Of a stretch of DNA of 64,000 bases, positions 1 to 64,000 are shown piece after piece. Under the pieces are notes generated by a model. It saw nothing but the letters and a program-made list of their open reading frames with translations, made no database searches and was not told the DNA's origin. The stretch comes from Desulfitobacterium dehalogenans ATCC 51507 (GTDB taxonomy: Bacteria; Bacillota; Desulfitobacteriia; Desulfitobacteriales; Desulfitobacteriaceae). The stretch is from contig NC_018017.1 of the NCBI RefSeq assembly GCF_000243155.2, positions 1,054,001-1,118,000 on the forward strand, in the 5' to 3' direction. A program made the position numbers and the translations under genes. Each line of letters begins with the position of its first letter. Position 1 is the stretch's first letter.

Positions 1-264
1 GCAATATACAGGTTTGTCACCTGTGGGTTGGAAAGGAACTGTAGTTTCTTTTCCGCAGGATGAACAAACAGCGGGGAACATTTCCCGCTGTGGGCGGGAA
101 GAGTATCCGCCGTTGCGGTTTTGAGCTTTTCTGGCAGCGCGACAGGAAGGGCAACGACCAGGCTCGTTTGTAAAACCTTTTTCTGCGTAGAATTCTTGCT
201 CTGAAGCAGAGAATACAAATTCTGCACCACAGTCTTTACAGGATAAAACTTTGTCTGCAAACAT
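1..264 (-). CDS. CxxC-x17-CxxC zinc-ribbon protein (3' end cut off by window)
   Basis: The reverse strand reads as a small protein starting at ATG 264 and running off the left edge; 88 codons are visible. An N-terminal ribbon has cysteine pairs CKDC (residues 9-12) and CPSC (39-42). A second ribbon begins CSSC at about 67-70, and 17 residues follow before the next cysteine, the spacing that defines the CxxC-x17-CxxC family. A GGAGG site lies about 10 bases upstream of the start. Family members probably bind zinc, and perhaps nucleic acid; their role is unknown. The gene has its own promoter at 378-406. Confidence 0.85.
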   Translation of the reverse strand, partial: MFADKVLSCKDCGAEFVFSASEQEFYAEKGFTNEPGRCPSCRAARKAQNRNGGYSSRPQREMFPAVCSSCGKETTVPFQPTGDKPVYC

Positions 265-377
265 CTAAAAAAAACCTCCAGATTTAAATTCCACCCGTTG
301 TATGGGAAGAGTCCTGCTCCCCAAAGCCACAGGCAATCGAGAAGGTTTTCATCCACAAGAACTAACGAGTTTTCTCC

Positions 378-406
378 ATTATACCTAATCTTTGCCAGGT
401 AGTCAA
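378..406 (-). promoter_or_regulatory. Sigma-A-type promoter of the zinc-ribbon gene
   Basis: On the reverse strand TTGACT (406-401) and TATAAT (383-378) are separated by exactly 17 bases. This predicts a leader of about 105 nt before the ATG at 264. The leader has short GC hairpins, but I recognise no known riboswitch. Confidence 0.75.
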
Positions 407-450
407 CAATTGTATGGAATAGTTTCAATATATGAACAATGAGATTTGTT

Positions 451-501
451 TAGTATCCTATTGTCACCATTTTTGTGTGTTTTGGTGACAATAGGATACT
501 A
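451..501. promoter_or_regulatory. Perfect 19-bp inverted repeat, probable operator
   Basis: The left arm TAGTATCCTATTGTCACCA (451-469) is exactly complementary to the right arm at 483-501, with a 13-base T-rich spacer. The right arm covers the -35 box of the promoter that drives the adjacent HTH gene. This suggests a dimeric or tetrameric repressor site, most simply for autoregulation. An RNA hairpin is unlikely to be its role, because the right arm lies upstream of the predicted transcription start. Confidence 0.7.
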
Positions 502-513
502 AAGTGATATAAT
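485..513 (+). promoter_or_regulatory. Promoter of the XRE regulator
   Basis: GTGACA (485-490) and TATAAT (508-513) are separated by 17 bases, five of six and six of six matches to the sigma-A boxes. The -35 lies inside the right arm of the 451-501 inverted repeat. Transcription should start near 520, so the TTG at 513 cannot be the translation start of the next gene. Confidence 0.75.
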
Positions 514-569
514 TGTTTAGTTATTATAAAAAAATATTTACCTTATTTACCCAAAAGAAGGTGCTTGAA

Positions 570-917
570 TTGGTCGATATTGGCCATTATATTTCGGCTC
601 AACGTATTGCGCGCAAAATCTCTATGCGCAAACTTGCAGAGCTTGCACGGCTGAGCCATACAGAAATTTATCGCTTAGAAAATGGAGAACGAAAGCATCC
701 CTCGCCTTGCGTACTAAAAGCTATTGCTCTCGCCCTGGATTTAAGCTACAACGAACTAATGAAAGTAGCAGGGTACTTAGAGGATAGCTCACCCAATGCT
801 GAGTTTTCACAGCATATCGATTGTGGGGATCTTTCGAAAGATGAAATTGAGGAGGTGGAGAGGTTTATTGAATACCTGCGTTATAAGCGTACCAAGGCGC
901 AACAAGACATAGTATAG
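570..917 (+). CDS. XRE-family HTH transcriptional regulator
   Basis: The protein has about 115 residues if translation starts at TTG 570, preceded by AGAAGG at 556-561. An upstream in-frame TTG at 513 lies in the -10 box and is rejected. The N-terminal 60 residues form a classic Cro/C1-type HTH (KISMRKLAELARLSHTEIYRLENGERKHPS). The acidic C-terminal tail is predicted helical. It probably binds the perfect inverted repeat just upstream and represses itself. The DUF1538 gene starts 18 bases after its stop, so the two are probably cotranscribed. Confidence 0.85.
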   Translation: MVDIGHYISAQRIARKISMRKLAELARLSHTEIYRLENGERKHPSPCVLKAIALALDLSYNELMKVAGYLEDSSPNAEFSQHIDCGDLSKDEIEEVERFIEYLRYKRTKAQQDIV

Positions 918-935
918 AAGGGTAGTGAAGTTTAT

Positions 936-2429
936 TTGAGTGTACTTTTAGAGAAATTAAAAGAAGTATTAATCTCCGTTGGACCTATCGTCATCCTTGT
1001 ATTGGCTCTAAATTTCACAATTGTTCCCATGGAACCTTTATTGGTCTTCCGGTTTCTTTTAGGAGCGTTATTTATTGTTTTGGGGTTATCCATCTTCCTT
1101 TTTGGGGTGGATATAGGGATTAGCAAAATAGGCACCCTGATGGGTGGAGCCTTAGCAAAGAGTAACAGATTATGGATCATTGTAGTGGCTGGTTTGTTAT
1201 TAGGGTTTTTCATATCCATTGCTGAACCTGACCTTCATATTCTTGCAGGACAAGTGGGTATGGTTACTTCAGGTGTCATATCAAAGTTAAGTATTGTTGT
1301 CGTGGTTTCCATAGGTATTGCTGTCATGCTCACAAGCGGCTTAGTCCGAATAATATATAATATTCCTCTCTATAAATTGCTCACGGTTCTCTATTTAATC
1401 ATCCTTGGTCTGAGCTTTTTTACGTCCTCGGAGTTTCTTGCCATTTCCTTCGATGCTTCCGGGGCAACTACCGGCGCGTTGACTGTACCCTTCATGCTGG
1501 CTTTGGCCTTGGGGGTTTCATCCTTAAAGAAGGATGGCAAGGCTTCAGAAAAGGACAGTTTCGGTCTCGTAGCCGTTACTTCAACTGGTGCAATCATTGC
1601 GGTCATGATGATGAGTATCTTATCTGAACAGGATAAGATAACGGGGAGTCTTCAAGAGTCCACTCAGGTCTCGGCCTCCTTTTTGGCGCCTTTTATCGAC
1701 AAGCTTCCCACCATAGCTTTTGAAATCTTCATAGCCTTGCTGCCCGTTATCCTGATGTTTTTTGTTTTTCAAAAAGTATCTTTCAAAATATCGCCAAAGG
1801 CTTTTCGTAAAGTGTTAAAAGGGTTGGTGTATACCTTTATTGGCTTAGTTCTGTTTCTGACAGGAGTTAATGCAGGCTTTATGGAGGTCGGCAGCAAGAT
1901 TGGCTATAATGTAGCAGTTATGGATAATAAATTTATTATTATCTCCATCGGCTTCATTCTCGGCCTGGTGGTCATTTTGGCGGAGCCTGCAGTTTATGTC
2001 TTGACACATCAAATAGAAGATGTTACAAGTGGATATGTAAAGAGACCTGTTGTTTTGATAGCTCTTTCCATTGGAGTTGCATTTGCAGTTTCATTATCGA
2101 TGATTCGAATCTTGATCCCAGGACTTCAGTTGTGGCATTTCCTTTTACCGGGTTATGTAGTCTCCATTCTCATGATGTACTTTGTTCCGAAATTATTTGT
2201 GGGAATGGCCTTTGATGCAGGGGGGGTCGCCTCCGGACCCATGACGGCAACATTTATCCTGGCTTTTGCTCAGGGTGCCGCTGAAGCTGTCGAAGGGGCC
2301 AATGTCATGGTGGATGGTTTCGGAATAATTGCCATGGTGGCCATGACTCCAATTATTGCTTTACAGACTTTAGGTTTTATTTTTAAGATAAAATCGGTGA
2401 AGGAAGGATTAAAGGAAAATGAAGCTTAG
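936..2429 (+). CDS. DUF1538 integral membrane protein
   Basis: This 497-residue, very hydrophobic protein with about 12 membrane segments is of the DUF1538 type. It is an internal duplication: FLFGVDIGISKIG, SIAEPDLHIL and SFDASGATTGALTVPF in the first half correspond to FLTGVNAGFMEVG, ILAEPAVYVL and AFDAGGVASGPMTATF in the second. The acidic AEP and FDA(S/G)G motifs are likely pore or substrate residues. Substrate is unknown. Translation starts at TTG 936. The next gene, a PII-like protein, overlaps its end by 11 bases, which resembles other transporter/PII pairs such as AmtB-GlnK. Confidence 0.85.
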   Translation: MSVLLEKLKEVLISVGPIVILVLALNFTIVPMEPLLVFRFLLGALFIVLGLSIFLFGVDIGISKIGTLMGGALAKSNRLWIIVVAGLLLGFFISIAEPDLHILAGQVGMVTSGVISKLSIVVVVSIGIAVMLTSGLVRIIYNIPLYKLLTVLYLIILGLSFFTSSEFLAISFDASGATTGALTVPFMLALALGVSSLKKDGKASEKDSFGLVAVTSTGAIIAVMMMSILSEQDKITGSLQESTQVSASFLAPFIDKLPTIAFEIFIALLPVILMFFVFQKVSFKISPKAFRKVLKGLVYTFIGLVLFLTGVNAGFMEVGSKIGYNVAVMDNKFIIISIGFILGLVVILAEPAVYVLTHQIEDVTSGYVKRPVVLIALSIGVAFAVSLSMIRILIPGLQLWHFLLPGYVVSILMMYFVPKLFVGMAFDAGGVASGPMTATFILAFAQGAAEAVEGANVMVDGFGIIAMVAMTPIIALQTLGFIFKIKSVKEGLKENEA

Positions 2430-3084
2430 CTCTGATGGAAAGGAATTTGAATTAATTTGTTTCGTCGTTAATTTTGGCGTAGGAAGCAAAGTAATCAAAC
2501 TTGCCAAACAGTGTGGAATATCCGGGGGAACGATTTTCTTAGGACGAGGTACGGTTAATAATCCTATTCTAAAGTTTTTGGATTTGACGGATATCCGCAA
2601 GGAAATTGTGCTGATGCTCGGAGAAAAAAAGGTAGCTGAGCACGCTTTAGAAGTAATCGATGAAAAATTGGCGCTGCATAAGGCTAATCACGGAATTGCC
2701 TTTACAAGTCCTGTGAGAGGTTTTGTAGGCCGTCATTTTTCCTTTCGCAGTGAACAAGAAAGTCGAGGTGTAGAAACTGCTATGTATCATGCCATTTATA
2801 CTGTAGTGGACAGGGGTAAGGCTGAAGAGGTCATGGAAGCAGCGACGAAGGCCGGCTCAAGAGGAGGAACCATCATCAATGCCCGTGGCTCAGGAATTCA
2901 CGAGACCCACACCTTGTTCTCCATGGCTATCGAACCGGAAAAGGAAATTGTGATGATCTTAGCAGAGAGTCAAACCACAGAAGCTATTGTCACTGCTATA
3001 CGCAATGAACTTCATATTAATGAACCGGGGAACGGGATCATTTTTGTTCTCGATGTGACTCAGACTTATGGATTAAGGCAGTAA
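2419..3084 (+). CDS. P-II family (PII-like) signal protein, tandem domains
   Basis: The 221-residue protein contains two PII-like ferredoxin-fold units. The first (residues 8-95) carries SGGTIFLGRGT and the second (about 120-215) carries RGGTIINARGSG, both at the T-loop/nucleotide-binding region. Each ends in a typical GNGIIFVLDV or NHGIAFTSPV strand. PII proteins sense nucleotides and control transporters or enzymes. The 11-base overlap with the DUF1538 gene strongly suggests it regulates that membrane protein. ATG 2419 is preceded by AAAGGA. A terminator follows the gene. Confidence 0.85.
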   Translation: MKLSSDGKEFELICFVVNFGVGSKVIKLAKQCGISGGTIFLGRGTVNNPILKFLDLTDIRKEIVLMLGEKKVAEHALEVIDEKLALHKANHGIAFTSPVRGFVGRHFSFRSEQESRGVETAMYHAIYTVVDRGKAEEVMEAATKAGSRGGTIINARGSGIHETHTLFSMAIEPEKEIVMILAESQTTEAIVTAIRNELHINEPGNGIIFVLDVTQTYGLRQ

Positions 3085-3106
3085 CTGCCATATACGGTAT
3101 CGACAA

Positions 3107-3150
3107 GGGCTTTCATCTAAAGCATCAAGCTTTGGGTGAAAGCTCTTTTA
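3107..3150 (+). terminator. Intrinsic terminator after the PII-like gene
   Basis: A 17-base stem (3107-3123 with 3129-3145, a few wobbles or mismatches) closes a 5-base loop and is followed by TTTT. It ends the XRE-DUF1538-PII operon. Confidence 0.8.
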
Positions 3151-3251
3151 GTTGAAATAGCAGGACTTTCCTTAAAAAAAGAGAACCTCTATAAGAAACT
3201 TTGTGAGGATATATTTTGAAAGCTGAGGACTTGAAAAGGAGGGGGCGCAGT

Positions 3252-3647
3252 TTGTTTTTTTCATCGGATATTATGTTTACGATTGTGCCGGTCATTATAA
3301 GCATAGGTTTTGTGGTGGTTTTTGGATTGATTTTAGTCAATATCATCCAAGGGATACGGACATGGAACTATAATAATTCCCAACCTGTTTTAACCGTGCC
3401 TTCCCTTATTGTGGCCAAAAGAGACCATGTCACCACGCACCATCATAATCATGGCAACGGGATACACCATAACCATCGCAGCACCAGCTATTATATAACC
3501 TTTGAAGTGGAAAGCGGGGATCGAATGGAATTTTCAGTAAATGGTAAGGAGTATGGAATGTTGGCTGAAGGGGATTTGGGAAAGCTTACATTCCAAGGGA
3601 CCCGGTATTTGGGGTTTGAGCGCTTGAGAGAGCCGGAAAGAGGTTAA
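3252..3647 (+). CDS. DUF2500-like membrane-anchored protein
   Basis: The protein has about 131 residues from TTG 3252, which has an AAGGAGGGGG site six bases upstream; an in-frame TTG at 3216 lacks one. An N-terminal transmembrane segment (TIVPVIISIGFVVVFGLILV) leads to a histidine-rich stretch (TTHHHNHGNGIHHNHRST) and a small beta-rich domain ending GKLTFQGTRYLGFER, typical of DUF2500. The histidine cluster could bind metal, but that is inference. It sits one base before the PstS-like gene and is probably cotranscribed with it. Confidence 0.75.
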   Translation: MFFSSDIMFTIVPVIISIGFVVVFGLILVNIIQGIRTWNYNNSQPVLTVPSLIVAKRDHVTTHHHNHGNGIHHNHRSTSYYITFEVESGDRMEFSVNGKEYGMLAEGDLGKLTFQGTRYLGFERLREPERG

Positions 3648-3648
3648 T

Positions 3649-5259
3649 ATGGCATCGAGTAAACGTTATATCTTTAAAACATTACTCAATCAGATGATGA
3701 CGGTGCCTATTCTGTTTACAACATTTTATCTGTTATTATTCTTTTCCGGTTTGAATTTTATTTCAGAGGGTCGGGGGGATGATACGGTATACCTCATCTA
3801 TGTACTGCTTGCTTTTATCGGTTCGTTTCTCATCGGGGGAATCGTCGGTTTCCTTCACTCCCGATTCGCTCAAAACAAGCCCGAATCGCCGAAAGCTAGG
3901 TACTTCTCTGCAGTCTTTCCTATCCTATATACCCTTATATTTATAATGATGCTCTTAATGATTACCCAAGGGAATATCCACTCCTCATGGTGGTCTTGGA
4001 CGGTTGTGAAGAATCCTTTGTATTTCCCTTTAGGCTTTGTTCTATTTATGTGGGGGAATCAGGCTGCCTTCATCGTCGGCGATTTGATGGGATATATAGG
4101 CTTTGCGGCAGGGTTTCTTTTAGAGGAGATCTTCTCTAAAAAGTCCCGAAAGGCAGAAGCGGTCCCGCAACGAAAAGGAATCAACATCGGACTGGCTGTG
4201 CTGTGCTTAAGCGGGGTTTTGTTTTCCGGAGGTTTGGCAAAGGATGTTCTGGCCAATGGCTGGATAGAGATTCGCTATGGGGAATCCACCCTGGGAAGCG
4301 AGCTTACGGAATTTGACCTCATAAGCATCGCCCCGTTTAAAGAGAATAACGGCCTGGCACACCTGGATCAAGCAACCAGCCTCCAGTTTACAGAATTGGA
4401 GACCATGCCACGTCTGGATGGCGCCACTGCTGTCTATCCTGTCTATGGAGCTTTTGTTGAGGCAGTATATAAAGGTCTTGGTGAATATTATCGTGAAAGT
4501 GCCCGTGAGAACGACCTAAAATGGGAGAAGGACTTCGAGCTGGCTTTTGTTCAAAGTGAGGAATTCCCTCTTAATATTGTACAATGCTCCAAGACGAACC
4601 GGGCCTATGAACGGCTTATGGCTGGAGAAACGGACATTATCTTTGTGGCGGAGCCATCACAAGCCCACCGGGAGCAGATCAAGGCACAGGGGGATGAGTT
4701 TGTGCTAACCCCTATAGCCAGTGAAGCCTTCGTCTTCTTTACCAATGCCGAAAATCCTGTAGAAAGCCTTACCCTCCAGCAGATTCAAGGGATTTATGCA
4801 GGGGAAATCAAGAACTGGAAGGAAGTGGGGGGAGCCAATCGGAAGATTCTGGCCTTTCAACGGCCGGAGAACTCTGGCAGTCAGACTGTGATGCAAAATC
4901 GGGTGATGCAAGGTCAAACTATGGTTGAACCCACACGGGAATCCTATGCGGGAGGAATGGGAGAGATCATCAGTCGGGTGGCGGACTATAAAAATGCCAA
5001 GAATTCCTTAGGTTATTCTTTCCTATATTATTCTTCGGAAATGGTGAAAAACAATCAGATCAAGTATCTTGCAGTGGATGGAGTTCTACCGACCCCGGAA
5101 ACCGTTCGCAACGCAACCTATCCCTTTACCGTTCCGGTTTACGCAGTGACCCTAAAGTCCAATACTCAAGAAAATGTGGGGCGGTTTATTCAGTGGGTCC
5201 TCTCGGAAGAGGGGCAGAGCCTTATAGAGAAAACTGGATACATCCCTCTGGAACCGTAA
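3649..5259 (+). CDS. PstS-like substrate-binding protein with N-terminal membrane domain
   Basis: The protein has 536 residues. The first 200 contain about five membrane segments. The rest is a PBP-like domain resembling PstS: the region DIIFVAEPS, the LTLQQIQGIYAGEIKNWKEVGG motif and the serine-rich loop RPENSGSQTVMQNRVM that holds phosphate in the family. It ends VLSEEGQSLIEKTGYIPL, again PstS-like. No pst permease genes are adjacent. A membrane-embedded fusion without its ABC transporter suggests sensing or scavenging phosphate rather than standard uptake; that is inference. Confidence 0.8.
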   Translation: MASSKRYIFKTLLNQMMTVPILFTTFYLLLFFSGLNFISEGRGDDTVYLIYVLLAFIGSFLIGGIVGFLHSRFAQNKPESPKARYFSAVFPILYTLIFIMMLLMITQGNIHSSWWSWTVVKNPLYFPLGFVLFMWGNQAAFIVGDLMGYIGFAAGFLLEEIFSKKSRKAEAVPQRKGINIGLAVLCLSGVLFSGGLAKDVLANGWIEIRYGESTLGSELTEFDLISIAPFKENNGLAHLDQATSLQFTELETMPRLDGATAVYPVYGAFVEAVYKGLGEYYRESARENDLKWEKDFELAFVQSEEFPLNIVQCSKTNRAYERLMAGETDIIFVAEPSQAHREQIKAQGDEFVLTPIASEAFVFFTNAENPVESLTLQQIQGIYAGEIKNWKEVGGANRKILAFQRPENSGSQTVMQNRVMQGQTMVEPTRESYAGGMGEIISRVADYKNAKNSLGYSFLYYSSEMVKNNQIKYLAVDGVLPTPETVRNATYPFTVPVYAVTLKSNTQENVGRFIQWVLSEEGQSLIEKTGYIPLEP

Positions 5260-5270
5260 TGGTCATGGGT

Positions 5271-5299
5271 TTGACAAAGTATGGAATCCATATTACCAT
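5271..5299 (+). promoter_or_regulatory. Promoter of the CymR-like gene
   Basis: TTGACA (5271-5276) and TACCAT (5294-5299) are separated by 17 bases. The start codon at 5345 is about 40 bases past the expected transcription start. Confidence 0.55.
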
Positions 5300-5344
5300 T
5301 AAAACTAAACCAATATGACTTCTTAAGCTTGGAGTGTTAAAGGA

Positions 5345-5788
5345 ATGAAAATATCAACAAAAGGAAGATACGGACTGCGGGCATTACTGGATTTGGCCGT
5401 TCATTCCCGTGGAGAACATGTTCCTCTTTCCAATATTGCTGATCGCCAAAATATCTCTGAGAACTATCTGGAGCAGGTTTTTTCCGCATTACGCAAGGCG
5501 GGGATTATCAACAGTGTAAAAGGTGCTCAAGGTGGTTATGTCTTGGCGGACAAAGCGGCTGAGATTAAAGTCGGAACAATTCTCAGAGTCCTGGAAGGGG
5601 ATTTATCCGTTGCTAATGAGGAATTGGACCGTGAAGGCGGTGTGAGCATCCAGGAGTGCATTCAAATTAAGGTATGGGATCAGATGACTGATCGGATTAA
5701 CGAGTTCGTGGATTCCATAACCTTGGAGGATCTTGTTCAGGAATATAATGTCATGAGCGGGCATGGCGGTATAATGTACTATATCTAA
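5345..5788 (+). CDS. cymR: Rrf2-family regulator, CymR-like
   Basis: The 147-residue protein is a complete Rrf2 winged-helix regulator (MKISTKGRYGLRALLDLA, then SENYLEQVFSALRKAGIINSVKGAQGGY). It has only one cysteine in the sensor region (QECIQIKVW), whereas IscR/NsrR proteins use three for an iron-sulfur cluster. That favours CymR, which represses cysteine biosynthesis genes in complex with cysteine synthase CysK. Its neighbours are an O-acetylhomoserine sulfhydrylase and cysK, the kind of genes CymR controls. The symbol rests on this context and on the missing cysteines. Confidence 0.8.
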   Translation: MKISTKGRYGLRALLDLAVHSRGEHVPLSNIADRQNISENYLEQVFSALRKAGIINSVKGAQGGYVLADKAAEIKVGTILRVLEGDLSVANEELDREGGVSIQECIQIKVWDQMTDRINEFVDSITLEDLVQEYNVMSGHGGIMYYI

Positions 5789-5795
5789 AGTGAAA

Positions 5796-5830
5796 CAGCC
5801 TTCTGATTTTTTTCAGAGGGCTGCTTTATA
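5796..5830 (+). terminator. Probable terminator after cymR
   Basis: An 11-base stem (CAGCCTTCTGA at 5796-5806 with 5813-5823, one G-T pair) closes a T-rich loop. It is followed by only a short T stretch, so efficiency may be modest. Confidence 0.5.
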
Positions 5831-5915
5831 CTGGAGATTGTTTAGCTTTTTTAAATCTGTTAGACTATAGATGGAAATTGAGTTGAAGAAATATATAATA
5901 CATGAGCTGTTTCTA

Positions 5916-5944
5916 TTGACAAAAAGGTGGAATGAACTTAAACT
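5916..5944 (+). promoter_or_regulatory. Promoter of the O-acetylhomoserine sulfhydrylase gene
   Basis: TTGACA (5916-5921) and TAAACT (5939-5944) are separated by 17 bases. The following 70 bases are very AT-rich with short palindromic stretches around 5955-5990, a plausible place for a CymR operator. I did not match a defined operator. Confidence 0.55.
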
Positions 5945-6021
5945 TTATTCAAAATATAGTAAACATATTAAATTACTATGAACTGCCAGTTGTTATCCAA
6001 GTTAAATTAGATTGAGGGTAA

Positions 6022-7323
<1,302 letters not shown>

Positions 7324-7389
7324 GAATGGGAAATGTATTTTCCAAAGGTGCTCTTGCGGAAATGATGTTTTGAATAATAATAGAGAATT

Positions 7390-7444
7390 GCCCCTGTGCA
7401 AGTCCGTAAAGGGAGACATTACCCTTTCGGAAAGACACAGGGGC
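7390..7444. terminator. Long hairpin between converging genes, probable terminator
   Basis: GCCCCTGTG (7390-7398) pairs with CACAGGGGC (7436-7444), and an inner imperfect stem pairs roughly 7403-7413 with 7422-7431. It lies between the converging metY and yeiH genes. Neither side has a long T run, so it may act as a weak two-way terminator. Confidence 0.5.
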
Positions 7445-7469
7445 GTTCCTTATGAATGGCCTTATACGA

Positions 7470-8507
7470 TTAAAGGATGAGGGTGAAATAAGAGAAGGCG
7501 GAAACGAAGACAGAAGCGACGAGCATAGCGAGGAGAGGGCGCAGGGCTCTCGAGCGTAGGCTGGCTAAGTGAACATTGAGTCCCAGTCCCACCATTGCCG
7601 CAGCCATTAAAAAGGATGAGAGAAAGGCAATAGCATTCAAGACTTCTTTTGAAATAGGGAGATAGGTTCCGATGAGGCTAGTCAAGATGAAACCTAATAG
7701 AAACCAGGGAAAGGAGGCCCCTTGGGTTGATTTCTCTGTGTCCTTGTCCCGACGGCGTACCCACCAGAGAAGGATGAAGCTTACGGGAATGAGGAGAAAG
7801 ACTCTTGCTAATTTAGCCAGTAAGGATGCAGCCAGGGCATCGGCCCCCACAGAATTAGCCGCCGCCGCTGCATGAGCGATTTCGTGTAAGGTGATTCCGC
7901 TCCAGGTTCCGTATTGGAGGGCGGTTAGGCCTAAATAGGGATAAAGCAGGGTATAGGCAAGGGTGAAAAATGTACCGATCAAAGCAATGATCCCCACACT
8001 GACAGCAGTATCCTCGTCCTTGGCTTTTAGAATAGGAGCAACTGCAGCAATGGCGGCAGCCCCGCAGATACCGGTACCAACTCCCAGCAGAAGGGACAAT
8101 TGCATGTCCCCCTTAATCCATTTAGACACCAGAAGGGTCGTAAAGACGGCGATGATAATGGTGAATAGTCCCTGAAACAAAAGGGAGGGGCCTTCTTGAA
8201 AGACCAAATGGATATTCAGGCGAAAGCCATAAAGAATAATAGCAAAGCGCAGGATTTTCTGGGCGGTAAACTGGACTCCGGTGCGGCATTTTTCCGGATA
8301 ACCCAAGGTATTGCGATAAAGAACAGCGATAAGAATCGCACAAAGCATTGCGCCAATTTTGTTGATACCGGGTAGGTTAGCTATCCCTGTAGCGACTGCA
8401 GCAATTCCCGTGGTGAAGAGTACGCCTGGAATGAGGGGTGCAACCTGGAATTTAACTAAAGGAAACTGTTTTTCTCTTTTTTGGGTTAGATTATTTATGA
8501 TTGCCAT
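7470..8507 (-). CDS. YeiH-family putative sulfate exporter
   Basis: The 345-residue protein has about ten membrane segments and matches the YeiH/UPF0324 family (FRLNIHLVF, LLLGVGTGICGAAAIAAVAPILKAKDEDTAVSVG, GTWSGITLHEIAHAAAAA). Family members are annotated as putative sulfate exporters, with limited experimental proof. ATG 8507 has a TAGGAGG site. It is divergent from a LysR regulator, a common arrangement for this family, and lies between two cysteine-biosynthesis genes, which supports a sulfur role. Confidence 0.85.
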   Translation of the reverse strand: MAIINNLTQKREKQFPLVKFQVAPLIPGVLFTTGIAAVATGIANLPGINKIGAMLCAILIAVLYRNTLGYPEKCRTGVQFTAQKILRFAIILYGFRLNIHLVFQEGPSLLFQGLFTIIIAVFTTLLVSKWIKGDMQLSLLLGVGTGICGAAAIAAVAPILKAKDEDTAVSVGIIALIGTFFTLAYTLLYPYLGLTALQYGTWSGITLHEIAHAAAAANSVGADALAASLLAKLARVFLLIPVSFILLWWVRRRDKDTEKSTQGASFPWFLLGFILTSLIGTYLPISKEVLNAIAFLSSFLMAAAMVGLGLNVHLASLRSRALRPLLAMLVASVFVSAFSYFTLIL

Positions 8508-8556
8508 GGTATCCTCCTAAGGTAAAGATTAAAATGAATTAAAACGTATCTCTACT

Positions 8557-8569
8557 TTACCCTTGGTAA
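8557..8569. promoter_or_regulatory. Palindrome in the yeiH/lysR divergent region
   Basis: TTACC-CTT-GGTAA lies midway in the 130-base gap between the divergent genes. It is a candidate half of a LysR-type operator. The assignment rests on position and symmetry only. Confidence 0.35.
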
Positions 8570-8637
8570 GGAACTAAACGCAATCCGGATTTGTTATACT
8601 ATACATAGCGAATGCTTATAAAGTAGGAGGTAGTCCA

Positions 8638-9549
8638 TTGATTACAGACACCTTGGAAATTTTCAAGAAAGTAGCGGAAGAAAAAAGCTTTTCTAAAGCT
8701 GCCGAGGATCTCTTTCTTTCTCAACCGGCAGTGAGCTCACATATTCGCAACTTGGAGAACGAGTTTGGAACAAAGCTCATTTATCGTTCATCAAAACATG
8801 TGAATTTAACCCCGGCCGGAGAAATTCTTTATGAACAGTCCTGTAAAATCATCAATCAGTATCAGGAGGCCAAAGAAAAGATCAATCAAATTCAAAGTGT
8901 TGTTTCCGGTAATCTTCGCATTGGAGCGAGCTTTACCATAGGGGAATATATTCTTCCGGAATTGGTCAGTCAAACGGCTACAAGGTACCCTAATCTTAAT
9001 ATTAATGTCACCATCGGGAACACGGAAGAGATTGCTCAAGGGTTAAGGCATAACCGTTTGGATGTGGCCTTAGTCGAAGGAAGAATTACCGGCAAGGAGT
9101 TTATTCTGGAGCCTTTCATGGTGGATGAAATGGTTTTGATTGCTTTGCCAAGTCATCCCCTGGCTAAAATGAAGAGTGTGGGCGCTCAGGATCTTGAAGA
9201 TCAAGTATGGATTTTACGGGAGGGAGGTTCTGGAACCCGTGAATCGAGTGATTGCTTTATAGAAACCTTGAAGATTCCCGTGAAACATTCTTATGTGTTC
9301 AGCAGCAACACAGGGGTTAAGGCAGCGGTTCTAAACGGCCTGGGAATTGCTTTAGTGTCAAAGCTTATTATCCAAAAAGAGATCAAGGCAGGGGAATTAG
9401 CGATCATACCCCTTGAGCAAAACTTGCCCCGACTGTCCCGGGAATTTATCATTGCGAGAGGCCAGGAAACCTATTTTACTAAGGCTTCAGAGGTATTTCT
9501 GATGGAATTAAGTCATTACAGCCAGGATACTCATGAGCATAGTGTTTAG
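8638..9549 (+). CDS. LysR-family regulator, CysL/YwfK-like
   Basis: The 303-residue protein has a standard LysR layout: winged HTH in residues 1-60 (FSKAAEDLFLSQPAVSSHIRNLENEFGTKLIYR) and a two-lobed effector domain from about 90 onward (GNLRIGASFTIGEYILPELV). TTG 8638 is preceded by AGGAGG. LysR regulators next to sulfur genes often sense O-acetylserine or sulfur compounds. The likely targets are the divergent yeiH and perhaps cysK just downstream. Confidence 0.88.
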   Translation: MITDTLEIFKKVAEEKSFSKAAEDLFLSQPAVSSHIRNLENEFGTKLIYRSSKHVNLTPAGEILYEQSCKIINQYQEAKEKINQIQSVVSGNLRIGASFTIGEYILPELVSQTATRYPNLNINVTIGNTEEIAQGLRHNRLDVALVEGRITGKEFILEPFMVDEMVLIALPSHPLAKMKSVGAQDLEDQVWILREGGSGTRESSDCFIETLKIPVKHSYVFSSNTGVKAAVLNGLGIALVSKLIIQKEIKAGELAIIPLEQNLPRLSREFIIARGQETYFTKASEVFLMELSHYSQDTHEHSV

Positions 9550-9586
9550 AATAGAGGAGTTTTTTTGGAATTTGATTAATTTGGTA

Positions 9587-9616
9587 TTGACAGCAGAACA
9601 AGTAAGGTATTACAAT
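9587..9616 (+). promoter_or_regulatory. Promoter of cysK
   Basis: TTGACA (9587-9592) and TACAAT (9611-9616) are separated by 18 bases. A 95-base leader follows before the ATG; it carries AT-rich imperfect repeats (about 9630-9650) where a CymR-type repressor could bind. Confidence 0.65.
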
Positions 9617-9719
9617 AAACTAAACAAAACAGATATGAATACTAGGAATAAATCGCTGCATATTTTATTGAACCTTAAGCTGAAGAAGGCTTAACGTTAT
9701 CATTAAGGAGGCTGCCAAC

Positions 9720-10655
9720 ATGTCGAAAATTGCCAAGAGTTTAACTGACCTCATTGGAAATACCCCATTATTAGAACTGTCCAATTATAATAAAGCCAAT
9801 GAATTAGAGGCCAAGGTCATAGCGAAGCTTGAGTATTTTAACCCTCTTTCCAGTGTCAAAGACAGAATTGGTTATGCTATGATTAAAGACGCTGAAGAGA
9901 AGGGCCTGATTAACAAGGATACGGTCATTATTGAACCCACCAGCGGTAATACAGGAGTTGCCCTGGCTTTTGTAGCTGCTGCCCGTGGATACCGCTTGAT
10001 TTTAACCATGCCTGAAACCATGAGTGTGGAAAGAAGGAACCTGCTCAAAGCTCTGGGTGCAGAGTTGGTACTCACTCCGGGACCTGCCGGCATGAAAGGA
10101 GCTATTCAAAAAGCGGAGGAATTAGCTGCCGAATATAAGAATTCCTTTATTCCGCAACAGTTCAACAATCCGGCTAACCCAGAGATGCATAAAAAAACCA
10201 CCGCTGAAGAAATCTGGAGAGATACGGATGGGGAAGTGGACATCTTCGTTGCCGGAGTAGGGACCGGCGGAACGGTAACCGGTGTGGGTGAAGTCCTGAA
10301 GAAGAAGAAGCCAGGGGTAAAGATCATCGCTGTAGAGCCTGCAGATTCTCCGGTGCTATCAGGAGGAAACCCCGGAGCCCATAAGATTCAGGGAATTGGC
10401 GCCGGATTTGTTCCTGGTGTCTATAACTCAGAAGTCATCGATGAGATCTTTCAGGTCAAGAATGACGACGCTTTTGAAACCTCCCGTAAACTCTCTAAGA
10501 CGGAAGGCCTGCTTGTAGGAATCTCCTCAGGTGCGGCAGCTTATGCGGCTACCCAAATCGCCAAGAGACCGGAGAATAAAGGGAAGAATATCGTCGTCCT
10601 GCTTCCGGATACCGGAGAGAGATATCTCTCTACCGTCTTATTCCAAGAAGGCTAA
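9720..10655 (+). CDS. cysK: Cysteine synthase A
   Basis: The 311-residue PLP enzyme condenses O-acetylserine with sulfide to give cysteine. Family signatures are the PLP lysine in [14 protein letters not shown], the substrate loop [12 protein letters not shown], the phosphate-binding [11 protein letters not shown], and the C-terminal [12 protein letters not shown] and [11 protein letters not shown]. Its size is that of normal CysK. In Firmicutes, CysK also serves as the corepressor partner of CymR, and a CymR-like gene lies 4 kb upstream. Confidence 0.95.
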
Positions 10656-10781
10656 GAGGATCATTGAAGTTAGTCAATTCTTTCACACAATATTAACATT
10701 TTATTTACAGTTTCTTCACCTGTAGTTTAAGGTGTTGTGATACTATACAAGTAACGACATTCTTCTCCTACCTTTTAAATA

Positions 10782-10842
10782 GACAAGAGGAAACTCTTGT
10801 CAAAAGTTCAACCGTCTCTTTAAGGCGGTTTTTTCTTTTTTT
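10782..10842 (+). ncRNA. Tetraloop hairpin plus intrinsic terminator, candidate small RNA or cysK terminator
   Basis: A perfect 8-bp stem GACAAGAG/CTCTTGTC with a GAAA tetraloop (10782-10801) is followed by a second stem, AACCGTC/GGCGGTT (10810-10830), with a T-rich tail to about 10842. The two-hairpin layout with a tetraloop resembles the 3' end of a small RNA, and the cysK stop is 127 bases upstream. I see no convincing promoter, so it may only be the cysK terminator region. Confidence 0.5.
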
Positions 10843-10898
10843 ATTAATCTTTTTTTAAAAGCTTAAGATCAAAGAACGTAGCAAATACGCTTATTTCA

Positions 10899-10940
10899 AG
10901 GGTCGCAGGCTTTCTTGTTGCCTGTAAAAAGCCCTGGTTT
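10899..10940 (+). terminator. Hairpin at the host/prophage edge
   Basis: CAGGC (10906-10910) pairs with GCCTG (10920-10924), and AGGG (10899-10902) with CCCT (10932-10935), followed by GGTTTTTC. It may be a second terminator or part of the attachment region beside the integrase. I could not define the attachment core. Confidence 0.35.
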
Positions 10941-10973
10941 TTCAATGGTAAGATACAGGTAATATACAAACAA

Positions 10974-12092
10974 TTAAGGAATTAAGTCGATAGCTTTTTT
11001 TAATTGTTCGATATCTTTATGGGTGTAACGCATCGTTACATCCTTTTTCGTGGAGTGTCCGATGATCATTTTTAACGCTTTTGGGTTCATTCCGACATCG
11101 TCGGCCATGGTTCCAAAAGTGTGCCGACCGTCGTGTGGGAGATGATCAAGGTTCAATTGTTTCATGAGCGGGTCCCAAATCTTTGAGCGATAGTAATAAT
11201 AGGAGATTTTCTCCCCATCAATGCAGATCAAATATTTGTTACCTTCCTCCATGCGTTTCTGGATCAGGGGAAGTATCCGTTTGTGGATGGGGATGATCCG
11301 GTCTTTTCCGGCACTTGTTTTTACCCCTCCGCGCATGACTCGCTGTGCTATGTCGATCTTGGCTGTCTCAATCAAGCATAGCTCAGTAGGACGCAGCCCG
11401 GAATAGATCATGATCAATACAGTATCCACTCCAAACTCATCAAGTCTTTCCCATAGCAGTTTGCGCTCAGAGTCATCAAAAGGTGCGTGGATGTCTTCTT
11501 TTCCCTCGATAGCCACATCAATTTCGAGATACTGCGCATAATTGCGCTCTCCGATGTCATTCATCATGGCATAGTCATACATCTGAGAATACAAATTCTT
11601 CATGTTGTTGAGAGTTTCACGGCCTTTGTCACTTTCCCAGATAATATTTTGCATGTGATCATACCTGATATCAAGCCAACGCATATTGTGCAGTTCATGA
11701 GAGTTTTTATAGGCTGCAGCGTAAGAACCCTTGCTCTGCTGAGATAGTTGCTTCCTTCGCCTAGGGTTGAATTTCCATGCATACCATTTTTTATAGAGTT
11801 CGGCAAATGTAAGAGTTGCAGCATCGAGTGGGCTGTGTTTTTTATTGTAATCGGCTAAAGCTATGTTTGCCTCAGCCTGGGTTTTAAATGACCCAATTCC
11901 CGTATAGATCTGCTTTAGCTTTGTGTTTTCGGGTAAGATCTTTGGGAGTTCTGCGCCGTTTGCGATAAACATTATAGCTTCCCCCGTTTCTTTATGCACA
12001 ATCTCCCAGCCCTCAGTCACTCTTGCATAAAATGGTTTTCTGCGCTTACCTTCGAGCTTGATTATCCCGCCATAACCGTTCGGATTTTTCAT
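10974..12092 (-). CDS. int: Tyrosine recombinase (prophage integrase)
   Basis: The protein has 372 residues from ATG 12092, which follows AAAGGAGGTGAG. The catalytic residues are visible: R234 (SGLRPTEL), H320 and R323 (HDGRHTFG), H346 (GHSTKKD) and the nucleophile Y356 (MRYTH). An N-terminal arm-binding region and a SAM-like core-binding domain precede the catalytic half. It integrates and, with an excisionase, excises the phage. It is the third gene of the leftward repressor-ImmA-int operon and marks the left prophage end. Confidence 0.95.
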   Translation of the reverse strand: MKNPNGYGGIIKLEGKRRKPFYARVTEGWEIVHKETGEAIMFIANGAELPKILPENTKLKQIYTGIGSFKTQAEANIALADYNKKHSPLDAATLTFAELYKKWYAWKFNPRRRKQLSQQSKGSYAAAYKNSHELHNMRWLDIRYDHMQNIIWESDKGRETLNNMKNLYSQMYDYAMMNDIGERNYAQYLEIDVAIEGKEDIHAPFDDSERKLLWERLDEFGVDTVLIMIYSGLRPTELCLIETAKIDIAQRVMRGGVKTSAGKDRIIPIHKRILPLIQKRMEEGNKYLICIDGEKISYYYYRSKIWDPLMKQLNLDHLPHDGRHTFGTMADDVGMNPKALKMIIGHSTKKDVTMRYTHKDIEQLKKAIDLIP

Positions 12093-12123
12093 TTCGATTC
12101 TCACCTCCTTTCGAATAAATGTT

Positions 12124-12591
12124 CTAATAAAGAAACGCATGTTCTGAATTGGGATAAAAAAATTTAGCACTTGACTTCTTTAACTCAGCCAGTTCCTCCG
12201 GAACTCCGCAGACGGTCGCTATTTCAAAAATTGATCTAAGTTCACATGTATACAGAACAGAGTCCGGCATAAGTAGCTCTACTGCGAAGGAATTCGCCTC
12301 CCGTTCAATTCGCTCAGCTGAAAAGAAAGTATGCATTCTGAGGAAGCCGGTATTGATCTTGGGATGAAGGATAACGTGCGCTAATTCATGAGCGAGGCTA
12401 AATCGTTGATCAATATAATCTAAGTCACTATTAAGATGAATAACCTGAATACGTTTGTAGCTGTGGCAGTAACCCCAGATATCTCCTAATGGCTCGATAA
12501 TGATCGGGATATTTTTGCGGTCGGCAATTTCAAAGGGTTCATTGGTGCGGTACATGTGTATAAGCTTGTCTACTTTTTCCTTTATGTCCAT
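12124..12591 (-). CDS. immA: ImmA/IrrE-family metallopeptidase
   Basis: The protein has 155 residues from ATG 12591, seven bases after GGAGG; a TTG six bases earlier is too close to that site. The zinc motif HELAH (SLAHELAHVILHP) and a downstream EANSFAVELLMP helix are typical of ImmA. In ICEBs1 and phage relatives, ImmA cleaves the partner ImmR repressor upon DNA damage or cell signals. The repressor gene ends 21 bases upstream, so the pair very likely works the same way. Confidence 0.9.
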   Translation of the reverse strand: MDIKEKVDKLIHMYRTNEPFEIADRKNIPIIIEPLGDIWGYCHSYKRIQVIHLNSDLDYIDQRFSLAHELAHVILHPKINTGFLRMHTFFSAERIEREANSFAVELLMPDSVLYTCELRSIFEIATVCGVPEELAELKKSSAKFFYPNSEHAFLY

Positions 12592-12612
12592 ATTCAAGCC
12601 TCCGTCAGAGCT

Positions 12613-13020
12613 TTATTTATGCTTTTTAGGGGTGAACTTCTGTTTTGCTAACTGCTTGGCCAGGCGCATGGAGTTTTCAAGGGATATGCGCATAAGTTCT
12701 TTGGTTTCGTCATCCATAGGTTCACCCATAAAGGCCAAGCCTTCATCACTTTCTAAATTAGAAAGCATTTTTTCGAGGTCCTTGGCAATGTCTTTTTCTT
12801 CTTTTGGTGTGAGTAGCTTGTCCGAGAAATTTAGGCCCAGAAGAAAATCTGTTGAGACATTAAAGAACTCAGCTAATCTTTTCATTGTATCATGGTCTGG
12901 CTCTCTTTTTCCTGCCTCATAATTCCCATATGCTTGCCGAGTAATTCCAAGCATATCAGCCATTTGCTGATGAGTTAAATCCTTTGAAGTCCTTAGTTCA
13001 ATAAGTCTTTCAGGAAACAT
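12613..13020 (-). CDS. Phage repressor, ImmR/cI-like XRE protein
   Basis: The 135-residue protein has an N-terminal Cro/C1 HTH (KDLTHQQMADMLGITRQAYGNYEAGKREPDHDTMKRLAEFF) and an acidic, helical C-terminal region with no S24-type self-cleavage domain. Inactivation therefore probably depends on the neighbouring ImmA. ATG 13020 follows GGGAGG. Transcription is leftward from the promoter at 13054-13082, which itself contains an operator copy, so it should be autoregulated. Confidence 0.9.
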   Translation of the reverse strand: MFPERLIELRTSKDLTHQQMADMLGITRQAYGNYEAGKREPDHDTMKRLAEFFNVSTDFLLGLNFSDKLLTPKEEKDIAKDLEKMLSNLESDEGLAFMGEPMDDETKELMRISLENSMRLAKQLAKQKFTPKKHK

Positions 13021-13053
13021 ATTTAAGAGCCTCCCTTGTTTCTACTTTATTCC

Positions 13054-13082
13054 ATTATAATAGCAACTAAATGTTGCGTAAA
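13054..13082 (-). promoter_or_regulatory. Leftward promoter of the repressor-immA-int operon
   Basis: On the reverse strand TTTACG (13082-13077) and TATAAT (13059-13054) are separated by 17 bases. Operator site 1 sits inside the spacer. Confidence 0.8.
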
Positions 13083-13164
13083 GAGTACGCAACAAATTGT
13101 TGCATATTTTATTTACAGAAACAAAATGTTGCTATATAATAAAGTCATAGCAACAGAGAGTTAC
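13063..13164. promoter_or_regulatory. Four-site operator array of the lysis-lysogeny switch
   Basis: Four 15-bp dyads of the form GCAAC-N5-GTTGC occur at 13063-13077 (perfect), 13089-13103 (perfect), 13118-13132 (GAAAC in the left arm) and 13150-13164 (GTTAC in the right arm). Start-to-start spacing is 26, 29 and 32 bases. Site 1 occupies the spacer of the leftward promoter, site 3 the spacer of the rightward promoter, and site 4 lies just after the rightward -10. The array fits binding by the repressor and the Cro-like protein. Confidence 0.8.
13112..13140 (+). promoter_or_regulatory. Rightward early promoter for the cro-like gene
   Basis: TTTACA (13112-13117) and a perfect TATAAT (13135-13140) are separated by 17 bases. 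The third operator fills the spacer exactly, so bound repressor should block RNA polymerase. Confidence 0.85.
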
Positions 13165-13190
13165 GCAAAAAACATATGGAGGTGGTGATA

Positions 13191-13406
13191 GTGACTCGAT
13201 ATTGGTTGGCTAAAATACGCCTTGAAGCAGAGAAAACACATGAAGAAGTGGCTGAGGTGGTTGGGATAAAAAGACAGTATTATAGCATGATAGAGAATGG
13301 GGAAAGGAATCCAAGTGTTAAGGTGGCCCAAAAAATAGCGGAAGTTCTGGGTTTCAAATGGACTCTTTTTTTTGAGGATAATGGCAACGAACTGAAGCGT
13401 GCATAG
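13191..13406 (+). CDS. Cro-like XRE regulator
   Basis: The protein has 71 residues from GTG 13191, eight bases after GGAGG; an ATG at 13176 overlaps that site and is rejected. It is almost entirely a compact HTH (KTHEEVAEVVGIKRQYYSMIENGERNPSVKVAQKIAEVLG), the size and form of a Cro protein. It is divergent from the repressor and sits behind the rightward promoter and operators. Expected job: commit to early expression by repressing the repressor promoter. Confidence 0.85.
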   Translation: MTRYWLAKIRLEAEKTHEEVAEVVGIKRQYYSMIENGERNPSVKVAQKIAEVLGFKWTLFFEDNGNELKRA

Positions 13407-13459
13407 AAATATTTTTGAATTAAGAGAGGCTAAGTCCACATCGGTTAAAGGTGAGTGAA

Positions 13460-14062
13460 TTAAGGTGTGCGTTTGCAATACTTAATAAAAGCAATCCACC
13501 GGGGGATTGTGTCAATGCATTCTTGTAGAGTTGGATTGTTCAAGTGCTTGATTGATTGAAGCCCCCTTGAATATTGCATGTAATGTCTGTTTTCACCTGG
13601 TCTAACTTCAACTCGATCACCGCCTTTTTCTGACATATAGGTATTTGCTTCCTCAATTGTACCAAATACACGGAGAGCTCGCTTATGATCTTCTTTCATT
13701 ACAGCGTATTTATCTGGGGTAATTGTGAGATTTATTTTACCAACAAAACATAAAGGGACATAACTCACGTTGATAGTGCCGCCTCCAATACGTTCTAAAC
13801 GCAAAAGGGAGGGATTTAGTTTATTTTCTTCAAGCGCCAGGAGTAAAGCAGAAAAGAATTCTTTCTCTATTTCAGACAAATCATGATCCTTAAATATGTC
13901 CCTTAAGCCCGCTTTATGTTCATCTTCAAGCCTTAATGTTTTTTCTAAGCTCGATTGTACTAGGTTAGGTATTTCTTCATCGGTAATAGGTTTTTCGCCA
14001 GAATGGCTGAGACCGTCTTTGGGCGAAATAAATAATTTTTTAAAGAAATGATTTAGTCCCAT
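13460..14062 (-). CDS. Unknown protein, antisense to the early operon (prophage cargo)
   Basis: The protein has 200 residues from ATG 14062, preceded by AAGGAAG; an upstream in-frame TTG sits on the binding site. I do not recognise the family. It is hydrophilic, with an acidic helical N-terminal half (about 25-80) and a mixed alpha/beta C-terminal half containing GGGTINVSYVPLCFVGKINLTI. No membrane segment or signal peptide is evident. Reverse orientation between cro and the early genes is a typical position for a lysogenically expressed gene, for example immunity or exclusion. Function is unproven. Confidence 0.7.
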   Translation of the reverse strand: MGLNHFFKKLFISPKDGLSHSGEKPITDEEIPNLVQSSLEKTLRLEDEHKAGLRDIFKDHDLSEIEKEFFSALLLALEENKLNPSLLRLERIGGGTINVSYVPLCFVGKINLTITPDKYAVMKEDHKRALRVFGTIEEANTYMSEKGGDRVEVRPGENRHYMQYSRGLQSIKHLNNPTLQECIDTIPRWIAFIKYCKRTP

Positions 14063-14095
14063 AAAAATCAACTTCCTTCCGCTGCTTGGTTAGCC

Positions 14096-14140
14096 CTTAC
14101 CACTTCGACGCTAAGGAGGAAAATCCTATTAGAAAGGAGG
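14096..14140 (+). repeat. Duplicated leader segment, copy A
   Basis: About 45 bases running from CTTACCACTTCGACGC to AAAGGAGG match the segment at 15417-15461 at roughly 41 of 45 positions. Each copy ends with the ribosome binding site of a rightward gene and lies just beyond the start of an opposing gene. Confidence 0.8.
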
Positions 14141-14147
14141 CGACACC

Positions 14148-14384
14148 TTGCAAAACCCAATACCAACCAGACTAACTGTCAAGCAGGCTGCGGCGATTTC
14201 CAAAATGGGTGCACAGTTTATCCGCGTTGGTATGCAGCGGGAACTTTTTCCCTTTGGCAGCGCGGTTAAGCTTAGTTCGAAATGGACCTATCATATCCCA
14301 TTTTTACCATTTTGTGAATATGTGGGTATCGAGCCAGAAAAGGCATTGGAAATTATTAATTTGAGTGAGGAGGCTACAGCATGA
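14148..14384 (+). CDS. Excisionase-like small DNA-binding protein
   Basis: The 78-residue protein starts at TTG 14148, after GAAAGGAGG. The N-terminal half resembles a MerR/excisionase-type HTH (RLTVKQAAAISKMGAQFIRVGMQRELFPFG), a form common in phage proteins that bend DNA or act with integrase. The first rightward gene after cro is a usual place for xis or an early regulator. It overlaps the next gene in an ATGA arrangement, so the two are translationally coupled. Confidence 0.6.
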   Translation: MQNPIPTRLTVKQAAAISKMGAQFIRVGMQRELFPFGSAVKLSSKWTYHIPFLPFCEYVGIEPEKALEIINLSEEATA

Positions 14385-14785
14385 CAAAAGTCCTCAACTA
14401 CCCCACCGACGCGGACCGCGATCAGGTCCACAACCTCATTGGATCCTATGCCCAAGGCAAAATGACCCGAAACACCATGATGTACGCCATTGCCGGCATC
14501 ATCGAAAAGTATCCTAACATTCAGCGGATGCCGGTTAAAAACTACTCAGTTCGAATTGTCCAGTATTTTGGGCTACAGCGAATCCCGATAATCAGCATCG
14601 AGGGCGCAAAGCTCTCCGATAAATGCCCGGGCTGTGGAGCCAGCGGGGATGACCTGGACTACTTCCGGACGGAGAAAGAGCGTTTTGACCAAGAGGATGA
14701 CCTGATTAGTGTAACCTGCTTAAAATGCGGCTGGGTGTTCCTCAATAACACCAAAAACGGAAGGGGGCAGGAGAGCTATGTTTGA
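14381..14785 (+). CDS. Phage zinc-ribbon protein of unknown function
   Basis: The 134-residue protein starts at ATG 14381, overlapping the upstream stop. The N-terminal part is helical. The C-terminal half holds a CPGC and CLKC pair separated by about 37 residues, consistent with a zinc ribbon (CPGCGASGDDLDYF, VTCLKCGWVF). Such proteins in early phage operons may bind nucleic acid. I do not recognise a specific family. Confidence 0.7.
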   Translation: MTKVLNYPTDADRDQVHNLIGSYAQGKMTRNTMMYAIAGIIEKYPNIQRMPVKNYSVRIVQYFGLQRIPIISIEGAKLSDKCPGCGASGDDLDYFRTEKERFDQEDDLISVTCLKCGWVFLNNTKNGRGQESYV

Positions 14786-14936
14786 CCGGGAGTTACAGCG
14801 GGCGGCAGCCGGCTATGCTAGGGCAAAAACGGTAGAGGTGTATTGTCATCTTGCTTTAGTGGTTGTGGCGGTTTGTGTGGTCGTTGTGGCAGGGTATGGT
14901 GTGGTGCGGTCGGTGGTTAGTGCATTTGGATTATAG
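14778..14936 (+). CDS. Small single-pass membrane protein
   Basis: The 52-residue reading frame from ATG 14778 (GGAG five bases upstream) overlaps the previous gene by eight bases. It has a charged N-terminus (MFDRELQRAAAGYARAKTVE) and one strongly hydrophobic segment rich in valine (HLALVVVAVCVVVVAGYGVV). It resembles small early phage membrane proteins. Function unknown. Confidence 0.55.
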   Translation: MFDRELQRAAAGYARAKTVEVYCHLALVVVAVCVVVVAGYGVVRSVVSAFGL

Positions 14937-14958
14937 AGGGGAGGAGTGGTAAGAGAGA

Positions 14959-15111
14959 ATGGAAACCTTAAAAATCGAAGCCGGAAGAAAATGCAAAATT
15001 GATACCGGGAATATTGGGCTCACAATAAAGGGACCGGTGCTAATAGTTGTCATAAAAGAAAAAGACCTGGTTGAACCAAGTCTAAAGGGTATGTTAGACG
15101 AAACTGAATAA
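14959..15111 (+). CDS. Small hypothetical phage protein
   Basis: The 50-residue frame from ATG 14959 follows GAGGAG at some distance. It reads METLKIEAGRKCKIDTG and is predicted mainly beta. It ends one base before the converging gene at 15113. No family recognised; expression is plausible from spacing and codon use. Confidence 0.45.
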   Translation: METLKIEAGRKCKIDTGNIGLTIKGPVLIVVIKEKDLVEPSLKGMLDETE

Positions 15112-15112
15112 A

Positions 15113-15382
15113 CTAAAGTTTCTCTTTAATCCAATCACTTACTTCATCAGGTAGATTGCACCATGCCGCATCATCTGCACACATCATAACTAATAATTTG
15201 TCGTTTGAGTCCATTGTTTCAAGTAATTTGTCTCTTACTTGAACAGAAGTTAGGTTTGATTCGACTAGCCATGTTGATTTCAGCGGATAGGCCCAGTCTC
15301 CTAGATTTTTAATCTCCGCGATTAAATCATCGTAATTTCTGCCCGGTGCAGTTAGGTCATATGAAATATTGTATATGGCCAA
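15113..15382 (-). CDS. Cas2-like ferredoxin-fold protein (SinR-family annotation)
   Basis: The 89-residue protein starts at TTG 15382, placed by AAAGGAGGG six bases upstream. It begins AIYNISYDL and continues YDDLIAEIKNLGDWAYPLKSTWLVESNLTSVQVRDKLLETMDSNDKLLVMMC. This pattern of an N-terminal SYDL strand, STWLV strand and DDKLLV strand resembles Cas2/VapD-fold proteins often deposited as SinR family protein. Cas2-fold proteins can be nucleases or structural. It is transcribed against the early operon, so it is probably lysogenic cargo. No CRISPR array or other cas gene is present. Confidence 0.65.
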   Translation of the reverse strand: MAIYNISYDLTAPGRNYDDLIAEIKNLGDWAYPLKSTWLVESNLTSVQVRDKLLETMDSNDKLLVMMCADDAAWCNLPDEVSDWIKEKL

Positions 15383-15416
15383 AGCAATCCCTCCTTTCTT
15401 CGAAATGGCCTGAACA

Positions 15417-15461
15417 CTTACCAATTCGACGCAAAAGAGGGAAATCCTACAAGAAAGGAGA
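15417..15461 (+). repeat. Duplicated leader segment, copy B
   Basis: This segment matches 14096-14140 at about nine of ten positions, from CTTACCAATTCGACGC through AAGAAAGGAG. It again separates an opposing gene from a rightward gene. Confidence 0.8.
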
Positions 15462-15466
15462 TCGCC

Positions 15467-15952
15467 ATGACCAACAACCTAAGGCAAGAACTTGAACAGG
15501 AAATTGAACTTGCAAAAATGATGGCCGCAGACATTGATAAAGTCTATAAAAAATATGCAAAAGCAGCATTACAAGCACAACAGGACCGCCTTTATAAAAT
15601 CAGGGCCGAAAAGTACAAGGGCTACTCCACCGAGGCGGAATTACATAACGCCTACGGATACGGAGAAATCACCATAGATGAGTACGACGAAGGCAGAGAC
15701 TTTTTAGCGGCGTTGGAAGCCCGGGAATCGCAGATGTCACTCATTGAGAAGCATAGGAAGAACCTGAAGGAAATTAGAGATAACTGGAAAGGCACAGTGA
15801 TTGAACTGCAAAGGGAGCTTGATGAACTGAATGGTGAGAAAAAGGAAAAGCAGCCCAAGCTTAATGCCTTTGAACGATTGGAGCAAGAAAGGCACACTGA
15901 ACGATTAGCGGCACTGCAGTTGCAAGAAAGTCTTGGAAGCGTAATCAAATGA
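15467..15952 (+). CDS. Coiled-coil phage protein
   Basis: The 161-residue, highly charged protein is predicted almost fully helical, with heptad-like stretches at residues 1-60 and 90-150. ATG 15467 follows AAGAAAGGAG. It overlaps the next gene by four bases (ATGA). Function unknown; it is part of the rightward early operon. Confidence 0.7.
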   Translation: MTNNLRQELEQEIELAKMMAADIDKVYKKYAKAALQAQQDRLYKIRAEKYKGYSTEAELHNAYGYGEITIDEYDEGRDFLAALEARESQMSLIEKHRKNLKEIRDNWKGTVIELQRELDELNGEKKEKQPKLNAFERLEQERHTERLAALQLQESLGSVIK

Positions 15953-16206
15953 TTAGGCGGTGCAGATTCTGCAAAAGAGAGTGGTCTGTAAGCGTTCTTG
16001 CCAAACCTGATAAGCACTACGTATGTCCATACTGCGTAAAAAGAGGTGGTATATCTGAAGCACGGCAAAAGCCCTACGCGGCGGCAGAAAGAATTGATCG
16101 AGGCCCACAGGCTCAATGCAGACAGTTGGTTGGTTACCAAAAATACGCCGACCGAAATGGAGATTGTACACCGAGTGTCCGGGAATGTCCGGGAATGTCC
16201 GGGTGA
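15949..16206 (+). CDS. Small zinc-ribbon protein
   Basis: The 85-residue frame starts at ATG 15949 overlapping the upstream stop. The first 35 residues form a clear zinc ribbon (CRFCKREW, then CPYCVKRGG). The remainder overlaps the DUF6906-like gene in another frame and looks low-quality, ending in a 10-bp DNA repeat (16176-16203). The functional part is probably the N-terminal ribbon. Confidence 0.6.
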   Translation: MIRRCRFCKREWSVSVLAKPDKHYVCPYCVKRGGISEARQKPYAAAERIDRGPQAQCRQLVGYQKYADRNGDCTPSVRECPGMSG

Positions 16207-16282
16207 TCAGAAAATAAAAGAAATTGGAGGGAAGTACAGTGCTAATAACGTTACCCGATATCGACCTAAGTCCGGTCTATGA
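16055..16282 (+). CDS. DUF6906-like small protein, probable CTG start
   Basis: This frame reads KHGKSPTRRQKELIEAHRLNADSWLV followed by TPTEMEIVHR, the core of the DUF6906 family, whose members normally begin MKHGK. The codon at the expected methionine is CTG (16055), with AGAGGTGG six bases upstream. GTG codons at 16043 and 16046 are alternatives but lie on that ribosome binding site. The C-terminal 30 residues run past the usual family end through the TCCGGGAATG repeat. Function unknown. Confidence 0.65.
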   Translation: MKHGKSPTRRQKELIEAHRLNADSWLVTKNTPTEMEIVHRVSGNVRECPGDQKIKEIGGKYSANNVTRYRPKSGL

Positions 16283-16616
16283 ATGGGTGAGCAAATCGGA
16301 GAGACGGTCCGTAAAGATCGAATTAAACTGGGATTGTTTGTCCAAATTAAACGCCATCCCTGTTAACTCAGACTCTAATCAGCGTCGTCCCAATATTAAA
16401 ATATTTGCCTGGGAAAGTAGTCCCGTTCTTGATTTCCACGATATGGGGAAGGGGATCTATGTGAAATTGCCAACCACTGTCGATGAAATCGACTTGGCCT
16501 TAAAAGCAGATAGAGAAAAAGAAGAATTTGAGCGATACGAAAAGCTCAAAGCCAAATTTGAGACCCGGGCAGAAAAAGAAAAAGCCCCGGCCATAGAAGC
16601 CGAGGACGCAAGTTAA
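16239..16616 (+). CDS. Hypothetical phage protein
   Basis: The protein has 125 residues from GTG 16239, eight bases after GGAGGG, overlapping the previous gene by 44 bases. An N-terminal alpha/beta part (LITLPDIDLSPVYEWVSKSERRSVKIELNWD) is followed by a charged coiled-coil tail (ADREKEEFERYEKLKAKFETRAEKEKA split across 85-115). No family recognised. Confidence 0.6.
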   Translation: MLITLPDIDLSPVYEWVSKSERRSVKIELNWDCLSKLNAIPVNSDSNQRRPNIKIFAWESSPVLDFHDMGKGIYVKLPTTVDEIDLALKADREKEEFERYEKLKAKFETRAEKEKAPAIEAEDAS

Positions 16617-16712
16617 ATATCTTAAATTCATTATATCCCATCTAAACCTGGTTCTCAATGAATAACCCAATAAGCCCAAACTCAAGCCCATTGAGAGGAG
16701 GTGAAAAAAACG

Positions 16713-17078
16713 ATGAGCACAACGAAAAATGTCAACATCCTAGAGCTGGCTAAAGGAGCCATTGCCGAGCAAATTGACATCGAGGTTGCCAAAGCTATGG
16801 CGAACATTGTTGACCCCAATACCGATGCCAAAACTGCGCGAAAGCTGACCATCACGCTCACCCTGAAGCCTGATGAAAACCGCGAAACAATCAGCATCTC
16901 CGCCCAGGCCAAAGCCGCACTGGCTCCGATTAAGCCGATTTCGACCACTTTGATGGTTGGAATTGACCGGGACGGCAAGCCGGTGGCTGTTGAGCCGACC
17001 AAGCAAGACCCTAACCAAATGCAAATATTCGGTGAGAGTGAACCCACCAACGTGGTAAAAATGCGGCATAATGCCTAA
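16713..17078 (+). CDS. Phage protein of the replication-terminator-annotated family
   Basis: The protein has 121 residues from ATG 16713 after AGGAGGTG. It carries the pattern NILELAKGAIAEQ, then ANIVDPNTDAKTARKLTITLTLKPDENRETI. This matches small Firmicute phage proteins commonly deposited as replication terminator protein; that name is not well supported by experiment. It begins the group of replication and recombination genes. Confidence 0.6.
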   Translation: MSTTKNVNILELAKGAIAEQIDIEVAKAMANIVDPNTDAKTARKLTITLTLKPDENRETISISAQAKAALAPIKPISTTLMVGIDRDGKPVAVEPTKQDPNQMQIFGESEPTNVVKMRHNA

Positions 17079-17098
17079 AAATGAGGAGGATAAAATCC

Positions 17099-17818
17099 AT
17101 GGAAAGAAGCGCACTGCAATATCTCGTTGAGGACCTGAATAACCCCACTGAAATTATCGAACATAACGGAATCAAGTATTCTTCCAGAGATCTATCGAGA
17201 ATCCCGGAGGTAGCCCCCAAGCCCTTTGCAACTAAATCTCTGGCCAGCATTGTAGAGCTGGTATCCCGGGAATCCAAGCACCCACGGCTCAATCCACTGA
17301 TTATCCATGTGGTCAGTCCTACTAAGGTCAACGTATATTCCGAACTTCGCGATGACCTGGACCGGTTCCACCTTTACACTGCTGAGGCAGAGCTGCCCAG
17401 GATCACCTTAGGCTCTTTCATTGACCTGGAGCAAATGAACATCATGTTAAAAAGTACATTTGTGCCCACCGAGTCCCGGGATGCTCTTATCGCTCTTTTG
17501 GGCGGTATCAAGGAAGATAATGTCCGTACCAGCACAGACGATGGAATCTCTCAAACAGTAACGGCAAAAGCGGGCATTGCAACCGTGGCTAATGTAACCG
17601 TTCCGCCCATCGTGAAACTGGCTCCTTTCAGAACGTTCAATGAGATTCCCCAGCCGGAAGGTGAATTCTTGCTCAGGTTACGGCAGGGACCAGTTGCGGC
17701 ACTCTTCGAAGCTGACGGTGGTGCATGGTCCATTCAGGCTAGGAAAAATATCAAGCAATACTTCCTGCTTGAGCTGGAAGACCTGATCGAAGCTGAGAAG
17801 CTGATTATTACGGAATAA
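17099..17818 (+). CDS. Phage early protein, possibly DUF2303/YfdQ-like
   Basis: The protein has 239 residues from ATG 17099, after GAGGAGG. It begins MERSALQYLVEDLNNPTEII and includes VELVSRESKHPRLNPLIIHVVSPTKV, then a repetitive beta middle and LFEADGGAWSIQARKNIKQYF. The layout is similar to DUF2303 (YfdQ) phage proteins, whose function is unknown, but the match is from memory and weak. It sits one gene before the Rad50-like module. Confidence 0.55.
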   Translation: MERSALQYLVEDLNNPTEIIEHNGIKYSSRDLSRIPEVAPKPFATKSLASIVELVSRESKHPRLNPLIIHVVSPTKVNVYSELRDDLDRFHLYTAEAELPRITLGSFIDLEQMNIMLKSTFVPTESRDALIALLGGIKEDNVRTSTDDGISQTVTAKAGIATVANVTVPPIVKLAPFRTFNEIPQPEGEFLLRLRQGPVAALFEADGGAWSIQARKNIKQYFLLELEDLIEAEKLIITE

Positions 17819-17853
17819 TGGGCCGGCGCTCCGGCATCCCACAAATAAAAAAG

Positions 17854-17885
17854 GCTCCGGTCAGGGCTGGAACCCTGGCCGGAGC
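17854..17885 (-). terminator. Intrinsic terminator pointing against the early operon
   Basis: GCTCCGGTCAGGG (17854-17866) pairs with 17873-17885 across a 6-base loop with one wobble. On the plus strand no T run follows. On the reverse strand the stem is followed by CCTTTTTTATTTG, a proper termination tail. It would stop leftward, antisense transcription in the 130-base gap between two early genes. Confidence 0.7.
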
Positions 17886-17948
17886 GACCTAGAAACATTG
17901 AACTTCAAATCACCTCCATTATATAGAGAAAGCCGAGGTTTGTAAATT

Positions 17949-18470
17949 ATGGATTTGAGAAGTTTTGCTTATGATCTCAATAAAAATATGAGAAATACCA
18001 TGGTAGAGCAGCAGAATCGAACTCTTGAGGTACTATGCGATGCCCTGGATTACTCCCAGAAGAAAGTTGATGAACAGCTGGATGTGACCGGCTTTAAGAC
18101 CAATATCATGGCCCTGCCAGAGAAGATTCGCGTCCAGCAAGAGAAAGTGAAAGAAGCCTCCGATGCCTTTGAAGTGGTCAAAAGCAATCTTGTCAATGCC
18201 GAGTCCATGCTGATGTCCATTATTACAGCAGAGGTCAATGGAGCCGGTAAGTCTTTATACTCCAACGATAAAGCCCGTCAAGCAGAATTGGAAATTCGTA
18301 AAAAGATGGATTTTGAATATCAGCAAGCCTGGGAGCCATATAAGGCAGCATTGGATGAACTCGACAACGCCCGTTTTAAGCTGGAACAGTATCAGAATGA
18401 GTTTAAGGCCTACCAGGTCGTGGGGAATATGTTGGCAGCCAGACTGAGCTTGATGAAGTTGGAGGTGTAG
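17949..18470 (+). CDS. Coiled-coil phage protein
   Basis: This 173-residue, mostly helical protein has long coiled-coil stretches at about 45-100 and 110-165. ATG 17949 has only a weak GAGG upstream. It is in the early operon ahead of the recombination genes. Function unknown. Confidence 0.65.
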   Translation: MDLRSFAYDLNKNMRNTMVEQQNRTLEVLCDALDYSQKKVDEQLDVTGFKTNIMALPEKIRVQQEKVKEASDAFEVVKSNLVNAESMLMSIITAEVNGAGKSLYSNDKARQAELEIRKKMDFEYQQAWEPYKAALDELDNARFKLEQYQNEFKAYQVVGNMLAARLSLMKLEV

Positions 18471-18488
18471 GCAGAGGTGGAAAAAAAG

Positions 18489-18755
18489 ATGATCAGCATG
18501 TCAGGGCAATCTCAAATCATTACTGAAGACATGGTTGAACTCCCGTCCGAAGTCGAAGGGGTTGAAGAATACTTTCTAGTGGAGGTTTTTGCCAAAGGCG
18601 AAAACGGCGAGAAAAAAGTCGGCGAGGAAGAATTCTCAGCCTATCCAAATAACAATCAGCTTTTATGGGCTATGGCTAAATATGCTCAGCCTGAAAAGAA
18701 ATGGGATGTCTGTTGTCATGTTCAAAAATACTATCGATATCGCTCGATATTTTGA
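18489..18755 (+). CDS. Small phage protein
   Basis: The protein has 88 residues from ATG 18489 after AGAGGTGG; a GTG at 18477 overlaps that site. It is acidic in its first 60 residues and ends WDVCCHVQKYYRYRSIF. No family recognised. Its end overlaps the ribosome binding region of the next gene. Confidence 0.5.
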   Translation: MISMSGQSQIITEDMVELPSEVEGVEEYFLVEVFAKGENGEKKVGEEEFSAYPNNNQLLWAMAKYAQPEKKWDVCCHVQKYYRYRSIF

Positions 18756-18768
18756 GGAGGCGAAGACC

Positions 18769-19062
18769 ATGCCGGAAAAGTATTTGCGCGTAACCATGCC
18801 GGACGGCTGCAAGTGGGATGTCCCCGCAAAGGTGATCGCAGAGGACCGGGCTAAATATTATGCCGCTGCTGATCCAGATACCACTTATGAAGAAGAATTT
18901 GAGTTCACTATGGGCAACGATTTTGAACTTAAGGATTGGTCTGGAAACAACATGAACTGGGACGAAGTTAAAGACTATGCGGAAAAAGCCATTCTCCCCG
19001 ACCCTGTTATCGATTGGGAAGAGGGCTGGGTCGACGGAGAGAAAGAGGTCATTGAAAAATAA
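18769..19062 (+). CDS. Small acidic phage protein
   Basis: The protein has 97 residues from ATG 18769, eight bases after GAGGAGG; the frame is open further upstream but lacks a good site. It is very acidic (TYEEEFEFTMGNDFELKDW, EEGWVDGEKEVIEK) and starts MPEKYLRVTMPDGCKWDVPA. Function unknown. Confidence 0.6.
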   Translation: MPEKYLRVTMPDGCKWDVPAKVIAEDRAKYYAAADPDTTYEEEFEFTMGNDFELKDWSGNNMNWDEVKDYAEKAILPDPVIDWEEGWVDGEKEVIEK

Positions 19063-19084
19063 TCAATAAGAGGAGGAAAAAGCT

Positions 19085-19837
19085 ATGCCTACAGCAGTTA
19101 CAACCACCCAAGCCCAACAACTTATTCTCGCCGGCATTGATACTACCGGCCTGACGGAGGCCGAGGTCCAAGAATTGGCCATTGTTATGGGGCAAAACTT
19201 CGAAGAAAGCCGCGACGGAATTAACTTCCGTCCTCAGCGATACAAAATCAATAAGGATGCCCAAGTGTTCGTCGACCCGTTTGGAAACTCCATAGATGAA
19301 TTGAAAGCCATTGTGCTTTTTAAGCAGAAAACCCGGGGACTCTGGGAAGAAGGCAATACAACTCCGCTTTGCTCAAGTTTCGATGGAATCATGGGCACTG
19401 ATGAGAACGGTAATTCTCGCCGCTGCGCTGAATGCCCCCAAAACGCCTGGGGATCAGGGAAAGAGGGCAGAGGCAAGGCATGTAAGGAGATGCGCCGGAT
19501 GTTTCTTCTGACCCCCGATAATGCGCTGCCAATTCAGATCTCCTTCCCGCCAACAAGCATCGGTGCTATTGATAACTTCTTTAGTGCCAGGCTTACTAAT
19601 CGGATTTCGGACATTGCTAGGCAAGTAAAATTCTCGCTAGTTCCAACCACTAATAATGGTTACAAGTTTGCACTTGCTGTTCTCAAAAATGGGGATGATG
19701 TGCCGCCAAAACAGATCTTAGATGTTAATAAGCTTCGGCAGAAGTTTGTAGACAGCTGGAAAAACATTGCCATTGATGACGAGGACTACATGCAGGATGC
19801 AGTGGAGGGTACGGGCGATGATCCAGAGCCATATTAA
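19085..19837 (+). CDS. Phage protein with cysteine cluster, possibly ssDNA-related
   Basis: The 250-residue protein starts at ATG 19085 after AGAGGAGG. The middle has four cysteines spaced like a metal site (PLCSSFDG, RRCAECPQNAWGSG, KACKEMRRMFLL). The acidic tail (DDEDYMQDAVEGTGDDPEPY) resembles tails of single-stranded DNA-binding proteins. It directly precedes, and overlaps, the Rad50-like gene. No recombinase of RecT, Erf or Beta type was found, so this is a candidate ssDNA-binding or annealing partner; that is inference. Confidence 0.6.
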   Translation: MPTAVTTTQAQQLILAGIDTTGLTEAEVQELAIVMGQNFEESRDGINFRPQRYKINKDAQVFVDPFGNSIDELKAIVLFKQKTRGLWEEGNTTPLCSSFDGIMGTDENGNSRRCAECPQNAWGSGKEGRGKACKEMRRMFLLTPDNALPIQISFPPTSIGAIDNFFSARLTNRISDIARQVKFSLVPTTNNGYKFALAVLKNGDDVPPKQILDVNKLRQKFVDSWKNIAIDDEDYMQDAVEGTGDDPEPY

Positions 19838-21272
19838 GCCGGACCGGTCGTTAAAGGCCCTAAAGCTCACGAACTTCCAATCCCACGGAAATACCCATAT
19901 TGAGTTTGCCGGACAAGGCTGCCTGACGGTCATCACAGGACCGTCGGACAGCGGCAAGTCCGCCATTATCCGGGCACTTAAATGGCTCCTGTATAACTCT
20001 CCCCGGGGTGATGGTTTCATCACGGTGGGGAAAAATGAATGCTCAGTTCAAGGGACTTATGACAATGGAACGGCAATAACCAGGACCCGGTCCCGGGGCG
20101 GAATCAACCGATACCAAATCGGTGATCAAACTTATGAAGGCTTTGGGACCGGCGTTCCCCTGGAAGTACAGCAGGCAACAGGTATCCGTGAACTGCGTAT
20201 CGGTGACCAAACATATCTTTTAAACCTCTCCGACCAGCTAGCCGGGCCCTTTTTGGGGAACGACAGCACCCCGGCCCCGGCCCGTGCAAAGGTGCTGGGC
20301 AAACTGGCCGGCACGGAAGAGATGGATCACGCCGGGAAAGAAGTAGGTACAGACCTATTCCGGGCTAAGAGGGAACGGGAAGGCCTGGAGAGCTATATCG
20401 AATCAACCGAGAAGGCCTTGGACGGATACGCTTGGATTCCGGTAAGGGAAGCGCATTTGATCGAACTGGATAGCATTATCGAAGACGTAAAGCGAGACCA
20501 GGAGGGAATAGCGAAGCTGAAAGAACTGCATGAGCAGTTCATGAGGTTAGCAGGGGAGGTTCGGAGCGTAAAGGCTGAGATTAGTCGGCTACGACCCGTC
20601 GCTGAGGGATTGGCTTATGTGCGCCGTATAGAACGTGACTCTGCGGAACACGGGAGCCTAAGTCTCATGAACCAATCGTATATCGAAGCTTGGTCCAAGA
20701 TTTCTGATGCCAATATAATACTTCACCAGCTGGTTAACCTTGATTCGGCCATAGCGGTTGTGGACGCAACCCAGGAAGGATTGACGCTTGGCACTAAGCT
20801 CAACGCCGCTAAAGCAGAATATCTGTATGCAGTCGGACTCAAAACAGGAACCCAATCTCGTTTAAAGGTTCTTGACCAAAACTATGAATCGGTCATGCCA
20901 CACCTTCTGGCTGCCGAGACAGAGGCATTCAATGTAGATAAGCTGGACTGCTTTTTAATAAACTATGAACACGCCTACCAGGGAGCCTTGTCCCTGCGTC
21001 GCAAGGTCCAAAGCACGGCGCGGGTGGAGGAGGCTTGGGAATTAGCCGCGGCTCTTCCCGAGAAGGTGGAGAAAGTCAAGTCGTTGCGGTCGGAACTTAC
21101 GAATATCGGTTCGCTTTCGAGGGTGAGTCTGAACTATGCCGAACAGGCCAATCTTGCCCAAAAAGACACAGAGTCCCTGGAGACTGAATACATCCAGCTC
21201 ATGAGTGATTTAGGCAAGTGCCCAACCTGCGGGGGAGATATTCATATCGAGAAATTGAAGGAGGTCATTTAA
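19818..21272 (+). CDS. Rad50/SbcC-like ATPase, N-terminal half ending at the zinc hook
   Basis: The protein has 484 residues from ATG 19818, after GGAGGG. It opens with the Rad50 N-terminal ATPase lobe: KLTNFQSHGNTHIEF and Walker A GPSDSGKS (residues 41-48). A long helical/coiled-coil region follows (about 200-460), ending in CPTC (468-471), the form of a Rad50 zinc hook. Walker B, the ABC signature and the return coil are absent. They are found in the gene at 21559-22221. Together with the SbcD-like gene the parts form an Mre11-Rad50-type complex for double-strand end processing. Confidence 0.85.
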   Translation: MIQSHIKPDRSLKALKLTNFQSHGNTHIEFAGQGCLTVITGPSDSGKSAIIRALKWLLYNSPRGDGFITVGKNECSVQGTYDNGTAITRTRSRGGINRYQIGDQTYEGFGTGVPLEVQQATGIRELRIGDQTYLLNLSDQLAGPFLGNDSTPAPARAKVLGKLAGTEEMDHAGKEVGTDLFRAKREREGLESYIESTEKALDGYAWIPVREAHLIELDSIIEDVKRDQEGIAKLKELHEQFMRLAGEVRSVKAEISRLRPVAEGLAYVRRIERDSAEHGSLSLMNQSYIEAWSKISDANIILHQLVNLDSAIAVVDATQEGLTLGTKLNAAKAEYLYAVGLKTGTQSRLKVLDQNYESVMPHLLAAETEAFNVDKLDCFLINYEHAYQGALSLRRKVQSTARVEEAWELAAALPEKVEKVKSLRSELTNIGSLSRVSLNYAEQANLAQKDTESLETEYIQLMSDLGKCPTCGGDIHIEKLKEVI

Positions 21273-21274
21273 TC

Positions 21275-21556
21275 ATGTCCATAGACAATGTTGAACATAG
21301 AATTTCCAGCCTGAAAACCAAATTGGAGCAGAAGAAGAATGAGCGTACCCGAGCCGAAGCCAATCTGGAGACCGCTGAAAAGCAGCTCCAGGCCGTGACG
21401 GACAAAATTAAGGCCTTGGGGTATGAGCCGGAGCAGCTTCCGGCTGTAATCGAAGAATTGGAGAAGAATATTGAGGTCAATCTGGCTCAGGCGGAAAAAA
21501 TCCTGGCTGAAATGGAAGGACTCACGACGGAGCAGGTTCTTGAGCAGGTGGTGTGA
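21275..21556 (+). CDS. Small coiled-coil protein between the Rad50 halves
   Basis: The protein has 93 residues from ATG 21275, after AAGGAGG. It is almost entirely heptad-patterned coiled coil (NVEHRISSLKTKLEQKKNE and on), with a short GYEPEQLP break. Lying between the N- and C-terminal Rad50-like genes, it could supply or stabilise part of the missing coiled coil. This role is inferred only from position and structure. Confidence 0.65.
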   Translation: MSIDNVEHRISSLKTKLEQKKNERTRAEANLETAEKQLQAVTDKIKALGYEPEQLPAVIEELEKNIEVNLAQAEKILAEMEGLTTEQVLEQVV

Positions 21557-21558
21557 TT

Positions 21559-22221
21559 ATGACCATAAGTATTCTTGAGGCCGAAGCCAGGGCAAACCGC
21601 CACAAGGCCACCCTGGACCAAGCCAAAGGCAAGCGTGACCTACTCCTCCAGCAGAAAACCCAAAAAGAAGCCGAGCTGTCCAAGGTTACCCAGAATATCG
21701 CCACGTGGGAGCAGGTGCAACTCCTGCTCTCCCACTCCAGCCAATATGCCCGGGAGCAGCTGAAGCAAAAGATTGAGGAGACGGTGACCGCCGCCCTCAG
21801 GAGTATTTTCGAGGATCCCGGCATTAGCTTTGCCATTGAATTAGGCCAAAGTGGGGGAAGCGCCACTGCCGAGTGGCAAGTCATCTCTTCCTATCAGGAT
21901 TACACTGTCGCCGCCAATCCTGAGGCGGCCCGGGGTGGTGGGGTGACGGACGTTGTGTCCCTGGCCCTGAGGCTGTCGTTGTTGGAATTGGCCAGGCCAA
22001 AGCATGAGGGACCGGTTATCTTGGACGAACCAGGAAAGATGATCTCTCGAGAGTTTTTGCCCAATGTGGCGGCGTTTTTGAAGCGGTATGCTGAGAAAAC
22101 CGGACGGCAAATCATTATGGTAACTCATCACGGGGTGTTGGCCGATGCGGCGGATGTGGCTTGGTATGTGACGCAGGAAAAGGGTGTCAGCCGGGCAGAG
22201 AGGATCGGGGGTGAGGTGTAG
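21559..22221 (+). CDS. Rad50/SbcC-like ATPase, C-terminal half
   Basis: The protein has 220 residues from ATG 21559. An N-terminal coiled coil (residues 1-75) leads to an ABC-type C-terminal lobe: an RGGGVTDVVSLALRLSLLEL signature helix, Walker B GPVILDEP, and an H-loop in IIMVTHH. No Walker A is present. It complements the 19818-21272 protein, so both are needed for one composite ATP site. It overlaps the SbcD-like start by one base. Confidence 0.85.
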   Translation: MTISILEAEARANRHKATLDQAKGKRDLLLQQKTQKEAELSKVTQNIATWEQVQLLLSHSSQYAREQLKQKIEETVTAALRSIFEDPGISFAIELGQSGGSATAEWQVISSYQDYTVAANPEAARGGGVTDVVSLALRLSLLELARPKHEGPVILDEPGKMISREFLPNVAAFLKRYAEKTGRQIIMVTHHGVLADAADVAWYVTQEKGVSRAERIGGEV

Positions 22222-23276
22222 TGGTGGACAAATTTATCGTAACAGGCGATTTGCATTTCCGGTCAGAGAATCCCCGGAGTAGGAAAGACAATTATCGTGA
22301 TGCGCTGCTGGTTAAGCTGTATGAGGTTTTTCTGATAGCCCAAGAGCGTAGAGCGAAAGCAATCATTATTCCCGGAGATATTTTTGACTCATCTAATGTT
22401 AGCTTGCCAACCATTATCAAGCTTGCCAGCTTCTTGGATGATTGCAAAGCAAAGTTTGCTATAGATGTATTGGTCATTTCGGGGAATCACGATCTGCCGG
22501 CAGGAAACAAGGGAGCTATTTCCCGGACACCCTTTGGTTTGCTGACAGAACTTGAGTACATCCATGATCTTGAGAGATTAGATGCGAGCAGACTGATGCT
22601 GCTACCTACCGATATGTTTGAGTCATCGGTTACTGGATGCGGATTCGATTATCAGACCGACACGCCAGATGGAGCCGATCAATATATGGTAACTCAGTCA
22701 TCTTTTCCTGAAAGTTATCCACGCATCCATGCCTTATCTTCCGAAGATCATCCACGTATCCATGTTGTCCACTCCATGCTCCTAGCGGCTGCGCCGTCAT
22801 TCCCAATGAGGCACACCTTGATTGACGATGTAGAGACTAATGCAGACATCATCATCTCCGGCCACTATCATGACGGCTTTGGCATCATCCGGCGCAAGGA
22901 TGGCAAGCTCTTCATTAACCCCGGAGCACTCTGCCGATTATCGGCAAGCCAAGCCGAAATGAGCCGTACTGTCCAGGTTGCCCTGCTCACGGTCAACAGC
23001 AAAACAGACTTCCATGCCGAGCTGATCCCCCTGCAGTCTGCCCGGCCGGCAGAAGAGGTTTTGGACAGAGAAGCTATCGTTGAGAAGAAGGAGCATGAAA
23101 ACTGGTTGGAGAGCTTCTTCGATAGTCTCCAGCAGGAGGGGGAAGAGAAGTTTTTAGAGGTCCGAGAGATCATTGAGAAAATCGCAACATTAGAGAATGT
23201 CCCTTCTGGAGTGAAGCTGGAAGCTCTGCTACGAATCGGCGAGGCCAGGGAGAAGCTTGGGAGGGGTGCAGGGTGA
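22221..23276 (+). CDS. SbcD/Mre11-like metallophosphoesterase
   Basis: The 351-residue protein carries the full calcineurin-like set: GDLHF (9-13), GDIFD, GNHD, a VVHSM histidine and GHYHD, which bind two metals at the nuclease site. In Mre11/SbcD the nuclease trims DNA ends with Rad50/SbcC. GTG 22221 overlaps the stop of the C-terminal Rad50-like gene, so the subunits are translationally coupled. The C-terminal tail (about 275-345) is helical and may bind the coiled coil. Confidence 0.88.
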   Translation: MVDKFIVTGDLHFRSENPRSRKDNYRDALLVKLYEVFLIAQERRAKAIIIPGDIFDSSNVSLPTIIKLASFLDDCKAKFAIDVLVISGNHDLPAGNKGAISRTPFGLLTELEYIHDLERLDASRLMLLPTDMFESSVTGCGFDYQTDTPDGADQYMVTQSSFPESYPRIHALSSEDHPRIHVVHSMLLAAAPSFPMRHTLIDDVETNADIIISGHYHDGFGIIRRKDGKLFINPGALCRLSASQAEMSRTVQVALLTVNSKTDFHAELIPLQSARPAEEVLDREAIVEKKEHENWLESFFDSLQQEGEEKFLEVREIIEKIATLENVPSGVKLEALLRIGEAREKLGRGAG

Positions 23277-23818
23277 CGAGAAAGAGGCCCTTTTGGAAAA
23301 GGGTAAGTTTTTGGAAAACAGTAGCCTCAGTGTTCATAACTTGCGCCATACTCTTGAACTCTTTAAGCTTCATCATGCTGAAGCAGCGAATATCAATGCT
23401 GCAGACTGAAATCCAGATGCTCAAGAGCGATCAGAGCAATTTGACAGAAAAACAGAGAGACATCACAAATTCAGTCAATAGCTTTCTGGATACCTGGCAG
23501 ATGGGAGTCTTTGAAGCAACAGCCTATTCTCCGCTGGACGATAGAAACGGGATGAACTCCTGGGGTGACGGGACTGTAATGAGTTCAGGCGCGTCGACGC
23601 TGGAATATATCGATACCGGAATTTCCGTTGACTCAAGAATCGTCCCGCTGGGAAGCAAGATTTTCATAAAGGGAATGGGTTGGCGTATAGCCACAGATAC
23701 CGGAGGAGCCATCAAAAATTATAAACTGGATATTCCAATGTGGACGTTTGATGAAGCAATACAATTTGGCAGAAAGGATGTGATTGCAGTATGGCCACGG
23801 CAACAGCAGCGCGAATGA
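23273..23818 (+). CDS. Membrane-anchored 3D-domain protein
   Basis: The 181-residue protein starts at GTG 23273, overlapping the SbcD stop by four bases. An N-terminal membrane anchor (about 14-36) and short coiled coil precede a 3D (Asp-Asp-Asp) domain: FEATAYSP, SRIVPLGSKIFIKGMG, ATDTGGAIKNYKLDIPM. This fold occurs in MltA-like peptidoglycan lytic enzymes and YabE/YocH-type proteins. A wall-active domain inside a DNA recombination operon is unexpected. It overlaps the helicase gene by 28 bases. Confidence 0.8.
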   Translation: MTRKRPFWKRVSFWKTVASVFITCAILLNSLSFIMLKQRISMLQTEIQMLKSDQSNLTEKQRDITNSVNSFLDTWQMGVFEATAYSPLDDRNGMNSWGDGTVMSSGASTLEYIDTGISVDSRIVPLGSKIFIKGMGWRIATDTGGAIKNYKLDIPMWTFDEAIQFGRKDVIAVWPRQQQRE

Positions 23819-26034
23819 AAAAAGGAAAAGAGACGGTTAAGCCTGTCGCTACTCTGGCCGGAAAAATCATATCTGTGCGGTTTCATAATCCTCAAAACGG
23901 TTACTCCGTAATCTCTATAGAGCCTAAAGACATGGTGGAAACGGGTATGGTCTCCTGCAGTGCCGTCGGCAATCTGGCGGCGGTCAGGGTAGGGGATGAA
24001 TACGAATTCGCCGGCGAGTGGAAAGAGCATCCGCAGTACGGGCGGCAGTTCGCATTCTGTAAGGCCGATGTGGTTCTGCCCAAGGAAAAGACCGGGGCAG
24101 CCACCTATCTGGCCACCCTGGCTTATGGGGTAGGGTTTGCAAAGGCGAAACGGATTGTCGATAGGCTAGGGGACGATGCCCTTAACCGAATCATTGAGGC
24201 CCCGGCTTTACTGGATCAGTTCCACTTTCTTTCTCCCCAGCAGCGGGAAGAGATTCAGGAAGGATTGCTTAAAAACACCAGGCTTGCGGAGCTGGCAGCC
24301 CTCATATGCAAAGAAGGTGTCGGCATTGGCACGGCAACAAGAATTTTCAACACCTACGGCCAGGCCAGTGTGTCTATCGTTAAAGAAAATCCCTATGTGT
24401 TGGCTGATGAGGTGTACGGCATCGGCTTCAAGGTAGCCGACAGGATCGGGATGGGGTTGAGCATCGCTCCGGATTCGCCATATCGGGTAGAATCGGCCTA
24501 TATGTACGCTCTCCGGGAAGCCGGCAATGATGGCCATGTCTATCTGACCCCAAAGGATACCATCGTTGCCCTGGATGGGTTGCTGGGTAAACAGTCCATG
24601 GTGGGAGTGAGCAACATCAAAGATGCTTACGCTGAGCTTGAGCAGCGGGGGCTGGTTTGCCGGGAAGGAGACGCTATTTATGTAGCCTCCATGTTGGCCG
24701 AGGAAAAGCAGCTGGCCCGAGATATTGTCCGGCTGGCTCAGATGGACGGGAAATATTTGTCCACGGATACCGAGCAAAAGCTGGAGGAAGTCACTGAAGC
24801 CATGCAGGCAGAATTCGGCGTTATCTATGCCCCGGAGCAGAAAGAGGCCATCAAGAAGAGCTTTTATAAATCATTGTCAGTAGTGACAGGTGGCCCGGGA
24901 ACCGGGAAGACGACTGTCATTAAAGGCATCATTGAGGCTTATCGGAAAATAGCCAGAAGCAACCTGATTATGCTAGCGGCACCGACGGGCCGGGCGGCGA
25001 AGAGGATGACGGAGGCCACCGGATGCGATGCCTCTACCATCCACCGACTGCTCAAATTCAACCCTATGATCAATGGGTTTGAGCACGATGCGGATAACCA
25101 ACTTCCTGCCGGTCTGTTGATTGTGGATGAATACTCCATGAGTGACTTACACCTAGCTAAGTGCCTCTTTGAGGCAGTACCAAGTGACATGTTGATGGTC
25201 ATCGTTGGTGACGTGGATCAGCTCCCCAGCGTCGGGCCGGGAAAAGTACTGGAGGACATTATTGAATCCCGTCAGGTCATCACAACCCGGCTAAAGTTCA
25301 ACTACCGGCAAGCCTCCGGTAGCCGCATTGCCCTTGAGGCATCCCGGGTGGTTGAGTTCGGAGAATGCCGCCTTTACCAGGATGAAAAGGATTGGAAGAC
25401 TATCCTTGAAGATGAGCCGGAAAAGGCTGTCACAAGAATCAAGGCCGAAGTAAGGGCGGCTCTGGCCCAGGGGTTGGGGATCATGGATTTTCAAGTGCTG
25501 GCCCCCATGAAAAAGGGGCTTGTTGGGGTAGATAACCTGAATGAAGTGATTCGGGAAATTGTGAATCCACCCGACGTATTGAAGCCGGAAAAGAAGACTG
25601 GTAAAGATAAATTCTTCCGTCTTGGTGACAAGATCATGGTGATCCGCAATAACTACAAGCTGGGAGTGTTTAACGGAGATATCGGGGTGATTCAGGGAAT
25701 TGATTCCAGTAGTATTGCTGTCGACTTTGAAGGGGAAATGGTTACGTTTAGCGAGGACAACATCAACGACCTAACCCTGGCCTATGCAAGCACAATCCAC
25801 AAAAGCCAGGGGTCAGAGTTCCCTCTCGTGATCATGATTATTATGCGGAGTCACTACATCATGCTGCAGAAAAATCTATTTTACACTGGCTTTACCCGGG
25901 CTAAGCAGCGCTTGGTGCTGGTGTGCCAGGAGAGTGCCGTGAAGCGGTGCCTGGACAATGCCGAGAAAAAAGAACGGCACACGCTCTTACGGGATAGGAT
26001 CATAGCCTATGCAGGCGCCAGCCAATCAGCTTAA
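23791..26034 (+). CDS. RecD2-like ATP-dependent DNA helicase
   Basis: The 747-residue superfamily 1B helicase has an OB-like N-terminus, tandem helix-hairpin-helix motifs (about 100-230), Walker A GGPGTGKTT near residue 367, APTGRAAKRM, the LLIVDEYSMSD motif II, GDVDQLPSVGPG, and the C-terminal ASTIHKSQGSEFP motif. These mark stand-alone RecD2 (no RecB or RecC). ATG 23791 is used here; ATG 23815 is a shorter alternative. It probably unwinds DNA during phage replication or recombination. Confidence 0.92.
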   Translation: MATATAARMKKGKETVKPVATLAGKIISVRFHNPQNGYSVISIEPKDMVETGMVSCSAVGNLAAVRVGDEYEFAGEWKEHPQYGRQFAFCKADVVLPKEKTGAATYLATLAYGVGFAKAKRIVDRLGDDALNRIIEAPALLDQFHFLSPQQREEIQEGLLKNTRLAELAALICKEGVGIGTATRIFNTYGQASVSIVKENPYVLADEVYGIGFKVADRIGMGLSIAPDSPYRVESAYMYALREAGNDGHVYLTPKDTIVALDGLLGKQSMVGVSNIKDAYAELEQRGLVCREGDAIYVASMLAEEKQLARDIVRLAQMDGKYLSTDTEQKLEEVTEAMQAEFGVIYAPEQKEAIKKSFYKSLSVVTGGPGTGKTTVIKGIIEAYRKIARSNLIMLAAPTGRAAKRMTEATGCDASTIHRLLKFNPMINGFEHDADNQLPAGLLIVDEYSMSDLHLAKCLFEAVPSDMLMVIVGDVDQLPSVGPGKVLEDIIESRQVITTRLKFNYRQASGSRIALEASRVVEFGECRLYQDEKDWKTILEDEPEKAVTRIKAEVRAALAQGLGIMDFQVLAPMKKGLVGVDNLNEVIREIVNPPDVLKPEKKTGKDKFFRLGDKIMVIRNNYKLGVFNGDIGVIQGIDSSSIAVDFEGEMVTFSEDNINDLTLAYASTIHKSQGSEFPLVIMIIMRSHYIMLQKNLFYTGFTRAKQRLVLVCQESAVKRCLDNAEKKERHTLLRDRIIAYAGASQSA

Positions 26035-26100
26035 TTTCGATATAGCAGGGCCGGTTTACCTCCTCTCCGGCCCTGCCCCCACAAACAAGGCGGTGATAGC

Positions 26101-29079
26101 TTGAGCTTAGAAAACATCATTAGTCGGCTGGATAATGCAGCATTTTTTAAGGAACACGGCTTTGTAGCCAAAAAGAATACCGGTCGTAGAGCCGAAGGAA
26201 TCTGTCCTTTTTGTGGCGAGGCTAAGTTTAACTTGAACTTAGAAAAAGGACTGTGGCAATGTTTCGGATGTCATAAAAGCGGAAACCAAATCACCTTTTA
26301 TGCGCAAAAAAACAATGTAAGCAATAGAGAAGCCGTTAAGGCCATTAAACGCTATCTGGGCGTGGAGGATGACCTTCCACCCAGGAAAAAGCGTAGAAGT
26401 GGCGTGTCCGGCGCTCAATCCGGTCAGAGTGAAGAGGCTGCCGGGCAGGGAATTAGCCCAGCTGGCAGCACAGAGGATGGACGTCCAGACATAGACGGAC
26501 CATCAGAGATAAATGAGCAATATCCACATAAGGAAGCGGCTCCCGATGAGGTTGAGCAGAAACACCCTTATGAACGGCTCATTGAGCTGGCCTCTCTCAC
26601 CCCTGCGGACAGAGAGAGTCTTAAGAAGAAGCGTGGATTCACGGATGAAATGATTGAGGAGTTTAAGTTCCGAAGTGGCGGTGGTTATCTCAGGGAGATT
26701 GTCGGGAAGCTCCAGGGGGAGTATTCAGGGGACAGGCTCCTTGAAGTGGGTATACTTCGCAACGTGAACGGAACATTGCTTCCGGAGAAGCAACTTCTTG
26801 AGGACAGGATTCTGATTCCTTATCTTGATGAAGAGGGTCATGTGTATCACCTCAGGCCACATAAGCTAGGGTTTTCTAATATCCCAGCTCAGCCCTACAG
26901 CAGGTACCTATTGAGACACCATCCCAAAAAGATTGTCCTTACCGAGGGCGAATTTAAGGCGGCTGCACTTACGGCCTGGGAGATCGCGGGCATTGGTGGT
27001 CCGGGAACGAGCTCCTTCGGTGACAAGAATTTAGACCGCTTGGTTTTTCTCCTGCAGGAGTTTGATGTTAAGGAAGTTTGCGTTATCTATGACTCCGAAG
27101 AGAAAGGGGACCCATCACTTCCTAATTTCAAAGAGCAGCTAAATAAGCGCTATGACACGCAATACTGGTCCTACATCATGGCCTATAAGCTTCATCAAGC
27201 CGGGTTTAAAACCACTGTGGGCTGGTTGCCAGCTGAGTGGCGCATAGACGGAAAGATTGATTTCGACGGAGCTTTAGCCCAGGGCCGGACGGCTGCGGAA
27301 ATCAGGAAAGTCATTAAGGAGGCGAAGGGATATAAGGAGTTCCTTGCCACCATGGACGAAGACGGCCAGCGTGTTATCAAAAGGAAGATTGCTAAACACT
27401 TTTCCAAGAAAAATGTAAAAAGGGAGTTCAACAAATATATGGTCACCGTTCCAGGGGTCAATGGGCAAGAGTATGACAAGGAAATTAGCAACTTTGTTAT
27501 CAATATCAAGTCGAACTTCTTTACCCAGGATAGTGTGATCCGGAATGTTCAGTTAGTGAATACCTATGGTGAAGTGTCGGATGTCTTTCCGATTGAATCC
27601 AGTGCCATGGCTGCAGCAGACGCTTTTAAGAAATTCGTGTTAAGTAAGGGAAATTATATCTTCAAGGGCAACGGTACGGACCTCACTAACATCTGGGAGT
27701 ATGAGTTTCTCAATAATGATGGTGAGCTGATCTATATGCCGGAGCAAATTGGTTGGATTGATGCCCATAAGGTATGGCTCTTTGGCAACATGGCCATCAA
27801 GGATGGGAAGATTTATCGACCGGACAATGACGGAATCATTTGGGTAGAGGGTAAAGGTTTTAAGCCCCAGAGCTTTAGCGTTGCGTCTGATTCCCGCGTG
27901 TCTGAAAATGCAATCCCTCATCTTTGCGAAAAGGAAATCAATATTTGTGATGTGGCTGAGCGCATGAAACACTCTGTCGGCGGGTACGAGGCGTACATTG
28001 CAATAGGCTGGGTGATAGCCACGATATTTAGCCGGGACATTTTTGCTAAGTATAAGTGTATGCCGATACTCTTCCCTCACGGTAAGAGGGAGTCAGGGAA
28101 GACGACATTTATGCGCTGGATAATGGGCTTCTTTGGTATCGAGACCGAAGGAATCAGCGTCGGGAAAACAACGACTGCCAACTTCATTGCACGTGCTCTG
28201 TCCTATTGGAGCAGCTTAGGAGTTTGGTTTGATGAGTACCGTAATGAGTCAGGCGTTATAGAAAAGGATGGGTTGTTCCGTTCAGCATACAACCGGCAAG
28301 TGTCCGGAAAAGGGACAGCCACAGCGTTTCAAAGCAAGGGATTTTCTGTCCACTCCGTAATCTCCATATCCGGGGAAGAGCTACCCAAAGACAATGGCCT
28401 GTTTACACGATGCATTCCCCTGCAGATTAGTTCCTATAAGCGACAACGGGAGTTCTATGAATCGATTAACCGATCAAGTGAATATTTCAGTTACCTTACA
28501 TTTAGCCTCATCAGAGATTATGACTTATACAAGGATAGAATCATGGCCAACATTGCTGATTTAAAGAGCACCCTGGTTTCCAGGGGAATTACCGACAGGA
28601 CTGCCGAGAACTGGGCCATTTGCGCAGCTGCTTTTGATTCAGTGGTCATGGAGGATGCGGGGTTTATTAAGTGGGTTGAGCAGAGCTGTCAGGAAATAAA
28701 ACGTACCGGTGAAGAAGACCATATGCTCAATCAGTTTTGGTTGGATACCAATACCATGATTAGTTCCCATGAGGTAGGGCTAAAGCATATGAAAGTGGAG
28801 GACAACAAGCTTTATGTATGGCTGCAGGGGGTTTACAGCGAATGGAGTGTCTACTATCGCAAGCGGACAGGCCGAGAGCCTTTTGACTTGCAGTCGATCA
28901 TGAAGTACCTCCGAGAAGAACCCTACTGCTTGGATAGCTCTTACCGATGCTTTATCGGCAAAGTCCGAAGACGAGCTGCTGTTATTGACTTGTCTCAGGC
29001 CAATGAAATTATTCAGGAAATCGCGGACTCGTTAGATGAACTGGGGCACAACCATGACTCAGGGGATGAAGAATATTAA
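26101..29079 (+). CDS. Phage primase-helicase (CHC2 zinc finger, TOPRIM, AAA helicase)
   Basis: The 992-residue protein starts at TTG 26101. It begins with a CHC2-type zinc finger (CPFCGEAKF, CFGCHKSGNQITFYA, about 35-65). A TOPRIM-like segment follows (KKIVLTEGEFKAAALTAW near 280, VCVIYDSEEKGD near 330). The C-terminal half is a P-loop helicase with Walker A HGKRESGKTT near 660, GVWFDEYRNE and ISISGEELP. It primes and unwinds at the phage origin. The iteron-like array lies immediately after its stop, the usual position of a phage origin. Confidence 0.9.
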   Translation: MSLENIISRLDNAAFFKEHGFVAKKNTGRRAEGICPFCGEAKFNLNLEKGLWQCFGCHKSGNQITFYAQKNNVSNREAVKAIKRYLGVEDDLPPRKKRRSGVSGAQSGQSEEAAGQGISPAGSTEDGRPDIDGPSEINEQYPHKEAAPDEVEQKHPYERLIELASLTPADRESLKKKRGFTDEMIEEFKFRSGGGYLREIVGKLQGEYSGDRLLEVGILRNVNGTLLPEKQLLEDRILIPYLDEEGHVYHLRPHKLGFSNIPAQPYSRYLLRHHPKKIVLTEGEFKAAALTAWEIAGIGGPGTSSFGDKNLDRLVFLLQEFDVKEVCVIYDSEEKGDPSLPNFKEQLNKRYDTQYWSYIMAYKLHQAGFKTTVGWLPAEWRIDGKIDFDGALAQGRTAAEIRKVIKEAKGYKEFLATMDEDGQRVIKRKIAKHFSKKNVKREFNKYMVTVPGVNGQEYDKEISNFVINIKSNFFTQDSVIRNVQLVNTYGEVSDVFPIESSAMAAADAFKKFVLSKGNYIFKGNGTDLTNIWEYEFLNNDGELIYMPEQIGWIDAHKVWLFGNMAIKDGKIYRPDNDGIIWVEGKGFKPQSFSVASDSRVSENAIPHLCEKEINICDVAERMKHSVGGYEAYIAIGWVIATIFSRDIFAKYKCMPILFPHGKRESGKTTFMRWIMGFFGIETEGISVGKTTTANFIARALSYWSSLGVWFDEYRNESGVIEKDGLFRSAYNRQVSGKGTATAFQSKGFSVHSVISISGEELPKDNGLFTRCIPLQISSYKRQREFYESINRSSEYFSYLTFSLIRDYDLYKDRIMANIADLKSTLVSRGITDRTAENWAICAAAFDSVVMEDAGFIKWVEQSCQEIKRTGEEDHMLNQFWLDTNTMISSHEVGLKHMKVEDNKLYVWLQGVYSEWSVYYRKRTGREPFDLQSIMKYLREEPYCLDSSYRCFIGKVRRRAAVIDLSQANEIIQEIADSLDELGHNHDSGDEEY

Positions 29080-29081
29080 GC

Positions 29082-29390
29082 TTGGGTCAGTCCAAAAAAG
29101 AGTATAGAGTTGTGAAAGGTGTTGCAATGTGGACAGGGTGGACAGGGGGTGGACAGCAGGAAAAAATTAGGTGTCCACTACTCAAACCCTGTGATACCAA
29201 GGATTTCAGGGCAGAGGTGGACAGGTGGACAGCTAAAACCCAACTCTCAGCAAATTTGGCCTTGAGTACCGTGACAAAGTTTATGGGTGTGGAAAAATTG
29301 ATATTACTAAAAATCGCCAAACTGCTGTCCACCTGTCCACTACCATCGCCGAAGCGTTACGCCGCAAGGGTTTGTGAGGTGGACACCTAA
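29082..29390 (+). CDS. Doubtful reading frame over the iteron array
   Basis: A 102-codon frame from TTG 29082 runs through the TGGACA array, so its protein contains a DNA-driven WTGWTGG stretch. No family is recognised and the composition looks non-coding after residue 15. It has no good ribosome binding site. It may be a real small gene, but the repeats explain the sequence better. Confidence 0.25.
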   Translation: MGQSKKEYRVVKGVAMWTGWTGGGQQEKIRCPLLKPCDTKDFRAEVDRWTAKTQLSANLALSTVTKFMGVEKLILLKIAKLLSTCPLPSPKRYAARVCEVDT

Positions 29391-29428
29391 AAATTACCAC
29401 CTGTCCACCTGCTGTCCACCCTGTCCAC
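29129..29428. repeat. Iteron-like TGGACA array, candidate replication origin
   Basis: Twelve copies of TGGACA occur in 300 bases: six direct (29130, 29139, 29150, 29218, 29226, 29380) and six inverted as TGTCCA (29172, 29326, 29334, 29402, 29413, 29422). They form nested perfect 17-base inverted repeats: 29129-29145 with 29412-29428, and 29217-29233 with 29324-29340. The array follows the primase-helicase gene. Such dense, symmetric hexamer clusters suit an initiator-binding origin. Confidence 0.65.
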
Positions 29429-29448
29429 CTAGAAAGGGGAAGTGCTGT

Positions 29449-29946
29449 GTGAGTAAATATATGGAAATGATTGAATCCGAAGGACAGTCATCCAAGATAG
29501 CTTCGATTTCATTCACTTCCCCGGAAGATGACTTTGAAGAGGCAAAAAGGATCTATGGTTCCATAGACCCTAGAAAAGATATGTCCGTCGATCACCAGTA
29601 CTGGGAAGATATCCTATGGAATGCCTGGCATTTCACGAAGCCGCTTTATTATATCTTGCATGGAATAAGGTGCGGCGGCGGTGGATTGACGTTAACCAAA
29701 AATAGCTTCCGGCTACTACCGGGGGAATGGGCAGAGCAAGAATGGGATGAGATTAAGCAAAAGTATCTTGACCCGATGAGGGATAAGCTTGTATCGATTT
29801 TGAAGTTGACCCGTGCCGGCAAGGTCACGGAAGAACAGCTGCCCGATGGGTTGTTTGAACAGGTAAGGCAGGGGACGGAGCAAGATAATAGGACGGGCGC
29901 GATGCCGGCGCCAATAAAAGAAGAACAAGGGAGGCTGTTTAGGTGA
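29449..29946 (+). CDS. Hypothetical phage protein
   Basis: The protein has 165 residues from GTG 29449, eight bases after AAGGGGA. It contains SVDHQYWEDILWNAWHFTKPLYYILHGIRCGGGGLTLT (about 55-90) and a helical C-terminal half with a charged tail. No family recognised. It lies directly after the array and before the Myb-like gene, in the replication module. Confidence 0.6.
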   Translation: MSKYMEMIESEGQSSKIASISFTSPEDDFEEAKRIYGSIDPRKDMSVDHQYWEDILWNAWHFTKPLYYILHGIRCGGGGLTLTKNSFRLLPGEWAEQEWDEIKQKYLDPMRDKLVSILKLTRAGKVTEEQLPDGLFEQVRQGTEQDNRTGAMPAPIKEEQGRLFR

Positions 29947-29949
29947 GCT

Positions 29950-31119
29950 ATGGGAAAGCAGAGAAATTGGACCAAGGAAGAACTGGATTACCTTCAGGAT
30001 AACTGGGGAGCTGTATCTGTTGAAACAATCGCTGCCCGCTTAAACAGGAGCATTGAGGCCATAAAAATCAAGAAAGATAGATTGGGCTTGGGCGCGTTTC
30101 TGGATAGCGGCGAATACGTGACATTTAATCAGCTGCTAAAGGCACTTGGGATTACTGGTGGATCTGGATACCTTATGACATCCTGGGTTAAAAACAGGGG
30201 CTTTCCTATCAAATATAAAAAAGTCCTTAAAAACAAGTTTAAAGTAGTCTATCTTAAAGACTTTTGGAAATGGGCCGAAAAGAACCGATCTATGATCAAT
30301 TGGTCAAAAGTTGAAATCGGCATTTTAGGTGAAGAGCCTCCGTGGGTACTGACACAGCGGAGAACAGATTTTCAGTCCTGTGTCAAAATAAAAACTACGC
30401 CCTGGACCAAGGGTGAGGATAAGCATCTCCATGACCTCCTGAAGCAATTTAAGTATAACTACAAAGAATTATCCACAAAGCTTCAGCGTTCTGAAGGAGC
30501 TATCCAACGCCGAATCAATGATCTTGCTCTAAAAGAACGGCCTATAAAGGCTGACAATCAGATCAAATGGACTGAAGATGAGTACATCCAGCTGGGTGAA
30601 ATGATCAAGCAAAGATTGAGCTATGAGGATATGTCTGATCGACTTGGAAAATCAGCAAAGGCCATCAGGGGCAAGGTTTACACCATGTATCTTTCCGAAA
30701 ATCTGGATAAGGTGGCTTCAATCATCGGCAAAGGAAAATGGGGGGATAACAGGCCGGACAGGAAGATCACCCTTCATAATTGCCTGACTTCAGAGGAAAG
30801 AGCGCAGGTTAAGTCCGGATTGACTAAAATTGCAGTCATTCTTAGGGAGCAGATCTGCAAACATTACGAGGGCAGTGAGTACTGGCAGAGGGGACTTTGC
30901 GAAAACTGGGATGATCGCTGTTTGGCTGGAAAGTCTACATGTGATTTTTGCGAAAGCTTTATCAGAATAAAACCCCAATATTGCCGGCGTTGTGGGGCTG
31001 AGTTTTATAAGCGAAATAAGCAGGATATATGTGACCTATGCAAGGTCGCTAGGAAAAAGCAACATCAGCGGAAATGGATGGCGCTGTATGGAGAAAAGAG
31101 AAAGAAAGAAGTGATTTAG
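29950..31119 (+). CDS. Myb/SANT-like DNA-binding protein with C-terminal zinc ribbon
   Basis: The 389-residue protein has three SANT/Myb-like helical repeats: residues 6-42 (NWTKEELDYLQDNWGAVSVE), about 150-192 (PWTKGEDKHLHDLLKQF) and about 208-248 (KWTEDEYIQLGEMIKQR). The C-terminus carries a zinc ribbon (YCRRCGAEFYKRNKQDICDLCK). It probably binds DNA or organises the origin. ATG 29950 follows the previous stop by three bases. Confidence 0.75.
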   Translation: MGKQRNWTKEELDYLQDNWGAVSVETIAARLNRSIEAIKIKKDRLGLGAFLDSGEYVTFNQLLKALGITGGSGYLMTSWVKNRGFPIKYKKVLKNKFKVVYLKDFWKWAEKNRSMINWSKVEIGILGEEPPWVLTQRRTDFQSCVKIKTTPWTKGEDKHLHDLLKQFKYNYKELSTKLQRSEGAIQRRINDLALKERPIKADNQIKWTEDEYIQLGEMIKQRLSYEDMSDRLGKSAKAIRGKVYTMYLSENLDKVASIIGKGKWGDNRPDRKITLHNCLTSEERAQVKSGLTKIAVILREQICKHYEGSEYWQRGLCENWDDRCLAGKSTCDFCESFIRIKPQYCRRCGAEFYKRNKQDICDLCKVARKKQHQRKWMALYGEKRKKEVI

Positions 31120-31120
31120 G

Positions 31121-31639
31121 GTGAGTTATTATCTTGGGATAGATGCTTCATTGACATCGCCGGGTTTCTGTGTGGCGGGGGGAATTTCGCCATATATCAG
31201 TTCCAGTAATTATAAAAGTAAAAAAACAGGGTTTGAGCGAATAGTTGATATTCATGATGAGGTAGTCAATTATCTTTCTGGTTTCCCAATAAAGATCATT
31301 ATGGAAGAGCTTCCAGCCGGTTCTAAAGGTAGTTATACGATTGAACGAGCAGAGCTGGTTGGGGTAATTAAAAGCACAATTTACAGGATGAATTTATGGG
31401 GTAAGTTTTTTCTCGTTAATCCTTCCACTTTAAAAAAATTTGCTACAGGAAAAGGGAACTGCGATAAACCCGCCATGATTCTCCAAGCGTACAAAGAATT
31501 CGGACTCGAATTTGTCTGCAATGATGAATGTGATGCCTTTTGGTTGGTCCAGGTTGGCCGGGCTTTGGATGACCATTGGGATGGGCTGAACCGGACGAAG
31601 CTCCGGGAGGGTGTGATCGAGAAGTTGAGGGGGGTATGA
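31121..31639 (+). CDS. RuvC-like Holliday junction resolvase (phage type)
   Basis: The 172-residue protein has an RNase H-like fold: first acidic strand LGIDASLTSPGF, then IIMEELPAGSKGS and the C-terminal NDECDAFWLVQVGRAL with paired acidic residues. These correspond to the catalytic D-E-D set of RuvC-type resolvases. In phages these enzymes cut branched DNA before packaging. It starts at GTG 31121 one base after the preceding stop. Confidence 0.75.
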   Translation: MSYYLGIDASLTSPGFCVAGGISPYISSSNYKSKKTGFERIVDIHDEVVNYLSGFPIKIIMEELPAGSKGSYTIERAELVGVIKSTIYRMNLWGKFFLVNPSTLKKFATGKGNCDKPAMILQAYKEFGLEFVCNDECDAFWLVQVGRALDDHWDGLNRTKLREGVIEKLRGV

Positions 31640-31645
31640 GTGGTG

Positions 31646-31930
31646 ATGAATGACGTTTTAAATGTAACTGCAACGCAAATAGATGATATGAAACACTGTA
31701 TCGGATTCGCTATCCAAAGAGTTAAACGAGGAAAATATAAAGCCTATCGAAATCGCTATATAGCTTCCGACGATAATAGAGGCTGGGACGATTTAGTTTC
31801 AAAGGGATTAGCAAGAAAACAGTCTTTTAAGAATGGTAGTGGAGAAAACCCACAGCTTTATTACCTTTCTGAAGAAGGGTTTAGGTTCTTAGGAGGTCTT
31901 CTCGAAGTGAAAATTACAGAGATGGATTAA
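31646..31930 (+). CDS. Small hypothetical protein, winged-helix-like
   Basis: The protein has about 94 residues from ATG 31646, after a G-rich site; GTG 31640 is an alternative. The middle contains WDDLVSKGLARKQSF followed by YYLSEEGFRFLGGLLEV, a pattern seen in small winged-helix phage proteins. Function unknown. Confidence 0.55.
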   Translation: MNDVLNVTATQIDDMKHCIGFAIQRVKRGKYKAYRNRYIASDDNRGWDDLVSKGLARKQSFKNGSGENPQLYYLSEEGFRFLGGLLEVKITEMD

Positions 31931-31946
31931 AGGGAGGTGTAACACC

Positions 31947-32375
31947 TTGATCAAGCTTAATGTCGTACCAAAGGAGAATGAAGATTGGACAGAAACCAGA
32001 GCTAAGGTTTATTTTCTGCAGCAGATTGCGGAAAAGATGGAGTTATTAACGGAAGAGGTTAAGAAAAATAATCAACAGCAAAATCATATTTCTCAAGCAT
32101 TAGAAAGAGAACGTGAATCAGGCATGGTCCTTAATTGTGCCTTGATGTTGATGGTAAACAAGGCCGAAATTATCGAACGATTTGGAGAGCAAGAAGATGT
32201 TCCTTTTTCATCCTTTTATCGTGAAATGGCTTTAAGTCGGCAAGCTGTTATCGACTGGGTAAATAGAAATACACTGGTCAAGGCGATTTGTAAAACTGAT
32301 TATCTTTATGTCTATCCTGTGGGAACCGGGCATCGAGTGAAAGTGATAAACAAGAGAGAGGAGATTGCCCTATGA
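31947..32375 (+). CDS. Hypothetical phage protein
   Basis: The protein has 142 residues from TTG 31947, after GGGAGGTG. The N-terminal half is coiled coil (QQIAEKMELLTEEVKKNNQQQ). The C-terminal half may bind DNA (YREMALSRQAVIDWVNRN). It overlaps the next gene by four bases. No family recognised. Confidence 0.55.
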   Translation: MIKLNVVPKENEDWTETRAKVYFLQQIAEKMELLTEEVKKNNQQQNHISQALERERESGMVLNCALMLMVNKAEIIERFGEQEDVPFSSFYREMALSRQAVIDWVNRNTLVKAICKTDYLYVYPVGTGHRVKVINKREEIAL

Positions 32376-32971
32376 CAACATCTATAGAGAAAAACACTCT
32401 CCAATTCCATAAATTAAACGGCCTTACCCCTACAGTGGAATCTTGCACCATGAAATTGATTGAGGAGCTGGGTGAACTGCTGCAGCTCATCGGCAAAGGC
32501 CAGGGAAGCAGCGGGGAAAAGATGAATCTGCAGCCGGAGCTTGAGGCATGGGAGACCCTGGAGTCCAGGATGATAGACGAGGCCTTTGATGTGGCCCAAA
32601 GTGCAGTGACGATGATTTTTACTCTGTGTGAAAAAATTGGCTATAATCCGTTACTTTGGGAGCAAGCTCATGAGAATAAGCTAAGGGACAAGGGGTATTT
32701 GGCGGCAGGGAAAATGGAGAAAACAGATTTTCCTGCCGAGGGTTTCCTGGTCGGCATGGCCAATAAGTTCATTGTGTTGAAATGCGATGATGTCAAAGAA
32801 TATCTAACCAAAAATGATCAAATGGTGTTAGACTGCATAACTGCAAGACTTGCATTGGGTAGAATTCATGATAAGCGCAAGGTAGACAACAATTACCTCG
32901 TGATCAATACAGATGAACCCTATGCCCCGGAAGTAGTGGCTATCATGAAGCGGCATGGTCATTGGGGGTGA
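32372..32971 (+). CDS. MazG-like nucleotide pyrophosphohydrolase with extra C-terminal domain
   Basis: The 199-residue protein starts at ATG 32372. The first 100 residues contain the metal motif of all-alpha NTP pyrophosphohydrolases: EELGELLQL and DEAFDVAQSAV. Such enzymes clear non-canonical or alarmone nucleotides. The last 75 residues (NKFIVLKCDDVKEYLTKND and TDEPYAPEVVAIMKRHG) are a separate domain not found in MazG; it looks like a fused phage-specific unit. Confidence 0.7.
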   Translation: MTTSIEKNTLQFHKLNGLTPTVESCTMKLIEELGELLQLIGKGQGSSGEKMNLQPELEAWETLESRMIDEAFDVAQSAVTMIFTLCEKIGYNPLLWEQAHENKLRDKGYLAAGKMEKTDFPAEGFLVGMANKFIVLKCDDVKEYLTKNDQMVLDCITARLALGRIHDKRKVDNNYLVINTDEPYAPEVVAIMKRHGHWG

Positions 32972-32985
32972 GGTGATTCAGGCAG

Positions 32986-33228
32986 ATGTGGATAAGCAAT
33001 AAACGAAAAATAAGAACCCTGTGTGAAAAATGCCATGAGCGACATTTTCCCCACTACCTTGAGGTTTATGAGTTTAAGGAAGGACAAGAAATGGCTCCAG
33101 CAGGTTTATGTTCCTGTTGCGGAAAGTTGGAAAGCGTAAAAAAGTATGTTTTCCCGCGGCCTGGTGAAAGGAATGCTGGGAGTGGGCAGGGACTGAGAAG
33201 GAGTGACATCAATGGAAGAAAGAATTGA
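32986..33228 (+). CDS. Small zinc-binding protein
   Basis: The 80-residue protein from ATG 32986 has CEKCHERHFPHY and a second pair CSCC, a likely zinc ribbon. It overlaps the late regulator gene by 17 bases. Function unknown. Confidence 0.55.
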   Translation: MWISNKRKIRTLCEKCHERHFPHYLEVYEFKEGQEMAPAGLCSCCGKLESVKKYVFPRPGERNAGSGQGLRRSDINGRKN

Positions 33229-33640
33229 AAAGCATATATACCAATATGTCGAAGCAGAACTTAGGAATTATCCGACTTACAAAAAGATTGTTGCAGATTA
33301 CGATAAAGAGCTATTGTACACGGGAGCTAAGTCAGGATTAGCTAAGGACCCTACGGGGAGGTTTCCGGAAAACCTGACCAGTGATTCAGTGCATAGCGAA
33401 GTGGTGAAAATCATGGCTAATGAGAGTAGGGTGGCCAGGGCTAAAGATGTCATCATGTGTATCGAAGATGTTTTAGAGGAATTGTCAGAGCAGGATAAGC
33501 AGTTAATTGAAATGAAGTACTTCAAGGGTTACTATACTGATTTTGGGATTATACGTGAACTTCGTTTCACCGAAAGAACATATTATCGGCATAAAAGAGA
33601 TCTAATCAGGCGGTTTGCTTTGAGGATGAGGGTACTATAA
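33212..33640 (+). CDS. RinA/ArpU-like late transcription regulator
   Basis: The protein has 142 residues from ATG 33212, after AAGGAG; GTG 33203 is too close to that site. It ends in a sigma-region-4-like HTH: VLEELSEQDKQLIEMKYFKGYYTDFGI, then LRFTERTYYRHKRDLIRRFAL. That pattern and the position just before the late genes match RinA/ArpU regulators that switch on packaging and structural genes. The TGGCAGTATT direct repeats right after its stop are its probable target. Confidence 0.8.
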   Translation: MEERIEKHIYQYVEAELRNYPTYKKIVADYDKELLYTGAKSGLAKDPTGRFPENLTSDSVHSEVVKIMANESRVARAKDVIMCIEDVLEELSEQDKQLIEMKYFKGYYTDFGIIRELRFTERTYYRHKRDLIRRFALRMRVL

Positions 33641-33646
33641 ATAAAG

Positions 33647-33667
33647 TGGCAGTATTTTGGCAGTATT
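33647..33667 (+). promoter_or_regulatory. Tandem TGGCAGTATT repeats, probable late activator site
   Basis: Two identical 10-base units (33647-33656 and 33658-33667) are repeated at an 11-base period, about one helical turn. They start seven bases after the late regulator stop. A regulator dimer could bind one face of the DNA here and activate a late promoter downstream. Confidence 0.65.
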
Positions 33668-33713
33668 AGACCCTATATCCGTGATAACATGATAGTGTGA
33701 AATATTTGAGAAG

Positions 33714-33763
33714 CGGACTGCACGGCAGGTGCCCATAGAGATGGGAACTCGATGCCGGGTCCG
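33714..33763 (+). ncRNA. Candidate structured RNA in the late control region
   Basis: Three nested stems form one compact rod: CGGAC/GTCCG (33714-33718 with 33759-33763), CGGCA/TGCCG (33723-33727 with 33753-33757), and CCCAT/ATGGG (33732-33736 with 33741-33745) with an AGAG tetraloop. It lies between the late activator site and an intrinsic terminator. It could be an antitermination or leader RNA, or part of a small RNA. I do not know a named family for it. Confidence 0.55.
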
Positions 33764-33785
33764 TTTATATTTCTCCTCCTCTTTG

Positions 33786-33820
33786 GGGCTCAGCGTTCTG
33801 CTAGACGCGGGGCCCTTTTC
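33786..33820 (+). terminator. Terminator after the structured RNA
   Basis: GGGC (33786-33789) pairs with GCCC (33812-33815), and GCGT (33793-33796) with ACGC (33805-33808), followed by TTTT. It is located where it could attenuate transcription into the late operon or end a small RNA. Confidence 0.6.
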
Positions 33821-33934
33821 TATTGCCTTTCTTCATGGGAAATGTCACTTTGTCCTCGTGAAATGCATAGATTATATCAGGTCCGCTTAGCAACCAGAAA
33901 CCTAAACGTATTACAGTTCCCTCTTTTATTTAAA

Positions 33935-34010
33935 GCGGCTAGGTTAAATATATACTAGCCGCCTATAACAACAAAAGGCCAGGGCAATTCGCCTGGCCTT
34001 TTGTTGTTAT
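33935..34010. terminator. Two hairpins including a 19-bp bidirectional terminator
   Basis: GCGGCTAG (33935-33942) is perfectly complementary to 33955-33962. Just after it, a perfect 19-base inverted repeat (33965-33983 with 33992-34010) closes an 8-base loop; its CCTGGCC core is flanked by A and T runs on both strands. It should stop transcription in both directions between the late control region and the opposing yjcZ-like genes. The stretch 33821-33934 holds no gene I can support. Confidence 0.8.
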
Positions 34011-34014
34011 AGAT

Positions 34015-34176
34015 TTAGAAAATTACGCCTAAAGCAATAAGAATCAAGATTGCAATAGCGATAATTCCTGCGCCAACGAATCCCCTGCCGAATCCGCCGC
34101 CGCAAACTGGAGCGACAGGTTGAGGGCAACATGCTCCGCCAAATCCGCCAAATCCGCCGTAACCCATTCCGTACAT
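34015..34176 (-). CDS. YjcZ-family sporulation-type small membrane protein
   Basis: The 53-residue protein starts at ATG 34176, seven bases after GGAGG. A glycine- and cysteine-rich N-terminus (GYGGFGGFGGACCPQP) precedes a C-terminal membrane helix (GAGIIAIAILILIALGVIF). This is the YjcZ layout; related proteins are made in sporulating cells. Its presence between the late regulator and terminase of a prophage, in opposing orientation, marks it as cargo. Confidence 0.85.
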   Translation of the reverse strand: MYGMGYGGFGGFGGACCPQPVAPVCGGGFGRGFVGAGIIAIAILILIALGVIF

Positions 34177-34205
34177 GATATTACCTCCATATTTTTTTAT
34201 TTGGC

Positions 34206-34310
34206 TTAGAATACGATACCCATAGCAATGAGCAGAAGAATGATTACAACTACGATTGCAATTCCTGCCCCTAAGCGTCCAGTTCCGCTTTCAGCTCCAC
34301 CAAAAAACAT
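34206..34310 (-). CDS. Second YjcZ-like tiny membrane protein
   Basis: The 34-residue protein starts at ATG 34310, after AGGAGG. It reads MFFGGAESGTGRLGAG followed by a membrane helix ending AMGIVF, parallel to the C-terminus of its neighbour. It is 29 bases upstream of the other yjcZ-like gene and probably cotranscribed. Confidence 0.75.
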   Translation of the reverse strand: MFFGGAESGTGRLGAGIAIVVVIILLLIAMGIVF

Positions 34311-34400
34311 TTGAATTCCTCCTTTATCCAAAGATACTACAGTTTATGATTAGTCAGTAGGAATTGCCACAATATGGTAATATGCAAGGCGGTGAAACAG

Positions 34401-34583
34401 TTGTGCAGATGTAGGTTATATAAGCCAATAGATGAGGCGGCAAAGGTGAATTGTATCAACTGCCACCGATGGGCTGGCAAAAAGTGTAGGGATGAGGCGG
34501 AGCTGTTATATGAGGAGCAGAGGGAGCATGGGTGGGCTGAGAAGATGATGCGGGAGAATAGGGGAGTGTGGTTTGATGTCTGA
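34401..34583 (+). CDS. Small cysteine-containing protein
   Basis: The protein has 60 residues from TTG 34401, seven bases after AAGGCGGTGA; the frame is open further upstream without a good site. Four cysteines (CRCR, CINC, KKCRD) suggest metal binding. The rest is charged and helical. Function unknown. It lies in the accessory stretch before terminase. Confidence 0.5.
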   Translation: MCRCRLYKPIDEAAKVNCINCHRWAGKKCRDEAELLYEEQREHGWAEKMMRENRGVWFDV

Positions 34584-34665
34584 TATCGTCGGTATTTGAC
34601 GAAAAAAAATCCAAGGAATATCCTTCCTTTTTGTAGAAGAAAACAAAAAAGAAGGAGGAGTATAA

Positions 34666-34920
34666 ATGAATATTGAAGAAAGAAAAACATTTAGATTAAA
34701 ATTGCTCAAAGAGCTTTATAACCATCATTTTAAGAGCAATGGGACACAAAAACAGTTAGATAAACGAGATTTAGCAAAGGAAATAGAAAAACAGCTTGCT
34801 TACGAATACCTTGCTGAGAAAGGTCTTATTACAATTAAACAATCTGCCGGGGCACAATTTAGTTGCAAAGTTACTGCTCTTGGAATAGATTTAATAGAAT
34901 CACAATGGGAAGTGATTTGA
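34666..34920 (+). CDS. Small hypothetical protein, winged-helix-like
   Basis: The 84-residue protein starts at ATG 34666, after AAGGAGGAG. Its pattern (RKTFRLKLLKELYNHHF, YEYLAEKGLITIKQ, CKVTALGIDLIES) fits a small winged-helix phage protein. A short hairpin at about 34613-34625 precedes it and a clear terminator follows, so it is a self-contained unit. Confidence 0.6.
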   Translation: MNIEERKTFRLKLLKELYNHHFKSNGTQKQLDKRDLAKEIEKQLAYEYLAEKGLITIKQSAGAQFSCKVTALGIDLIESQWEVI

Positions 34921-34936
34921 TTATAATATAAGCGCA

Positions 34937-34955
34937 GAGCCTCCGGGCTCTTTTT
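34937..34955 (+). terminator. Intrinsic terminator before terS
   Basis: GAGCC (34937-34941) and GGCTC (34946-34950) form a 5-bp stem with a TCCG loop, followed by TTTTT. Confidence 0.75.
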
Positions 34956-34992
34956 CTTATACAACAAAACAAACGACGGCAGGTGAGGTGAT

Positions 34993-35919
34993 GTGGCGAG
35001 AGAGCGCAGCCCAGACAGAGACAAAGCCTTTGAGATTTATCAGCAGCATCAAGGAGATATAGCGAATCGGGAAATCGCCAAGCTTTTAGATATTCCGGAA
35101 AAGACCATCAGCGTATGGAAGCTTCGCGATAAGTGGAAAGAAAGAATTGGTTGTAGTACTTCAAAGACTGAACGTAGTACTACAAAGCGTAAGCAAGACG
35201 AATCTGGGAATAAGAATGCCAACAGCATAGAAGCAAAAAGTAATACTGAACTTTCGAACCTGACTGAAAAGCAGGTTCTTTTTGTTGCTGAATATTTGAC
35301 CGACTTCAACGCGACCCGGGCGGCAATGGCAGTTGGGTATAGCAAGAAGAGCGCTCATGCCATAGGGTGGGAAAACCTTAGGAAACCTGAAATTCAGGCT
35401 GAGATACAGCGTCAGACGGCAATCGTAACCGATAATCTAGGCATTACCTCGCAGAGAGTCCTTCTCGAATACCTGAAGATCGCCTTTGCTGACATCGGAG
35501 AATACGTCACCTTCGGTCAGCGTGAAGTTCCGGTTATGGGACCATTCGGACCGTTGTATGAGGGAAAAGGCAAGAACAAAAAACCCATAACTGAAATCGT
35601 CAACTATATTGACCTCAATGAAAGCGCAGAACTCGATAGCTCCCTTATCTCGGAAGTAAAGATGGGTAGAAACGGCACATCAATTAAGCTCCATGACAAA
35701 ATGAAAGCCCTGGAGAAGCTGGAAAAATACCTCGACCTTCTCCCAGATAATCATAAGCGTCGGATGGAGGAAGAGAAGCTCAAGCTGGAAGAAGAGAAAT
35801 TCAGACTCGAACAACGTAAAGCCGGGGACCTTGAACAGGATGAACCTGCCGATGACGGATTTATTGATGCATTGAACGCCGTTGCCGGGGAGGTGTGGAG
35901 CGATGCTGGGGAAGATTAA
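34993..35919 (+). CDS. terS: Terminase small subunit
   Basis: The 308-residue protein starts at GTG 34993. An N-terminal HTH of the phage terminase small-subunit type (ERSPDRDKAFEIYQQHQGD, IANREIAKLLDIPEKTISVWKLRDKWK) is followed by a Terminase_2 domain (LTEKQVLFVAEYLTDFNATRAAMAVGYSKKSAHAIGWENLRKPEI) and a charged coiled-coil tail. It recognises the packaging site and loads the large subunit. It overlaps terL by 17 bases. Confidence 0.93.
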   Translation: MARERSPDRDKAFEIYQQHQGDIANREIAKLLDIPEKTISVWKLRDKWKERIGCSTSKTERSTTKRKQDESGNKNANSIEAKSNTELSNLTEKQVLFVAEYLTDFNATRAAMAVGYSKKSAHAIGWENLRKPEIQAEIQRQTAIVTDNLGITSQRVLLEYLKIAFADIGEYVTFGQREVPVMGPFGPLYEGKGKNKKPITEIVNYIDLNESAELDSSLISEVKMGRNGTSIKLHDKMKALEKLEKYLDLLPDNHKRRMEEEKLKLEEEKFRLEQRKAGDLEQDEPADDGFIDALNAVAGEVWSDAGED

Positions 35920-37186
35920 GAAGAAAGTCAAGCAGGCAGTATTTAAGTTCCACCCCTTTAGCTTAAAGCAGAAAAAGATACTGACCTGGTGGTGTGATGA
36001 TTCCCCGGTTAAAGATAAAGACGGAATCATAGCAGACGGGGCTATTCGTTCCGGGAAAACCATCAGTATGGCTATGTCTTTCATCATGTGGGCTATGCAT
36101 CGGTTCGATGATCAGAACTTCGGGATGTGCGGTAAAACCATTGGTTCATTTAGGAGAAACGTTGTCTTCTGGCTCAAAATAATGTTGCGGTGCAGGGGTT
36201 ATCAGGTCGAGGATAAGCGATCGGATAACCTGCTTATTGTTTACTGGAGAGACAAAGTCAATCATTTCTACATTTTCGGGGGCAAGGACGAGCGAAGCCA
36301 GGACCTGATCCAAGGGATTACGCTGGCCGGCATCTTGTTTGACGAGGTAGCCTTGATGCCAGAATCCTTTGTTAAGCAAGGCACCGGACGTTGCTCAGTT
36401 GAAGGCTCAAAGTTTTGGTTCAACTGCAACCCGCAAGGGCCTTATCACTGGTTTAAGACTGAATGGATTGACAAGAAGCGTGAAAAGAATTTAATCTATC
36501 TGCATTTCACTATGGACGACAATTTGAGTCTGTCGGAAACGGTGAAAGAAAGATACCGGAGGATGTATTCCGGAGTATTCTTTAAGCGTTATATCCTTGG
36601 CCTTTGGGTCATGGCCGAAGGCGTAATCTATGACATGTTTGATGAGGTGCGACATAAGGTTCCTGTCGCGGATCGTAAGTACACTGAGTTTTATGTCTCA
36701 GGTGACTATGGCACCCAGAACCCAACAACCTTCGGACTATGGGGAAAAAGCTCTGGTAAATGGTACAAGATCAAAGAGTATTATTACTCAGGCCGTGACC
36801 AGGAGAGGCAGAAGACTGACGAAGAGTTCTATCAGGAGCTTGAGAAGTTTATAGGAGATATCAAAATCAAAGCAGTGATCATCGACCCGAGCGCTGCTTC
36901 TTTTATTGCCACGATTAAGAAGCATGGTAAGTTTCGCGTTAAAAAGGCCAAGAATGATGTGCTGGAAGGTATCAGGAATATGGCCACAGCCCTTAGTGAT
37001 GGGCTGATTTTATATAACGACTGCTGCATCAACACATTCCGGGAGTTCTTCTCCTACATCTGGGACGAAAAGGCGGCTGACCGTGGAGAAGATAAGCCGG
37101 TTAAGCAGAATGACCACTGTATGGATGCGGACAGGTATTTTGTTAATACGATATTGTTCAGCAGGTCAGGGGTTTATTTTGACTAG
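35903..37186 (+). CDS. terL: Terminase large subunit (PBSX type)
   Basis: The protein has 427 residues from ATG 35903, after GGAGGTG. ATPase motifs are ADGAIRSGKTISM (Walker A) and AGILFDEVALMP (Walker B). The nuclease half has SGDYGTQNPTTFGLW and VIIDPSAASF with metal-binding aspartates, and DADRY near the end. It powers DNA entry into the prohead and cuts concatemers. Confidence 0.95.
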   Translation: MLGKIKKKVKQAVFKFHPFSLKQKKILTWWCDDSPVKDKDGIIADGAIRSGKTISMAMSFIMWAMHRFDDQNFGMCGKTIGSFRRNVVFWLKIMLRCRGYQVEDKRSDNLLIVYWRDKVNHFYIFGGKDERSQDLIQGITLAGILFDEVALMPESFVKQGTGRCSVEGSKFWFNCNPQGPYHWFKTEWIDKKREKNLIYLHFTMDDNLSLSETVKERYRRMYSGVFFKRYILGLWVMAEGVIYDMFDEVRHKVPVADRKYTEFYVSGDYGTQNPTTFGLWGKSSGKWYKIKEYYYSGRDQERQKTDEEFYQELEKFIGDIKIKAVIIDPSAASFIATIKKHGKFRVKKAKNDVLEGIRNMATALSDGLILYNDCCINTFREFFSYIWDEKAADRGEDKPVKQNDHCMDADRYFVNTILFSRSGVYFD

Positions 37187-37203
37187 AGAAAAGAGGTGAA
37201 ACA

Positions 37204-38688
37204 ATGCCTATCACAGAGAACGAACGCATAGCAACCATTATCAAAGCAGGATCCAAGACCGCGATGAGCCTTGAGCAGATTATCTCCCTGGAAATTAGCG
37301 AGTGGAAAACGTCTAAATGCCGGCAGGCTATGCTTAAGGCAGAGGACTACTACCGGAATAAGACCGACATTCTGTCCAAAGTGCGAACGGTCATTGGGGA
37401 AAGCGGAGCCAAGGAGCCTATCGGCAATCTGGCCGACAATCGATTGGTTAACGGCTTTTTCAGGAAGCTAGTAGACCAGAAGGTCGGCTATCTGCTGTCC
37501 AAGCCCATGAGCATACAGACGAATAAGGCAGAGTACCAGAAGCTCTTGTCATCCTACTTTGGAAAAGGCAATCTCCGTATGTTTCAAAGTATAGGGAAAG
37601 AAGCCGTTAAAAAGGGTATCGCTTGGTTGCATGTCTATTACAATGACGCTGGGCAATTATGCTTTATGCGGATACCATCTGAGCAAATTATTCCTTTATG
37701 GAGAGATGCAGCTCACACAGACCTCCAGGCGGTAATCAGGACATATGAGGTGGAAACCTACGAGGGCACTCGCCGAGTAACCGTGACCAAAGTTGAGTGG
37801 TGGGATACCAACGGGGTAAAGCGGTATGTCTTACAAGCCGGTGGGCAATATGGGCTGGTGCCAGATGTTGAAGCGGGTGACGAAGAATCCCACTTTAAAG
37901 TTATCAATCCCGGAGAGGGTGAAGCTGCAACAGAAACCGGCGTCAACTGGGAACACGTCCCTTTCATCGCCTTTAAGTACAACGAAGAAGAGCAAGGGCT
38001 GCTGGAGTTTATCAAATCACTGATCGATGACTATGACGCCAGGAAGAGTGAGAATGCCAACAACCTGGAGGATCTGCCAAACAGCATTTATAAAGTTAAA
38101 AACTTCGAAGGGACTAAAGGCGACGAATTTAGAAAGAACATAGCCACGTATCGGGTGGTATTCGTCGGTGATGATGGAGACGTTGACACAATCAACCTGG
38201 TGATCGATACCGAAGCTTATAAAACCCATATGGAGAATAACCGTAAAGATATTTTTGAGTTTGGTCGCGGAGTACTGTTTGAGCCTGATAAGATTGGCAA
38301 TAGTCCTTCCGGGGTTGCGCTTAAATTTATGTACGCTGATTTAGATATGGACGCGAATATTATTGAAACGGAATTTCAAGCCAGTCTAGAACAATTACGC
38401 TGGTTTATCGACGTGCATATCACTAATACCACCGGAGCTGATTATTCGGAAGAATCGGTGGATTTCATCTTTAATAGGGACATCATCATTTCTGAATCGG
38501 ATGTCATTACAGACATCAAGAATAGCGTCGGGATTATTTCCGATGAGACACTGGTTTCCAACCATCCATATGTGATCGATATCCGGGAGGAACTGGAGCG
38601 CATTAAAAAGGATAAAGAAGACACTGGGCAAGATTATTTAGGTTTGGGTGGTAGAGGCACGGAGGGCGGCGATGGGGAGATTTATTAA
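37204..38688 (+). CDS. Portal protein (SPP1 Gp6-like)
   Basis: The 494-residue protein fits the SPP1-type portal family: KAEDYYRNKTDILSK, NRLVNGFFRKLVDQKVGYLLSKP, an acidic middle, and DDYDARKSENANNLEDLPNSIYKVKNFEG. It forms the dodecameric DNA channel at one capsid vertex. The homing-endonuclease-like gene overlaps its last 17 bases. Confidence 0.93.
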   Translation: MPITENERIATIIKAGSKTAMSLEQIISLEISEWKTSKCRQAMLKAEDYYRNKTDILSKVRTVIGESGAKEPIGNLADNRLVNGFFRKLVDQKVGYLLSKPMSIQTNKAEYQKLLSSYFGKGNLRMFQSIGKEAVKKGIAWLHVYYNDAGQLCFMRIPSEQIIPLWRDAAHTDLQAVIRTYEVETYEGTRRVTVTKVEWWDTNGVKRYVLQAGGQYGLVPDVEAGDEESHFKVINPGEGEAATETGVNWEHVPFIAFKYNEEEQGLLEFIKSLIDDYDARKSENANNLEDLPNSIYKVKNFEGTKGDEFRKNIATYRVVFVGDDGDVDTINLVIDTEAYKTHMENNRKDIFEFGRGVLFEPDKIGNSPSGVALKFMYADLDMDANIIETEFQASLEQLRWFIDVHITNTTGADYSEESVDFIFNRDIIISESDVITDIKNSVGIISDETLVSNHPYVIDIREELERIKKDKEDTGQDYLGLGGRGTEGGDGEIY

Positions 38689-39376
38689 TTTATCTGGGCA
38701 AAAATTTGGAAGGTTGACAGCAATCGAAAGAGCTGAAAACAGGGGAACAAAAACAATGTGGCTCTGTGAATGCGATTGCGGTAATAGAAAAATTATTGCA
38801 GCAGGAGATCTGGGCAGTGGAAGAACAAATAGCTGTGGCTGTCTCAGAAAAGAGTATGTGGCTGCAAAAAACTACATCCATGGGCACACTGATGACAGAT
38901 TAAACTCTATTTGGCGAGACATGAAGAAGCGATGCTATAACCCAAGGAACAAATCTTATAAGGACTATGGAGCAAGGGGAATAGAGCTCTGTAATGAGTG
39001 GCGTAATGACTTCATGAGCTTTTATAAATGGGCAATAGCTAATGGATATTCAGATGAATTAAGTATCGACAGAATAGATAATGATAAAGGTTATGAGCCG
39101 TCCAATTGTAGGTGGGCCACTCGATTAACGCAAAACATCAACCAAAGGATCAGGAAAGATAACAAAACGGGTGTGAGGGGTGTGCGATGGGATAAGAACC
39201 TTGGAAAATATGAGGCGTTTATATCAATTAAAGGGGTTCGATTTGGCCTAGGATTCTTTGAAGGCTTAGATGAAGCGACTAAGGTTAGAAGGGATGCGGA
39301 AAAGCAGTACCATTTTAATAATGAGTCCACAGAAAGCCTTGTTATTTGCTTAGGTGAAATGAGTGATACTGGATGA
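38672..39376 (+). CDS. HNH-like/AP2 homing-type endonuclease
   Basis: The protein has 234 residues from ATG 38672, after GGAGGGC. A cysteine-rich N-terminal part (WLCECDCGNRKIIAAGDLGSG, SCGCLRKE) leads to a nuclease core (RLNSIWRDMKKRCYNPRNKSY, YGARGIELCNEWRND, LSIDRIDNDKGYEPSNCRWAT) and an AP2-type DNA-binding domain (GVRGVRWDKNLGKYEAFI). It is wedged between portal and MuF genes with 17- and 4-base overlaps, a typical freestanding homing endonuclease insertion. Confidence 0.85.
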   Translation: MGRFINLSGQKFGRLTAIERAENRGTKTMWLCECDCGNRKIIAAGDLGSGRTNSCGCLRKEYVAAKNYIHGHTDDRLNSIWRDMKKRCYNPRNKSYKDYGARGIELCNEWRNDFMSFYKWAIANGYSDELSIDRIDNDKGYEPSNCRWATRLTQNINQRIRKDNKTGVRGVRWDKNLGKYEAFISIKGVRFGLGFFEGLDEATKVRRDAEKQYHFNNESTESLVICLGEMSDTG

Positions 39377-40914
39377 AGACGGCAGAGTATTGGGGCAAGC
39401 GGTCCACACAGATCGCCAAGCGGCAATTCGATAAGGCCGATGAGTATTCGGCAGCCCTCCGCAAAGAGTATAACCGAGCAATCCTCTCCATCCAAAAAGA
39501 TATGGAAGTCTTTTATCAACGATTTGCCGATAACAACGGCATCGTGGACATGGCAGAGGCCCGTAGGTTGCTTAATTCTAAAGAGTTAAAAGAATTTCAC
39601 TGGACATTAGAGGAGTTCACCGAGAGGGCAAAAAATAACGCCGATGGCAAATGGACACAACAGCTTGATAATGCCTATTTTCGCACGCGTGTGAGCCGTC
39701 TGGAGGCTCTGCAAATGCAAATCAATCATCAGGTCGAAATGTTGGCTGGAAGCAAGCAGCAGGGTGTTAGAACTCTTCTGGATGATGCTTACACAGATAC
39801 CTACTACCGGACACTGTTCGAGCTTCAAAAAGGCACAGGCATCGGAGTAAGCTTCGCCAAGGTGGATGAGCGAGGATTAGAAACCATCCTTGGCACAAAG
39901 TTGGACGGGCGCAATTGGTCACAGCGGGTTTGGGATGACCGAACGAGGCTGAAGCAAGAAATATATACGAAGTTGTCGCAGTCTTTCATCCGTGGTGATA
40001 GCCTTGATAAAACCACCCAAGACTTGGTTAAGCGCATGGATGTGTCCTACTCTAATGCATACCGGCTTATCCAGACAGAAACAGCCTTCTTCGTGGAACA
40101 GGCAACTTTCAAGAGTTATGAAGAAAGCGGTGTTGTAAGCAAATTTGAGATTTTGGCCACACTCGATAGCCGAACGAGTGATATATGCCAGGCGATGGAC
40201 GGCAAAGTGTTTAAGGTGTCTGAGCAAGAAGTCGGCATCAATGCCCCTCCATTTCATGTTCATTGCCGGACCACGACAGTTCCTTATTTTGATGACGAGG
40301 AAGACGTTGGGGAGAGAATAGCCAGGGACCCGAAGACTAAAAAGACCTACAACGTGCCGGGGGATATGGCTTATCCAGAATGGTACGATAAGCATGTTGT
40401 GGAGAAGTACGGCAAAGAACAGGCAGAGCTTATGAAAAAGCAGGAGGTCAATCTGCGATCAGACCAGAAACAGTACACACGCTATAAGGAACTTTTGGGC
40501 AAAGATGCGCCGAAAACCTTTGATGACTTCCAGGAATTGAAGTATACTGAAACTGAGAAATGGGCTGCTATGAATAGGCAGTTTGATACCTTTGAAAAGA
40601 TTAAGAACGGACCATATTCTGATGAGTATAAGGTTAAACTTAAAGGCACCTATCGATATTTCAGACAAGATGGGCATGAACTTAGAATCCACGCCTTGAA
40701 TCGGACGGTAGGACAAAAACAGAGCAAGGGAAAGGTTCAATTTACCAGAGAAGATATTATGGGTATGATGAAAAAACCGCCTAACTTTATTCAAGAAGAC
40801 GGGCATCTTGTTCGGTTTGAAAATGGCATTGCCATTATTCAGGCAAACGACACTAATGAGATTCTATCCATTGTTACGAGAAGTAAAGCAAAAGCAAATT
40901 GGAAGGAGGTATAG
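39373..40914 (+). CDS. MuF-type minor capsid protein with C-terminal toxin-like domain
   Basis: The 513-residue protein is an SPP1 gp7/MuF head-morphogenesis protein. The MuF domain spans about 160-320 (NWSQRVWDDRTRLKQEIYTKLSQSFIRGDS, RLIQTETAFFVEQA, LDSRTSDICQAMDGKVF, PPFHVHCRTTTVPYFDD). The region after about 345 is additional. Its last 90 residues (LRIHALNRTVGQ, KVQFTREDIMGMMKKPPNFI, GIAIIQANDTNEILSIVTRSK) resemble BECR/EndoU-colicin-like nuclease toxins that phages fuse to MuF. A small gene with its own strong ribosome site follows directly and is a candidate immunity gene. Confidence 0.85.
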   Translation: MKTAEYWGKRSTQIAKRQFDKADEYSAALRKEYNRAILSIQKDMEVFYQRFADNNGIVDMAEARRLLNSKELKEFHWTLEEFTERAKNNADGKWTQQLDNAYFRTRVSRLEALQMQINHQVEMLAGSKQQGVRTLLDDAYTDTYYRTLFELQKGTGIGVSFAKVDERGLETILGTKLDGRNWSQRVWDDRTRLKQEIYTKLSQSFIRGDSLDKTTQDLVKRMDVSYSNAYRLIQTETAFFVEQATFKSYEESGVVSKFEILATLDSRTSDICQAMDGKVFKVSEQEVGINAPPFHVHCRTTTVPYFDDEEDVGERIARDPKTKKTYNVPGDMAYPEWYDKHVVEKYGKEQAELMKKQEVNLRSDQKQYTRYKELLGKDAPKTFDDFQELKYTETEKWAAMNRQFDTFEKIKNGPYSDEYKVKLKGTYRYFRQDGHELRIHALNRTVGQKQSKGKVQFTREDIMGMMKKPPNFIQEDGHLVRFENGIAIIQANDTNEILSIVTRSKAKANWKEV

Positions 40915-40916
40915 AA

Positions 40917-41204
40917 TTGTTATCCGATGAACTGGCTGGCATGATGAAAGATTTCCTGGATAGAAAAGTTGCCCCGGAAGAATTCTCATTTGAATTCCCT
41001 GCGCGGCTTGCATATGTAACTCCTGAACTAGAAAAGGAGAATAAGCCGCTATCTGATCTTCTGAATGAGGAAATGCCGGAGACATGCGCCAACTTCGAAC
41101 CAAATGAGGCGGAGCGAAAAGCCATGCCTGGATATTATTTGAGCGAAGAGGAAGTGCGAGAAAAGGTTAAAGAGGTTTATGATCAGGCTATAAGATTGCT
41201 CTAA
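40917..41204 (+). CDS. Candidate immunity protein for the MuF-linked toxin
   Basis: The protein has 95 residues from TTG 40917, seven bases after GGAAGGAGG. It is acidic and helical (LSDELAGMMKDFLDRKVAPEEFSFEF, LSEEEVREKVKEVYDQAIRLL), as many immunity proteins are. It begins two bases after the MuF-toxin stop and is closed by a terminator. I do not recognise its family; the immunity role is inferred from context. Confidence 0.6.
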   Translation: MLSDELAGMMKDFLDRKVAPEEFSFEFPARLAYVTPELEKENKPLSDLLNEEMPETCANFEPNEAERKAMPGYYLSEEEVREKVKEVYDQAIRLL

Positions 41205-41206
41205 GT

Positions 41207-41240
41207 AAGCACTCAAGCAAAAAGGCTAGAGTGCTTTTGT
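41207..41240 (+). terminator. Terminator after the candidate immunity gene
   Basis: AAGCACTC (41207-41214) pairs with GAGTGCTT (41229-41236), followed by TTTG. Confidence 0.7.
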
Positions 41241-41267
41241 CTATCCAAGAAAGTGTGGTGAATCGCC

Positions 41268-41522
41268 ATTGACTTAGCAGCCGAACACAAATGTTTTGCT
41301 TGTGGGAAACCGTATGATTGGCGCATCTTCCGAAAAGAGGCAGTTGCTCCTTATGCGGAAGGCCAAGGAAGAATGAGGATATATCATTCTGGCCAGTCCG
41401 AACAAAAAGTCCTGGATAATGTCGTAGATTATGTTTACACAGAAGAAAATACTTTGATGATTGACACGGAATGTCCTTATTGCAAAGAGAAAAACAGAAT
41501 CATGTATGTAAAGCACTCGTAA
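41268..41522 (+). CDS. Zinc-ribbon protein with probable ATT start
   Basis: An 84-residue frame begins (I/M)DLAAEHKCFACGKPYDWRIF and ends TECPYCKEKNRIMYVKHS, with two well-spaced CxxC pairs. The frame is opened by a TGA at 41259, and the only start-like codon before the first ribbon is ATT 41268; the first ATG would remove the first cysteine pair. The stop codon lies in the loop of the following terminator hairpin. Either an ATT start is used or there is a sequence error. Function unknown. Confidence 0.5.
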   Translation: MDLAAEHKCFACGKPYDWRIFRKEAVAPYAEGQGRMRIYHSGQSEQKVLDNVVDYVYTEENTLMIDTECPYCKEKNRIMYVKHS

Positions 41523-41535
41523 GGGTGCTTTTTCT
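41511..41535 (+). terminator. Terminator repeated at 50252
   Basis: AAGCACTC (41511-41518) pairs with GGGTGCTT (41523-41530), followed by TTTC. A 22-base stretch including the right arm (41520-41541) is identical to 50263-50284. Confidence 0.75.
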
Positions 41536-41550
41536 TATGCCCTAAATATG

Positions 41551-41626
41551 GCGTTAAACTGTTCGCTTGCCCTCTTTAAGGGTTTGGGGCATAACTGAAC
41601 GTAACTCCTAACTGGGAGCGACCAGT
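41551..41626 (+). promoter_or_regulatory. Structured leader before the scaffold gene
   Basis: An outer stem GTTC/GAAC (41561-41564 with 41597-41600) and inner TGCCC/GGGCA (41568-41572 with 41587-41591) are followed by two mutually exclusive hairpins. CTCC (41605-41608) pairs with GGAG (41615-41618), or ACTGG (41611-41615) pairs with CCAGT (41622-41626). The scaffold ribosome site GGAGG is at 41640-41644. Overlapping alternatives suggest translational control of the scaffold/capsid block. Confidence 0.5.
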
Positions 41627-41653
41627 ATAAAAAGCTATTGGAGGTTTTAGATA

Positions 41654-42292
41654 ATGGAATGGTTAAAAAAACTTATTGAGGCTCATACAAAAGACGGGAA
41701 ACTGGATACTGAGGCACTTATGACCGCGATGAACACGGAGTTTCCCAAGTATGCAGTGCCCAAGGACACTTACAACACCTTAGCCGAGGCGAAAAAACAG
41801 CTTGAAAAAGACATTGCCACTCGTGACAAGCAGATTGATGACCTGAAGAAGGTAGATGCGGAAGGACTAAAAGCAGAGATTGAAAAGCTCCAAGGCGAAA
41901 ACAAAGCGGCCAAGGAAAAATACGATGCCGATATGAAAGCTCTTTCCTTGGCAAACGCGATCAAATTAGCCTTGACCGGCAAGGCCCATGACCCTGATAT
42001 CGTCGCGAATCTCCTGGATAAAGCAAGAATCGAATTAAACGAGGACGGCACCGTTAAATCTGGCCTAGATGAGCAACTAAAGTCTTTGAAAGAATCAAAG
42101 GCTTTTTTATTTGCAGAGGAAAAGAAGGATGACGGCGGGTTCCAGTTCAAAGGCTTCAAGCCGGCAGAAGGCAGCGATGACAAGGGCAAAGGCGGTGAAG
42201 GGGACAAGGAAGGGGCCTTTGGTAAGCGCCTAGCTGATTTCGCTAAGAGTAATGAAGGGATGGAGAAAGCCCGACAATCCTATTTTGAGTAA
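41654..42292 (+). CDS. Scaffold protein (phage minor structural GP20)
   Basis: The 212-residue protein is of the Phage_GP20 scaffold type: MEWLKKLIEAHTKDGKLDTE, PKDTYNTLAEAKKQLEKDI, a central coiled coil (about 40-110) and a charged glycine-rich tail. It guides capsid assembly and lies just before the capsid genes. ATG 41654 follows GGAGG. Confidence 0.88.
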   Translation: MEWLKKLIEAHTKDGKLDTEALMTAMNTEFPKYAVPKDTYNTLAEAKKQLEKDIATRDKQIDDLKKVDAEGLKAEIEKLQGENKAAKEKYDADMKALSLANAIKLALTGKAHDPDIVANLLDKARIELNEDGTVKSGLDEQLKSLKESKAFLFAEEKKDDGGFQFKGFKPAEGSDDKGKGGEGDKEGAFGKRLADFAKSNEGMEKARQSYFE

Positions 42293-42312
42293 GAAACGGA
42301 GGATAAATAATT

Positions 42313-42681
42313 ATGAGTAAGTTTGTAGTAACCAGTTATGGGGCAAAAAAAGAGATATTGAAATTCCCGGATCATTATGTAGCGTTAGCCGTAACCGTGG
42401 ACGATACGGGGGTAACTGCTGTCGATGGAAGGAAGATTGTCCCTGCTGGAACCATTGTGGGAAATGGAATTCTTTCTGATGAAACCAAGTTGGCTAAAAA
42501 GGCTGTCACTGTGGAGAGTGCTTCCAATGCTGAGGGAGTCCTGCTCGATGATGTGGATGTAACCTACGGGCCGGCTCAGGGAGCAATGGTGATCCATGGT
42601 TTCATCAAGTTGTCTGCTTTGCCAACAGCCCCGACCACTGAAGAGGTTGCGGCACTTAAGCAAGTAACCTTTATCGCCTAA
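42313..42681 (+). CDS. Head decoration-like protein
   Basis: The 122-residue, beta-rich protein lies between scaffold and major capsid. It includes VTAVDGRKIVPAGTIVGNGILSD and a VLLDDVDVTYGPAQGAMVIHGFIKLSALP stretch, a pattern found in small capsid decoration proteins that accompany lambda E-type capsids. It probably binds and stabilises the expanded capsid. Confidence 0.7.
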   Translation: MSKFVVTSYGAKKEILKFPDHYVALAVTVDDTGVTAVDGRKIVPAGTIVGNGILSDETKLAKKAVTVESASNAEGVLLDDVDVTYGPAQGAMVIHGFIKLSALPTAPTTEEVAALKQVTFIA

Positions 42682-42709
42682 GGGCAACTAAGAAAGGATG
42701 ATGAATAAC

Positions 42710-43756
42710 ATGCCAACTATTTTTGATTTAGTTAATGCTAAAAATATCTCCACTTACTACCTGGCTAATCCTTCTAATAACATCCCTTATCTAGGGGCAA
42801 CACTTTTCCCTGCGAAGAAACAACTAGGATTGGATTTAAGCTGGATTAAAGGGTCACGTGGTCTTCCTGTGTCCCTGCAGCCTTCGGCATTTGACACTAA
42901 GGCAACCCTGCGGGATCGCATTGGGTTCCAAAAGATTGACACTGAAATGCCGTTTTTCCGCGAGTCCATGCGGATTGGTGAAAAAGAACGGCAAGAGCTG
43001 AATAAGGTGGCCGCATCTCAGAATGAGGCGCTGATTATGCCTCTTATCAATGAAATCTACGATGACGTAGTAACTTTGGTCAATGGCGCCCAGGTCGTAC
43101 CAGAGCGCATGATTATGCAACTGCTTTCTTCCGGGAAAATCCGCATTACGGCCAATCGACAGGATCTTGATTATGACTACAAGATGTCATCCGAACACAA
43201 GGAAACACTAACTGCTTCAGATGACAAATGGAGCAACCCTGACGCTGACATCATGGGCGATATCAAGACATGGCAAGATAAGGTTGAGGATGACACTGGA
43301 GTTAGGCCAACCAACGGAATGTGTACCCGCAAAACATGGAACTATATTCTGCAGAACAAACCGATTCGCCTCGACATGAATCCCTTGGGTGGACAGAACA
43401 TCATCATGACCGACGCTATGATGAAGCAATATCTGCAAGCAAAATTAGGTCTCAATGTTGCGGTGTACAATAAGAAGTACGCCTTGCAGGATAGATCCAC
43501 TCATTTATTCTACCCGGACGATTACTTTACCCTGATACCTGACGGAAATCTGGGAAGCACCTATTATGGCACTACTCCCGAGGAATCTGACCTAATGGCT
43601 GGGATTTCCAACGCCGAGGTGTCTATTGTGAATACCGGTGTAGCGATCACGACGATTAAAGAACCTCACCCGGTAAACGTGGAAACGATTGTTAGTGAAA
43701 TCGTGCTGCCTAGCTTTGAGACTATCGACACCATCTTTATCGCAAAGGTGAATTAA
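42710..43756 (+). CDS. Major capsid protein (lambda E-like)
   Basis: The 348-residue protein starts at ATG 42710; ATG 42698 overlaps the AAAGGA site. It fits the capsid protein E family: IPYLGATLFPAKKQLGLDLSWIKG, then GFQKIDTEMPFFRESMRIGEKERQEL and the C-terminal MAGISNAEVSIVNTGVAITTIKEPHPVNVETIVSEIVLPSFE. It forms the HK97-fold shell with the adjacent decoration-like protein. Confidence 0.93.
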   Translation: MPTIFDLVNAKNISTYYLANPSNNIPYLGATLFPAKKQLGLDLSWIKGSRGLPVSLQPSAFDTKATLRDRIGFQKIDTEMPFFRESMRIGEKERQELNKVAASQNEALIMPLINEIYDDVVTLVNGAQVVPERMIMQLLSSGKIRITANRQDLDYDYKMSSEHKETLTASDDKWSNPDADIMGDIKTWQDKVEDDTGVRPTNGMCTRKTWNYILQNKPIRLDMNPLGGQNIIMTDAMMKQYLQAKLGLNVAVYNKKYALQDRSTHLFYPDDYFTLIPDGNLGSTYYGTTPEESDLMAGISNAEVSIVNTGVAITTIKEPHPVNVETIVSEIVLPSFETIDTIFIAKVN

Positions 43757-43808
43757 TTCTAGGAGGAGAGTTTTTATCCTCCTATCTCTTTTAGAAAGGG
43801 TGAACAAT

Positions 43809-43991
43809 ATGGCTGAAAAACAGAAGGAGAAGGCTAAACAGGCTGAACAAGAAGAGCGTCTCCAAACCATTCAGTGGCTGATGAATGTAAAGTATCGTGG
43901 ACAACGCTATCGAAAAGGCCAAGAAGTTCAGGTTTCTGCAAAAGAAGCCGAATCTATTGTTGCGGCCAAAGTAGCACAGCCGGTGGATTGA
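43809..43991 (+). CDS. Small phage protein after the capsid gene (DUF7210-like)
   Basis: The protein has 60 residues from ATG 43809, after AAAGGGTGA; GTG 43800 overlaps that site. A charged helical start is followed by VKYRGQRYRKGQEVQVSAKEAESIVAAKVAQ, a small SH3-like domain common beside capsid and connector genes. Confidence 0.65.
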   Translation: MAEKQKEKAKQAEQEERLQTIQWLMNVKYRGQRYRKGQEVQVSAKEAESIVAAKVAQPVD

Positions 43992-43992
43992 T

Positions 43993-44373
43993 ATGATTAC
44001 CGTTGAAGATATTTGGTCTATCATAAAGGTTCGCTTAGACCTGAAAGATGATTCCATGAAACCTCTTATTTCCTTATATATTGAGGAGATAGGAAAGCGA
44101 ATCCTCCACTATTGTCACATCAGAACGGTTCCTGACGGCTTAAAGTTCACCTGGGCATCAATGACTATTGACGCAATCCGGATTGATTTGCCGCACATTG
44201 CGGAAATCTCCGATACGGTGGGAGGGGCTGAGTCAGTAAAAGTAGGAGATACGCAAGTCTCACCGGCAAGAGGTGGTGGTGGAGATATTTCCAACACATC
44301 CAAATCTGTAATAGATAAGGTGGTTTTGGATTACCGTATTGATCTGAACCATCACCGGAAGCTGAGGTGGTAG
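43993..44373 (+). CDS. Head-tail connector protein
   Basis: The 126-residue protein starts MITVEDIWSIIKVRLDLKDDSM, the helical beginning of Gp6/Gp15-type head-tail connectors. It lies one base after the preceding stop, in the standard connector slot. It joins portal to head closure. Confidence 0.75.
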   Translation: MITVEDIWSIIKVRLDLKDDSMKPLISLYIEEIGKRILHYCHIRTVPDGLKFTWASMTIDAIRIDLPHIAEISDTVGGAESVKVGDTQVSPARGGGGDISNTSKSVIDKVVLDYRIDLNHHRKLRW

Positions 44374-44374
44374 C

Positions 44375-44734
44375 ATGATCAACTACAAGCGACACCGCAG
44401 AGCTGTTGAAAGGCTGTATGAGGATAAGTGCACGATAAGCCGGATGGTTGACGTTGTTAAGCCCTCAGGAGAAAAGAGAAAAGAGTTGCAGGCGGTTTAT
44501 ACTGACCAGTCTTGTAAGTTATCTCAAAAGGCGCTGGCCAGCAACGGACAGACAGAAACAGCAAACAACATAGCTTACGAAACAAAGCTATTTATCGCTC
44601 CAGAGATGGAGATTCGGCAGGGTGATACCATAGAGGTTACCCGCTACGGCAGGATGCTGAAATTCATTGCAGGGGAGCCCTTTGTGTACGGATCACATCA
44701 AGAAGTCAGCATGCAGCGTAAAGGGAAGGCATGA
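44375..44734 (+). CDS. Head closure protein
   Basis: The 119-residue protein (INYKRHRRAVERLYEDKCTISRMVDV, then CKLSQKALASNGQ and EIRQGDTIEVTRYGR) matches the small beta-barrel SPP1 gp16-like head closure proteins by order and pattern. Spacing of one base to the previous gene and two to the next indicates one transcript. Confidence 0.7.
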   Translation: MINYKRHRRAVERLYEDKCTISRMVDVVKPSGEKRKELQAVYTDQSCKLSQKALASNGQTETANNIAYETKLFIAPEMEIRQGDTIEVTRYGRMLKFIAGEPFVYGSHQEVSMQRKGKA

Positions 44735-44735
44735 C

Positions 44736-45284
44736 ATGGCAAAGTGGGGCAGCTTTAAGTTCGACGAAATAGAAAAGCTGGCTAAAACCTTTCAAAAAGC
44801 CTTGGATGAGCGTGTTATCGATCGCTTTATGCAGGAATTTCTTGCAGAGATGGCGATGCGAGCGCTGCGGAAGATCAAGAAGCGGACACCTGTGAACTCT
44901 GGAGACCTCCGTCGAAAATGGGAGGTCGGCAAGGTCATCCGCATGGGTGATGCCTATGTTGTGGAGATATTTAACCCTGTTGAGTTTGCCTCCTACGTTG
45001 AGTACGGTTTTAGGGCGCATTGGGTCCCTGGGCATTGGGAAGGCAATCGTTTTGTGTATGACAAAGGGGCTATTAAGCTTTCCAAAGAGGCACGGGCCGC
45101 CTACCGTGAAAAGTACGGATCCACTGGCATGATGGTAGGAAAGAAAAATGGCTGGGTCCAAGGCCGTTTTATGGTGACCATCTCCATGCAGGAAATGGAA
45201 CGAGAGATGCCCAAATACCTGGCTAAAAGGCAAATGGAATTGTTGGAACAGATTATGAATGGCCGGCCACCAAAGAAGGGGTGA
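44736..45284 (+). CDS. HK97 gp10-family neck/tail completion protein
   Basis: The protein has 182 residues from ATG 44736. FLAEMAMRALRKIKKRTPVNSGDLRRKWEVGKV and YVEYGFRAHW are the hallmarks of HK97 gp10/SPP1 gp16.1-type proteins. It works between head closure and tail terminator. Confidence 0.85.
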   Translation: MAKWGSFKFDEIEKLAKTFQKALDERVIDRFMQEFLAEMAMRALRKIKKRTPVNSGDLRRKWEVGKVIRMGDAYVVEIFNPVEFASYVEYGFRAHWVPGHWEGNRFVYDKGAIKLSKEARAAYREKYGSTGMMVGKKNGWVQGRFMVTISMQEMEREMPKYLAKRQMELLEQIMNGRPPKKG

Positions 45285-45288
45285 TTCG

Positions 45289-45741
45289 ATGGGCGCTATT
45301 ACATTTAACCTTGTCCGGGATAGTGTTATCGCCGCCTTGCATCTTTACTTCCCCGGCATTGACATATACGGAGAAGAGATAAGGCAGGGCTTTGAGGAGC
45401 CTTGTTTTTTTGTGAAGCTCTTCCCGGTGTCCCAGGAGCAACTCCTTGGCAGGCGATACAAACGGAACCACTCCTTTGATATTCACTACTTTCCTACGGA
45501 GGCCGGAGAGGGTGAGGAGCAGCGACAGAATGAAGATATGCATGATATGGCAGAAGCTTTATATGACAAGATGGAGATGGTCCCTGTGACGGGCGGACTG
45601 ATACGCGGGGTGAAGATGCGGCATGAAATCGTGGATGGGGTGCTGCATTTTTTTGTGGACTATAATTTCCATGTGCTCAGGGAAGCTGTCCCCGATCCAC
45701 CCATGCAAACCATGGAACCGGAGGGATTTATTCGTGGCTAA
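45289..45741 (+). CDS. Tail terminator protein (DUF6838-like)
   Basis: The protein has 150 residues from ATG 45289, after AGAAGGGGTG. The start (AITFNLVRDSVIAALHLYFPGIDIYGEEI) and a PCFFVKLFPVSQEQLLGRRYKRNHSFDIHYFP core match the myovirus tail-terminator family of PBSX-like phages. It caps the tail and meets the connector. Confidence 0.8.
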   Translation: MGAITFNLVRDSVIAALHLYFPGIDIYGEEIRQGFEEPCFFVKLFPVSQEQLLGRRYKRNHSFDIHYFPTEAGEGEEQRQNEDMHDMAEALYDKMEMVPVTGGLIRGVKMRHEIVDGVLHFFVDYNFHVLREAVPDPPMQTMEPEGFIRG

Positions 45742-45913
45742 GAAAGCTGAACCGGCTGAAAAAAGATATACGAAGGCTCAAATCCTGCAATCGAGGCGGT
45801 ACAATGCACGACAACGGGATGTGTTAGATGCACTGCTGCAGGATGGTGTCAGTTATACCAAAGATGAGGTTAAAAAGATTCATAGTGATTTTCTAAAGAA
45901 GGAGGCTAAATAA
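45734..45913 (+). CDS. Small protein before the tail sheath
   Basis: The protein has 59 residues from GTG 45734, eight bases after GGAGGG, overlapping the tail terminator by eight bases. The basic helical sequence (KRYTKAQILQSRRYNARQRDVLDALLQDG) is the form of the small gene regularly found ahead of the sheath in this phage type. Function unknown. Confidence 0.6.
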   Translation: MAKKAEPAEKRYTKAQILQSRRYNARQRDVLDALLQDGVSYTKDEVKKIHSDFLKKEAK

Positions 45914-47229
45914 TGGCGGCAGGCACATTTACAGCCCAAAACAAAGTGCGTCCAGGCGTATATATCAATTTTAAATCCGAGCCCCAGGCCATTGGAACCC
46001 TAGGGGAACGTGGAATAGCGTCCATCCCCCTGGCTATGAGCTGGGGTGAATCTAATAAAGTCCTCACCATCGAAGCCGGCGAGGACGTGTTTACGAAGCT
46101 TGGTTACTCCATTATGGACCCTACATTACTCCTGCTAAGAGAAGCCTTGAAACGGGCTAGGACGGTGCTTCTCTACCGGCTGAACGTCGGCACCAAGGCG
46201 GCAGTGACCGTGGGCAATCTGACGGCTACAGCGAAGTGGGGTGGGGTTCGTGGAAATGATATTTCAGTGGTCATCCAAGAGAATATCGATGATGAGACAA
46301 AGTTTGATGTATCCACCCTTGTAGACGGGGTCGAGATAGACAAACAGACTGTGTCTACTATCGCCGGCCTAACCGCAAATGATTGGGTAGTATTTTCTGG
46401 TACCGGAACCATAACGGAAACAGCGGGTGCTCCACTAATTGGAGGAGCAGATGGTACAGTATCAAATCAAGCCTACATTGATTATCTGGCGGCAGTAGAA
46501 ATCTTCGACTTCAATACAATAGCCCTACCCAGTACAGATGATGCGCTTAAAGCAACCTTCACGGCCTTTGCCAAACGGCTCCGGGACGACGAAGGAAAGA
46601 AGGTTCAAGTTGTCATGGAGAACTATCCAGCGGCTGATTATGAGGGCGTGATTAGCGTTAAAAATGGTGTAGTACTCTCCGACGGCACAACCTTAACGGC
46701 GGCTCAAGCAACCGCATGGGTGGCCGGCGCAACAGCGGGGGCCCAGGTCAATGAATCGCTCACCTACCAAGGCTATGAAGGTGCTGTGGATGTTTCTCCA
46801 CGTTACACCAATGCACAGATCATCGCGGCCCTGCAGGCTGGGGAGTTCTTGTTTACAGCCAATGATAACCGCGCCTTGGTGGAACAAGACATTAACACCC
46901 TGACTTCCTTCACGGTGGATAAGGGGAAGCAGTTTGCTAAGAACCGTGTAATCCGCGTCCTGGATGGTGTCAATAATGATTTCGTCCGGATTTTCTCTGA
47001 GTTCTATATCGGCAAAGTTTCTAACAACGCGGATGGACGGAACCTGTTGAAATCGGAGTGCATTAACTACATGAACACGCTTCAGGGCATTGATGCTATC
47101 CAGAACTTTGATTCTCAGTCTGATGTCACAGTACAAGCAGGGAATGAAGTCGACGCAGTTTATATTGAGACTAATATCCAGCCTGTGGACTCGGTCGAAA
47201 AGCTGTACATTCGTGTGAGAATTAGATAG
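45913..47229 (+). CDS. Tail sheath protein (PBSX XkdK-like)
   Basis: The 438-residue protein begins with the sheath signature RPGVYINFKSE and GTLGERGIASIPLAMSWG, has a variable central domain and ends with the conserved VDKGKQFAKNRVIRVLDGVNNDF and AVYIETNIQPVDSVEKLYIRV. It defines the phage as a contractile-tailed myovirus. Confidence 0.95.
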   Translation: MAAGTFTAQNKVRPGVYINFKSEPQAIGTLGERGIASIPLAMSWGESNKVLTIEAGEDVFTKLGYSIMDPTLLLLREALKRARTVLLYRLNVGTKAAVTVGNLTATAKWGGVRGNDISVVIQENIDDETKFDVSTLVDGVEIDKQTVSTIAGLTANDWVVFSGTGTITETAGAPLIGGADGTVSNQAYIDYLAAVEIFDFNTIALPSTDDALKATFTAFAKRLRDDEGKKVQVVMENYPAADYEGVISVKNGVVLSDGTTLTAAQATAWVAGATAGAQVNESLTYQGYEGAVDVSPRYTNAQIIAALQAGEFLFTANDNRALVEQDINTLTSFTVDKGKQFAKNRVIRVLDGVNNDFVRIFSEFYIGKVSNNADGRNLLKSECINYMNTLQGIDAIQNFDSQSDVTVQAGNEVDAVYIETNIQPVDSVEKLYIRVRIR

Positions 47230-47248
47230 AAAGTGCAGGTGAGATAAC

Positions 47249-47716
47249 ATGGCCTTTTTAAAACCGGAAGACGCAGTTAGCGGCAGGCAAGCCAAGGCTT
47301 TTGCTACGATCAATGGTCGAGTGGAAGAATTATTTTATGCCAAATCCATTGAAGCAACTATCGAAAAGAATAAAGCGGATGTCCCAATCTTGGGGAAGAC
47401 AAACGTAGGGAAGAAGGCTGCAGGGTGGACAGGTAGCGGAAGCCTGACGATTTATTACTTTACGAGCCTGTTCAGGCAGTTAATGATTGAATATGTGAAA
47501 ACCGGGCGAGACTTCTATTTCGACCTTCAGATCGTCAACGAAGATCCGGCATCGGGCATAGGGAAGCAGACAGTTGTGCTTAAGAGCTGTAACTTAGACA
47601 GCATTACGGCGGCATCTTTCGATATCACTTCGGATGATCCTCTTGAAGAGGAAATGCCCTTTACCTTCGAGGATATTGATATGCTTGATCAGTTTAGCCG
47701 GCCTGTGATGGGATAA
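47249..47716 (+). CDS. Tail tube protein (PBSX XkdM-like, DUF2001)
   Basis: The 155-residue protein shows GRVEELFYAKSIEATIEKNKADVPILGK, then GWTGSGSLTIYYFTSLFRQLM and a C-terminal beta region ending EEEMPFTFEDIDMLDQF. It forms the inner tube inside the sheath. A strong terminator follows. Confidence 0.92.
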   Translation: MAFLKPEDAVSGRQAKAFATINGRVEELFYAKSIEATIEKNKADVPILGKTNVGKKAAGWTGSGSLTIYYFTSLFRQLMIEYVKTGRDFYFDLQIVNEDPASGIGKQTVVLKSCNLDSITAASFDITSDDPLEEEMPFTFEDIDMLDQFSRPVMG

Positions 47717-47767
47717 AGCATTATTTGAGGTTACGTCATGTCGTGAGACACACCTCTAGCCTCTCTT

Positions 47768-47797
47768 AGAGACCTGATTTTACTCAGGTCTCTTTTT
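47768..47797 (+). terminator. Terminator after the tail tube gene
   Basis: AGAGACCTGA (47768-47777) pairs perfectly with TCAGGTCTCT (47784-47793), followed by TTTT. It sets the limit between core tail genes and the inserted Rha module. Confidence 0.85.
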
Positions 47798-47824
47798 AAT
47801 ACCCAAAAGAGAGGATGATGAACC

Positions 47825-48505
47825 GTGAACGAATTAGTTATCATAAAAGGAAATGAAGTAAAGACGAATAGCATCATCGTAGCAGAAGGAACAGGGAATG
47901 CCCACGAATCAATTGTCAGGATGGTTAGAAGGTATGAAGACCAGTTTAAATTGCTGGGAAAACTAGAATATTCAGACTACTTGAAATCCAATAGCTTAGG
48001 TTCATCGGGGCGGATGTACTTGCTCAATGAACAACAAGCGACTTTTCTTATGACGCTTCTAAGTAATAAGGAAATGATCGTGCGATTCAAACTGCGACTC
48101 ACTCAAGAATTCTTTCGTATGCGTGAGTTCATTCGAGAGAAACAGTCTGCCGAATGGAAGCAAGCCCGTATAACCGGCAAGCAAGTTCGCCGGGAGGAAA
48201 CCGATGTCATCTTAACAAAGCTCATTCCGCTTGCCGAATCCCAGGGAAGCAAAAACGCAGGTAAGCTCTATATGAATTATTCCAAGTTGGTAAATATAAC
48301 TCTTGGCATAGAAGCAGGGCGGCGCGAAAACCTCCCGCTATCATACATTGAGGCGATCAAGTTCCTCGAACGAGCGATTGAGAATATCATTTCTCAAGAG
48401 GTAGACAAGGGGACTCACTATAAGGAAATATACCAGGTATGTAAAGCAAAATGCCAGATCATAAAAGACCTGGCATTTTTACCTTCATTAAAGTTGATTT
48501 CCTAG
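47825..48505 (+). CDS. Rha-family phage regulator
   Basis: The 226-residue protein has the N-terminal Rha domain (TNSIIVAEGTGNAHESIVRMVRRYEDQF, then SGRMYLLNEQQATFLMTLLSNKE and LRLTQEFFRMREF). A helical C-terminal half resembles other phage antirepressor tails. Rha proteins affect lysogeny in some phages. Its place inside the tail operon is unusual and points to an inserted module. It converges on, and overlaps by four bases, the gene at 48502-48924. Confidence 0.8.
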   Translation: MNELVIIKGNEVKTNSIIVAEGTGNAHESIVRMVRRYEDQFKLLGKLEYSDYLKSNSLGSSGRMYLLNEQQATFLMTLLSNKEMIVRFKLRLTQEFFRMREFIREKQSAEWKQARITGKQVRREETDVILTKLIPLAESQGSKNAGKLYMNYSKLVNITLGIEAGRRENLPLSYIEAIKFLERAIENIISQEVDKGTHYKEIYQVCKAKCQIIKDLAFLPSLKLIS

Positions 48506-48924
48506 AGATATTGAGAAGCTTTTGGCTCAGGCTGGGGATCAAGTTGTTCGGGTTCGGGTGGTTGAGGAATTTTATTCTTGAGTGCCTCTACGAATTTTCT
48601 CCAATGGAGAGAAGCATCGACAATTTCGAATGAAAGGACCTTTATGTCCTCAGGGTTATCAGCCGGATGATAGTTGATGAAGAAATCGCGATTTCTTGTT
48701 TTATGCTTTTTCCTGATTTCGATGGAAACTATTTGATCGTAAAAGAGGTATTTGGGAGTTTTACCTTTCCCAATTCGCAAAGCGATAGAAAGCCTTTGTT
48801 CTGCATCTTCTTGTGTAATTCTAACACCGAAGATGCCATTGTCATCAAAGTCGCTAATTCCTTGAACATACTTGAAATTACAACAAAGGTTCCCATACCA
48901 ATCCCTGCTCCCGAATATAGGCAA
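48502..48924 (-). CDS. Unknown PH-like protein, opposing cargo gene
   Basis: The protein has 140 residues from TTG 48924, seven bases after GGAGGG; TTG 48930 is too close to it. The pattern (RITQEDAEQRLSIALRIGKGKTPKYLFYDQIVSIEIRKKHKTR, DFFINYH, LSFEIVDASLHWRKFVEALK) resembles a bacterial PH domain. A perfect reverse-strand TATAAT lies at 48965-48960. Opposing orientation in the late operon suggests expression in the lysogen. Confidence 0.55.
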   Translation of the reverse strand: MPIFGSRDWYGNLCCNFKYVQGISDFDDNGIFGVRITQEDAEQRLSIALRIGKGKTPKYLFYDQIVSIEIRKKHKTRNRDFFINYHPADNPEDIKVLSFEIVDASLHWRKFVEALKNKIPQPPEPEQLDPQPEPKASQYL

Positions 48925-49066
48925 TATCAATCCCTCCGATCTGTATTACTTTTACCAAAATTATACTCAAACCATAAGGCTATTGCTACAGATAATTTAG
49001 GTTGAGGCTTCATGAGCTTTGATTATCGCTTTTACTAATTTCATTAAAAAATAGGAGGAATACAAT

Positions 49067-49480
49067 ATGAGTGATTTACAAGATTTCTTGATGGACAGTT
49101 TTGAGGATGCAGAAGTTATTGAACGCAAAGTAAGCCTTGGTGGCAAAGATAAGGTTATGAAGTTCAAATCTATTTCGGCCACCACGGGTGATGAGATTAG
49201 AAAGAGCTGTCGCAAAACAACCTTCCATAAAGGTCAGCGGATTGTTGAAACCGATCAGGATGCATTCGTAGCCAAATTGATTACTGAAACGACTGTATTT
49301 CCTGACTTCAAATCTCAGGAGCTTCAGCAAAGTTGGGGTGTGCTTGGCGCCGAAAATCTGTTAAATGCCATGAAAGCAAAAATGAAGGATGGCGAATATG
49401 CCACCCTTTCGAATATTGTCAGTGAAATCAATGGTTACAACAAAACCATGGACGACCTAGTTGAAGAAGCAAAAAACTAA
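49067..49480 (+). CDS. Tail assembly chaperone, 0-frame product (XkdN-like)
   Basis: The 137-residue protein matches XkdN-like chaperones (SDLQDFLMDSFEDAEVIERKVSLGG, KDKVMKFKSISATTGDEIRKSCR, LLNAMKAKMKDGEYATLSNIVSEINGYN). It ends at TAA 49478-49480 immediately after a slippery heptamer. It binds the tape measure during tail assembly together with its frameshifted longer form. ATG 49067 follows AGGAGG. Confidence 0.88.
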   Translation: MSDLQDFLMDSFEDAEVIERKVSLGGKDKVMKFKSISATTGDEIRKSCRKTTFHKGQRIVETDQDAFVAKLITETTVFPDFKSQELQQSWGVLGAENLLNAMKAKMKDGEYATLSNIVSEINGYNKTMDDLVEEAKN

Positions 49481-49656
49481 TTGAGGGGGGCGATGCTGAG
49501 GCTAATTATGCCTACTACGCCCTCCATGAATTTCACATTTTACCGGGTGCGTTTATGAGATTACCCCGTAATGAAAAGGCGCTTGTCTATGCCATGATTG
49601 ATATTCGCATTAAAAAAGAGAAGCAGGACATGGCTAAAGCGAAGAAAAAGAGATAA
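49471..49656 (+). CDS. Tail chaperone -1 frameshift extension
   Basis: The heptamer A-AAA-AAC (49471-49477) in the correct frame sits right before the chaperone stop. A slip of -1 gives about 59 more codons (LIEGGDAEANYAYYALHEFH, then GAFMRLPRNEKALVYAMIDI) ending at TAA 49654-49656. The extension starts without its own start codon or ribosome site, which fits programmed frameshifting as in lambda G/GT. The fused product would have about 196 residues. Confidence 0.85.
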   Translation, partial: KKLIEGGDAEANYAYYALHEFHILPGAFMRLPRNEKALVYAMIDIRIKKEKQDMAKAKKKR

Positions 49657-49670
49657 GTAGTAGATTTTCG

Positions 49671-49699
49671 TTTACACAGGAATATTTTGCTAGTATGAT
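49671..49699 (+). promoter_or_regulatory. Promoter of the glycine-zipper cargo gene
   Basis: TTTACA (49671-49676) and TATGAT (49694-49699) are separated by 17 bases inside the late operon. It drives only the gene at 49731, which is closed by its own terminator. Confidence 0.75.
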
Positions 49700-49730
49700 T
49701 AATGCAAATGTGTGAACGGAGGAGATGTGT

Positions 49731-50240
49731 GTGGCCAGTGCTCTAGTTAATTTAATCGAAGGATTGCCCCTTAAAGACCCTGAAGCTCAATTGGAAATTA
49801 AATTTGATGATGAATATTTGATAATCGAAGAGAGAAGCTTTAAAGTATTCAAAACAGTTATAGAGAATACGTTTAAAATCCCGCTATGCAATATCTTGGA
49901 TACTATCGTTACGACAGAAAAAGAGGTTGTCGATAAGGATAAAAGTGCTATAGGAAGAGGTGTACTAGGTGGGGCGATATTCGGTCCTGCCGGGTTAATT
50001 TTAGGTGGAATGTCTGGGATTGGAACTAAAAAGAAGAAAGAAACCATTTGGGTTTATATAGTGTCCTTTGTGTCATCTGGTGGGGAAATAAAAAATATTA
50101 CATTCAAAATGTCATTTGTGATGAAAAGCGTTACAGATAAATTTGATAAAACCCTCAAAAAGAAACTGGATTCAATTGAGAGAAGTGAAGAGGTTAAGAA
50201 GATCCTCACAAAAACGGATCAAAAGGAATTCTTGCTATAA
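49731..50240 (+). CDS. PH-like protein with glycine-zipper segment (cargo)
   Basis: The protein has 169 residues from GTG 49731, six bases after GGAGGAG. An N-terminal beta domain (AQLEIKFDDEYLIIEERSFKVF) and a C-terminal beta region flank a glycine-rich hydrophobic segment (GRGVLGGAIFGPAGLILGGMSGIG), probably membrane-inserting. It has its own promoter and terminator within the tail operon, the definition of a moron. A superinfection-exclusion role is possible but unproven. Confidence 0.65.
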   Translation: MASALVNLIEGLPLKDPEAQLEIKFDDEYLIIEERSFKVFKTVIENTFKIPLCNILDTIVTTEKEVVDKDKSAIGRGVLGGAIFGPAGLILGGMSGIGTKKKKETIWVYIVSFVSSGGEIKNITFKMSFVMKSVTDKFDKTLKKKLDSIERSEEVKKILTKTDQKEFLL

Positions 50241-50251
50241 AAAAAGATCAA

Positions 50252-50279
50252 AAGCACTCATTTAAGGGTGCTTTTTCTT
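50252..50279 (+). terminator. Terminator repeated from 41511
   Basis: AAGCACTC (50252-50259) pairs with GGGTGCTT (50266-50273), followed by TTTC. The right side is identical over 22 bases to the copy at 41520-41541. Confidence 0.8.
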
Positions 50280-50301
50280 ATGCCTAAAAGGAGGCGGTGA
50301 C

Positions 50302-52311
50302 GTGGCGACTGTTAGTTCTACCCTAAAAATGTTTGATGCAATGAGCACCCCTTTACAAAACATTACTCAGGGCATGAATATGATGATTTCGACAATGAAT
50401 CAAATGCAAAACGCAGCAGAAAGAAATACGAATATTGATAGGACTTTGACAGTAGCCAAAGAGAGAATTGCCGCTGCAGAAACAGAAATAGCCAAGGCAA
50501 TTAGAGAATCCGAAGAAGCTCAGAACAGATTTAATCGGTCAATGGATAAAGGTCAGGGCATAGCTAATTCACTAACTGGCAAGATCAAGGGATTTGTGGG
50601 GGCATATCTCGGTGCTTCAGCTTTTCAAAAAGGTGCCAGTATTATAAAAGAATGGACAGGGCTTGCCGACATACAGATTTCTTCTGATCGCCAACTTGCC
50701 ACTGTAATGAAAAATATGGGTGCGACAGAAGCTGAATTTGAAGCCATAAAGCAACGCGCATCCCAAGTACAGCTCGAGACGACTTATGATAGTGGAGCAC
50801 TGCTTGGAGGCGCAGGTGAACTTGCAACATATCTTGGCACTGGCGAAGCTATCGAAGCAATGATGGGTACGTTAGCAAATTACGCTGCTGGAATGGGAGG
50901 CATGGAAATCGATAAAAGGGCTATGGTGGAATATGCAACTCAACTTGGAAAGGCTTTAGATGGACAATTTGATGGTCTTGCCAAAAAAGGGTTTGTCGTT
51001 ACGGACGCTCAAAAAGCTATAATTGAAAAAGGTACTGAAATGGAAAGAGTTGCAGTAATAGCAGATATAATCAACCAGTCGTGGAGTGGGCTTGCAGAAG
51101 CCCTAGCGAATACCCCAGAGGGTCAGATTTTACAAATGAAAAACACATGGGACGGCATAAAAGAAACCGTTGGAACTTACTTATACCCAGCCGTTTTAAG
51201 ATTTTTTAATACCTTAAATTCTAACCTTCCGCAGGCGCAAGGCTTGATGATGATCTTTGCAAATGCTGCAATATTTATCATGACCGCGCTGGGAGGAATT
51301 ATAAATGCAGCTGCATGGCTTGGTAACGTAATTCAAAACAATTGGGGAGTAATAGAACCTATCCTTGTGGCTATTGGGGCGGCCTTGACGACATGGGCAG
51401 TTGCGCAAATTCCCGCATTAGTAACCAGTCTATGGAAGATGGTCCCACCGATAGCGGCAGCAGCAAAAGAGTGGTTGCTTGTCAACTGGCCCATCCTCCT
51501 TATCGGTGCCGCTATAGGTTTTGTGCTTTACGCCATGATCAAATGGGGCGATGCCACTGTTGAGGTCATAGGTTTCGTTGGCGGGCTATTCGGCATTCTA
51601 TTTGGATTTCTGTACAATAAGTTCGCCAGCTTTGCTAACATAGTCTTATCTGTTGCTGAATTTTTTGTTAATGTATGGCAAGACCCGGTTTATGCTGTAA
51701 AAAAACTCTTTTATGATCTGTCAATCAATGCACTTGAGTATATGACTAACATCGCTAAAGGCATTGAGGGTGTTATCAATAAAATCCCTGGACTGCATAT
51801 AGACATCACGTCGGGCATGGAAGGTCTACTAGACAAGCTAAAGAGCGCACGCGACGACCTGAAGAGCGAAGCGGATGTCGTCAACCTAATGCGATTCGAG
51901 CAAAAAGATTATGGAGAAGCTTTTGACATGGGTCGAAATGTCGGAAAAAAAATAGGCTCAGCAGCCGTGGACGGTGTGCAAGGAGCCTTTAACTCTTTGA
52001 GCAATCTATTTAAAGCCCCAGGCGATTTAGGGGGCACTACGGGTTGGGGTGAAGATGGCATCCCCAGTGTGGACGAAGTAGGGACAGTCGGCAAAATCAA
52101 AGACAAAGTGGATATCTCCAGCGAGGACATCAAGATCATGCGGGAGTTAGCAGAAATGAAGAACATCCAGAATTATGTTACATTGACACCGAATTTAACT
52201 GTCAATACAGGCGATATCCGCAATGGAGAAGATACGGATACCATTATAGTTAAGCTCAAGACATTTCTTGAACAGGAAATTGCCTCATCAGCTTCGGCAG
52301 TGTATTCATAA
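50302..52311 (+). CDS. Tail tape measure protein
   Basis: The 669-residue protein starts at GTG 50302, after GGAGGCGG. A coiled-coil N-terminus (about 10-75) precedes helical regions and four or so membrane-like segments between about 310 and 460 (IFIMTALGGIINAAAWLG, IGAAIGFVLYAMIKWG, VIGFVGGLFGILFGFLYNK). It lies just after the chaperone, as usual, and sets tail length. Confidence 0.92.
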   Translation: MATVSSTLKMFDAMSTPLQNITQGMNMMISTMNQMQNAAERNTNIDRTLTVAKERIAAAETEIAKAIRESEEAQNRFNRSMDKGQGIANSLTGKIKGFVGAYLGASAFQKGASIIKEWTGLADIQISSDRQLATVMKNMGATEAEFEAIKQRASQVQLETTYDSGALLGGAGELATYLGTGEAIEAMMGTLANYAAGMGGMEIDKRAMVEYATQLGKALDGQFDGLAKKGFVVTDAQKAIIEKGTEMERVAVIADIINQSWSGLAEALANTPEGQILQMKNTWDGIKETVGTYLYPAVLRFFNTLNSNLPQAQGLMMIFANAAIFIMTALGGIINAAAWLGNVIQNNWGVIEPILVAIGAALTTWAVAQIPALVTSLWKMVPPIAAAAKEWLLVNWPILLIGAAIGFVLYAMIKWGDATVEVIGFVGGLFGILFGFLYNKFASFANIVLSVAEFFVNVWQDPVYAVKKLFYDLSINALEYMTNIAKGIEGVINKIPGLHIDITSGMEGLLDKLKSARDDLKSEADVVNLMRFEQKDYGEAFDMGRNVGKKIGSAAVDGVQGAFNSLSNLFKAPGDLGGTTGWGEDGIPSVDEVGTVGKIKDKVDISSEDIKIMRELAEMKNIQNYVTLTPNLTVNTGDIRNGEDTDTIIVKLKTFLEQEIASSASAVYS

Positions 52312-52329
52312 AGATAAGGAGTGTAGTAA

Positions 52330-52503
52330 ATGAGTAATATTGATCTTGATGCTCTGGAAAAGTCAGTCTTGAAAGATTTTCATGATAGAAATATTGCGGA
52401 AGATAAACTTCCCGAACTTACTGAACAGATCGCGGAAATTGCGGTGAGAATTGCAGTCATTACCGTTGCCAAGATATTGAATTTACCAGAATCGCCGACA
52501 TGA
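52330..52503 (+). CDS. Small tail-region protein
   Basis: The 57-residue frame from ATG 52330 (AAGGAG upstream) reads MSNIDLDALEKSVLKDFHDR followed by an amphipathic helix. It lies between tape measure and LysM baseplate genes. Function unknown. Confidence 0.6.
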   Translation: MSNIDLDALEKSVLKDFHDRNIAEDKLPELTEQIAEIAVRIAVITVAKILNLPESPT

Positions 52504-52543
52504 ACATTTGGATTTATTCCTTAGTAAAGGCAGGTGATCACCC

Positions 52544-53215
52544 ATGTCCTACAGTATCGAACTCAGCTTTAACAACCGGGAAGAATTCTTCGAGATCCCC
52601 ATCATGCCGGGAAGCATCGAAGCCAGTGAATCCAGCTCAAATAAAACCTATGACATTATTGCCTTGGGTGAAATCAATGTCATAAAGGCCCCTAAGCTCA
52701 GCGGGTACGGATTCAGCAGCATCTTTCCGGCTCAGCGCTATCCGTTTGTGATAGCACAAAGACTCTTGCAACCAATCGAATATGTTCAACTTATCATCAA
52801 GTGGATGGAGTCTAAGCGGCCCATCCGCTTTGTTTTTGTCTCAGATCGTTTTGATATCAATACCTTAGCCAGCATCGAAGGCTTTGATTGGAAAGAGGTC
52901 GCCGGTGGCTCAGGTGATATTGAATACTCCATTAAGTTAAAAAAATATGTCTCCTATGCGGCCAAAAAGGTGCCTAATGTAACGCCCATCTATACCGCAG
53001 CATCCACGGCACTAATGCCGCCTCCTGCGCCTGCCAGGCCAAACGAAACAAAGCCACCTAAGACCTATACATTGGTAGCTGGGGACACTCTGTGGGCAGT
53101 AGCGCAAAAGCATCTAGGCAATGGTGCGCGTTGGCCAGAGATACAAAAGCTAAATGGGATTACGGATGCGGAGATTAAGCGGCTGCAGATTGGCCGGGTG
53201 CTCAAGCTGCCATAA
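52544..53215 (+). CDS. LysM baseplate hub protein (XkdP-like)
   Basis: The 223-residue protein has an N-terminal phage domain (NREEFFEIPIMPGSIEASESSSN) and a C-terminal LysM motif (YTLVAGDTLWAVAQKHLGNG, then WPEIQKLNGIT and RLQIGRVLKLP). It is the T4 gp53-like/XkdP unit that links hub and peptidoglycan. Confidence 0.9.
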   Translation: MSYSIELSFNNREEFFEIPIMPGSIEASESSSNKTYDIIALGEINVIKAPKLSGYGFSSIFPAQRYPFVIAQRLLQPIEYVQLIIKWMESKRPIRFVFVSDRFDINTLASIEGFDWKEVAGGSGDIEYSIKLKKYVSYAAKKVPNVTPIYTAASTALMPPPAPARPNETKPPKTYTLVAGDTLWAVAQKHLGNGARWPEIQKLNGITDAEIKRLQIGRVLKLP

Positions 53216-53227
53216 GGAGGGTTGCCC

Positions 53228-54214
53228 ATGTTAACAGTGTTTATTGACAAAAAGGATGGAAACGTGTGGAATATCTCCCAGCTCGTTGCCGATGTGACGT
53301 GGAAGACCAGCCGGATCGGGAAGGCCGGGAGCCTGAGCTTCACTCTCATCAAAAATTCTCCGGACCAGGACCAATCCTTCAGCTATGCCAATGGAGACAT
53401 TGTCTATGTGCAGATGAAGGATGGCACCAAAGTGTTCTATGGCTATATCTTTAGCATAGACGGCGGCAAGGACGAAGCGGTCAAAATCACCTGCTATGAC
53501 CAGCTGCGCTATCTCATGGCCAGTGACACCTATGTTCTTGCCAATGTCACGGCCTCTGAGGTGGTGAAGCAGATAGCTACTGACTTCAAGCTTAAGCTTG
53601 GGAGAATTGATGATACGGAATATCGAATCCCGACCATGTCCGAAGATAATCAAAAGCTAATGGACATCATCTGCAAAGCCCTGGATATTACCCTGATCAA
53701 TTCCGGCAAGAACTATGTCTTCTTTGACGATTTCGGGACCTTAACAGTTCGGAATATTGAGGACCTGAAGCTGGATTTCATCATTGGAGACAACAGCTTA
53801 ATGACGGATTACAGCCATAAGGTATCCATTGATGAGGATACCTATAATAGGATTAAGCTCTATCGTGATAACGAGGATACAGGTATGAGAGACACCTATA
53901 TTACTCAGCATAGTGGCAACATGGCTAAATGGGGAGTGCTGCAGCTTAGTCAATCGGTGGATGAAAAGATGAATGATGCCCAAATCAGCGAGATGATTGA
54001 CACGCTCATCGCAATAAAAAATAAGGAGACTAGGATCCTGAAAATTGAGGCTATTGGTGACATTCGAGTGAGAGCCGGTCGGTACGTACAGATCATCATT
54101 GAAGAGTATGGGATAAATCAGCCTTTTTTAGTTGACGAATGCACTCATAACTTTGATGGTGTGAACTATACCATGACGTTAGATCTGAGAGTGTTTCTAA
54201 GACCTTCCTCCTAA
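53228..54214 (+). CDS. Baseplate hub protein (XkdQ-like)
   Basis: The protein has 328 residues from ATG 53228, after AAGGAGGG. It begins LTVFIDKKDGNVWNISQLVADVTWKTSRIGKAGSLSF and has the phage late control D/gpD-like layout. It follows the LysM gene as in PBSX. It sits at the tip of the tube. Confidence 0.85.
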   Translation: MLTVFIDKKDGNVWNISQLVADVTWKTSRIGKAGSLSFTLIKNSPDQDQSFSYANGDIVYVQMKDGTKVFYGYIFSIDGGKDEAVKITCYDQLRYLMASDTYVLANVTASEVVKQIATDFKLKLGRIDDTEYRIPTMSEDNQKLMDIICKALDITLINSGKNYVFFDDFGTLTVRNIEDLKLDFIIGDNSLMTDYSHKVSIDEDTYNRIKLYRDNEDTGMRDTYITQHSGNMAKWGVLQLSQSVDEKMNDAQISEMIDTLIAIKNKETRILKIEAIGDIRVRAGRYVQIIIEEYGINQPFLVDECTHNFDGVNYTMTLDLRVFLRPSS

Positions 54215-54228
54215 AGAAAGGTGATTGA

Positions 54229-54588
54229 ATGCCAAGTTTATTGGATTTGATTAAAACAGCTAGTGGTGATGCTCTGAATGCATCGAATCCCGTGAATATC
54301 CTTTTTGGTGAAGTCTTAACTGTAAATCCGTTGAGTGTGAAAGTCGACCAACGCTTTACACTGCCGGCGGATTTTTTAATTGTTCCGGAAAGCTTGATCA
54401 GGTATGAGGTGGACTTAAAACATATGCACCAATACACCGATGATGGGTCACCAAATAACACTTCGGAAGCCTTAACTTCCAAAATCGTGATTCGTTCCGG
54501 GCTTGCCGCAGGGAATAAAGTTTTGATGCTTAGGGTCCAAGGCGGTCAGCGTTATGTCGTTTTAGATAAGGTGGTGACAGGCTCATGA
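54229..54588 (+). CDS. DUF2577 baseplate protein (XkdR-like)
   Basis: The 119-residue protein includes the family core LFGEVLTVNPLSVKVDQRFTLPADFLIVPESLI and ends in GNKVLMLRVQGGQRYVVLDKV, a small OB-type baseplate/spike protein. It overlaps the next gene by four bases. Confidence 0.88.
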   Translation: MPSLLDLIKTASGDALNASNPVNILFGEVLTVNPLSVKVDQRFTLPADFLIVPESLIRYEVDLKHMHQYTDDGSPNNTSEALTSKIVIRSGLAAGNKVLMLRVQGGQRYVVLDKVVTGS

Positions 54589-54986
54589 TACCTACAGGCG
54601 GGAGTATTGCTAACGAAACAATAGAATACATCGAGCAGCCGTCCCTCACGTGGAAACTCGACCCGACAAAAGAACGAATCTCCGGGCGCTTAGATGGTTT
54701 GGAGTCAGTGAAGCAATCAGTCTCGAAGATTCTACAGACACAACGCTTCCGGCATTTGATTTATACCCCGAATTATGGGGCTGAGTTAGATAAGCTGATC
54801 GGCATGAATCCGGTTTTTGTGAAGTCCGAAGCTACCAGGATGCTCCAAGAGGCCCTGACCCAGGATGACCGGATCACAGGAGTTGAGGATGTGCGGACTA
54901 CAACCACCGGAGACAACTTGCTTGTTGAATTCACGGTCATCAGTACCTATGGCAACCTTGAGATGAGCCAGGAGGTGAGTGGCTAA
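54585..54986 (+). CDS. DUF2634 baseplate wedge protein (XkdS/gp25-like)
   Basis: The 133-residue protein shows TWKLDPTKERISGRLDGLESVKQSVSKILQTQRF and YTPNYGAELDKLIG, the gp25-like core. It overlaps the baseplate J gene by one base. Confidence 0.88.
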   Translation: MIPTGGSIANETIEYIEQPSLTWKLDPTKERISGRLDGLESVKQSVSKILQTQRFRHLIYTPNYGAELDKLIGMNPVFVKSEATRMLQEALTQDDRITGVEDVRTTTTGDNLLVEFTVISTYGNLEMSQEVSG

Positions 54987-56065
54987 TGTATGAGAATCAG
55001 ACCTATGATACGATCCTGGCCAGAATGCTTACGCGAGTGCCGAACACCGTAGATAAGCGGGAGGGCAGTCTGATTTTTGATGCCCTGGCACCTGCAGCGG
55101 CTGAGCTTGCTCAAGCCTACGCAGAGTTGGATATTAACAATAATCTTATTTTTGCAGATACGGCCAGTGAGGAATATTTAACAAGACGGGCTGCTGAATT
55201 CGGGATTAACCGGAAAGAGGCCACGAAAGCCCGACGCAGGGGAGAATTCTTCGACAATACTAATGCTCCTCTTAACATTCCGATAGGTAGCCGCTACAGT
55301 ATCGGCGGGCTGAATTATACAGCCATTGAGCAGATCAGTACCGGGGTATTTGCGCTGGAATGCGAAACATCGGGAACAGCGGGTAATCGGCAGTTTGGGA
55401 CACTACTACCTATCACCTATGTCAATGACTTGGCAAGAGCAGAACTCACCGATGTGCTAGTTCCAGGGGAGGATGAGGAGACGGATGAGGCTCTACGCTC
55501 CCGGTATTATGAGACAGTTAACGAACCGGCTTTTGGCGGGAATATTGCTGATTATAAGCAGAAAATCAATGCTATCAACGGTGTCGGGGGAACGAAAGTT
55601 TTTCCAACATGGGCAGGCGGTGGGACCGTGAAATGCACGATTATTGCTGCTGACTGGGAAGAGCCGTCCCCGGCACTTGTTGAAGAGGTGCAGACGATTA
55701 TCGATCCGGAAGAGAATCAGGGGGAGGGCCTGGGGCAGGCCCCTATTGGTCATGCTGTGACCATTTCCGGTGTAGATGTGGTCACTGTGAATGTGGAAAC
55801 AACGCTTACTCTAGCACCAGGAGTAACACCTGGGCAGGTTCAATCCGATGTAGAAGCGGTCATAGAAGCCTATCTTCTGGAACAGAGAAAGACGTGGGCT
55901 GCTCAAACTCAGATCATCGTCAGGACGGCGCAAATTGATGCCAGAATGCTTACAGTCCAAGGTGTGGAAGATGTGTCTGGAACAATGCTGAACGGCGTGG
56001 ATGCCAATCTTGTGCTTGATGAGGAGGAAATTCCAAGCCTGGGGACGGTGGTTATAAATGAGTAA
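54986..56065 (+). CDS. Baseplate J-like protein (XkdT-like)
   Basis: The 359-residue protein begins YENQTYDTILARMLTRVPNTVDKREGSLIFDALAPAAAELAQAY, has a central baseplate J region (SYETVNEPAFGGNIADYKQKI area) and ends GTMLNGVDANLVLDEEEIPSLG. It forms the wedge ring. It overlaps the next gene by eight bases. Confidence 0.93.
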   Translation: MYENQTYDTILARMLTRVPNTVDKREGSLIFDALAPAAAELAQAYAELDINNNLIFADTASEEYLTRRAAEFGINRKEATKARRRGEFFDNTNAPLNIPIGSRYSIGGLNYTAIEQISTGVFALECETSGTAGNRQFGTLLPITYVNDLARAELTDVLVPGEDEETDEALRSRYYETVNEPAFGGNIADYKQKINAINGVGGTKVFPTWAGGGTVKCTIIAADWEEPSPALVEEVQTIIDPEENQGEGLGQAPIGHAVTISGVDVVTVNVETTLTLAPGVTPGQVQSDVEAVIEAYLLEQRKTWAAQTQIIVRTAQIDARMLTVQGVEDVSGTMLNGVDANLVLDEEEIPSLGTVVINE

Positions 56066-56645
56066 GTCGATTAGGGAGTATTGGCCAGAATACTACGACA
56101 ACATATTAGACTTCTTTAAATTAGCTGAGACAGAGGATGTTGAGATACAGGACTTAGAAACGGCTATCAATCAATTACTGAATGATCAATTTGTCCTCAC
56201 TTCTGGTTATGAGGCGATAAAACGCCGGGAAAGAATGCTAGGTATCCAGGCTGATCCTACAACCGAAACACTGGACTTCCGGAAAAAGCGGATTATTAAC
56301 CGTTATTCAACCAAGCCACCGTTCACTATTCGCTATCTTCAGGACCGTTTAGATTTCCTGGTTGGTGAGGGTAAAGCTATCACCAGTGTGGATGTGCAGA
56401 ACTTTATCCTTTTGGTGGAGACTGCGATAGAGGATGCCGCATTATTTAGGGAATTGGAATATACGGTTAAAGCTACTAAGCCGGCGAATCTTATCTACAA
56501 TCAGAAAACAGCCTTAAGAGATGAAATAGCATTAGAAGAGCATATATCCAAGAAAGATATAAACCGGCAAAGCCGAATTGGTACAACATGGCGGCTAGGA
56601 ACAACTCCATTCGCCACATTAGGACCGGAGGTGATCATAAAATGA
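56058..56645 (+). CDS. YmfQ/XkdU-like baseplate protein (DUF2313)
   Basis: The 195-residue protein (IREYWPEYYDNILDFFKLAETED, LGIQADPTTETLDFRKKRIINRYSTKPPFTIRYLQDRL) follows baseplate J in PBSX order and belongs to the YmfQ-like group. Confidence 0.85.
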   Translation: MSKSIREYWPEYYDNILDFFKLAETEDVEIQDLETAINQLLNDQFVLTSGYEAIKRRERMLGIQADPTTETLDFRKKRIINRYSTKPPFTIRYLQDRLDFLVGEGKAITSVDVQNFILLVETAIEDAALFRELEYTVKATKPANLIYNQKTALRDEIALEEHISKKDINRQSRIGTTWRLGTTPFATLGPEVIIK

Positions 56646-56923
56646 TACCTATAACTTTCCTTGAGGATGTCGCTGATTATGTAGACGGAAGGATAACAAA
56701 GGTGGTCTTAAATGGCTACTACGAAATTACGGACTTCGATGTGAAGCAAGTCCGCGAAGGCATAATCAACATGGAATATAAGGTCCATAATGGAGCTGTC
56801 CCTTTGATTACTCTGATTGAGTTAAGGGACAGCTCCAATAATGTGATCAGCTCCAATAATGTGTATGTACCGATTACCACCGACACAATCATAACGCAGA
56901 CCATTCGGGTTAAGGAGGGGTGA
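56642..56923 (+). CDS. Small baseplate-region protein
   Basis: The protein has 93 residues from ATG 56642, after GGAGGTG, overlapping the previous stop by four bases. It is a compact beta protein (ITKVVLNGYYEITDFDVKQVREGIINMEYKV). It occurs between the XkdU-like and fibre genes; function unknown. Confidence 0.65.
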   Translation: MIPITFLEDVADYVDGRITKVVLNGYYEITDFDVKQVREGIINMEYKVHNGAVPLITLIELRDSSNNVISSNNVYVPITTDTIITQTIRVKEG

Positions 56924-56925
56924 GA

Positions 56926-59900
56926 ATGGCAAGAACTAACTGGGATTTTGATGAGATCGTAACAGAACATGATATGAATGAGATGGGTCAGCAGATGAAC
57001 GAAAGCACGGAGGCCATTGAGGTCATGAAAGCGCCTACAGGCTTTCCGAATAGGGATGATTCTATATTTTTCTTCGATAAAACAACGAGGGGCTTTACAA
57101 TACAGCCTACAGGCTCCTCGTACGAAGTATACTATCGCGGAAAGCGGTTTACGAAGACGGCTACGGAGAGTGTAACCATTGCAAACGTATCCGGCATGCA
57201 TTACATCTACTTTGATGCAAATGGAGCATTGCAAAGTAGTCAAGCGTTTCCAGGATTGAAAAATATGGTCTACATTGCTTACGTCTATTGGAATGCGGAT
57301 CAGGAGAATGCGGAATTGCAGTTTGCACCTGGAGATGAGCGCCATGGCACGGTGATGGACAAGGCGACGCATGAGCGCTTACACGCTGTAGACTGGACTC
57401 AGTGGGTGAGTGGCTTGCAACTATATGGCTATACCTTAGATGATGGTGCAACGGATGAATCTGCCCAAGTAAGCCTGAATAATGGCTTAGTGGCCGATGA
57501 GGATCTGTTCCATAATATTGTGCACAGTGATAACCCGACGGCGTTCTTTGAGCAGGTGCTACAGGGGCCGGCAATGTTGCCGGTGATGTACCGTGATGGT
57601 GCTTCAGGGACATGGATGCAGGATGAAGCGACCGAGTATCCGCTCCGGAATGTTGTAGGCGGTCGTGTGACCTACAATGAGTGGGATGGCAATGATTGGG
57701 TGCAAAGCGAGGTCCCGGATGAGGGGTTCGTGGCGTACTACGTCGTGTTCACGGGTGACGTGATTCAACCTATCAAAGTAATCCAAGGCCAACGCACGGA
57801 CGGTTCCTTAGCTGATGCTCAAGCGAATAACGATGACCGTTACATCCAGTGGGGTAGTCAGCCATTTCAGGAGTTCAAGGTTTTGTATCGGCTTATATAT
57901 CAAACCTCTAGCAGTTATACAAACGAGAGAAAAGTTGCCCTCAGGGATGTGTTAGACTTGAGAGCCGCCAAGCGTTCCCCTGGAGGCGGGGGGATTGTCC
58001 CTTCTGCTCATAGCAACTTAACTGGACTCGGTTACGCTGAAAGCGGCCACACCGGTTTTGCTAGTCAAGCCATGCTCGCTGAAGACCAAACCGCCACCGT
58101 GCCCCTCGCCCATGGTACACAGACCATCACAGCCTCGCGCACAAGCCCAGCGAAGGTGAAGATACCAGGGAGGACGATAGTGAATCTGATGGGCCGTGAT
58201 GGAAATTGCGAAGATGTGAGTAAGTGGCGTACTTATAATTGTGACTTAGCATTGGATTCAGTAAATAAAGTTTTTGGCAATTACGGAATAAAAATAACCA
58301 TTAATGGCACTGATGGCAGTATGAATAACCTTATATCTAAATACATTACTGACATGACCAAACATTATTTCTTCACAGGATATGTTAAAAATGGTAATTC
58401 TACTTTTGTTAGAATAGGAAAGGATAGTACTGGAGGCGGTAATGTTGTTTTATCTGATGGTGTTTCAGATACATCTAAATCTACGCGTGTTGGCGTAAAA
58501 TTTTCACCCAATGATTTAGCTGCTAATGACTTTTTGGTTGTTAATGTGGTAGGCAATGCCACCGAATACGCCTATGTTGACGGTATTCAGATTAACGAAA
58601 TAACTGTGGATGAATATAACAACCTTACCGTAGAACAACTCCTAGCAAAATACCCCTACGTCGATTCCGTCCAGCAACTAACAGGGGCCTATGTAAAAAA
58701 CGAGACAAACGGCTCACACCTCTATATCATGGATAGCCTTGGTGCCGGTGAGGTCTTTGAAGATGGGCAAAAGAATAAAATTTGGGAACGAAAGGTATTG
58801 GATGGGAGTTTACCGTTTGTATATCGAGCAAATTACACTAATTACAAAGCTGTGCAGATAAATTTAAATGACGGGATTGCAAATAGTTCTCCACTCGTTA
58901 CGAAATATGATGGAAAAATATTAACTGGTTCGGCAACTCCCGGATTAGACGTGGCTTATATCGACGCGAATAAAGACTTAGTTCTTTACATTTCCAACAC
59001 TGACTCCGGATGGGGGCCTGATTATAACCCTACACCCGAGGAAATTGCGGCATATTTAATGGGATGGAGGATGTATGTCACAGGAGACAGGAAGCAATTA
59101 TATAATGGAACGGGTGTTAAATCTTGGGCCAAATTGTGGGTTGGGATTGGTGAAAAACATTCAGACGACGGAAATTTAGCACCAACGACATTGGGTGGCT
59201 CTGTTGGAACTTGTCCAACCCTCATGAACGATCAAGGATATACTCCTTATGAACTCTATTATAAACTCGTCACACCCGTTATGGTTCCTGTAGAAACTGA
59301 AGGTTCACTTATGATCTCATCCGGGGATAATCAAATTACCCTTGGTGAGGGGGTTGTGGTGAGGGAAGTTGCGAAACCTAGAACTGACGGGTTAGGAAAT
59401 TATTGTGTAAATCGCAATGATTATATGGGCGCTCTCAAATATAAGCCAACATTAAATATGACAATTTATAAAAATGATACTGTAGATAATGAGAATTGGA
59501 TTGTGGATAAAAGAGATGATGGCTATTGGTTCAATAATGTAAGGATATATTCACCACCAGGAAGATTTGACACAGAGTCAGTATATTACATCACCTATTT
59601 TGCGGAGCCGTATCAGATTAGTGCATCAGCTCTGTCTGCCGAACTAACCTATGCTGAAAATCTTGGTACAGCAGTACATGATACAGTAAAAAAGGTATCG
59701 GATGTTGAAGCGGATTTGTCTGGATATAAGCTGTATCAGCACCACAAATTAGCAATTGTTAAGAGAGCTATTTCAAACCCCAATCTATTACACAACCCGG
59801 ATTTTACTGTGAACCAGCGAGGGAAAGCCAGTTATTCCACAACGAGTATGTCTAAATCTATAACTACTGATAGATGGGATTTGACAACGAATAATTCGGA

Positions 59901-60600
59901 TTCGGCATCAACCCTCGCTGTCGGTGCCGACAGAATAACCATTTCTAACCCCACAGCAAGGGCTACTCTAAGACAATCCTTCGAATTTCCTCTCAAATAC
60001 GACACGGAATTTACTTTTAGCGTGGATGTAGCCTCTATAAGCGGAGGTATTACTATTTATCTGCGGAACACGGAGTTTTCCGCAGATTATGCTATAAACA
60101 ATAACATCACGACAACAGGGATACACAAGATTACTGGCACGGTTCCCGCGGGCAAGACGGTTCTGATCCAGATTAGTAGTAACGCTAATGGTAATTCGTT
60201 TGCCCTTAATAGGGTTAAGCTCGAACTCGGCCCCGTCTCAACTCTCGCCAGTGATCCGCCTGCTGATTATGGTGAGCAGTTGGCGTTGTGTCAAAGATAC
60301 CAACTTCCTTTTATTGGTCAAGCCGCTTCGCAAGTCGACCTAGCTCCTGCTAATGTTATAATTACAGATACAATAAAATTTTTCCTTCCAACTCCAGTAC
60401 AAATGAGAATATTACCCTCGATAGGTCTAGGTGAATTTAAAGTAAAGAACGGGGCTAATGTCTTTCAAACTGGTTTTACTATTTCAGTCACAAAAGTAAC
60501 AAGCAGCGGGATTATAATTACAGCAATAAAAACTTCACACGGATTATCGTCTGCAACTCTTACGACTGATACTTTTACATTGCTAGATTCTAATTTATAA
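56926..60600 (+). CDS. Tail fibre / receptor-binding protein
   Basis: The protein has 1224 residues from ATG 56926, after AAGGAGGGG. The N-terminal 300 residues resemble baseplate-attachment regions (NWDFDEIVTEHDMNEMGQQMNE). The middle is beta-rich, with two carbohydrate-binding-like jelly-roll stretches (about 420-560 and 960-1110, the second with TVNQRGKASYS and SITTDRWDL). The C-terminus is a short fibre end. It probably recognises the host surface. Confidence 0.85.
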   Translation: MARTNWDFDEIVTEHDMNEMGQQMNESTEAIEVMKAPTGFPNRDDSIFFFDKTTRGFTIQPTGSSYEVYYRGKRFTKTATESVTIANVSGMHYIYFDANGALQSSQAFPGLKNMVYIAYVYWNADQENAELQFAPGDERHGTVMDKATHERLHAVDWTQWVSGLQLYGYTLDDGATDESAQVSLNNGLVADEDLFHNIVHSDNPTAFFEQVLQGPAMLPVMYRDGASGTWMQDEATEYPLRNVVGGRVTYNEWDGNDWVQSEVPDEGFVAYYVVFTGDVIQPIKVIQGQRTDGSLADAQANNDDRYIQWGSQPFQEFKVLYRLIYQTSSSYTNERKVALRDVLDLRAAKRSPGGGGIVPSAHSNLTGLGYAESGHTGFASQAMLAEDQTATVPLAHGTQTITASRTSPAKVKIPGRTIVNLMGRDGNCEDVSKWRTYNCDLALDSVNKVFGNYGIKITINGTDGSMNNLISKYITDMTKHYFFTGYVKNGNSTFVRIGKDSTGGGNVVLSDGVSDTSKSTRVGVKFSPNDLAANDFLVVNVVGNATEYAYVDGIQINEITVDEYNNLTVEQLLAKYPYVDSVQQLTGAYVKNETNGSHLYIMDSLGAGEVFEDGQKNKIWERKVLDGSLPFVYRANYTNYKAVQINLNDGIANSSPLVTKYDGKILTGSATPGLDVAYIDANKDLVLYISNTDSGWGPDYNPTPEEIAAYLMGWRMYVTGDRKQLYNGTGVKSWAKLWVGIGEKHSDDGNLAPTTLGGSVGTCPTLMNDQGYTPYELYYKLVTPVMVPVETEGSLMISSGDNQITLGEGVVVREVAKPRTDGLGNYCVNRNDYMGALKYKPTLNMTIYKNDTVDNENWIVDKRDDGYWFNNVRIYSPPGRFDTESVYYITYFAEPYQISASALSAELTYAENLGTAVHDTVKKVSDVEADLSGYKLYQHHKLAIVKRAISNPNLLHNPDFTVNQRGKASYSTTSMSKSITTDRWDLTTNNSDSASTLAVGADRITISNPTARATLRQSFEFPLKYDTEFTFSVDVASISGGITIYLRNTEFSADYAINNNITTTGIHKITGTVPAGKTVLIQISSNANGNSFALNRVKLELGPVSTLASDPPADYGEQLALCQRYQLPFIGQAASQVDLAPANVIITDTIKFFLPTPVQMRILPSIGLGEFKVKNGANVFQTGFTISVTKVTSSGIIITAIKTSHGLSSATLTTDTFTLLDSNL

Positions 60601-60612
60601 GGAGGTGCTCCA

Positions 60613-61137
60613 GTGGATGACGATTTAATTTTAGAAGAACCATTTGATGAATACGAGCAAGAACCGATAAAGGTATATGTGCAGACTGATACTGACGGCC
60701 GCATCATCTCAATAAATTCCTCCGTTTTCCTCGATGATCCAACAGGCTGGGTGCAAATTGATGAGGGGTATGACAATGTGAAGCACTACCACGCCCAGGG
60801 CAACTACCTACCGAACGGCCTATTTGACGAATCCGGCTGTTATAACTACAGACTCATTGACGGCGAAGTGGTAGGGCGTACAGCCGAGGAAAAACAGGCC
60901 GAGACCGACGCAAGGCCAGCACCACCGCCTACACTAGATGAAAGAGTGACCTCGCTGGGTGAAGACGTTGAGGCGGTAGCGGAAGCTACTGCTTTTACAT
61001 TGGAGGACACTGCTGCAATAGCTGAAACCTTTGCATATGCACTGGACGATACGTCTGCGCTTGCGGAAACTTTGGCAATGGCTCTACTTGAAATCGAGGG
61101 GCTGAAGCAAGAAATAAAGGTTTTGAAAGGAGAATGA
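60613..61137 (+). CDS. Fibre-associated protein, possible fibre chaperone
   Basis: The 174-residue protein starts at GTG 60613, after GGAGGTG. The first 100 residues (VYVQTDTDGRIISINSSVFLDD, WVQIDEGYDNVKHYHAQGNYLPNGLFDESG) resemble the small domain found beside fibre genes. The C-terminus is a repetitive helix (EDTAAIAETFAYALDDTSALAETLAMAL). It may be a fibre tip or assembly factor. Confidence 0.65.
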   Translation: MDDDLILEEPFDEYEQEPIKVYVQTDTDGRIISINSSVFLDDPTGWVQIDEGYDNVKHYHAQGNYLPNGLFDESGCYNYRLIDGEVVGRTAEEKQAETDARPAPPPTLDERVTSLGEDVEAVAEATAFTLEDTAAIAETFAYALDDTSALAETLAMALLEIEGLKQEIKVLKGE

Positions 61138-61140
61138 CTT

Positions 61141-61281
61141 ATGGTGCTATTTTGGTTTACAAAGATTAAGCTGGGACTTAGCGAATTAAACGAGGTGCCT
61201 GAAAGATACTACAATGCAGTAATGGAAAAGCTTGTTGAAGCAGGTATGTATGATGCTGATGGGAATCCAATAGCTGCATAA
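61141..61281 (+). CDS. XkdX-family small protein
   Basis: The 46-residue protein from ATG 61141 includes FWFTKIKLGLSELNEVPERYYNAVMEKLVEAG, the XkdX pattern. It follows the fibre genes in PBSX-like phages. Function unknown. Confidence 0.75.
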   Translation: MVLFWFTKIKLGLSELNEVPERYYNAVMEKLVEAGMYDADGNPIAA

Positions 61282-61306
61282 TTAACCAAGGTACGCAATA
61301 CCACCA

Positions 61307-61329
61307 ACGCCACATAAGGCGTATTTTTT
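61307..61329 (+). terminator. Terminator after xkdX-like gene
   Basis: ACGCC (61307-61311) pairs with GGCGT (61318-61322), followed by ATTTTTT. Confidence 0.75.
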
Positions 61330-61404
61330 ATGATTTAAAATAGGTCAATCACAATAGTGGCGCATAATTCATATAATGTACAAGCTTGAAAGAGGTGATA
61401 GCCT

Positions 61405-61701
61405 TTGGACTTTACACTTATCACAGCCCTAATCGGGATTGTAGCAACTTTATCAGGAATCATCTTAGGATGGTCGGCAAGAGCAAAGGAAGCTAAAAGA
61501 GAAGTCAGGAAAGACGCTGAGATCGACACAGTAATCCGGACGGACATGGAGTATCTGAAGCGCGGGGTAGACGATATCCGGATAGAACAACGCTCCCAGG
61601 GCCAACGCATGGATGCCATGGGCGAACGCCTTACCCGCGTCGAAGAGTCATCCAAACAGGCTCACAAGCGGATTGACCGCATTGAGCAGAAAGGAGAGTA
61701 A
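61405..61701 (+). CDS. XhlA-like holin-accessory protein
   Basis: The 98-residue protein starts at TTG 61405, after AGAGGTGAT. An N-terminal membrane helix (TLITALIGIVATLSGIILGW) is followed by a charged coiled coil. This layout, just before an amidase, matches XhlA/spanin-like lysis accessory proteins, although XhlA itself has the membrane helix at the C-terminus. Confidence 0.65.
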   Translation: MDFTLITALIGIVATLSGIILGWSARAKEAKREVRKDAEIDTVIRTDMEYLKRGVDDIRIEQRSQGQRMDAMGERLTRVEESSKQAHKRIDRIEQKGE

Positions 61702-61705
61702 GCAT

Positions 61706-62416
61706 ATGCCACAAATCGAATGGGTAGGCACACCGAACTATCGTGCCAGTCGCAATGGTCGTAAGCCGCTGGCCATTGTAAGCCATATCACCGCCGGCTA
61801 TTATCCAGGCTGCTTAAGCTGGATGCAGAATCCTGAATCCCAAGCAAGCGCACATTACCTGGTTCTTAGAGATGGCCGTATATTACAGATGGTTAAGGAG
61901 GGAGATACGGCTTGGCATGCTGGGGTTGTCAATAGGCCGAATTGGAACCTATACGACGGATCTAACCCAAACAATTACACCATCGGCATTGAACACGAAG
62001 GAATGCCTGGGGACGGGCTGACAGAAGCTCAGTACCAATCCACGCTATGGCTCCATGGTCAGCTCCTGGCAAAGTACCCGGCAATAAAGATGGACAGTGA
62101 CCACGTTATAGGCCATTACAGAATTGACAGTGTCAACAGACCAAATTGCCCAGGGGCTAAGTTTCCCTGGGCTAAGTTATTTGCAGATTTGAAGGGAGAT
62201 CATGAAGTGGATAACCTCGTAATCTACGCCGACGGGGACGTAGGAGCCGCGCTTTTGCTCAGCTTTAAGCTAAAATGCCCGATGGTCCATAAGGCCTTTG
62301 CAGAGAAAATCCAGGCTAAGAATAAGCACTGGATTGGGGTACAGGGGACAAACGGCGACGGGAATTATTACTATGCCGGCAGTGACCGTATTGAGACGGC
62401 GAAGTTAGGATTATAG
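61706..62416 (+). CDS. N-acetylmuramoyl-L-alanine amidase (endolysin)
   Basis: The protein has 236 residues from ATG 61706, after AAGGAGAG. The Amidase_2 fold is clear: IVSHITAGYYPGCLSWMQNPESQASAHYLVLRDGRI, TAWHAG, GIEHEG and DHVIGHYRIDS with zinc-binding histidines. The last 50 residues are a separate small domain, perhaps for wall binding. It degrades host peptidoglycan at lysis. Confidence 0.92.
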   Translation: MPQIEWVGTPNYRASRNGRKPLAIVSHITAGYYPGCLSWMQNPESQASAHYLVLRDGRILQMVKEGDTAWHAGVVNRPNWNLYDGSNPNNYTIGIEHEGMPGDGLTEAQYQSTLWLHGQLLAKYPAIKMDSDHVIGHYRIDSVNRPNCPGAKFPWAKLFADLKGDHEVDNLVIYADGDVGAALLLSFKLKCPMVHKAFAEKIQAKNKHWIGVQGTNGDGNYYYAGSDRIETAKLGL

Positions 62417-62428
62417 GAGGAATGAGTC

Positions 62429-62791
62429 ATGGAAACTGCATTAGGATACGTCCAGAACTTCTGGGGGCTGCTGCTCGTTGTGGCAGTCTTTATTATTTAT
62501 CTGATCAGTCAGGGGAGAGCGAAAGCGGGAAAGATTGTGCTCTCGCTGATGCTGAGGTTGGAGAAGCAAGCTGAAGAGTATGCGCTGCAGACCGGGGAAG
62601 AGAAGTTTGGTTTTGTGGTGGAAAAGGGGTATCAGCTTTTACCGAAATATGTGAGGCTGATTATCAGCTATAAAATGTTCGCTGAACTGGCTGACCGGCT
62701 CTATGATGAAGCCAAGAATTATTTGTTGAACCTCGATGAGAAGCCTATTCCCGCGCCGTTTAAGGAGCGCAAGGAATCGGATCCTGGATAA
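62429..62791 (+). CDS. Phage holin, LLH family
   Basis: The 120-residue protein from ATG 62429 has one N-terminal membrane helix (FWGLLLVVAVFIIYLISQG) and a charged helical body (KQAEEYALQTGEEKFGFVVEKGYQLLPK), the Holin_LLH pattern. It times lysis with the adjacent amidase. Confidence 0.85.
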   Translation: METALGYVQNFWGLLLVVAVFIIYLISQGRAKAGKIVLSLMLRLEKQAEEYALQTGEEKFGFVVEKGYQLLPKYVRLIISYKMFAELADRLYDEAKNYLLNLDEKPIPAPFKERKESDPG

Positions 62792-62806
62792 GTATAGGAC
62801 ATAGTA

Positions 62807-62842
62807 AAAGCCCTTCCTGCAATGAAGCAAGAAGGGCTTTTT
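62807..62842 (+). terminator. Terminator of the lysis genes
   Basis: AAAGCCCTTC (62807-62816) pairs with GAAGGGCTTT (62831-62840); the inner TGC/GCA extends the stem. It probably ends the late operon. Confidence 0.85.
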
Positions 62843-62941
62843 GCATCTAAGACTCAAACAAGAACTTTAAAACATTCGACGATTTACAACATAATGCATT
62901 GAGCCTGTGAAGTATAATCGTAGTTAAGAAGGAGGGTATCT

Positions 62942-63511
62942 ATGCGAATCAAAAGAGTGCTTGTTGTTATGTCAATCTTATCCTTAATGGCTATTTCTGG
63001 TTGCACTGGTACCGCTAATGCCGCTGGGGGCGCTAAAAATATAGATGATCCGGAGAAAGTGGCTCAGGAATTTTTGGAGGCGTTTCGAGCTTGTGACTTC
63101 ACTACTGTAGGAGAGTTAACCGGCAGGGACATTGGGCCAGTGGATATGGATGATCTGGGATACGCACCTCATTTTCTTTCGAAGATGACTTTTAGGCTTA
63201 GTGATCCTATGATTAAAGGTGACGAAGCAATTGTGCCGGTTAGAATAACTAAAGTAGACGAAGACAGACTGTATAAAACTATAATGACTGAGGGGTATTT
63301 GCTGCAGATTTCATTAGAAAACGCTGGTGAATTCAATCAGGAAGACTTTGATAAAAGGATGGATGCTTTAATACATCAAGAACTAGAGAAAAGTAATCTT
63401 GCAATGATTACTCTTGAAGCTGAGATAAACTTACAGAAACAAGAAGGTAATTGGGTTATTATAATAGATGAAGCATTGGTTAATGTTTTAATTGGCAGTC
63501 CAGACTGGTGA
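62942..63511 (+). CDS. Secreted lipoprotein at the prophage end
   Basis: The 189-residue protein from ATG 62942 has a signal peptide ending in a lipobox (MAISGCTG, cysteine about 21). The mature domain starts DDPEKVAQEFLEAFRACDFTTVGELTG, like DUF4878/DUF5105-type NTF2-fold lipoproteins. Its own TATAAT (62913-62918) and terminators on both sides mark it as independent cargo. It would be surface-attached in the lysogen. Confidence 0.8.
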   Translation: MRIKRVLVVMSILSLMAISGCTGTANAAGGAKNIDDPEKVAQEFLEAFRACDFTTVGELTGRDIGPVDMDDLGYAPHFLSKMTFRLSDPMIKGDEAIVPVRITKVDEDRLYKTIMTEGYLLQISLENAGEFNQEDFDKRMDALIHQELEKSNLAMITLEAEINLQKQEGNWVIIIDEALVNVLIGSPDW

Positions 63512-63538
63512 CAAATATTAACCTGACACATACATGGC

Positions 63539-63578
63539 AAAGCCCTCTCTCGCTTGGTGCGGGGGAGGGCTTTTTTTT
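63539..63578 (+). terminator. Terminator of the lipoprotein gene
   Basis: AAAGCCCTC (63539-63547) pairs with GAGGGCTTT (63565-63573), followed by eight T in all. Confidence 0.85.
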
Positions 63579-63882
63579 ATACCTTATACTTATCATCGAA
63601 ATCCTTAAGATAATCCTCCGGGCTATCGTAATACGCAAATCCACCTTTAGTTTTATCCAATAACCAGTCTATTTCCGCATTTGTCACGTGTGGTCCAGAC
63701 ATGCAGTAAAGCAGATCCTGTTGCTTTTCGTCACGAACCCGGATAAGGTGCTTGTTCTGTTCGCTTACGATATAAAACTTGGCTTTGTATTTTTCCTTGC
63801 CTTCTTGATCATTTACCCATATAAACTGATTACCGCCAAACCAGTTGCCGCGATGGTCTTCTCTGTAGCCACTAAAAACCAT
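63577..63882 (-). CDS. Small hypothetical protein
   Basis: The protein has 101 residues from ATG 63882, seven bases after GGGAGG; the frame is open further upstream without a good site. It is aromatic-rich (GYREDHRGNWFGGNQFIWVND) and ends in an acidic region (YYDSPEDYLKDFDDKYKV). No family recognised. It converges on the lipoprotein gene and is either the last prophage gene or the first host gene. Confidence 0.65.
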   Translation of the reverse strand: MVFSGYREDHRGNWFGGNQFIWVNDQEGKEKYKAKFYIVSEQNKHLIRVRDEKQQDLLYCMSGPHVTNAEIDWLLDKTKGGFAYYDSPEDYLKDFDDKYKV

Positions 63883-63949
63883 AAAACAACCTCCCTTAGC
63901 GAAAATGATATCATATGTAATTGAGAAAGACCAAATAAATCTATGTAAA

Positions 63950-63987
63950 GGCCGGCCATGCATGACCAGCTCGAAGCGGGATCCCGC
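63950..63987. repeat. Cluster of perfect palindromes at the right edge
   Basis: GGCCGGCC (63950-63957), CATGCATG (63957-63964) and GCGGGATCCCGC (63976-63987) occur in 38 bases. The sequence turns GC-rich here, unlike the AT-rich stretch just before. This may be the start of another region; I see no gene in the last 110 bases. Confidence 0.4.
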
Positions 63988-64000
63988 GACTCCCCGGAGG

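Follow-up and report, generated by a model that had tools for sequence, protein, structure and literature searches.

A probable Rad50-like ATPase encoded by three separate genes beside an SbcD-like nuclease in a Desulfitobacterium prophage and in Bacillota chromosomes

Background

In published descriptions, a Rad50 or SMC protein is one chain folded back on itself, and canonical SbcC is likewise one chain. Fusions of SbcD to SbcC were described by Yoshida et al. (2011), in whose analysis one P-loop segment was unobserved in Bacillus phage 0305phi8-36 and Anaerostipes (PMC3175470); the size of this phage was reported as 218 kb (PMC2147016). A search of the open-access literature turned up no description of a split Rad50 or a split SbcC, which is weak evidence of novelty.

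The Rad50-like genes of the prophage

The window analysed is a stretch of 64,000 nucleotides from Desulfitobacterium dehalogenans ATCC 51507, whose genome is complete (4.32 Mb, one contig). It contains a prophage with an integrase gene (10974-12170, minus strand) and genes for terminase, portal and a contractile-tail sheath; the same prophage is also found as IMG/VR contig 2507262031_000001. In its replication/recombination module, four plus-strand genes form a tight, near-gapless operon and are here called N, MID, C and D. Downstream of D, the window has a 3D-domain gene, followed by a RecD2-family helicase gene and a primase-like gene. The ORFs are those given in the preliminary description of this DNA, which had proposed a Rad50-like ATPase split into two halves with a coiled-coil gene between them.

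N (19818-21272, ATG start, 484 aa) is a candidate Rad50 N-terminal half, with lobe I, Walker A, the outgoing coil and the whole zinc hook. It belongs to phrog_16465 (6e-62), matches AAA_23 (4e-12) and is kept in relatives. The Walker A motif GPSDSGKS (residues 41-48, 19938-19961) was recognised as described earlier, and its G41, G46 and K47 are invariant in 84 N proteins, as are C468 and C471 of the zinc-hook motif CPTC (residues 468-471, 21219-21230). The protein had been thought to end in CPTC, but 13 residues follow it; the cut falls not at the hook itself, as proposed, but just after it, so that N retains the entire hook. In 154 of 162 N proteins, a CxxC motif is found no more than 40 residues from the C-terminus (the truncated ORFs of L080, L106 and L148 were left out of the count of hook losses). 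An AlphaFold2 model of N alone, built from 84 sequences (pLDDT 81, pTM 0.39), has a head and then long helices at 166-202, 206-304, 308-352 and 360-464, which precede the hook.

C (21559-22221, ATG start, 220 aa) is the candidate C-terminal half, with a short coil, the signature position, Walker B and the H-loop histidine. It belongs to phrog_15167 (3e-57), and in a profile search Rad50 structures ranked first (3aux, 4e-12). Walker B reads GPVILDEP (22009-22032; ILDEP is residues 154-158), with D156 and E157 invariant. The coil, signature position and Walker B attributed to C by the preliminary description are all present, but the signature is RGGGVTD and not the usual LSGGE. At this position C has RGGG instead of LSGG (residues 125-128, 21931-21942), a glycine-rich signature in the same place without the serine: the C family has R where aligned Rad50 has serine before GG. 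GGG is invariant in 27 C proteins, and RGGGxxD was present in 145 of the C proteins examined.

Within the phage SbcC family phrog_77 (967 positions), N matches one end (298-371) and C the other (869-952). Against TIGR00618 (SbcC), N scored 16.6 bits compared with a cut-off of 478.5, and C was not among the matches listed. A Rad50-type pair of Walker A and Walker B is found only across two proteins, with Walker A in N and Walker B in C, and a CxxC hook beyond the coiled coil in N. Judged by these motifs, neither N nor C alone can make the ATP site, and because of this the two would have to pair.

D (22221-23276, 351 aa) starts with GTG, its start overlapping the C stop by one base, and is an SbcD/Mre11-like nuclease (Pfam Metallophos 1e-10; phrog_100, SbcD-like, 3e-13), which bears out the earlier assignment of SbcD to the gene after C. 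The phosphoesterase motifs DxH, GD, GNHD and GHxH are invariant in the 8 sequences compared. D adjoins the other three genes as a candidate Mre11/SbcD partner, and a D gene is present in most surveyed loci.

The intervening gene MID

The 93-residue coiled-coil gene reported between the two halves is MID (21275-21556, ATG start), which encodes a predicted helix-turn-helix coiled-coil protein. It has its own strong ribosome-binding site, GAAGGAGGTCATTTAATCATG, with AGGAGGT upstream of the ATG at 21275. An alignment of 145 members has a common pattern with the turn LGVKPEEL..EI, in which the proline is conserved in 99% and the isoleucine in 95%. Of the 43 split-positive genomes tested, 41 had a MID gene; the misses were G198, where the C gene is on a 4-kb contig, and G330, which has a very distant C. 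Three genomes with two C genes (G114, G152 and G337) have two MID genes each. No MID was found in the six split-negative genomes included (6/6), nor in three genomes carrying a coil-less D-N-C fusion. By its alignment and its co-occurrence with C, MID is a conserved gene family and not filler.

We suggest that MID makes up the stretch of returning coil that is lacking between the hook and C. The coil is unbalanced in long N forms, with about 300 residues out and about 135 back, while short phage forms of N are only 290-380 aa and would fit a balanced coil. No clear topology of the coil emerged from a co-evolution analysis (mean-field, reduced alphabet, Neff 67). It is also possible, if the less favoured reading, that the complex is real and MID is a separate regulatory or loading subunit, such as a hook cap or a bridge to another repair protein. 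The turn motif GVKPEEL is more typical of a specific fold than of a plain coil, the genomic neighbour of MID can be N or C, and the confidence of MID in the linked model described below is only about 55-75. However, MID sits between the hook and C in nearly all operons and is missing where coil and hook are missing. In addition, phage contig L168 encodes a D+N protein whose region after the hook aligns weakly (17 bits) with almost the whole of MID, and this protein is probably a D+N+MID fusion.

Structure models and fusions of the head

Structure prediction had been proposed as a check, and was run on the linked N-MID-C of locus L126, in which the three genes are in one frame, separated only by stop codons and a few bases. 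With the stops read as residues, an 805-residue chain was obtained and aligned with 53 others (54 rows). In the resulting AlphaFold2 model (pLDDT 77, pTM 0.50), both head halves were well predicted and N and C folded into one head; MID formed two helices, of 41 and then 25 residues, joined by a turn at the conserved motif. VIA-align of the model (range 1-792) to Rad50 of M. jannaschii (3av0_B) gave Z 28.4 and rmsd 4.9 over 353 of 365 residues, a Rad50 head fold, although SMC heads score as high and the fold alone cannot separate Rad50 from SMC. With 353 of the 365 residues of 3av0_B covered, the linked model supports, but does not prove, assembly of the N and C lobes into one complete Rad50-like head, since linking them in one chain favours contact.

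A single fused gene at this locus in relatives had been named as the finding that would speak against the split. Only three such fusions were found, all coil-less: in three genomes of one family (L046-L048), a single protein of 684-700 aa consists of D, the N head and the C head, without coil and hook. Coil-bearing single-chain relatives were absent among the 398 genomes and the fetched loci, and a search of viral contigs for coil-less fusions found none. D is fused in front of N in L158, L159, L161, L171 and L172. A tree was built from 97 N+C head pairs, with L047 as the sole coil-less fusion included; canonical SbcC, which scores only 2-17 bits against the N and C profiles, was for this reason not used as root. 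L047 fell within the chromosomal clade, with support of 82 at the nearest fork and 97 at a wider fork, on a long branch that makes its placement unsure. On the same tree, the window groups with its sister phages on a branch of their own. Given this nesting within the split clade, the coil-less fusion looks derived and the split looks ancestral within the N/C family.

These results also bear on the view that N and C are unpaired and serve separate functions, N for example being a RecF-like ATPase with another partner. We regard this as unlikely, even though the genes can be unlinked and the signature motif is altered: the ATP-site motifs are complete only with N and C together, the two co-occur throughout, the coil-less fusions hold both heads in one chain, and one head was formed in the linked model.

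Recurrence of the split

The preliminary description advised a search for the same split in other phages, as a means of excluding a frameshift or deletion. More than 100 loci share the arrangement, far more than chance would give, at identities as low as about 25%, and they lie in dozens of Firmicute chromosomes and in phages, including Bacillus phage vB_BboS-125 and Microbacterium phage Magritte, as well as in viral contigs and many genomes. In a profile survey of loci, in which some genomes are represented by more than one locus, the gene order was D-N-MID-C in 89, N-MID-C-D in 27, N-D-MID-C in 11, and fused D+N followed by MID-C in 4. All nine combinations of the MID and C frames relative to N were seen, with N, MID and C sharing one frame in four loci, and other genes are inserted at the N/MID/C junctions in L001, L006 and L161. 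In four clostridial genomes, C lies alone between folD and rny (folD-C-rny) and D-N-MID are together on another contig; folD was recognised by eye. In Magritte, N, D and C are located at 93.8, 119.7 and 0.3 kb of the 133-kb genome. Rad50 is thus no single polypeptide here, N, MID and C being separate genes with C unlinked in four genomes.

The variety of frames, the unlinked C, the dispersal in Magritte and the recurrence of the split therefore effectively exclude frameshift, read-through and decay. Programmed frameshifting or stop read-through joining N, MID and C into one protein would agree with the adjacency of the genes, which often overlap by a few bases, and with the one common frame in four loci, but is highly improbable in view of the nine frame combinations, the junction insertions and the C genes on other contigs. 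The least credible reading takes the locus as a single-chain sbcC that a frameshift, a deletion or a sequencing error has broken, leaving MID as debris. The layout does resemble a normal sbcC cut twice, but the same three-way cut is repeated in many independent genomes, where the frames vary, conservation is full, and the genes have ribosome-binding sites and can be dispersed.

Chromosomal context and canonical SbcC

In 70 chromosomal loci, recA precedes the quartet and rny (RNase Y) follows it, in many cases accompanied by ymdB and cinA, the usual order being recA-D-N-MID-C-rny. We take these four names from recognised sequences that were used as BLAST queries. recA also lies beside the quartet in six viral contigs. 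The chromosomal carriers include alkaliphilic Bacillaceae, Thermoactinomycetaceae, Tissierellia, Tepidanaerobacteraceae, Peptoniphilaceae and others.

Among 398 genomes of the phylum, the split system was found in 64 (three of them as the fusion) and a strong canonical SbcC in 167, a count limited by the fact that TIGR00618 may miss divergent SbcC, its cut-off being so strict that none of the 398 genomes passes it. Both occurred together in only 2 of the 64, the window's host and G141, each with the phage gene order; this near exclusion gave a Fisher p = 2e-14 with shared ancestry ignored. The host is the only carrier in the sample of its family (46 genomes). From the near exclusion of SbcC, the quartet therefore looks like the resident SbcCD equivalent in many Bacillota, and the window copy looks like an extra one, brought by a phage. 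Rather than a phage oddity, the arrangement is apparently the resident Mre11-Rad50 encoded beside recA on many Bacillota chromosomes.

Proposed complex

We conclude, with a probability of roughly 0.8, that the four genes encode one Mre11-Rad50-type complex in which Rad50 is assembled from separate polypeptides, a reading based on sequence comparison and models. The preliminary description held that this must be a four-part Mre11-Rad50 system. "Must be" is too strong, but the comparative evidence supports such a system, because the separate genes are conserved, MID co-occurs with them, C can be encoded in trans, D and N are naturally fused, and a composite head is obtained by modelling.

Lobe I (with Walker A and the Q-loop), the outgoing coil and the hook would come from N, and the final stretch of the coil on its way back, together with lobe II (signature, Walker B and H-loop), from C; the two are predicted to pair into one ABC head. 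By analogy with known complexes, two N:C heads may close on ATP over DNA, and the closed heads may control a D (Mre11) nuclease dimer at DNA ends or hairpins. Where it lies beside recA, the operon would encode the cell's resident enzyme for processing DNA ends, instead of SbcCD. In the prophage of the window, the complex may serve phage recombination and replication beside the RecD2 helicase and the primase. A more far-reaching version, in which Rad50 is an obligate N/MID/C assembly ancestral in many Bacillota, and the breaks beside the hook and around MID are gates for DNA entry or regulated assembly, is put forward only tentatively.

A Rad50 cut at the hook, with a conserved third piece, has persisted in both phages and chromosomes despite deep divergence, and can explain the apparent absence of SbcC in many Bacillota. 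As a natural split Rad50, it allows the head halves, the hook and the coil to be combined and mutated independently, making the need for chain continuity directly testable.

Comparison with known systems

The quartet resembles Mre11-Rad50 (archaeal, e.g. M. jannaschii 3av0) and bacterial SbcCD in the ABC head fold, Walker A and B, the Q-loop and H-loop positions, the CxxC hook beyond the coil and the adjoining Mre11/SbcD gene. It differs from them in that Rad50 is in three genes, a conserved MID is added, RGGGxxD replaces LSGGE and the TIGR00618 match is very weak. N and C are members of phrog_16465 and phrog_15167, which PHROGs lists as an unrelated "exonuclease" and "ATPase", with the halves unrecognised. 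The Archaea-specific SMC-related protein ASRP (NF045487) is, like N, a Rad50/SMC-superfamily ATPase and matches N weakly (1e-10), but it is a single chain of 593 model positions, for which N scores 40 bits against a cut-off of 300.

In the Mre11/Rad50 fusions of Mimivirus, plasmids and Bacillus phage 0305phi8-36 (PMC3175470), D is fused ahead of N as in some loci here. Yoshida et al. (2011) described no split Rad50; here the segment is a separate downstream C gene, with MID in addition. In L161, D and N are fused, and MID and C are separate genes downstream. L161 is putatively Bacillus phage 0305phi8-36, and its gene arrangement would explain the "missing P-loop segment" of that study (PMC3175470).

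Neighbours and gene order of the quartet

In the prophage of the window, a 250-aa gene (phrog_23155; 19085-19837) lies immediately upstream of N, a position conserved in most sister phages, and it may be part of the same module as the quartet. The RecD2-family helicase gene of the prophage (23791-26034; TIGR01448, 753 bits) is syntenic with the quartet in the sister phages.

Unrelated genes interrupt quartet junctions at four loci: an AP2-domain gene in L001 (7383-7955), a Cys-rich ORF in L006 (7448-7798), a 238-aa ORF in L161 (5219-5935) and, judged by eye, a sliding-clamp-like ORF in L190 (1743-2876). The first of these loci belongs to Bacillus phage vB_BboS-125, where an SbcD-like gene (L001:9223-10203), without annotation in the published genome, was found between gp36 and gp37. 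In viral contigs L176-L178 and L180-L182 the order is RecA-N-D-MID-C, and the N proteins are short (314-355 aa). In Microbacterium phage Magritte (OR553905.1; L002, L003, L189), N, D and C are scattered across the genome and CxxC is absent from the end of N.

In four clostridial genomes (L090, L131, L139 and L143, with L193-L196), C lies between folD and rny (folD-C-rny), and D-N-MID occupies a separate site, where a RimO-like gene follows it; the operon breakpoint is exactly the MID/C junction.

Single-chain fusions

Three loci encode D-N-C fusions of 684-700 aa (L046:4764-6818, L047:6152-8254 and L048:6083-8170), in which SbcD, the N head and the C head are joined in one chain and both coil and hook are absent. 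The fusion gene of L047 adjoins a 1151-aa ORF, the start of which, by eye, resembles AddB. The three fusions are predicted to be a minimal one-chain Mre11-Rad50.
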